From a virus: 20,117 nucleotides of DNA. A program made the translations under genes and the position numbers. The notes below the pieces were generated by a model that searched no databases, had not been told where the DNA came from, and worked only from the letters and a program-made list of their open reading frames with translations. Shown here in pieces: positions 1 to 20,117 of the stretch (the stretch's first letter is position 1; each line of letters opens with the position of its first letter). The DNA lies in IMG/VR virus record IMGVR_UViG_3300025645_000604, positions 1-20,117 of that record; one strand, 5' to 3'.

Positions 1-2
1 CA

Positions 3-434
3 CGTTCGAACCGTCTTGTTATGCGTTGGGCCGAATATGACAACGCGGAAATACCACTCGCCACGATTATACGTTACTATGTGTCGAACAGTGGCGGAAC
101 GCTTCATAAAATTGCACCACCAACGGGCGAACCTGGTACATGGAAACGAGCCGCTAAAGTGAGTGACGCGACGTTCAAAGCTGTAATGGCCGAACTAGAT
201 GGAATGAACGACGGTTTCACGGAAGAAGATTCAACGGGTGTCATTCACGACGAACGTATTCACACAAAGAATAAGTCGAAACACGATAAACGCGAAATGG
301 GTATTTGTGTCGGTTGGCGTGTAACGGACTGTTCGAACGTGGCGAACTTTGACCGCTCAACGGTTAATTACGACTATTACGTCGAACAAGCTGAGAAATT
401 AGTTAAACCACTCTTGACGGGCTTGTCAAAGTAG
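3..434 (+). CDS. C-terminal part of a large protein, possibly family B DNA polymerase (partial at window edge)
   Basis: The reading frame is open from the first bases of the window (codons in frame from position 3), so the ATG at 21 is probably internal and the gene starts upstream of the window. About 143 residues are visible. The last 60 residues resemble the end of family B DNA polymerases: a basic stretch with KNKSKHDKRE, then a VGWRV beta strand, then NYDYYVEQAEKLVKPLL, which recalls the D-Y-x-Y-Y-(I/V)-E motif near the C-terminus of polymerases of the Pol II/T4 gp43 type. No catalytic motif (DTD or exonuclease) is in view, so the assignment rests on tail similarity only. It could be another replication protein. 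It is followed 60 bp later by small unknown genes, and a promoter-like element lies inside its final codons. Confidence 0.5.
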   Translation, partial: RSNRLVMRWAEYDNAEIPLATIIRYYVSNSGGTLHKIAPPTGEPGTWKRAAKVSDATFKAVMAELDGMNDGFTEEDSTGVIHDERIHTKNKSKHDKREMGICVGWRVTDCSNVANFDRSTVNYDYYVEQAEKLVKPLLTGLSK

Positions 435-442
435 CGTACTGT
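414..442 (+). promoter_or_regulatory. Composite promoter/operator, site 1 (TTGAC-N6-GTCAA)
   Basis: A -35 TTGACG (414-419) and a candidate -10 TACTGT (437-442) are separated by 17 bp. The TTGAC of the -35 is the left arm of an inverted repeat whose right arm, GTCAA, is at 425-429. The site lies in the last codons of the preceding gene and about 55 bp before the gene at 497. It is one of five similar sites, all in front of small + strand genes. The -10 is weak (3 of 6 consensus bases), so the site is supported mainly by its likeness to the other four. Confidence 0.5.
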
Positions 443-496
443 TACACATAACGAAGCGCTTCACATCGGGGCGCTGATTTAACGAGGTGAATTGAT

Positions 497-757
497 ATGG
501 TAAACATAACCAACTGTAAAGTAGTCGACATTCAAGTTGAACATAATAAATCGAACGAAGCGATGTGGGCACGCATTGAAGCGTTTGAAGAACTCGACGC
601 GTATATTTACATACTTGAACGATGTGACTTTGACCGCGGCGTTACGGGTGCGTTACTTGAAAACCCCGTCACGTTACTTAAAAATATTAAACGTTGCGTT
701 GCGTCAAAGTGCAGCACCGAAATGACACGAACAATTTTATTAGAAGGATTAGTATAA
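497..757 (+). CDS. Small hypothetical protein (86 aa)
   Basis: I do not recognise this protein. The start at 497 is chosen because a good ribosome binding site (GAGGTGA) lies 6 nt upstream. The product is soluble-looking, with a hydrophobic helix-forming middle and three cysteines (near residues 8, 43 and 67, and one more near 72), with no clear CxxC pair. It is the first of three tightly coupled + genes (497, 757, 999) driven from the composite promoter at 414. Its stop overlaps the ATG of the next gene, and its last codons (E-G-L-V) contain the next gene's Shine-Dalgarno sequence. Such small early or accessory phage genes often act on host functions, but nothing in this sequence shows a specific role. 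Confidence 0.75.
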   Translation: MVNITNCKVVDIQVEHNKSNEAMWARIEAFEELDAYIYILERCDFDRGVTGALLENPVTLLKNIKRCVASKCSTEMTRTILLEGLV

Positions 758-1002
758 TGAAGATACTGGTAAACGATAGACTCATGTCGGATGAAGTAAC
801 ATTGGAGTTATATGGTGATGAGGTTACGCTAAGGGACCTTAGCCTCGAAGACGTAGAGTACATTAATCATTTTACACTCCCCGAGTTCCACATTGTGAAA
901 GTTAACAGTGAAACACGGGAAACTTTTCGGGTGATACGTATCGGTGAGTATACTTTTAAACTCCAAGAGGGCGTGTTTCGTTCAATAGAAGGATTAGTAT
1001 GA
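757..1002 (+). CDS. Small hypothetical protein (81 aa)
   Basis: Not recognised. The start is the ATG at 757, which overlaps the TAA of the preceding gene (TAATG) and has the Shine-Dalgarno GAAGGA 10 nt upstream; an in-frame upstream ATG at 694 would lie deep inside the previous gene and is rejected. The protein is acidic, begins MKILVNDRLM, and alternates short strands and turns, suggesting an all-beta or alpha/beta fold without membrane segments. It ends in E-G-L-V, the same four residues as the gene before it, because the same DNA string (GAAGGATTAGTAT) forms both gene junctions. Second gene of the 497-1259 operon. Confidence 0.75.
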   Translation: MKILVNDRLMSDEVTLELYGDEVTLRDLSLEDVEYINHFTLPEFHIVKVNSETRETFRVIRIGEYTFKLQEGVFRSIEGLV

Positions 1003-1259
1003 TGAACGATAAGGTAATTGAAGTATACGACGCTGGTTTTCAGGACGGTCGAAAAGAGCGAGACTACGACCCTAAATCTCACAGTGTGGTTTACGATACG
1101 CAACAACGAATCGAAGCGCTTACGCTTGCACTGACCGAAGCGCATCGTGTAATACTTCACGAGCTCGATTCGGGTCGCACGCCTTACCTGTTGAAAGCTG
1201 AAAACGGCGGTAAGGGTTTTGGCTATCTTGAAGATACGTTGAGTGGGATCACTCGCTAA
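999..1259 (+). CDS. Small hypothetical protein (86 aa)
   Basis: Not recognised. The ATG at 999 overlaps the TGA of the preceding gene (ATGA); a second ATG follows immediately at 1002 and either could be used. The Shine-Dalgarno GAAGGA lies about 7-10 nt upstream, inside the previous gene. The first half is charged (DAGFQDGRKERDYD), followed by a helix (residues about 35-55) with many Q, E, A and L. It ends at 1259, overlapping by 4 bp the stop of the convergent minus-strand holin candidate, with no visible terminator between the two. Confidence 0.75.
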   Translation: MMNDKVIEVYDAGFQDGRKERDYDPKSHSVVYDTQQRIEALTLALTEAHRVILHELDSGRTPYLLKAENGGKGFGYLEDTLSGITR

Positions 1260-1582
1260 TCGCCTTTAGACGACATCACTTTAATTAATTCAATGCGTAA
1301 CGCCTCGTGTGCTTGCGCATTTTGCGTTAGTTCGGCTTGCATTTGTTCGCGTTGAAGTTGTAACGCTTCTTGATGATGACGCTCAACAATGTCACGGTTT
1401 TTACGCTCGGAACGTATCTTGAAATAAATACCGACCAATAACGACACGAGCGATAACGTCAAACCGATAATCACGGCGTTCTCGTTAATCCAACCTACCG
1501 CACCACTAGCGGTCGTCGCGACGGCGATCCCTCCCGAGCTTGTAATCCCCACATTCCCGACATTTTGTGTGTGAACGCTCAT
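1256..1582 (-). CDS. Holin-like protein, one TM segment plus C-terminal coiled coil (108 aa)
   Basis: The likely start is the ATG at 1582, which overlaps the TGA of the upstream gene (ATGA, 1579-1582); a TTG at 1615 in the same frame is possible but less natural. Residues 1-30 are small and polar (G, S, T, A rich). Residues about 35-55 form a transmembrane segment beginning WINENAVIIGL. The remainder (about 57-108) is strongly charged and helical (KIRSERKNRDIVERHHQEAL, then Q/E-rich repeats), as expected of a coiled coil. This architecture fits the HP1-family phage holins, which permeabilise the inner membrane so that endolysin can act. Its position next to the endolysin at 2199 supports a lysis role. 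Function is inferred; a membrane-anchored spanin-like role is an alternative. Confidence 0.6.
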   Translation of the reverse strand: MSVHTQNVGNVGITSSGGIAVATTASGAVGWINENAVIIGLTLSLVSLLVGIYFKIRSERKNRDIVERHHQEALQLQREQMQAELTQNAQAHEALRIELIKVMSSKGD

Positions 1583-1697
1583 GCTCTTGTAACCCTTTGT
1601 AAATTGACCAACCAAGCGCGAATATCTGAATGATGATCACGATAAGCAAACCGTATTGTTGGAAAAATTGCGATAAGTTGACACCCCACCAGTCCAT
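1506..1697 (-). CDS. Possible nested small membrane protein (63 aa) overlapping both neighbours
   Basis: This frame runs through the 3' end of the 1579-2025 gene and the 5' end of the 1256-1582 gene, each in a different frame. It has its own Shine-Dalgarno (ACGAGG, 9 nt before the ATG at 1697). It encodes one clear transmembrane helix (about residues 16-33, GLLIVIIIQIFALGWSIY), followed by a charged tail with EHERSH and a CxxC. Overlapping lysis genes (for example embedded spanins) are known in phages, but there is no lipobox here, so an o-spanin role is not supported. The hydrophobicity could be a shadow of the membrane gene in the other frame. The RBS and sensible composition make it worth listing, at moderate to low confidence. 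Confidence 0.4.
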   Translation of the reverse strand: MDWWGVNLSQFFQQYGLLIVIIIQIFALGWSIYKGLQEHERSHTKCRECGDYKLGRDRRRDDR

Positions 1698-2025
1698 ATA
1701 TGGTCGCCTCGTAGTTGTTGTAAATGAGTATATGCATTCCGTGCGCTACATCATATGCTAATGCGGCATATGCTACGAGTGTGACAAGTAATATTATCGA
1801 ATGATAGAAACCTAACCATGAACCGTGACGGATCAATAATCCACCCGTTATGGTCACAATAATAGCTCTGTGCCAGTACAGTACAACACCTTGCGGGTCG
1901 AACATGTGAACGTTAGCCCATAGTAAAAAAGACATGCCACTAATCAGTAACCAAACGGTACGATGTGGTTTGTATATTAAACTTAGGATAAACGTTAGAA
2001 ACGCGACACAGAGTAAATAACTCAT
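1579..2025 (-). CDS. Multi-spanning membrane protein of the lysis region (148 aa)
   Basis: Very hydrophobic, with about four to five predicted membrane segments: residues 3-18, 24-40, 53-66, 73-93 and about 108-124. It ends in a basic tail (RFAYRDHHSD...RVTRA). The start ATG at 2025 is 2 nt after the stop of the 34-aa gene upstream and has no strong Shine-Dalgarno, so translation is probably coupled. It lies between that short gene and the holin candidate, in a leftward cluster divergent from the endolysin. A holin, antiholin or other inner-membrane lysis factor is plausible, but I cannot assign a family from sequence alone. Confidence 0.6.
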   Translation of the reverse strand: MSYLLCVAFLTFILSLIYKPHRTVWLLISGMSFLLWANVHMFDPQGVVLYWHRAIIVTITGGLLIRHGSWLGFYHSIILLVTLVAYAALAYDVAHGMHILIYNNYEATIYGLVGCQLIAIFPTIRFAYRDHHSDIRAWLVNLQRVTRA

Positions 2026-2027
2026 CG

Positions 2028-2132
2028 TTATTTTTTAGCTTTCGATTTCTTGGTCGTCACTGGCTTAACTGGTTTAGTAGCGTCACGTTGTTGTTGCTTA
2101 ACTGGTAATGTCGGTTTAGTAGCGTCAGTCAT
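2028..2132 (-). CDS. Short Lys/Pro/Thr-rich peptide with internal repeat (34 aa)
   Basis: ATG at 2132, with the strong Shine-Dalgarno GGAG 8 nt upstream. The 34 residues are almost only K, T, P, A, V and Q, with the pentapeptide DATKP occurring twice (residues 3-7 and 17-21) and a poly-basic end (KKSKAKK). The repeat is also visible in DNA as two 15-bp direct copies of GGTTTAGTAGCGTCA (2071-2085 and 2113-2127 on the + strand). It is the first gene of the leftward lysis cluster, 2 nt from the next start. Such peptides are often virion or nucleic-acid associated, but no function can be assigned. Confidence 0.6.
   Translation of the reverse strand: MTDATKPTLPVKQQQRDATKPVKPVTTKKSKAKK
2071..2127. 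repeat. 15-bp direct repeat inside the 34-aa gene
   Basis: GGTTTAGTAGCGTCA occurs at 2071-2085 and again at 2113-2127, an offset of 42 bp (14 codons), so the reading frame is kept and the DATKP pentapeptide is duplicated. Confidence 0.85.
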
Positions 2133-2157
2133 GATAATTACTCCAAGTGTGGGTTTA

Positions 2158-2166
2158 TGTTACTAT
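2158..2166 (+). promoter_or_regulatory. Extended -10 promoter for endolysin
   Basis: TG-T-TACTAT (TG at 2158-2159, hexamer 2161-2166) would start transcription near 2173, 26 nt before the endolysin ATG. No -35 is visible. The motif belongs to the same TG-N-TANNNT type seen before several minus-strand late genes. Confidence 0.4.
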
Positions 2167-2173
2167 ATGTTCA

Positions 2174-2182
2174 ATAATAACA
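2174..2182 (-). promoter_or_regulatory. Extended -10 promoter for the leftward lysis cluster
   Basis: On the minus strand, TG-T-TATTAT (TG at 2182-2181, hexamer 2179-2174) would start transcription near 2167, about 35 nt before the 34-aa gene. It lies only 7 bp from the opposing endolysin promoter, so polymerase could occupy just one of them at a time. Confidence 0.4.
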
Positions 2183-2198
2183 CACATCGGGTGGGCAT

Positions 2199-2663
2199 AT
2201 GAACAACAAATTAATTGGCGGGGCATTGTTGGCCGCTGTTGCGCTTGTTGCGGCTAACGAAGGGTTACGTACCGAATCATATCTTGATGTCGGCGGCGTG
2301 TGGACGGACTGTTACGGTCGAACCAAAGGCGTTAAACCTGGTACGACCGCGACGATTGAAGAATGCGACACGGCATTGATGAAAGAACTAATCGAACACG
2401 CCAAACCATTAGAACGCTTACCGTATCAGTTACCCGACAATGTGATCATCGCGTGGGCTGACTTCTGTTATAACGTGGGTGTCGGCGCGTGTAGTAATTC
2501 CACAGGTTACAAGATGCTCGAACGCGGTGACATTAACGGGGCGTGCGCTCAATTGTTACGTTGGAAATACGTCGATAAGAAAGATTGTTCGATTCGAGCC
2601 AATGGCTGCTACGGGATATGGAAAAGACGGCTCGTTGAGAACCGTCTTTGTGTTGGTGGCTAG
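2199..2663 (+). CDS. Endolysin, glycoside hydrolase family 24 lysozyme with signal-anchor-like N-terminus
   Basis: A 154-aa muramidase that would cut the beta-1,4 bond between MurNAc and GlcNAc in peptidoglycan to lyse the host at the end of infection. The catalytic triad pattern E-8aa-D-5aa-T of GH24 enzymes is present as Glu21, Asp30 and Thr36 in EGLRTESYLDVGGVWTDCYG. Residues 5-20 form a weakly hydrophobic, Ala/Gly-rich helix (LIGGALLAAVALVAAN) preceded by a single Lys, as in signal-arrest-release endolysins of the R21 type. Later landmarks are FCYNVGVGAC (about 89-98) and a basic GIWKRRLVENRLC end. Seven cysteines are present, which suits an enzyme activated in the periplasm. The length is normal for the family. 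The Shine-Dalgarno is GGGTGGGC-like, just before the ATG. Confidence 0.92.
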   Translation: MNNKLIGGALLAAVALVAANEGLRTESYLDVGGVWTDCYGRTKGVKPGTTATIEECDTALMKELIEHAKPLERLPYQLPDNVIIAWADFCYNVGVGACSNSTGYKMLERGDINGACAQLLRWKYVDKKDCSIRANGCYGIWKRRLVENRLCVGG

Positions 2664-2692
2664 TTGACGATCGAGTCATTATCATGTACAGT
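2664..2692 (+). promoter_or_regulatory. Composite promoter/operator, site 2 (TTGAC-N6-GTCAT)
   Basis: A -35 TTGACG (2664-2669), 17-bp spacer and -10 TACAGT (2687-2692). The inverted repeat TTGAC / GTCAT (2664-2668, 2675-2679) has one mismatch in the outer base compared with the other sites. It begins directly after the endolysin stop codon and about 40 bp before the gene at 2732. Confidence 0.55.
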
Positions 2693-2731
2693 GGATAAAC
2701 TTAAAAATAAATTTCACATTAAGGATAAGTT

Positions 2732-2956
2732 ATGAGCACCAAAAATAAGGCTATATATTGCAGTACATGCGGTGAGTCTTGCCAGCATGATGGTGCGAAT
2801 CATGTGTTCGTAAGAATTAACATTCACAACTTGCCAAAAGGTATTATTGATAAATTAAATTTTAAAGGTAACATCAACATATGCTACCCATGCGGATACA
2901 ATAAAATATATAAACCAAACTTATTAGTTAGAATTAAACGCTGGTTTAACAGCTAA
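2732..2956 (+). CDS. Zinc-ribbon small protein (74 aa)
   Basis: Four cysteines are arranged as two pairs, CSTC (residues 9-12, with a further C16) and CYPC (about 51-54), spaced about 40 residues apart, which is the layout of a zinc ribbon. Between them lies a region of short strands (VFVRINIHNLP). The C-terminus is basic and aromatic (LLVRIKRWFNS). The start at 2732 has the Shine-Dalgarno AAGGA 8 nt upstream. The gene is clearly more AT-rich than the structural genes nearby, with runs of AAA, ATA and AAT codons, suggesting separate acquisition. A role in binding nucleic acid or a host protein is only inferred. It pairs with the similar gene at 2971. Confidence 0.75.
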   Translation: MSTKNKAIYCSTCGESCQHDGANHVFVRINIHNLPKGIIDKLNFKGNINICYPCGYNKIYKPNLLVRIKRWFNS

Positions 2957-2970
2957 AAGGATAAATAAAA

Positions 2971-3249
2971 ATGAAATGTAAAACATGCAAAAGCGATATG
3001 ATAGTTGACCCAACAAGATTGTTGCTAAGCGACCCTCCTAAGCCCGCTTATTATTGTGAAGCTTGCAACCAATACAAGCTAAAAGTTAACACTCTTGGGA
3101 TGATATTGTCACGACAGGAAACAAAAGTAATCAACTTTGACGCTGTAAATTCAATAGATGATGTAAAGGCTATCTTGAAATGCTTGGATATATCTTTTCC
3201 AGCAGGTAACCGCACAAAAGACATAGATCACCTTTTAATTACTAAGTGA
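2971..3249 (+). CDS. Zinc-ribbon small protein (92 aa)
   Basis: Begins MKCKTCKSDM and has a second pair CEAC (about residues 30-33), giving a compact CxxC-N23-CxxC zinc ribbon at the N-terminus. This is followed by about 55 residues without cysteine pairs that look alpha/beta (INFDAVNSIDDVKAILKCLDI). The Shine-Dalgarno AAAGGA lies 10 nt before the ATG, 14 bp after the previous gene. Like its neighbour it is AT-rich and ends at a strong terminator. Phage proteins with this layout include many uncharacterised ones; some are anti-host or transcription-related factors. No specific function can be claimed. Confidence 0.75.
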   Translation: MKCKTCKSDMIVDPTRLLLSDPPKPAYYCEACNQYKLKVNTLGMILSRQETKVINFDAVNSIDDVKAILKCLDISFPAGNRTKDIDHLLITK

Positions 3250-3255
3250 TAAATA

Positions 3256-3278
3256 AAGCCCCGCAATTGGGGCTTTTA
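3256..3278. terminator. Bidirectional intrinsic terminator between zinc-ribbon genes and tail fibre gene
   Basis: Stem AAGCCCC (3256-3262) and GGGGCTT (3269-3275) with loop GCAATT. It is followed by TTTT on the + strand and, read on the minus strand, by TTTATTTAT. It can end both the + transcript from 2664 and the minus tail transcript, whose last gene stops at 3290. Confidence 0.88.
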
Positions 3279-3289
3279 TAATTCTAAAC

Positions 3290-4486
3290 CTAAGCCATAG
3301 TTATTGCCTTTACTACGCCTCCGCTATCTTTGAATGATAGTGCTCCAGTTGCTGAGTTAACAAATAAGCTCAAGTTTTCCGCAGAAGCTGACGCTATCGG
3401 GTCTAATCTGACCTGTTTTAGCCACGCGATATTAAAGCCTCTTGTAGATATCCCTAAGTCTTGGGTTCCGCTAGCGGGTCTAAGTGCGTAGTTTTTGGTT
3501 GAGTTCTCAAGAACTAACCTTTCTGCTGAATTGGATACCCATTGGTGAGCGTAGTCCCCTTCAACACCCCATTGCACTGTTGTTAAGCTAGATGATGCAT
3601 ATCCCTTTGGCGCACCTACTGTACCAACCCAGCTAAGTGGAACGCCAACCATTGGTTTACTGGCTCCAAATATAGCTCTTGAGGTAAATGCGGATTCACC
3701 TCCGACTAATACTTTACCAGCCGCGGGTGCGTACAACGTGTATCCTACCGCTTGAGTAGTCCAAAAGGCGTAATTTCCAGTGGCGCCCTTTGTTTGGTTG
3801 TGAACTTTAATACCAAACTGATTCGATACTGCGTCAAATCTACCGAGCGAATCAAGGTCTTTAGCTTCAAAGTGGAATAGTTCACCTACAGTGGACGCTG
3901 CACCTGTAAGAGTAGGCCAACTGATGTATCCGCCCCAAGTCGCAATGCTCCCCTCACCCGAAAATTTAGCTCTGTTCTGATAACTGAACTGGTGTGACTG
4001 AGCGTGAGTTCCTGCTATTTCTGTTGTCGAATCGAATGTACCGTAAGTACCACTATCTGTAGCATTGCTAATAATTGTTCTGTCAGCAAATGCGTGGCAG
4101 TCTGTTAGCGTGGTTAGTGTGCGAGCCGTTACAAATGCGTCTCTTAGTGCTGCACCAGTTATATGCGTTGGGCCAGCTACGAAACGTTCAAACCTCGGAG
4201 CTAAAGGTACATATGACGTAAAGTCTATAGAACTTGCGGGCTTACTAAAAGCTTTCAAAGCATCCAAACGTTGCGATGCGATAGCCGTGTCAGGTAGGCC
4301 GTTTGGCGTGATACCTGCATCAGCTAATAACGCGGTGTCGAAGCCCTCGTGGTCATTCGCCCAATCTGCATTTAACGGTGTGCCGTCGCGAGCGCCGGGG
4401 ACCGTCTCGTTTTTAAACGACCCGAATGGGTAATCCGTGTCGGCCGCATTAGCGCGAGGGGTGAATCGATCGAATATTTTTAACAT
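3290..4486 (-). CDS. Tail fibre / receptor-binding protein 2 (398 aa)
   Basis: Residues 1-85 are a near-copy of the N-terminus of the fibre at 4539-6767 (MLKI..FTPRA..AD..YP.GSFK, PGARDGTPL, ND.EGF..AL.ADAG, SQRL.ALK.FSKP), so this is the part that attaches the fibre to the baseplate. The remainder is unrelated: Ser/Thr/Gly-rich beta structure ending in LSLFVNSATGALSFKDSGGVVKAI, a C-terminus typical of phage tail fibres whose last strands contact the receptor or aid trimerisation. The start ATG has the Shine-Dalgarno GGAG 9 nt upstream. It is the last gene of the tail operon, stopping just before the terminator at 3256. No chaperone gene follows. Confidence 0.8.
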   Translation of the reverse strand: MLKIFDRFTPRANAADTDYPFGSFKNETVPGARDGTPLNADWANDHEGFDTALLADAGITPNGLPDTAIASQRLDALKAFSKPASSIDFTSYVPLAPRFERFVAGPTHITGAALRDAFVTARTLTTLTDCHAFADRTIISNATDSGTYGTFDSTTEIAGTHAQSHQFSYQNRAKFSGEGSIATWGGYISWPTLTGAASTVGELFHFEAKDLDSLGRFDAVSNQFGIKVHNQTKGATGNYAFWTTQAVGYTLYAPAAGKVLVGGESAFTSRAIFGASKPMVGVPLSWVGTVGAPKGYASSSLTTVQWGVEGDYAHQWVSNSAERLVLENSTKNYALRPASGTQDLGISTRGFNIAWLKQVRLDPIASASAENLSLFVNSATGALSFKDSGGVVKAITMA

Positions 4487-4502
4487 GTGTAAGGCTCCGA
4501 AT

Positions 4503-4524
4503 TAGCGCTCAACGTTGAGCGCTA
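4503..4524. repeat. Perfect 22-bp palindrome between the two fibre genes
   Basis: The arms TAGCGCTCAA and TTGAGCGCTA flank a central CG with no mismatch. It sits in the 52-bp gap between the stop of the SGNH fibre (4539) and the start of the second fibre (4486). No T-run follows on either strand, so it is not a standard intrinsic terminator. It could be an RNA stabilising hairpin, a processing site, or a protein-binding or recombination site. Confidence 0.9.
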
Positions 4525-4538
4525 CAATGTGATCACTA

Positions 4539-6767
4539 CTAAACGAACGCTACGTCTGACAAGTCAATTGTGTCGAGTGATAGCGAAACGGTGAGCGCTG
4601 GAATGTTAAAACCGTAACAATTCCCGTCAACCCCGATGTATAAGTTTGCAACGCCTGACGGTAGACCAGTAGCAGCCAGACAGGTAACTGTTTTAATTTT
4701 AACATTAGTCGGGCGTAAATGCTTCGGTAATTGCATGAACGGGTTACCTTCGGGCGATGTCGCGCCGTCGAAGTGTACTTTACCCGCCAACTTAAACACC
4801 TTGATAGTCGGGCGTGACGTTACACCAAAACCATTGCGCATCCAGTTAGTCGGAACGCTTTCGAATGGTTGCGACTCGCTGTCATCTAAACGATGCAATG
4901 CGCCCACAAGTGATTCAGACCAACCAAGACCAAGCATCATCGCAGCATATGGTGTCGGGTGAATATTATCGACAACCATTGAGTCAGTTTGTACACCCGT
5001 TACGTTAGCGCTTAACCAGCTAGCAGTTAATGCGCCTTGGTTTTTAATCGATTGCAAGTTAATTAAACCGCCAACCGAAGCAACAGCACGTATTAATAAT
5101 GCTCGATACGTATAGCCTATTTGGTTATTTGCTGTATTTTGGCCGCCCGTTTGCCCATTGGCGTTGGCCTCGGCAAGCGAATAAAACTGTGTAGGTATTC
5201 CCACTATTGGGGTCATGCCTACCGACTTAGCGTAAGTGCAGATATCGATAATTGTCTGCGAAAAACTAGCGAAACTAGTAGACCCTTGGATATCGTTAAC
5301 ACCAACTTGAACAAGGCAATAATCGTAGCCTACACCAATTGCTTGCAATCGTGCGTACTGTTGCGTCGCCAACTCACCAGCCACTGACAGGTTATTTAAC
5401 TCAGCTAACTGCAAGCCTTGAGACTGTAAAATGCTGCTCATAAGTCTGTACGGTGAATACTGCACATCGTTGTCACTAATTGAATCACCTAGCGCAACGA
5501 TACGTAACGGTTTGCTACCACCTTTCGAGTTTGTGATCACACTGCTAAACTGACTAACCGACGTTGTGCCATTTATCTGACTAGTACCGAACATAGCACC
5601 CGTGATATTTGAGCGTGTGTTGTATGTTCCAATAACTAGGCCGTTACATAAAACACTATACTTACGTGATGAGATTATACGCACGCTCATCAATGAGTTA
5701 TTGAACAAGTCGCGTTGCTGGTTCATTAACGTATATTGAACGCCAGTAACCAATGGTGATAAACCAGCCGTTGAGTCAACGAGCATTACAGCTTGAGTGC
5801 CGCTGTTTTGTGAGTAATACGAATGCCCGTTAGCAGTCAACACACCAGCGAAGAATATACCCGGAGTTGGGTTAGATATTAAAGCAAAAGTCTCGTCGCC
5901 GACACGAGCCGCTTTTACTGCCGCGATATCTTTACCTGTTCCGCTAAACGATATCGAATCTGACACAGTGGTAATTGGTGTGATCGTATTGCTTGGGTCA
6001 GCTAAATCTATGACAACGAAATTATTACCCACTAGTGTTCGAGGCTCAGAATAAACGCCTTGACCTTGTGTGATGTTTGACAAATTAGATGATGCTAACG
6101 CACCTGTGTTTGGTTGCGTGTAATTACTAAAACCAAAGTTTTGTTGTATCTTTAAAATCTGACGATTAGATCGGACATTATTATTGGCCAATGGGCTGTT
6201 AGTTGTGCCGCCACTTGATATAACCCGAATATACACACCTTCATCGGCCACAATCTCAATTGGCGACGTGGCGGGCGTTGGGTCATCGCCGTTAATAAAA
6301 TAACCGCCGGTAACCGTTTTCGGTAAATACATCTTACCGCCGCCAACCGAATTTAAATATGCAAAATATGACGCAAACGCAGTTAAGTTGTTGGTCGTGG
6401 TTAACGATCCGTCATCGTCATCTTTACCGCCGAAGTCGAGAATACTCAACGTATCGAGTGAACGACTTTGTAAGTCACGCTCAACGCCCGTTATAACCTC
6501 GTTAATTACCGAAGTTGACGGTTTACTGAATAGTTTCAACGCCTGTAAACGTTGCGATACAAGTGCCGTATCAGGTTGACCACTTGCTACTAGTCCAGCG
6601 TCAGCCATTAGCGCCGAACTGAAACCTTCTAGGTCATTACCGCTACGCGACGTCAACGGTGTACCGTCACGTGCGCCCGGTGTCGACTCGTCTTTGAATG
6701 ACCCATAAGGGTATTCACTGTCGGCGGGTAATGCGCGCGGTGTAAATTCGTTGTAAATTTTTAACAT
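4539..6767 (-). CDS. Tail spike/fibre with beta-helix-like stalk and SGNH (GDSL) hydrolase domain (742 aa)
   Basis: Residues 1-85 form the baseplate-anchoring domain shared with the fibre at 3290. Residues about 105-165 (LDFGGKDDDDGSLTTTNNLTAF...GGGKMYLPK...GGYFING) resemble the opening of pectate-lyase-fold tail spikes. Residues about 420-625 are an SGNH hydrolase: block I GDSIS with nucleophile Ser429, Gly464 in SVAGE, block III GVND with Asn491, and block V DNIHP with Asp600 and His603. All four catalytic blocks are intact. Such domains remove acetyl or other ester groups from host capsule or O-antigen, so this is probably a receptor-modifying spike. About 115 residues of beta structure follow. 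The start at 6767 is 3 bp after the DUF2612 stop. Confidence 0.88.
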   Translation of the reverse strand: MLKIYNEFTPRALPADSEYPYGSFKDESTPGARDGTPLTSRSGNDLEGFSSALMADAGLVASGQPDTALVSQRLQALKLFSKPSTSVINEVITGVERDLQSRSLDTLSILDFGGKDDDDGSLTTTNNLTAFASYFAYLNSVGGGKMYLPKTVTGGYFINGDDPTPATSPIEIVADEGVYIRVISSGGTTNSPLANNNVRSNRQILKIQQNFGFSNYTQPNTGALASSNLSNITQGQGVYSEPRTLVGNNFVVIDLADPSNTITPITTVSDSISFSGTGKDIAAVKAARVGDETFALISNPTPGIFFAGVLTANGHSYYSQNSGTQAVMLVDSTAGLSPLVTGVQYTLMNQQRDLFNNSLMSVRIISSRKYSVLCNGLVIGTYNTRSNITGAMFGTSQINGTTSVSQFSSVITNSKGGSKPLRIVALGDSISDNDVQYSPYRLMSSILQSQGLQLAELNNLSVAGELATQQYARLQAIGVGYDYCLVQVGVNDIQGSTSFASFSQTIIDICTYAKSVGMTPIVGIPTQFYSLAEANANGQTGGQNTANNQIGYTYRALLIRAVASVGGLINLQSIKNQGALTASWLSANVTGVQTDSMVVDNIHPTPYAAMMLGLGWSESLVGALHRLDDSESQPFESVPTNWMRNGFGVTSRPTIKVFKLAGKVHFDGATSPEGNPFMQLPKHLRPTNVKIKTVTCLAATGLPSGVANLYIGVDGNCYGFNIPALTVSLSLDTIDLSDVAFV

Positions 6768-6769
6768 TG

Positions 6770-7408
6770 TTATGCCCCGAAGTATAAGCCGTAATTAGCT
6801 CGTGAGTCACCGTAACCAAACACACCGCCGTATTGCGTGATTTGAGATTCTTCCGTGTACCCTAAAAATCTAACACCTTGTGGTCTTGGTACAACGTCGA
6901 AAGTATTAAATACGAAACGTTGTACGTCGTTTAATGTACCGTCAAACGATACGCTCATCGTCATGTTTTCGTGGTCATTGACACGTATCGGTGAAATACC
7001 GGTGATATACACAAGAGCATCCACAACGCCGTCGAGTGTGGCGGGTGAGTTATTCTTTGCTATTTTAGCATTTATAAGCATTCGAAAGATAGCGTCACTC
7101 ACTTCTTGCGTGAGTATGTCACCCTCAGATTCGAACTGTGCGTCGAGTCCGCCGAACTGAGCCTCGTCACCCACTCCACCGAAATAAGTGTCAGCTTGGA
7201 AATCGACAAACGACTCGAAGCCCCTATCGATAACTACAATCCGACCAATGACGTCAAGTTGTTCGCCGACCGCCGCGTTAATATCGTAAGTATTACGTAC
7301 CATTTCATAAGCTGATTCTATTTCATCGGCTAACGACGGCGTGATGTTATACCATTTGACAGCTTTGGGTTTATCGGCGTACTGTGCGTATACTCTATTA
7401 TTAGTCAT
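6770..7408 (-). CDS. DUF2612 baseplate/tail protein (212 aa)
   Basis: Carries the hallmark N-terminal segment of DUF2612 proteins: YDINAAVGEQLDVIGRIVVIDRGF (about residues 40-63), then a partly repetitive FGG / FGGLDAQFESEGD stretch, then a helix and INAKIAKNNSPATLDGVVDALVYITG. The protein sits directly after gpJ and before the fibres, the place of gpI in P2-like phages, and probably forms the outer baseplate wedge that carries the fibres. The C-terminus (QYGGVFGYGDSRANYGLYFGA) is Gly/Tyr-rich and would contact the fibre anchor. The start overlaps the end of gpJ by 8 bp. Confidence 0.85.
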   Translation of the reverse strand: MTNNRVYAQYADKPKAVKWYNITPSLADEIESAYEMVRNTYDINAAVGEQLDVIGRIVVIDRGFESFVDFQADTYFGGVGDEAQFGGLDAQFESEGDILTQEVSDAIFRMLINAKIAKNNSPATLDGVVDALVYITGISPIRVNDHENMTMSVSFDGTLNDVQRFVFNTFDVVPRPQGVRFLGYTEESQITQYGGVFGYGDSRANYGLYFGA

Positions 7409-8606
7409 TGACAGTCACCGTGATATTACCTTCGGCCCATCGTGACAACTCGTTAAAGTCAATCGGTACTTGTCCACTGGTTAACGTATTAACGACAAGT
7501 GCCGTCACGTATGCGTTACCGTATCGACCAATCACTTGGTTAATCGGCGTGTAAATTCGCGATACGGGAACTTCTTCGCCGATGTCAAAACCTAACACGT
7601 TGAACCCACATTCAGCAGCAACTAAATCGCCCGCTGAGTAATTCAGTATTGCAGCAACGATTAACTCATCGGCGTTGTTCGGTAACGATCCGTCATTTTG
7701 AACAGTAACTGATATCACCATGTCCACATAAACAGGACGGCTGAACAATATGTCGCGTTTATTAGTTATGTATTTGTCGTAAACGTCAGGCACTGTAACA
7801 GGTGTAGCCGCCGCGTGAAGTAAACAACCAGGGTTCTTTTTGCGAAAGATAGCGAGCGCTATGTCAGCATCCGCACCGCCGTCAACGATAGCAGCTTCAC
7901 TGTGACCGGGTAATCCGTCAACGTCGATAGTGTCCGTGTCGTTCTCTAATATGATAGCGCGACGAACACCGTCAACGGCAAATATCTCACCGAGCATGTT
8001 ATCGACTTGAGCGTTACCGGGACGTGATACTGATTTCGCGCGTTCTAATCGCAACGATGAGTTGTTCTGTTGATTTGTACCAGCCGTTGCGACAGTGGCG
8101 TTCGTGACGCTTTGCCACCCACCAATGGTCGACACGATGCGAGTTAACGTTCCGATGCTCGCCTGCGTCGCTCCGTTCGTGGTACATGTGGCGTTAACTG
8201 TTGTGGTCCCGCCGACACCAATCGTAGCGTTGGCATCTGTGGCCCATTGCGTACCGTCGACACTCGATTCAACTAATTTACCTTGAACGATGACCGTGCC
8301 CGCTACACCACTGAGCGTTAATTCCACATTGCTCGGGGTGCCTTGGCTGCGTATCGTACCAGTTAGTGAACAGATCACATCTAGGTCGTAATCTTTCGCC
8401 TTGTTTGGGTCTTTCGAGTTATACGCTCGTTGACCAATCTCATCTAGGTTCGCCCATATCTCAGCGTCTGATGATAATTTCAGGCCGTCAGGTGTGGACG
8501 CGTCAAGGTTCCAATTTGCGTCGATATCTAAATATAATTGGCGCTCTTGAGCGTACCAATCATTTTGTGTCTTTAATACGTAGCCCGTCGACGTTATATT
8601 AGCCAT
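7401..8606 (-). CDS. Baseplate J-like protein (401 aa)
   Basis: Baseplate_J family, a wedge component of contractile tails. Visible landmarks are the N-terminal helix with WNLDASTPDGLKLSSDAEIWANLDEIGQRAYNSKDPNKA (about 32-70), a beta domain with LSGVAGTVIVQGKLVESSVDGTQW, then NNSSLRLERAKSVSRPGNAQVDNMLGEIFAVDGVRRAIILENDTD (about 183-228), which is the conserved family core, and IGEEVPVSRIYTPINQVIGR near the end. The length is close to that of other phage J proteins. It overlaps the wedge gene upstream and DUF2612 downstream, so translation is coupled. A separate late promoter candidate lies 35 bp upstream. Confidence 0.92.
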   Translation of the reverse strand: MANITSTGYVLKTQNDWYAQERQLYLDIDANWNLDASTPDGLKLSSDAEIWANLDEIGQRAYNSKDPNKAKDYDLDVICSLTGTIRSQGTPSNVELTLSGVAGTVIVQGKLVESSVDGTQWATDANATIGVGGTTTVNATCTTNGATQASIGTLTRIVSTIGGWQSVTNATVATAGTNQQNNSSLRLERAKSVSRPGNAQVDNMLGEIFAVDGVRRAIILENDTDTIDVDGLPGHSEAAIVDGGADADIALAIFRKKNPGCLLHAAATPVTVPDVYDKYITNKRDILFSRPVYVDMVISVTVQNDGSLPNNADELIVAAILNYSAGDLVAAECGFNVLGFDIGEEVPVSRIYTPINQVIGRYGNAYVTALVVNTLTSGQVPIDFNELSRWAEGNITVTVND

Positions 8607-8952
8607 TTGTCACTGTTAACTCCGTGTTGCCGTATGTCGTTAGTATACCAGCGTTGACGCTGTACACGCGAGTATTGATGTCGAAATCAGTGCTAAACGA
8701 CGTCAGACGGATAACGCCCTCGGTGCGTATGATACGACTTTTAATGATCGCCTCTTTACTTGATAACGTTCCCGCTTTACCAAGTATCGACTCCCACCAT
8801 GGCGTGCCGTCGGTGATATCGCGGAAATTCTCACCGAGGAATAAACGTAAACGCGTCTTAACGGTTTGCGCTATTTCCTCGACTTGTGTCGTGAATTGCA
8901 CACCGCTGGTAACGATGTCACCCGTTTCGGGGTCGATTAGTCTCACTGTCAT
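8599..8952 (-). CDS. Baseplate wedge protein, gpW/gp25-like (117 aa)
   Basis: Small baseplate protein of the Mu gp46 / P2 W / T4 gp25 type, which links sheath and wedge. Landmarks: an N-terminal DPETGDI, a helix with VEEIAQTVKTRLRLFLGENFRDITDGTPWWESILGK (about 23-58, the usual F-LGE...GTPWxxxILGK core), KSRIIRTEGV, and a beta-rich end. The order spike - wedge - J matches the standard arrangement. Four-base overlaps on both sides (8949-8952 and 8599-8606) indicate coupled translation. Confidence 0.87.
   Translation of the reverse strand: MTVRLIDPETGDIVTSGVQFTTQVEEIAQTVKTRLRLFLGENFRDITDGTPWWESILGKAGTLSSKEAIIKSRIIRTEGVIRLTSFSTDFDINTRVYSVNAGILTTYGNTELTVTNG
8642..8650 (-). promoter_or_regulatory. 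Candidate extended -10 promoter before gpJ
   Basis: On the minus strand, TG-G-TATACT (8650-8642), identical over nine bases to the candidate promoter of the sheath gene (16685-16677). It would start transcription near 8635, 29 nt before the gpJ start. It lies inside the 3' end of the wedge gene, so chance occurrence cannot be excluded. Confidence 0.35.
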
Positions 8953-9614
8953 GATGGATTACCCGATGATTCAGTCACAGGCGTTGTACCTGCTTTATAT
9001 GTTCCGGCTGCGTGTTTGTGGTCGTCGCCAACGTTAATACCGTTATGTGTGAATGACGGGGATTGAACATTAAACGATGTGAAGTCACCTTGAAAACCAC
9101 CCTCCGCGCTAATGGTCAACGACCCGATTGAATTGGCCGCTGTAATCGTGCCGTCTTTCTTCAACCAGATAAAATGCGAGCCGTCTTTATTACGGATGCG
9201 AATACCGTCGTTACCGAAACCTGTGATCACATTAGGTTGTGAACGGACGCCAGGCATAAAAACAGCGTCGCTCATGTCGTGAAAACGCATGATAGGATTA
9301 TTACCGACACCACCCGTTGTTTTCCAACCGTCAATACAACGTTGCGAGAAAAGTATTACACCTTCGTCACCCACGTTTATTTCGTACTCGAGGAAGAACT
9401 CAGCACCGCCGCCAAAATGGACAGGTACTTCGATTAGTGGCGTGGGTGTAAATATCTTACCGTTGACGTCCTTACGGACAACTCCGATTTGTATTTGGGC
9501 GTGTTGAGTTACCGGGTCAAATGCTATGACATGACCCGGTATTGACGTCGCAACGTTTTTCATCATTTCAAAAAACGAGCGTTTCGTATATTCAGTAAAC
9601 GATGCAGTATTCAT
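8949..9614 (-). CDS. Baseplate spike / membrane-puncturing protein (Gp138/gpV-like, 221 aa)
   Basis: Central spike at the tail tip. The N-terminal part (about 15-110) has the OB-fold layout of Gp138-type proteins, with VATSIPGHVIAFDPVTQHAQIQIGV, PTPLIEVPVHFGGGAEFFLEYEINVGDEGVILFSQR. The middle (GNDGIRIRNKDGSHFIWLKKDGTIT) becomes a triple-stranded beta-helix. The end holds HNGINVGDDHKH with the HxH pair (His199, His201) that binds a metal ion at the apex in P2 gpV and phi92 Gp138. The start is set at 9614: an upstream in-frame start at 9647 would begin inside the terminator hairpin. The Shine-Dalgarno is weak. It follows a terminator and the tRNA-like region, unlike its tightly overlapped downstream partners. 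Confidence 0.85.
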   Translation of the reverse strand: MNTASFTEYTKRSFFEMMKNVATSIPGHVIAFDPVTQHAQIQIGVVRKDVNGKIFTPTPLIEVPVHFGGGAEFFLEYEINVGDEGVILFSQRCIDGWKTTGGVGNNPIMRFHDMSDAVFMPGVRSQPNVITGFGNDGIRIRNKDGSHFIWLKKDGTITAANSIGSLTISAEGGFQGDFTSFNVQSPSFTHNGINVGDDHKHAAGTYKAGTTPVTESSGNPS

Positions 9615-9621
9615 ATCGTCA

Positions 9622-9630
9622 AGTGTAACA
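9622..9630 (-). promoter_or_regulatory. Weak candidate extended -10 after the terminator
   Basis: On the minus strand, TG-T-TACACT (9630-9622), directly after the terminator T-run. It could restart transcription for the spike gene, but the expected start falls at about 9615, leaving almost no leader for the ATG at 9614. Low support. Confidence 0.2.
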
Positions 9631-9631
9631 C

Positions 9632-9656
9632 AAAAAAAAGCCCTCACATAGAGGGC
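9632..9656 (-). terminator. Intrinsic terminator inside the baseplate operon
   Basis: On the minus strand, GCCCTC (9656-9651), a five-base loop and GAGGGC (9645-9640), followed by eight T (9639-9632). This is a textbook rho-independent terminator. It lies between the tRNA-like region and the spike gene, so most transcripts from the hub side should end here unless antitermination or a new promoter operates. Confidence 0.9.
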
Positions 9657-9694
9657 AAATAACGAGGAAGTCGAACGAGGGATTGCAAATTAGT

Positions 9695-9789
9695 GGGGTC
9701 GTCTAGGGTTCGAACCTAGGTCTACAGTTTTAGACGCTGCGCTTTGCCTGCTTTGGACTCTAGAAACCCTCCACTCAAGCTAACGACCC
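9695..9789 (-). tRNA. tRNA-like element 1, aberrant interior (95 nt)
   Basis: On the minus strand there is a perfect 7-bp acceptor stem (GGGTCGT 9789-9783 with ACGACCC 9702-9696) and a perfect T arm (CTAGG-TTCGAAC-CCTAG, 9719-9703). CCA is not encoded. Folded as an ordinary tRNA, the D stem GCTT/AAGC encloses an oversized 32-nt loop containing GTGG, and an anticodon arm GCAGC-GTCTAAA-ACTGT (one C-A mismatch) would read anticodon CTA, a UAG suppressor. Folded as a class II tRNA, the D and anticodon stems become poor. The anticodon is therefore uncertain. It may be a functional odd tRNA, a decaying tRNA gene, or a tRNA mimic. Confidence 0.55.
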
Positions 9790-9799
9790 ATATTTTAAA

Positions 9800-9893
9800 C
9801 GCCTCGGTTACGTCTCGCGACGTTACGTGGCTGCAAGGTGTCTGTGCCTTGCCACATGCGGACCACCTCCAGTTATGGAATGAACCATCGAAT
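9800..9893 (-). ncRNA. Structured spacer RNA between the two tRNA-like elements
   Basis: No ORF of useful length. On the minus strand there are two good hairpins. The first has stem GTGG+CAAGG paired with CCTTG+CCAC (9 bp with a 3-nt bulge; 9855-9827). The second is ACGTC-GCGA-GACGT (9823-9810), with a GNRA tetraloop. A short GG-TTCATT-CC hairpin at about 9888-9875 resembles a T arm. The hairpins suggest a folded RNA transcribed leftward. Function unknown. Confidence 0.4.
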
Positions 9894-10005
9894 GTGATAT
9901 TACAGGATTCGAACCCGTGTCCACTTGTCTATAGGATATCGCGATCCAGACTAATGATATATCGCGTTTCAACTTTCGGCCTGATTACTGCTCGGTCAAA
10001 TATCA
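9894..10005 (-). tRNA. tRNA-like element 2, aberrant interior (112 nt)
   Basis: On the minus strand, acceptor TGATATT (10005-9999) pairs perfectly with AATATCA (9901-9895), and the helix extends two further pairs outside (TGTGATATT / AATATCACA). The T arm is ACGGG-TTCGAAT-CCTGT (9918-9902) with one G-T pair. The position after the acceptor is T, as in tRNAs. The interior is too long (about 90 nt before the T arm) and does not fold into standard D and anticodon arms. Instead it holds GTCT-GGAT...ATCC-(TAT)-AGAC, an 8-bp hairpin with a 3-nt bulge, and a possible GCGAT/ATCGC stem. No anticodon can be named. CCA is not encoded. Confidence 0.45.
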
Positions 10006-10015
10006 CATTGTTAAA

Positions 10016-10244
10016 GTGTTTTTGACGGCTTCAACGTCCACTTACTGGGCTTGTTATGGTGGTATCCCTCATTTATACGGAAAGCCATTATCCATGCGCA
10101 TTTAAAACACTTCAACAATATAATAAACCGCGTGTGCGGTAACGGCTCTTTGCCAGTCAAGATTTTAAAACACCAACAACAGTCGGTTAATGTTTACCGC
10201 GTGTGCGGTAACTTGTCTGAGGCATTAACAATATCTCATCGTGA
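10016..10244. other. Non-coding region with repeated hairpin unit
   Basis: About 230 bp between tRNA-like element 2 and the stop of the hub gene, without a credible ORF on either strand. It contains two copies of a hairpin unit (ACCGCGTGTGCGGTAAC at 10127-10143 and 10196-10212), each preceded by TTTAAAACAC (10101-10110 and 10164-10173). It looks like the 5' part of the leftward non-coding transcript that ends at the terminator at 9632. Confidence 0.5.
10127..10212. repeat. Direct repeat of a 17-bp hairpin motif
   Basis: The 17-mer ACCGCGTGTGCGGTAAC is at 10127-10143 and 10196-10212 (offset 69). Each copy is itself a stem-loop, ACCGC-GTGT-GCGGT. The copy at 10127, read on the minus strand, is followed by TTTATTAT, so it might end transcription weakly. 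Confidence 0.9.
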
Positions 10245-11114
10245 CTATGGTGTCAACTCTTTATATCCTGTTATTTTAGTCGACCAAGCGTCGCCCCACG
10301 TGTCACCCGTATGCGTAAGGCGAAATATTTTATATTCACCAACGCCAGCCGATTTGGGTATGTCCACAAAATACAAATTGCTGAAGTTGAATGTGGCTAA
10401 ATCCGACTCGATGCGATACATACCACCAATGTGTAGTTTGGGATTTAAACGAACCGTTACGTCCACGCCGACTTCGGTGATTTCTGGTATGCCTTCCATC
10501 CCCGTGAACTGCGACACGACTTGTACTTCACCTTGACGTGAATAACCTTTACGTACCACGACCATTCGTTCATTTTCAATCACGTAATCGAAGTTATGCG
10601 CTTGTGCTAGCTCGTCCATATACACACGCGGGTCGCCGCTGAGGGCATAACCGAACGCATACGGATCGATATCTGCAAATTGCGCATCATCCATTACAAT
10701 CGGATAACCCATTGCTGTGACACACGAGCGGATCAACTCTGTTACTTTGGCGTTTTTACCGAGTGTTTCGTTTATCTGCGTTTGGTCGTCGACAAGTTTA
10801 CCGCCGCGACAAATTAACCGTGTTATCGTATCCGGTCCAACTCTCTCACGTAGAACGTTGTTAATTGTGCCTGTGAACAACGTATCGATTGAATCGGCAT
10901 AACCGCCACGGAACGACATTACAGTGCCACGAGTGAACGCCTTGTTCGCTGTGTCCGTACTGATATTATATAACGCTACGTCGGCGTAACTTGTATACCC
11001 GCCAAAGTCGTGTAATATCTCAAACGTACATTTAAATTGTCGCCCTTCGGTTTCCTCGATGAACGGTTCACCGTCAAGCGTCATTGACCAGCGTCGGTTA
11101 TTATAACTACTCAT
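10245..11114 (-). CDS. Baseplate hub protein, gpD/gp27-like (289 aa)
   Basis: A tail-tip hub protein that forms the ring around the spike. The sequence shows the usual pattern of phage late-control gpD-type hubs: a beta-rich N-terminal domain (RRWSMTLDGEPFIEE...FKCTFEILHDFGGYTSYADVALYNIS), FRGGYADSIDTLFTGTINNVLRERVGPDTITRLICRGG (about 68-105), a helical insert with VTELIRSCVTAMGYPIV, and FDYVIENERMVVVRKGY. The end (LTHTGDTWGDAWSTKITGYKEL) is the terminal strand motif of this family. The start overlaps the plug gene by 8 bp. It is separated from its partner spike gene by about 600 bp of structured non-coding DNA, which is unusual. Confidence 0.85.
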   Translation of the reverse strand: MSSYNNRRWSMTLDGEPFIEETEGRQFKCTFEILHDFGGYTSYADVALYNISTDTANKAFTRGTVMSFRGGYADSIDTLFTGTINNVLRERVGPDTITRLICRGGKLVDDQTQINETLGKNAKVTELIRSCVTAMGYPIVMDDAQFADIDPYAFGYALSGDPRVYMDELAQAHNFDYVIENERMVVVRKGYSRQGEVQVVSQFTGMEGIPEITEVGVDVTVRLNPKLHIGGMYRIESDLATFNFSNLYFVDIPKSAGVGEYKIFRLTHTGDTWGDAWSTKITGYKELTP

Positions 11115-11406
11115 CGTCAGACACCCACACCAAACGGTTATCGGTTCCCAGGTTATCGAGCGTTACCTCTGCGCCTGTGAAAACTAATCGACCAATGCCC
11201 GCGTTATAGTTATCAGTGATTACAGCGTTCGGTTCGAGCATGGCGCCCGATATGAGCGACACACCTTCGCGTGATATGTCCACGCTCCAAGCTGGGCCAG
11301 CTATAGTGATGTAATTAACGACAAACGTGAGTAAGTTATCACCTAACTGAATACTAAACGGCTGGTGAGCATTGCTTGCACCGTTGAGTAACGGGACGGT
11401 TTTCAT
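11107..11406 (-). CDS. Baseplate plug protein (Pam3 gp18-like, 99 aa)
   Basis: Small beta-rich protein with PFSIQLGDNLLTFVVNYITIAGPAWSVDISREGVSLISGAMLEPNAVI (about 16-64). This is the arrangement seen in the plug proteins of simple contractile tails such as cyanophage Pam3: a strand with L-GD, an aromatic strand, W-x-V/L-D, then G-x-x-L. It would sit at the tip of the tube between Dit-like protein and hub. It overlaps the Dit-like gene by 4 bp and the hub by 8 bp. Length and neighbours both fit. The family call is from recalled similarity, not a search. Confidence 0.75.
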   Translation of the reverse strand: MKTVPLLNGASNAHQPFSIQLGDNLLTFVVNYITIAGPAWSVDISREGVSLISGAMLEPNAVITDNYNAGIGRLVFTGAEVTLDNLGTDNRLVWVSDDE

Positions 11407-12053
11407 ATTATAACTCCGTTGGTAGCTGTAATCGATGACGGTAACGGGTCAAGTCCTTGTATCTCACCTCGATTACTAACTGCGCTCGCTTGCGATACGC
11501 TCGGGTCATTAGCGTTGAGTATTGCCGTACTCGGTTGGTTTTTACGTAGCACAGTGGTCAACACGTTATACTCTTGTAAATCCGCTTCGAATATCAAACC
11601 GTTCTCATTTGACGGGTCTTTGGTGCGACGTAAATTCACAATAACCATATTGGTTAATTGCACGTCACCTGTGTCGACGTCGAATGGTTCACCCGTGGTC
11701 ATCAACGTGATTAGAAAGTCAAGTGTTGAACTCGCACGCGTCTCGGAACTACCAGCGAGGAAACCAGCCGACAAACCAGCTACGGTCGAAGCGATGCCGG
11801 AATTACCGATAAAATTACTCGTAGCGCCACCAACGAAATCAGTTAAACCCGCTTTCAACGGTGTGTTACTAATTGCGCCAACGATAGACCAACGAAACGG
11901 ATTAACGATGCGGTGATCACTTACTCGTGCTCCAAGTTCAATCGTGTAACCGGTTAAGTCCACACTTGCTTCAAACGTATCTTCGAGAACTGCGTCAAAC
12001 TCGTAACCCGCCATGGTCGGCGCGTTCGGTGTGAATATACTTAATAATGACAC
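11403..12053 (-). CDS. Dit-like / tail tube-baseplate connector protein (216 aa)
   Basis: The likely start is GTG at 12053, 1 nt after the tape-measure stop, with the Shine-Dalgarno GGGGG 5 nt upstream. A frame-open upstream start at 12149 would lie within the tape measure gene. The N-terminus (LLSIFTPNAPTMAGYEFDAVLEDTFEASVDLTGYTIELGARVSDHRIVNPFRWSIVGAIS) shows the beta sandwich strands and the V-x-DH motif of Dit-like tail proteins. It then has a Gly/Ala/Ser-rich segment and a second beta part with FDVDTGDVQLTNMVIVNLRRTKDPSNENGLIFEADLQEY. This protein would join the tube to the hub. It lies between tape measure and plug as expected. Confidence 0.8.
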   Translation of the reverse strand: MSLLSIFTPNAPTMAGYEFDAVLEDTFEASVDLTGYTIELGARVSDHRIVNPFRWSIVGAISNTPLKAGLTDFVGGATSNFIGNSGIASTVAGLSAGFLAGSSETRASSTLDFLITLMTTGEPFDVDTGDVQLTNMVIVNLRRTKDPSNENGLIFEADLQEYNVLTTVLRKNQPSTAILNANDPSVSQASAVSNRGEIQGLDPLPSSITATNGVII

Positions 12054-12054
12054 A

Positions 12055-13233
12055 TTAACCCCCAGTGTTTGACGATATGTCGTCGATTGCAGTTTGCGCC
12101 ATACCATCAACGATCTTAACTGTCCGTCTGTCAAGTACCGAACCGTCAAGGTTCAGTGATATGTTAACGTTGGACTGTATCGGTTGATTCGTCGTTGTTT
12201 TATATTTTTGCGTCATTGATGAAGTCGACGCGTCTTGTTCAATCATTCGAGGCGCGAACGGATCGGGTTGACTCGCAAACGGATTGGATAACTGAAGGTC
12301 AAAGAGGTTATTAAATGGCGTCGTTAACCAATCTGGTAAAAATGGGTCATTATCGGGTATAGGATACGAATAACGTCTCGGGCCTTCTGATACACCTGCG
12401 CTCACATCTATACTATGTAGCATGTCCATTACCCGCGCGGCTTGGTTTGATGTTGGGTTACCAAATAAAAACGAAGTGCCAGCACCGATATCTTTGATTA
12501 ATTCTTGACGGTTCTCGCCAAACCATCCGTTAATCTGTTTGGTGATATCATTAATAACAGGTAATAAATCAGCACTTATCGCGTTAGCCACTCCTTTGAT
12601 GTTAGCTGACGCTTCGACCCATTGACGGTTAAACTCCGCGGCGTCGTCGGTCATTTGACCTGTTAATGGTTGGATGTTGCGATACTTACTGACCAGACCT
12701 TCAACGGCGTCACGACCTTGTGATAATAGTCGGATACTCGACTCATCTAGCCCGAGCGCTTCGGCTGCGTTAATTCGTTGTTGGTTGTTCATGCTACGAA
12801 ACGAATCGGCAAGCGCCAGGTAAGCGTCTGTCGCGTTGTTCGCGTTGGCGATAACGTTAGGGTCAAGTCCAGCTTTACCAGCCGGCGCGAAGAATCCCAC
12901 ATCGCCGACACGGATACGCGCACGCGCTCGTTCAATTGATTCGATTTGATTCATGAACGATTCGAGCGTACCGCCCTCGGTGGCTAGTGCGTTACCGAAC
13001 GCTTGTATTTCGTTGGCGTTCACACCGAACACTTGCGAGAATTTACCGAGCATGTCGGCACTTGACGCGAAATCAGCAGTTAACGACTTTAGACCAAAAC
13101 CACCCGCGACGACCGCCCCGAGTTGTAGCGCTTTCGACTTTATCGTGTCGATGCCACCTTCGATCTGTTTCGCCGACTTCTTATCGTAATCAAAACCGAT
13201 ACCGACTAAAAAGCTTGATATAACGTTAGACAT
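12055..13233 (-). CDS. Tape measure protein, short (392 aa)
   Basis: The start is the ATG at 13233 with Shine-Dalgarno GGGGCGA; residues read from farther upstream would pass through the promoter region and are rejected. After MSNVISSFLVGIGFDYDKKSAKQIEGGIDTIKSKALQLGA comes a short hydrophobic stretch (about 32-52), then long helices with FSQVFGVNANEIQAFGNALATEGGTLESFMNQIESI, as in phage tape measure proteins. A NQQRINAAEALGLDESSIRLLSQG segment is typical of the family in myophages with DUF3383 sheaths. At about 0.15 nm per residue, the length predicts a tail of roughly 55-60 nm. The C-terminus (SNVNISLNLDGSVLDRRTVKIVDGM) is the usual tape-measure end motif. It is driven by its own late promoter at 13272. 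Confidence 0.85.
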   Translation of the reverse strand: MSNVISSFLVGIGFDYDKKSAKQIEGGIDTIKSKALQLGAVVAGGFGLKSLTADFASSADMLGKFSQVFGVNANEIQAFGNALATEGGTLESFMNQIESIERARARIRVGDVGFFAPAGKAGLDPNVIANANNATDAYLALADSFRSMNNQQRINAAEALGLDESSIRLLSQGRDAVEGLVSKYRNIQPLTGQMTDDAAEFNRQWVEASANIKGVANAISADLLPVINDITKQINGWFGENRQELIKDIGAGTSFLFGNPTSNQAARVMDMLHSIDVSAGVSEGPRRYSYPIPDNDPFLPDWLTTPFNNLFDLQLSNPFASQPDPFAPRMIEQDASTSSMTQKYKTTTNQPIQSNVNISLNLDGSVLDRRTVKIVDGMAQTAIDDISSNTGG

Positions 13234-13263
13234 TAATAGTCGCCCCGTGTGAATAATATCCAC

Positions 13264-13272
13264 AGTATAACA
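13264..13272 (-). promoter_or_regulatory. Extended -10 late promoter for tape measure gene
   Basis: On the minus strand, TG-T-TATACT (TG at 13272-13271, hexamer 13269-13264). No TTGACA-like -35 is present; a T/A-rich tract (AATTATTTTTAA on the minus strand) lies at that distance. Transcription would start near 13257, 24 nt before the ATG, the same leader length as at the sheath gene. Confidence 0.6.
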
Positions 13273-13310
13273 CCGCCCCGAGATATTTAAAAATAATTGA
13301 GTCGTAACGC

Positions 13311-13338
13311 TTGACACAACCGTCAATAGTGTTAATAT
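13311..13338 (+). promoter_or_regulatory. Composite promoter/operator, site 3 (TTGAC-N6-GTCAA)
   Basis: -35 TTGACA (13311-13316), 16-bp spacer, extended -10 TG-T-TAATAT (13330-13338). The inverted repeat TTGAC-ACAACC-GTCAA is at 13311-13326. The 28 bases 13306-13333 are identical to 16718-16745. Drives the + cluster 13386-14475. Confidence 0.75.
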
Positions 13339-13367
13339 TGATTCAAGAGCTAAGGAACACACCGAAG

Positions 13368-13381
13368 CGCAACGGAGTAAA
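13368..13381 (+). repeat. Leader repeat copy 1 (CGCAACGGAGTAAA)
   Basis: A 14-bp string containing the Shine-Dalgarno GGAG, directly upstream of the ATG at 13386. The same string precedes the genes at 13704 and 16785. Confidence 0.85.
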
Positions 13382-13385
13382 CAAC

Positions 13386-13661
13386 ATGGAATCATTCAGC
13401 ACTGTAATCAACTCAAGAGTTTTCGACGGTAAAGGACGTAACGTATCTTACGAAGTTTTCATGAACGAAGTAGACGGAAAGTTTTATGCAGCAGTACAGC
13501 AGACTCGTGACGGCAAGCGCTTTGGAACGACTCCACGATGTAAAGAGTTTGAAACCTTTGAGCAATCAAAAAAATACGCATACACAACAGCAAAAGAAAG
13601 ACTATCAAACATAGCAACAAACAAAAGCTGGTTGATAGATAACAACGCACAAGTTCGATAA
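13386..13661 (+). CDS. Small basic hypothetical protein (91 aa)
   Basis: The start is the ATG at 13386, which follows the CGGAGTAAAC leader repeat; an in-frame TTG at 13311 lies in the promoter and is rejected. The N-terminal half looks beta (VINSRVFDGKGRNVSYEVFMNEVDGKFYAAVQQ). The C-terminal half is a basic helix with F-E-T-F-E-Q-S-K-K-Y-A-Y-T-T-A-K-E-R-L. I do not recognise a family. The codons are A-rich compared with the tail genes, as in the other small + genes. First gene of a four-gene + cluster inserted between tape measure and tail chaperone genes. Confidence 0.75.
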   Translation: MESFSTVINSRVFDGKGRNVSYEVFMNEVDGKFYAAVQQTRDGKRFGTTPRCKEFETFEQSKKYAYTTAKERLSNIATNKSWLIDNNAQVR

Positions 13662-13674
13662 TCACTAACTAAAA

Positions 13675-13690
13675 GCGCCCCACGGGGCGC
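13675..13690 (+). promoter_or_regulatory. GC-rich hairpin before the next start
   Basis: GCGCCC-CACG-GGGCGC (inner pairs extend to GCGCCCC / GGGGCGC) lies between the stop of the 91-aa gene and the second leader repeat. No T-run follows. The hairpin ends one base before AACGGAG, so it could limit transcription or translation of the downstream genes. Confidence 0.6.
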
Positions 13691-13701
13691 AACGGAGTAA
13701 A
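13688..13701 (+). repeat. Leader repeat copy 2 (CGCAACGGAGTAAA)
   Basis: Identical 14-mer to copy 1, two bases before the ATG at 13704, and overlapping the 3' arm of the hairpin at 13675-13690. Confidence 0.85.
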
Positions 13702-13703
13702 CC

Positions 13704-13856
13704 ATGGGTCAATTATCTAACTTACGTGCCGCGCTATCATTTTGGCGCACATATGCAACGGTCGTCACGACTGTGGCGTTTATTATTGGTGGCTGCGCCA
13801 TCGGTCTAGCGTTTGAAGTTTTACGTCTACGTGACGTTATTGGGGGTGTGTTGTGA
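13704..13856 (+). CDS. Single-span membrane peptide (50 aa)
   Basis: Starts with MGQLSNLRAALSFWRTYAT, followed by one transmembrane helix (about residues 18-38: VVTTVAFIIGGCAIGLAFEVL) and a short basic tail (RLRDVIGGVL). The Shine-Dalgarno GGAG is in the leader repeat 7 nt upstream. The stop TGA overlaps the GTG start of the next gene (GTGA), so the genes are coupled. A small inner-membrane phage peptide of this kind could be a superinfection-exclusion or holin-like factor, but this is only a guess from shape. Confidence 0.7.
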   Translation: MGQLSNLRAALSFWRTYATVVTTVAFIIGGCAIGLAFEVLRLRDVIGGVL

Positions 13857-14233
13857 ACAAGACAGTAGCCGACGCGGTTAAGCATTACGGTACGTGGCCT
13901 GAACGGTCGTATGATAAAAACTGGATTGTGTATCGAAAGGTCGGAACGTTTGACATGTGGAGTCTGTGGGGTGACGAACCATTAAATCTCACATGGCAAC
14001 GGGTGTGTAATCGCGAGCAGTTCGAACTGTACGTTAATCGTAAACCTTACGAGTTCGACGACCATGTTAGTGACGCGGTTAAAAATATGTCGGCTGGTGT
14101 TCGTGAGTTTTACAAAGACGGACAACGGTCTAATGAAGGCGCCGCGAATCCGTATGATAGAAAACATCAGGTTCGAGCGTTTCACGGTTGGTCGGCGGGA
14201 TATTGTGATAAATGGGGAGTATTACCAAAATGA
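13853..14233 (+). CDS. Hypothetical protein rich in aromatic residues (126 aa)
   Basis: GTG start at 13853 overlapping the stop of the membrane peptide, with a G-rich Shine-Dalgarno (TGGGGGTG) just upstream. Soluble, with many W and Y residues (YGTWPERSYDKNWIVYRKVGTFDMWSLWGDEPLNLTWQ), a helix with FDDHVSDAVKNMSAGVREFY, and a conserved-looking end HQVRAFHGWSAGYCDKWGVLPK. I do not recognise a family. Codon use and GC content here are closer to the structural genes than those of the 91-aa gene. Its TGA overlaps the next ATG. Confidence 0.75.
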   Translation: MNKTVADAVKHYGTWPERSYDKNWIVYRKVGTFDMWSLWGDEPLNLTWQRVCNREQFELYVNRKPYEFDDHVSDAVKNMSAGVREFYKDGQRSNEGAANPYDRKHQVRAFHGWSAGYCDKWGVLPK

Positions 14234-14475
14234 TAGGACACGGAAGCAAGAAAGGCATGACGTGCGCTAAACTCGATGCGCTACGTGACACTAGTAAAGT
14301 CGTTACAGATTACGGCGGTTGTGAATACATCACAGCGGGTAAAGAATACGATTTGATTGATGGCACATGGCACATCGTAGATGACGTGGGGGATAGAATC
14401 ACAGTTCGACACGTTGGACATGTTGCTCCATGTTTCCACGATATTGGCGTATGGTATCACCCATTACGTACTTAA
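14230..14475 (+). CDS. Small hypothetical protein, possible SH3-like barrel (81 aa)
   Basis: The start at 14230 is preferred to the in-frame ATG at 14212 because it forms an ATGA overlap with the previous gene's stop and has GGGGAG about 10 nt upstream. The second half (GKEYDLIDGTWHIVDDVGDRITVRHVGHVAP) has the short-strand rhythm V/I-x-DD-x-GD of small beta-barrel phage proteins. Two cysteines (near residues 12 and 31) and one near 68 do not form a clear metal site. Last gene of the 13386-14475 cluster, ending at a bidirectional terminator. Confidence 0.72.
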   Translation: MIGHGSKKGMTCAKLDALRDTSKVVTDYGGCEYITAGKEYDLIDGTWHIVDDVGDRITVRHVGHVAPCFHDIGVWYHPLRT

Positions 14476-14478
14476 TAA

Positions 14479-14510
14479 AACGCCTCGTAGCTTTACAGTC
14501 ACGAGGCGTT
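14479..14510. terminator. Bidirectional terminator between + cluster and tail chaperone gene
   Basis: Perfect 10-bp inverted repeat AACGCCTCGT (14479-14488) and ACGAGGCGTT (14501-14510) with a 12-nt loop. On the minus strand it is followed by TTATT. It separates the convergent + cluster and the minus-strand frameshift gene, whose stop is at 14514. Confidence 0.8.
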
Positions 14511-14513
14511 ATT

Positions 14514-15076
14514 CTATCTAGCGTGTGCAGCAATGTACGCGTTTTTGAGTTCGTCCATCGTTAAATGGAACCGCTCTACATCGCCCAACGAGTACGTACC
14601 GTCGTTAAGTTCTGCCCATGTGCAGAGTGGCGGGCAAATACCTACCATTCCCACACATGGCCGCATAAAATACCATTCGACTTTTTCGTCTACTTCACTT
14701 GTGGTTTTGCTCGACGCTCGGCGTTTCCGGTGTCGAGCCATGTAAAAAAATCGTTAAGGTTATATGCGACAACTTCGGCCACTAACTGAAAATAGCCCAT
14801 CATGCCACCTTGGAACGACTTTAAATCAATCTTGTCGGTCGTACCAGCTACGAAAGCTTGACGTAGAACAAGACTAGCCACTTCGTCAAACGTCGACTCA
14901 GGTAATGTGATCAACGCACCAACTAACAACGGCGTGTTGATTGGTTCCTGACCCGCTGCGCTATGTAACGCAATTTTACCACCGAGTAGTAACATCAGTT
15001 TTTTTTGGTCAACGGCTGACGCTTGCGCGATGTTGTACGTGTTTTCGTTTACTGTAAAGGCCCGTGTTTGTGACAT
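14514..15076 (-). CDS. Tail assembly chaperone, long form by -1 frameshift (G-T type, 187 aa)
   Basis: The short chaperone frame (15076 to 14690) and a downstream frame (ending 14514) overlap and are offset by exactly -1. At 14750-14744 the minus strand has T TTT TTT in the 0 frame (GAT TTT TTT ACA), the kind of homopolymer used for slippage. A single -1 step after residue 111 continues as YMARHRKRRASSK...VEWYFMRPCVGMVGICPPLCTW...AHAR for 76 more residues. This mirrors lambda gpG/gpGT and the equivalents in contractile-tail phages, where the long form binds tape measure and tube during tail assembly. The location between tube and tape measure genes is the standard one. Confidence 0.72.
14690..15076 (-). 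CDS. Tail assembly chaperone, short form (128 aa)
   Basis: The start is the ATG at 15076, with GGA 9 nt upstream and 5 nt after the tube gene stop; an in-frame start at 15103 would overlap the tube gene and is not preferred. Residues 1-128: MSQTRAFTVNENTYNI, then helical LMLLLGGKIALHSAAG, LLVGALITLPESTFDEVASLVLRQAF, and MMGYFQLVAEVVAYNLNDFFTWLD, the last being the helical end typical of phage tail assembly chaperones. The normal reading ends at TAG (14692-14690), 16 codons after the slippery run. It is probably made in excess over the frameshifted form. Confidence 0.82.
   Translation of the reverse strand: MSQTRAFTVNENTYNIAQASAVDQKKLMLLLGGKIALHSAAGQEPINTPLLVGALITLPESTFDEVASLVLRQAFVAGTTDKIDLKSFQGGMMGYFQLVAEVVAYNLNDFFTWLDTGNAERRAKPQVK
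14744..14750 (-). promoter_or_regulatory. Slippery heptamer for -1 frameshift (T7)
   Basis: Seven consecutive T on the minus strand, in register as T TTT TTT, placed where the 0 and -1 frames overlap. After slippage the next codon is TAC (14744-14742), then ATG GCT CGA. Confidence 0.7.
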
Positions 15077-15081
15077 GATAT

Positions 15082-15489
15082 TTATCCTTTGGTTCCGTTC
15101 CAAACGTTGAACTCACAATCGTATTGATCGTCAGTAATCGTTGAACCGCCGCGACCGGTTGACGCGTCGTTAATGATTGCACCTTCCGTTCCGATAGCCG
15201 CTTCAAGTGTGCCAATTTGCGTTTTGGTCACGGTGATATTAGCGCCCGAGTTAAACAGACCTTGCATATATGCGCTGTCCGGTGAACCAGGGTTCAAGTA
15301 TAACGACACGGCACGACCGGGGTTAATACGATTCAGACGAACCGCGTTACCACCTTGACCTCGACGAATTTGCGTTTTAGCGTCGATAGGTGCATCGGTG
15401 TACGGTGTCGCTGTTTCGCCCCAATCGCTGATAACACGACCGTTGACCGTTACGACGAATAAATCTGTACTAAAATTATTGATAGACAT
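15082..15489 (-). CDS. Tail tube protein (DUF3277, 135 aa)
   Basis: DUF3277-type tube subunit. Begins MSINNFSTDLFVVTVNGRVISDWGETATPYTDAPIDAK and continues RRGQGGNAVRLNRINPGRAVSLYLNPGSPDSAYMQGLFNSG, where the N-R-x-x-P-G-R/G-x-V-x-L-x-L-x-x-x-S-P core (about 52-75) is characteristic. It ends in a strand with YDCEFNVWNG. Tube subunits stack as hexamers inside the sheath. The gene lies 14 bp after the sheath gene stop and 5 bp before the chaperone, the standard sheath-tube-chaperone order. Confidence 0.88.
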   Translation of the reverse strand: MSINNFSTDLFVVTVNGRVISDWGETATPYTDAPIDAKTQIRRGQGGNAVRLNRINPGRAVSLYLNPGSPDSAYMQGLFNSGANITVTKTQIGTLEAAIGTEGAIINDASTGRGGSTITDDQYDCEFNVWNGTKG

Positions 15490-15503
15490 TTAATGTCCCC
15501 TTA

Positions 15504-16646
15504 TTAATAAACGTCGATATCAACGGGAGAAGAATGAATTGCTCCCTTGCGGAAAATACGGATTCGGATCGGCGCTGATTTACGCGCGTCACGGTCGGTA
15601 TCGGTTAAGTTTAAAATCTCGTCCGGAGTGGTCAAAATCTCATAACCCACTGTGTACTTTGTCAAACCGTCGTCAGGGTCAATGTAATTACGTGGACCTA
15701 AATAACCGTTCGAGATGTAAAGTTCACATTGAGCTTTAGCCGCACCGAGTAACACCGATTGACCAACAGGGTCTTGACCGAGTTTAGTCGTTTGGTTAAA
15801 TACCGTATTGTATAACTCAACACCCATCGCATTCGTAAACGCTGATAAATTGATCACGTCGTCCATAAATTCGCCGTATGAGCTATGTGACCACGTATTA
15901 ATAACACGTCCCGCATCGGTCGAACCTTTGTTCTCTACTTGCGTGTAGAACTGACATTTCTTAGTATCTTGACGCATCGCTGCGTAAGCTGTACCCGTTA
16001 GACTTTCGCCAACAACGCCACTTAACACTTTACCTTCGCCGGTAATCGTCGAGTTTGCCGCGCTGTAATTTACTTTAGCGAACGGTACACACAGTTTGAC
16101 ACCAGCATACGGATCGGTTGCGTGCGCAAGTGTACCCGCGAAACGTAAACCCGCCGCCGTTAAATTCGACGCGATGTCAGTTGTTGTCGCTGGTGTACGA
16201 ATAGCCGTAGCGCTTGTACCAGTTTGACAGTTTTGGAACCACGATTCGTTGTCGTTACACCACTGCGCAATAGCTTCGGCGTCAGTTAATGAAGCATATA
16301 TCGGAGCCGTTACGAATGTGAAGAACCACCAAAATTCGTTACGTGCTTTATTGAGTGTGGTCGCCCACGTTGCGTCCGCATCAGCAGTCGCCCAAATAGT
16401 CAACGAGTTCATGCGAGGCGTACCAGATAACCAGTAACGGGCCATTTTGTACGTTTCGGTTGTATCTGCGAAATCTACAGATAGATCCGTTAAAGTCGTG
16501 TAGACGCGACGGGTATCGACAGCGAAGCCGACAGGTAATTCAGATTCAGGTGCGAAGCCGCACGCCGAACCGAAGTTAGCCGTTCCGAGTCCCTGCGGTG
16601 AAATCCGCACGTTAATCGGAACAATATTATCAATATTGTAAGACAT
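15504..16646 (-). CDS. Tail sheath protein (DUF3383, 380 aa)
   Basis: Contractile sheath subunit of the DUF3383 family. Landmarks: the N-terminus MSYNIDNIVPINVRISPQGLGTANFGSACGFAPE, then DLSVDFADTTETYKMARYWLSGTPRMNSLTIW (about 52-84), a WWFF motif, DAEAIAQWCNDNESWFQNCQTG, and the C-terminal DGLTKYTVGYEILTTPDEILNLTDTDRDARKSAPIRIRIFRKGAIHSSPVDIDVY (about 326-380), which is the conserved sheath core that fuses neighbouring subunits by strand exchange. It has a strong Shine-Dalgarno (CAGGAGA) and its own late promoter at 16685. A family-typical start and end are both present. Confidence 0.92.
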   Translation of the reverse strand: MSYNIDNIVPINVRISPQGLGTANFGSACGFAPESELPVGFAVDTRRVYTTLTDLSVDFADTTETYKMARYWLSGTPRMNSLTIWATADADATWATTLNKARNEFWWFFTFVTAPIYASLTDAEAIAQWCNDNESWFQNCQTGTSATAIRTPATTTDIASNLTAAGLRFAGTLAHATDPYAGVKLCVPFAKVNYSAANSTITGEGKVLSGVVGESLTGTAYAAMRQDTKKCQFYTQVENKGSTDAGRVINTWSHSSYGEFMDDVINLSAFTNAMGVELYNTVFNQTTKLGQDPVGQSVLLGAAKAQCELYISNGYLGPRNYIDPDDGLTKYTVGYEILTTPDEILNLTDTDRDARKSAPIRIRIFRKGAIHSSPVDIDVY

Positions 16647-16676
16647 TAGTTAAATCTCCTGATTGCAATCGCTCAT

Positions 16677-16685
16677 AGTATACCA
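16677..16685 (-). promoter_or_regulatory. Extended -10 late promoter for sheath gene
   Basis: On the minus strand, TG-G-TATACT (TG at 16685-16684, hexamer 16682-16677), with a T/A-rich tract in place of a -35. The expected start is near 16670, 24 nt before the ATG. Confidence 0.62.
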
Positions 16686-16722
16686 CGCGGTTGATAATTT
16701 AAAAATAATTACGTTGCAACGC

Positions 16723-16751
16723 TTGACACAACCGTCAATAGTGTTTAATAT
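16723..16751 (+). promoter_or_regulatory. Composite promoter/operator, site 4 (TTGAC-N6-GTCAA)
   Basis: -35 TTGACA (16723-16728), 17-bp spacer, -10 TAATAT (16746-16751). The inverted repeat TTGAC-ACAACC-GTCAA is at 16723-16738. Same 28-mer as site 3. Drives the genes at 16785 and 16928. Confidence 0.75.
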
Positions 16752-16765
16752 AGCTACATCAACAA

Positions 16766-16779
16766 CGCAACGGAGTAAA
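16766..16779 (+). repeat. Leader repeat copy 3 (CGCAACGGAGTAAA)
   Basis: Third copy of the 14-mer with the Shine-Dalgarno, 5 nt before the ATG at 16785. Confidence 0.85.
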
Positions 16780-16784
16780 TCAAC

Positions 16785-16937
16785 ATGAAATCTAAACTTA
16801 ACTGCACGCTAAATCAGTGGAAAGAAATTTATAATAAAGAAATGGCAATCAGCGCAGACCTTAGAAATATAAATAAGACAGTTGAAGCGTTCACTATGAT
16901 GCTTAAAATAGAAAAGATGATTGCAGAATGCGATTAA
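16785..16937 (+). CDS. Small hypothetical helical peptide (50 aa)
   Basis: MKSKLNCTLNQWKEIYNKEM followed by AISADLRNINKTVEAFTMMLKIEKMIAECD. It is nearly all helix-forming, with heptad-like spacing of I, L, M and V, so a coiled coil or helical hairpin is likely. The Shine-Dalgarno is within the leader repeat. The gene is AT-rich and uses AGA and ATA codons unlike the flanking tail genes, consistent with insertion. Its last codons overlap the next start. Function unknown. Confidence 0.68.
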   Translation: MKSKLNCTLNQWKEIYNKEMAISADLRNINKTVEAFTMMLKIEKMIAECD

Positions 16938-17098
16938 AACGTAACGAAAGGGCTTTGTCGTCAATAAAAGCACTATTCAAAGCCGAAAATATAGACTTCA
17001 ACGATGTTGAGTCATGTATGAAATCTTTATCTCAAACATGCTTACCGTCAGCATTAACTAAAATATATCTAGACTCTTTAATTTATGGTGACGCCTAA
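16928..17098 (+). CDS. Small hypothetical helical protein (56 aa)
   Basis: The ATG at 16928 overlaps the end of the previous gene by 10 bp. A basic N-terminus (MRLKRNERAL) is followed by helices (SSIKALFKAENIDFNDVESCMKSL, SALTKIYLDSLIYG). It ends at 17098, 2 bp from the stop of the convergent neck gene at 17101, with no hairpin between, so transcripts of the two strands probably overlap. The Shine-Dalgarno is weak, so coupling to the 50-aa gene is likely. Not recognised. Confidence 0.62.
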   Translation: MRLKRNERALSSIKALFKAENIDFNDVESCMKSLSQTCLPSALTKIYLDSLIYGDA

Positions 17099-17100
17099 CT

Positions 17101-17649
17101 CTAACCTATCACTCCACTCGCTACAATCTCACCGCTCGTCTCGTATTCTACGCTATAACTTGCCGACTCGATGTTGTTGATCACAACCGGGTCGCGCGTC
17201 TCGTACATTAAATATAAATAGATTTGTGCGCGTTGCTCAGGATTACCTGATTGCAAGCGTGTGAGGTTATTCGGCGCACTGGTACGTTGCCAACCGAGTT
17301 TATTTTTAAACAGAGTAGCGCTCACGTCTGGTCGTTTGTTGCATTGTAACAGACGTTCGACACGACTCACCGCGTCAACTCCACGAAACACGTTAACCGA
17401 TACTTCAACGATAATCTGTGCACGTACTTCAACGTCAATTGACTGTGGCGTGACGCTCGTGTTGCGATATATGTTCGCCTGACCACGTTGATTAATTGAT
17501 TGTTTCGGCTCGATGACAGCGTATTCACCGCTTGGCGATGGTAAACCCGAACCACCACTCGACACCTGGTCAGCAAGTATCACATTCGAGATACCCGTAA
17601 CGGACGCCACTATTGGTCGAATAATATTAAATATCTCTACGCGATTCAT
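17101..17649 (-). CDS. Phage neck / tail terminator protein (182 aa)
   Basis: N-terminus MNRVEIFNIIRPIVASVTGISNVILADQVSSGGSGLPSPSGEYAVIEPK, then VEVRAQIIVEVSVNVFRGVDAVSRVERLLQCNKRPDVSATLFKNKLGWQRTSAPNNLTRLQSGNPEQRAQIYLYLMYETRD. This matches the neck-terminator type (gp12-like) family: an alpha/beta core with a long strand near the end that caps the tube and sheath. It overlaps the connector gene upstream by 4 bp. Its usual place is just before the sheath gene; here a two-gene + insert (16785-17098) separates them. Confidence 0.82.
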   Translation of the reverse strand: MNRVEIFNIIRPIVASVTGISNVILADQVSSGGSGLPSPSGEYAVIEPKQSINQRGQANIYRNTSVTPQSIDVEVRAQIIVEVSVNVFRGVDAVSRVERLLQCNKRPDVSATLFKNKLGWQRTSAPNNLTRLQSGNPEQRAQIYLYLMYETRDPVVINNIESASYSVEYETSGEIVASGVIG

Positions 17650-18002
17650 TTATCGTCAATCCTCGATACGATGGCTTTGCAATAATTACGCCAATAACGG
17701 TTATCTAATTTGTGGCATTTCCACTGTTGGCCCGCGAACGTCCACACGTCAGACTGTTGAATGCTCGCGTCGAGTCCGTCGTTGATGTAAATACGACGAG
17801 CATCGACGATACGTTCACCACCCTTTTCGAGCGTTTCGATTTCACGGTCAGTTGCTTGCTGTATGTTCACGGTGTGAGGTGTGACCGTTGTCGTGCCGTC
17901 TTGCCAAATGCCGTCAACGTAGCCGCCGCCAGTGAATGACGAACGTGTTGCGGGTATCGATACGAATACGGGGTCGATATGCCCCACCATGTCTAAGCTC
18001 AT
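17646..18002 (-). CDS. Head-tail connector / head closure-like protein (118 aa)
   Basis: Short beta-rich protein with DPVFVSIPATRSSFTGGGYVDGIWQDGTTTVTPHTVNIQQATDREIETLEKGGERIVDARRIYIND and then VWTFAGQQWKCHKLDNRYWRNYCKAIVSRIDD. The sequence has the G-x-Y-V/x-G-x-W and E-R..DARRIY features of phage head-closure type proteins located between head completion and tail completion genes. It overlaps the genes on both sides by 4 bp. The specific family is inferred from context more than from sequence. Confidence 0.68.
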   Translation of the reverse strand: MSLDMVGHIDPVFVSIPATRSSFTGGGYVDGIWQDGTTTVTPHTVNIQQATDREIETLEKGGERIVDARRIYINDGLDASIQQSDVWTFAGQQWKCHKLDNRYWRNYCKAIVSRIDDK

Positions 18003-18601
18003 AAACCCTCGTTCGGTTTACCCGATATTAATTTATACGTTACGCTTTGACGCAATGCGCCCGATGAAATTAACGGATTTGACGAACCTTTCTTTTTAAT
18101 CGTACTTGGCGCGTTTGGTGGTGTGCGTAAATCCGTCATGTATTTCTGAACTTTACCGACCGCCACGACTCCGACCTTGTTTAACGCTTGGGTCATCGTG
18201 CCGCCGTCGCTGAGTGTTTTTTCAATGATTGTCAGATATTCAGCGTTACCAGACGCCACGCCAGGGTTTAACCAAGGTCGTGCTGGTATCTTGATAATGT
18301 GTGGACCGGTAACGCCTAATTCCATGTAACCACGGCCAGACTTGAGGAACCTCACATCGTTACGATCCGCTGCAGCTTTACTCGCATAACCGTATGACGT
18401 GCCGCCGGGGTGAGTAATCTCCGAACCGAACTCATGTACCGCGCCTAATTGAGCGTTCGTGATGTCGTCCGACTCGTGATTACCCGCGTCTTCATGTATT
18501 CCAACCGTCACGTATTTGTCGACCATCAACGCACGTAACGCTTTTTGAATAGCGTCTCGCGATTGTTGAACATTGGTCACTGTGACTTTAGGTTTGAACA
18601 T
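17999..18601 (-). CDS. Tail completion protein, HK97 gp10 / Mu gpG-like (200 aa)
   Basis: KVTVTNVQQSRDAIQKALRALMVDKYVTVGIHEDAG, followed by TNAQLGAVHEFGSEITHPGGTSYGYASKAAADRNDVRFLKSGRGYMELGVTGPHIIKIPARPWLNPGVA (about 48-116), then a helix VGKVQKYMTDLRTPPNAPSTIKKKGSSNPLISSGALRQSVTYKL. The xHEFG, IPARPWL and L-I-x-S-G-x-L-R-x-S motifs are those of gp10-type tail/neck completion proteins. The HPGGT...FL segment is an extra block between two of these motifs, also known in some myophage relatives. Its product finishes the tail before joining the head. A late promoter candidate is at 18638. Confidence 0.82.
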   Translation of the reverse strand: MFKPKVTVTNVQQSRDAIQKALRALMVDKYVTVGIHEDAGNHESDDITNAQLGAVHEFGSEITHPGGTSYGYASKAAADRNDVRFLKSGRGYMELGVTGPHIIKIPARPWLNPGVASGNAEYLTIIEKTLSDGGTMTQALNKVGVVAVGKVQKYMTDLRTPPNAPSTIKKKGSSNPLISSGALRQSVTYKLISGKPNEGL

Positions 18602-18629
18602 GACGAGACTCGTGATTAGTAATGACTCA

Positions 18630-18638
18630 ATATTAACA
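18630..18638 (-). promoter_or_regulatory. Extended -10 promoter for the connector/neck genes
   Basis: On the minus strand, TG-T-TAATAT (TG at 18638-18637, hexamer 18635-18630), with the expected start near 18623, 22 nt before the ATG at 18601. It fits the placement of the other late promoter candidates. Confidence 0.45.
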
Positions 18639-18954
18639 CAATTTAGGTGATGTGGTAATAACCCCGAACAAAAACGACTCAGGTAAATTTACAGGTACTA
18701 AAAGCGATTAAAGAATCAATGACTTAACGTACTTACCTCTATAACTCTACTTTCTATAACTGTAAGAATTATAAGTATGCATATAGTATATACAGTATGG
18801 ATCATACATACATATACAGATAATATACAAGAATACTATAGGGAGTATTGAACGATACGGGGTTTGTAGTGTAAATGAGGTAGTCGTTTTTAATCAATAC
18901 GTTACGCCACCTCAAACAGTGTGTCGTTAACTCAAAGTTCGGGTAAATGAATGA
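18639..18954. other. AT-rich non-coding region
   Basis: About 315 bp without a credible ORF, far more AT-rich than its surroundings, with many ATAC/GTAT steps between 18770 and 18850. It contains GTATG-GAT-CATAC (around 18795-18807) and a perfect inverted repeat AATACT-ATAGGG-AGTATT (18832-18849). No terminator-like hairpin with a T-run is seen. It may be a protein-binding or promoter region upstream of the + gene at 19035. Confidence 0.5.
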
Positions 18955-18982
18955 TTGACAACCGCGTCAATAGTGATACTAT
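18955..18982 (+). promoter_or_regulatory. Composite promoter/operator, site 5 (TTGAC-N6-GTCAA)
   Basis: -35 TTGACA (18955-18960), 16-bp spacer, extended -10 TG-A-TACTAT (18974-18982). The inverted repeat TTGAC-AACCGC-GTCAA is at 18955-18970. A small hairpin ACGACG...CGTCGT follows in the leader before the gene at 19035. Confidence 0.72.
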
Positions 18983-19034
18983 GTAAATCAGACGACGGGG
19001 ATTCGCTTCGTCGTGTTAATGAACGGTGGTTATT

Positions 19035-19700
19035 ATGAGTATAAGTATGTACGACGACATAAGGTGTAAAATATGCAAGAGCGGCGTGGTTCATGTTAGT
19101 TTCTGTGGTGACGAAGATGATGACCATTATTTTCTTAAATCTTCCGATTTTACTGACGAGGATAGGATGGATGACAGTTGGCAGTATTGTTCTAATAAAG
19201 GGTGCATAAATCACAAAGGTGAAGGTATATCCCAAGAACGTGCTGACTTTACTGAGTACGGGGTTCACGATGGTACTTTAATGAAGGAATTTGACAGATT
19301 AGACGAGATAGATGTCCCTCACTTCCTTCTTGGTCCGTTGACCAATTATAAACTTGTTAATTATTATCAACGAGGCGGGACTGTTGAATACAGCGAGGGT
19401 GTCGATACAGTGACGATGGCAATAACTCAAAATGGTGGTCAATTTAAGAAGTGTTCGACATTGACCATGGACGGAATGTGGCCTAGGTATTTGACAATTA
19501 GAGCCGCTTTTGGGTATCCAAAAAACATGCGCGAGGGCTCAACCGTAAAGCTTAATTCTGAAATGTACGGTATGTGTGTTGGAACTGTCGGTACACTTAC
19601 TTTTACCAGTAAAAGTAAGGGGTCTGTAGTTGTTCATTTCGTAGATGAAGGATTAGAGTGTTCGGTAAGTAACGACATGTTAGATATCGTTGAATATTAA
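19035..19700 (+). CDS. Hypothetical zinc-binding protein with possible C-terminal SH3/KOW-like domain (221 aa)
   Basis: The start is the ATG at 19035 (GGTGG 6 nt upstream); an in-frame GTG at 19026 is less likely. The N-terminus has CKIC (residues about 11-14), a lone C24, then CSNKGC (about 52-57), a zinc-ribbon-like set separated by an acidic stretch (DEDDDHYFLKSSDFTDEDRMDD). The middle is undefined (FLLGPLTNYKLVNYYQRGG...). The last 55 residues (REGSTVKLNSEMYGMCVGTVGTLTFTSKSKGSVVVHFVDEGLECSV) look like a small beta barrel. I do not recognise a family. It is a lone + gene between two convergent or divergent tail genes, with its own composite promoter and a terminator after it. Confidence 0.72.
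   Translation: MSISMYDDIRCKICKSGVVHVSFCGDEDDDHYFLKSSDFTDEDRMDDSWQYCSNKGCINHKGEGISQERADFTEYGVHDGTLMKEFDRLDEIDVPHFLLGPLTNYKLVNYYQRGGTVEYSEGVDTVTMAITQNGGQFKKCSTLTMDGMWPRYLTIRAAFGYPKNMREGSTVKLNSEMYGMCVGTVGTLTFTSKSKGSVVVHFVDEGLECSVSNDMLDIVEY
19596..19619. repeat. Perfect 24-bp inverted repeat inside the 221-aa gene
   Basis: CTTACTTTTAC and GTAAAAGTAAG (11-bp arms) with a 2-base centre (CA). It lies in the coding sequence for TLTFTSKSKG. It can form a cruciform or, in RNA, a stable hairpin with a tight loop. Confidence 0.9.
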
Positions 19701-19714
19701 CCGACCATTGCAAC

Positions 19715-19742
19715 ACCCGACACGTAACGTAACGTGTCGGGT
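19715..19742. terminator. Strong hairpin at convergent gene ends
   Basis: Perfect 11-bp arms ACCCGACACGT (19715-19725) and ACGTGTCGGGT (19732-19742), loop AACGTA. It lies between the + gene stop (19700) and the minus gene stop (19749). It lacks a long T-run, so it may act as a terminator or only as a 3' end stabiliser for both transcripts. Confidence 0.65.
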
Positions 19743-19748
19743 CACCCA

Positions 19749-20117
19749 TTACACTACTCGTGCGCCCATAGCTGAACGTCGGCGTAGCCTCAAATATTGA
19801 ACGCCATACAATGTCAACGACAGAAAATCATCAGAAGAATTTTGAATCTGGGTGATCCGAAAGCTAACCGACTCGTCACCCACCGATTTAGCAGCTAAGT
19901 TCAAACGTGCAGCAGCGTTGATGTTTGTCGGGTCTGTGGCGCCCGCTGCGGTGTTGTAAGTAATGCTCAAGAGGTGAGCCGCGTATAAGAACACGCCACG
20001 CCTCTTGAAGTTCTGACAGTCGTTGATATCCAAAACGCCCCACCCACGTCCACCGCATTCCGGTAGCGCCTCGCAGAACGCTTCTGTGACCACATTATCA
20101 GGCCACGTCGTTACGTT
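19749..20117 (-). CDS. Head completion protein, DUF4054-like (C-terminal part; start outside window)
   Basis: The minus frame stays open to the window edge (reading V-T-T-W-P-D-N-V-V-T-E-A-F from the edge), so the apparent GTG start at 20093 is internal. The visible 122 residues contain ALPECGGRGWGVLDINDCQNFKRRGVFLYAAHLLSITYN (a helix with xAAHLL), AARLNLAAKSVGDESVSFRI and FLSLTLYGVQYLRLRRRSAMGARVV. The SVGDxSVS and TxYGxxYLxLRR...GARVV motifs are characteristic of DUF4054 head completion proteins. It would be the first visible gene of the leftward head-tail operon. Confidence 0.85.
   Translation of the reverse strand, partial: NVTTWPDNVVTEAFCEALPECGGRGWGVLDINDCQNFKRRGVFLYAAHLLSITYNTAAGATDPTNINAAARLNLAAKSVGDESVSFRITQIQNSSDDFLSLTLYGVQYLRLRRRSAMGARVV

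Follow-up and report, generated by a model that had tools for sequence, protein, structure and literature searches.

A conserved noncoding unit between phage baseplate genes combines covarying structure, swapped modules and a complement of the 16S rRNA tail

The gap between two baseplate genes of this phage very probably holds a conserved noncoding RNA unit, and the comparison with related phages establishes a unit with promoter and terminator sequences, covarying structure, modules swapped between phages and a conserved complement of the 16S rRNA 3′ tail. The fuller interpretation, in which the unit would be a dedicated phage RNA gene with a conserved body, swapped modules, tRNA-derived domains and putative docking on the 16S tail, is one that we hold with about as much belief as doubt.

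The window, that is the whole stretch of DNA that was analysed, comprises 20,117 nt of one strand (positions 1 to 20,117 of IMG/VR virus record IMGVR_UViG_3300025645_000604). In it, the gap 9632-10244 separates the baseplate hub gene from a gene in the baseplate-spike position, which had no PHROG match. Region 10256-9632 of the minus strand appears to be a noncoding transcription unit of its own, running from promoter to terminator, in which a promoter under a phage-wide operator would drive an RNA of about 590 nt. The features are as follows.

10245-11114, minus: baseplate hub gene, PHROG 196
10242-10256, minus: operator TTGAC-N6-GTCA holding the −35 box of the promoter; same promoter/operator in 15 relatives
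10228-10256, minus: sigma-70-type promoter TTGACA-17-TATTGT, overlapping the hub stop codon
10119-10213, minus: domain d1, with CCGC hairpins 10196-10209 and 10127-10140 and a GGC-AAAGA-GCC hairpin 10144-10154; also in L002, L004, L005, L019, L032 and L088
10008-10118, minus: module A, with stem A (10104-10118 paired to 10008-10022) as its closing stem; its interior varies between phages
9891-10009, minus: module B, a tRNA-like element (10005-9894) capping an 11-bp stem (9999-10009 with 9891-9901)
9860-9870, minus: GGAGGTGGTCC, complement of the 16S rRNA 3′ tail, the most conserved segment of the family
9801-9870, minus: core, with the 16S complement, an 8-nt-loop hairpin (9833-9852) and a tetraloop hairpin (9810-9823) in an outer stem; covariance model R1
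9695-9789, minus: module D, a free-standing tRNA-like element, acceptor 9783-9789 with 9696-9702
9632-9656, minus: intrinsic terminator GCCCTCTATGTGAGGGC-T8, which L002 and L003 also keep
8949 to about 9617, minus: spike-position gene of the baseplate, by its position the homologue of CP-T1 gp60

The initial annotation had placed a structured region at 9632-10244; its terminator end stands, but the start lies slightly upstream, with the promoter over the hub stop codon (10256). The bulged hairpin, tetraloop hairpin, two CCGC hairpins and terminator that it listed are all present, the first two now backed by covariation, and its tRNA-like elements were found again, but the 16S-tail complement (9870-9860), which is conserved more than any other feature, had escaped it.

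In front of the spike-position gene, a TACACT/TATACT-like box lies as close as about 8-12 nt to the ATG, and no clear Shine-Dalgarno sequence is present (9605-9632, minus strand); the relatives are alike in this, and the message of the gene may be leaderless. Elsewhere in the window, two tail-fibre-like genes (3290-4486 and 4539-6767) have nearly identical N-termini (MLKI[FY]...RA..AD..YP[FY]GSFK[ND]E..PGARDGTPL), the larger one with a weak GDSL-lipase match.

Promoter and conserved body of the unit

In the 15 unit-bearing relatives, the promoter stands at the 5′ end of the unit and is directed inward, on whichever strand the unit lies, and we infer that the unit is transcribed from this predicted promoter. 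The operator motif TTGAC-N6-GTCA is enriched in the window (22 matches with at most one mismatch, versus 5.8 in shuffles with a maximum of 13) and common in the records of the phage group, where the reversed control is rare. Palindromic TTGAC-N6-GTCA(A) sites at 414-429, 2664-2678, 10242-10256, 13311-13326, 16723-16738 and 18955-18970 overlap −35 boxes, in the window and in related genomes alike, and would appear to form a phage regulon. The CCGC hairpin was also considered as a phage-wide operator and was rejected, being confined within the group to the unit.

Relatives were gathered by the hub protein (24 loci, then 36) and by the spike protein (80), with L001 being the window's own region (100%). 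Their hub-spike gap holds 377-1114 nt of noncoding DNA, with the unit on the strand of the structural genes in L001-L005, L018 and L019 and on the opposite strand in L006-L010, L014-L017, L021, L022 and L057. The gap is nearly closed in L012, L013, L020, L054, L059, L062, L063 and L065, and in L011 the unit is replaced by a protein gene, whose product matched no Pfam family. The opposite-strand units of the L006-L017 clade (in L010, the hub-spike gap) resemble cassette arrays, in which modules are parted by near-identical, terminator-bearing repeats of about 110 bp.

The predicted RNA would consist of a conserved body, namely d1, the closing stem A and the core with two covarying hairpins, and of interchangeable modules held in conserved stems. 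The CCGC hairpin of d1 shows compensatory changes by eye (ACCGC/GCGGT versus ATCGC/GCGAT), and in stem A, compared over six sequences, 4 of the 14 pairs are changed on both sides, with a covariation of 0.290 versus 0.192 ± 0.036. BoxA-type antitermination was considered and set aside, as CTTTAACAA in stem A resembles rrn boxA yet forms one side of a stem that covaries (L003 has TTCGCAA there), and the boxA-like sequence is therefore unconstrained.

The core lies 3′ of module B and runs in the order GGAGGTGRTCC, a hairpin with an 8-nt loop and, within an outer stem, a second hairpin whose loop has 4 nt (mostly GNRA) or more. Across 12 cores, 96.7% of the pair cells are paired and 6 of 14 pairs carry changes in both partners. 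The covariation score reaches 0.307, whereas shuffles score 0.138 ± 0.022 and sliding the partner yields no more than 0.059; the alignment was fitted to its own model, which favours the structure, and the controls are still far lower. Covariance model R1, built from 8 cores, recovers L014 (E 0.0018) and L057 (E 0.0048) at the expected place among 327 kb, matches L088 and L021 more weakly, and gave no convincing new member on 46 additional loci. The core also occurs away from the baseplate genes: an exact search with its first hairpin located it in other gene neighbourhoods near terminase genes in L029 and L032, a search with d1 added L088, and in these three phages it sits immediately upstream of a small gene. 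A nucleotide search with the core against cultivated phages found no match. A bacterial origin was rejected as well, the sole genome-contig match to the core hairpin being a chance one inside a cupin-like gene.

The tRNA-like elements and the interchange of modules

Element D, of about 94-95 nt, has a 7-bp acceptor stem (GGGTCGT/ACGACCC) and the T arm CTAGG-TTCGAAC-CCTAG; element B, of about 111-112 nt, has the T arm ACGGG-TTCGAAT-CCTGT and an acceptor stem of 11 uninterrupted pairs, AATGTGATATT/AATATCACATT. Both carry the acceptor stem and the TTCRA-looped T arm that characterize RF00005, and neither encodes CCA. ARAGORN called no tRNA gene and no tmRNA in the region, an Rfam search of the region returned no family at gathering score, and the RF00005 cloverleaf model, whose cut-off is 29 bits, scored the identical region of G001 at about 12 bits. 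When the noncoding units and gaps of the phage group were scanned for elements that combine a 7-bp acceptor with a perfect T arm whose loop reads TTCRANN, seven were found versus a mean of 0.01 in shuffled copies, so such elements are not chance; enlarged aberrant ones occur again in L010 (94 and 99 nt). One further match of the scan, at 3584-3686 of L022, lies outside the unit and is probably chance. The folding energies of the separate elements are unremarkable against shuffles (z −1.16 and −0.03), and the support therefore rests on comparison; their interiors are common to no close relative, and the support from covariation covers other parts of the unit. Judged by sequence, the top halves of both elements are of tRNA origin. 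An amber-suppressor reading of D, in which some 21 nt count as a D-loop insertion and the anticodon is CUA, was discarded, as TAG is an ordinary stop in the phage and ARAGORN makes no call.

The stem of module B (AATGTGA/TCACATT) recurs with varied contents, which are tRNA-like in the window, a weak tRNA-Arg in L002, and non-tRNA hairpins in L003, L004, L005, L019, L032 and L088. Canonical, free-standing tRNAs with CCA occur in L002 (Ser-GCT, at the place of module D) and L014 (Asp-GTC), and all RF00005 matches above the cut-off in the 21 records searched lie within the unit. Interiors appear in new combinations, shared by L002 with L005, L004 with L015, L014 with L019, and L002 with L057; the last two also have an extra 5′ domain in common, for which the search pattern matched L057 only, being one base too strict for L002. 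L002 has a hub protein 98% identical to that of the window, and the tRNA-Arg and tRNA-Ser calls in its two places do not align with the window elements. Therefore, the latter are not decayed alleles of one tRNA pair, and replacement fits the difference between L002 and the window better than a single ancestral pair that eroded. For the 5′ strand of the stem around module B (9999-10009) two partners are available, its own 3′ strand and a TATTATA immediately before stem A (10107-10140); the minimum-energy fold picks the latter, and this alternative pairing could possibly be a switch or only a chance of the fold.

The two elements of the initial annotation, with their acceptor stems and T arms, are hence borne out, and its description of abnormal interiors without a normal anticodon agrees with the ARAGORN and RF00005 results and with the recurrence of enlarged interiors in L010. 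Its suggestion of non-decoding RNAs made from tRNA top halves fits the rebuilt interiors and the missing anticodon, but the elements look like modules of one larger conserved RNA and not like two free RNAs. The processing by RNase P and RNase Z that it envisaged loses ground, since plain maturation of B is disfavoured by its position at the tip of a longer stem and neither element encodes CCA.

The 16S rRNA complement and the readings of the unit

The strongest complement to the 16S 3′ tail in the window is GGAGGUGGUCC (9870-9860; −22.8 kcal/mol with the standard tail sequence). The motif GRGGUGRUY is near-invariant: 17 aligned units and L088 retain it amid surroundings that turn over, and its two internal variable positions are A or G opposite U in 16S rRNA, so that pairing is preserved. 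In L088 and L032, whose flanking proteins are nearly the same, the core hairpins differ, and GGUGAUCCGU is kept in both. Pairing of GGAGGUGRUC with the 16S rRNA 3′ tail would most likely be the use of this segment, by which the RNA would dock on 30S subunits; docking on the 30S anti-Shine-Dalgarno through the putative complement is proposed tentatively, at somewhat less than an even chance.

The same GGAGGUG also resembles a strong Shine-Dalgarno sequence with an AUG 8 nt downstream in the window, and could serve a short leader ORF, which would turn the RNA into the leader of a regulated message. The AUG recurs in L002 and L004, a GUG is found in L003, L005, L019, L029 and L032, and the small gene of L029, L032 and L088 lies directly 3′ of the core. 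This reading is nevertheless very unlikely, given that start codon, frame and length vary (L003 would have the four codons of GUG-GCA-AGG-CAC-UGA), that 4-nt and 6-nt loops alternate within the would-be ORF, that L006, L014 and L057 offer no start at usable spacing, and that in the window the terminator ends the unit before the next gene.

Other readings start from the tRNA-like elements. The unit could be what is left of a phage tRNA cluster, with captured spacer tRNAs in decay and the remainder mostly spacer, for which speak the genuine CCA tRNAs at the locus in L002 and L014 beside aberrant ones without CCA or normal arms; as no close relative has these two elements, erosion after replacement may have affected the interiors. 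The local decay of tRNA genes, offered by the initial annotation as the simpler alternative, found no support, because the tRNAs of the nearest relative, L002, in both places fail to align with the window elements. Acceptors and T arms are moreover intact with interiors enlarged, again so in L010, and the conservation and covariation seen in the core, stem A and promoter are not those of mere spacer, so that we consider a tRNA remnant unlikely, if worth keeping in mind. Phages are also on record as evading tRNA-cutting defences with their own tRNAs (PMC11555353), and the modules might be decoys or replacement tRNAs against such host systems (PrrC, retron-Eco7 PtuAB and others), with an arms race driving their turnover. 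High turnover of modules and an own promoter are typical of accessory defence-related loci, but the anticodon arm, which such nucleases recognise or cut, is what the elements miss, and many modules in the same stems bear no tRNA likeness at all; we rate this reading as distinctly improbable.

Returning to the dedicated RNA gene, we propose that the two window modules would descend from captured tRNAs, with acceptor and T arm retained and the decoding half lost or rebuilt. They might make the RNA more stable, bring in factors that handle tRNAs, or offer a tRNA shape next to a docked ribosome. An extension that we think unlikely has the RNA mimic mRNA and tRNA together: its GGAGGUGRUC would sit on the anti-Shine-Dalgarno of the 30S subunit while the molecule also displays tRNA-shaped modules, and host ribosomes would so be occupied, marked or redirected in the course of infection.

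Distribution among phages and relation to known RNAs

At the corresponding position, the V. cholerae phages CP-T1 and 138 carry a gap of 325 nt, that of CP-T1 with the operator TTGACATGCTGGTCA on the opposite strand, and noncoding gaps with TTGAC-N6-GTCA promoters are found there in Klebsiella phage RCIP0015 (L183), Pantoea phage AAM22 (L181) and the uncultivated L145, L157, L158 and L177. In each of these last four, a shared CCGGGAAGAGACCGG hairpin precedes a variable module closed by a stem, and a terminator comes after the module. The 16S complement is unrecognisable in all of these, the units of CP-T1 and 138 and those of the enteric phages included, and therefore these gaps may be cousins in position alone. 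For CP-T1 and 138, the paper on their group gives no tRNAs, and the words promoter, intergenic, noncoding and terminator do not occur in it (PMC3391216).

The best reading is of a modular phage RNA outside the known Rfam families, akin in kind to GOLLD and ROOL and, by the Rfam models, a member of neither: these models matched neither the window region, with hits allowed to E 10, nor the relatives, at gathering score. In tmRNA, YrlA and other tRNA-mimic RNAs, acceptor and T arm are kept and the decoding half is replaced, and the window elements are alike in this; the tmRNA model (RF00023) matched at 17.2 bits versus a cut-off of 47, at the T-arm tip only, with no match to the tag ORF part of the model. 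Phage tRNA genes are likewise tRNA elements in a phage locus, with genuine tRNAs at this very locus in L002 and L014, whereas the window elements are without normal D or anticodon arms and lie within a larger RNA unit. GOLLD and ROOL are large structured RNAs of phages and prophages with a variable linker, which tRNAs can occupy in GOLLD; GOLLD lies near tRNA islands, ROOL often does, and GOLLD is reported to pull down ribosomes (PMC12286853). The setting of the window RNA is similar to theirs, but compared with GOLLD it is smaller, has a 16S-tail complement and swappable, stem-closed modules, and is not known to form oligomers, a multimeric cage of RNA only being a hallmark of GOLLD. From ROOL it differs in the order of elements.

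Large phage RNAs such as GOLLD and ROOL are thus already known without their function being so, and the unit described here adds a family outside Rfam that is small enough for practical work, with its most conserved segment pointing to a testable partner, the 16S rRNA tail. Because natural versions with genuine tRNAs, with aberrant tRNA-like elements and with none share one locus, one can test directly why phages join tRNA parts to large RNAs, and bench work is possible since cultivated phages (V. cholerae CP-T1 and 138, Klebsiella RCIP0015 and Pantoea AAM22) have noncoding units with the same promoter type in the same place. If the proposal is true, the unit may represent a new viral way of handling host ribosomes.
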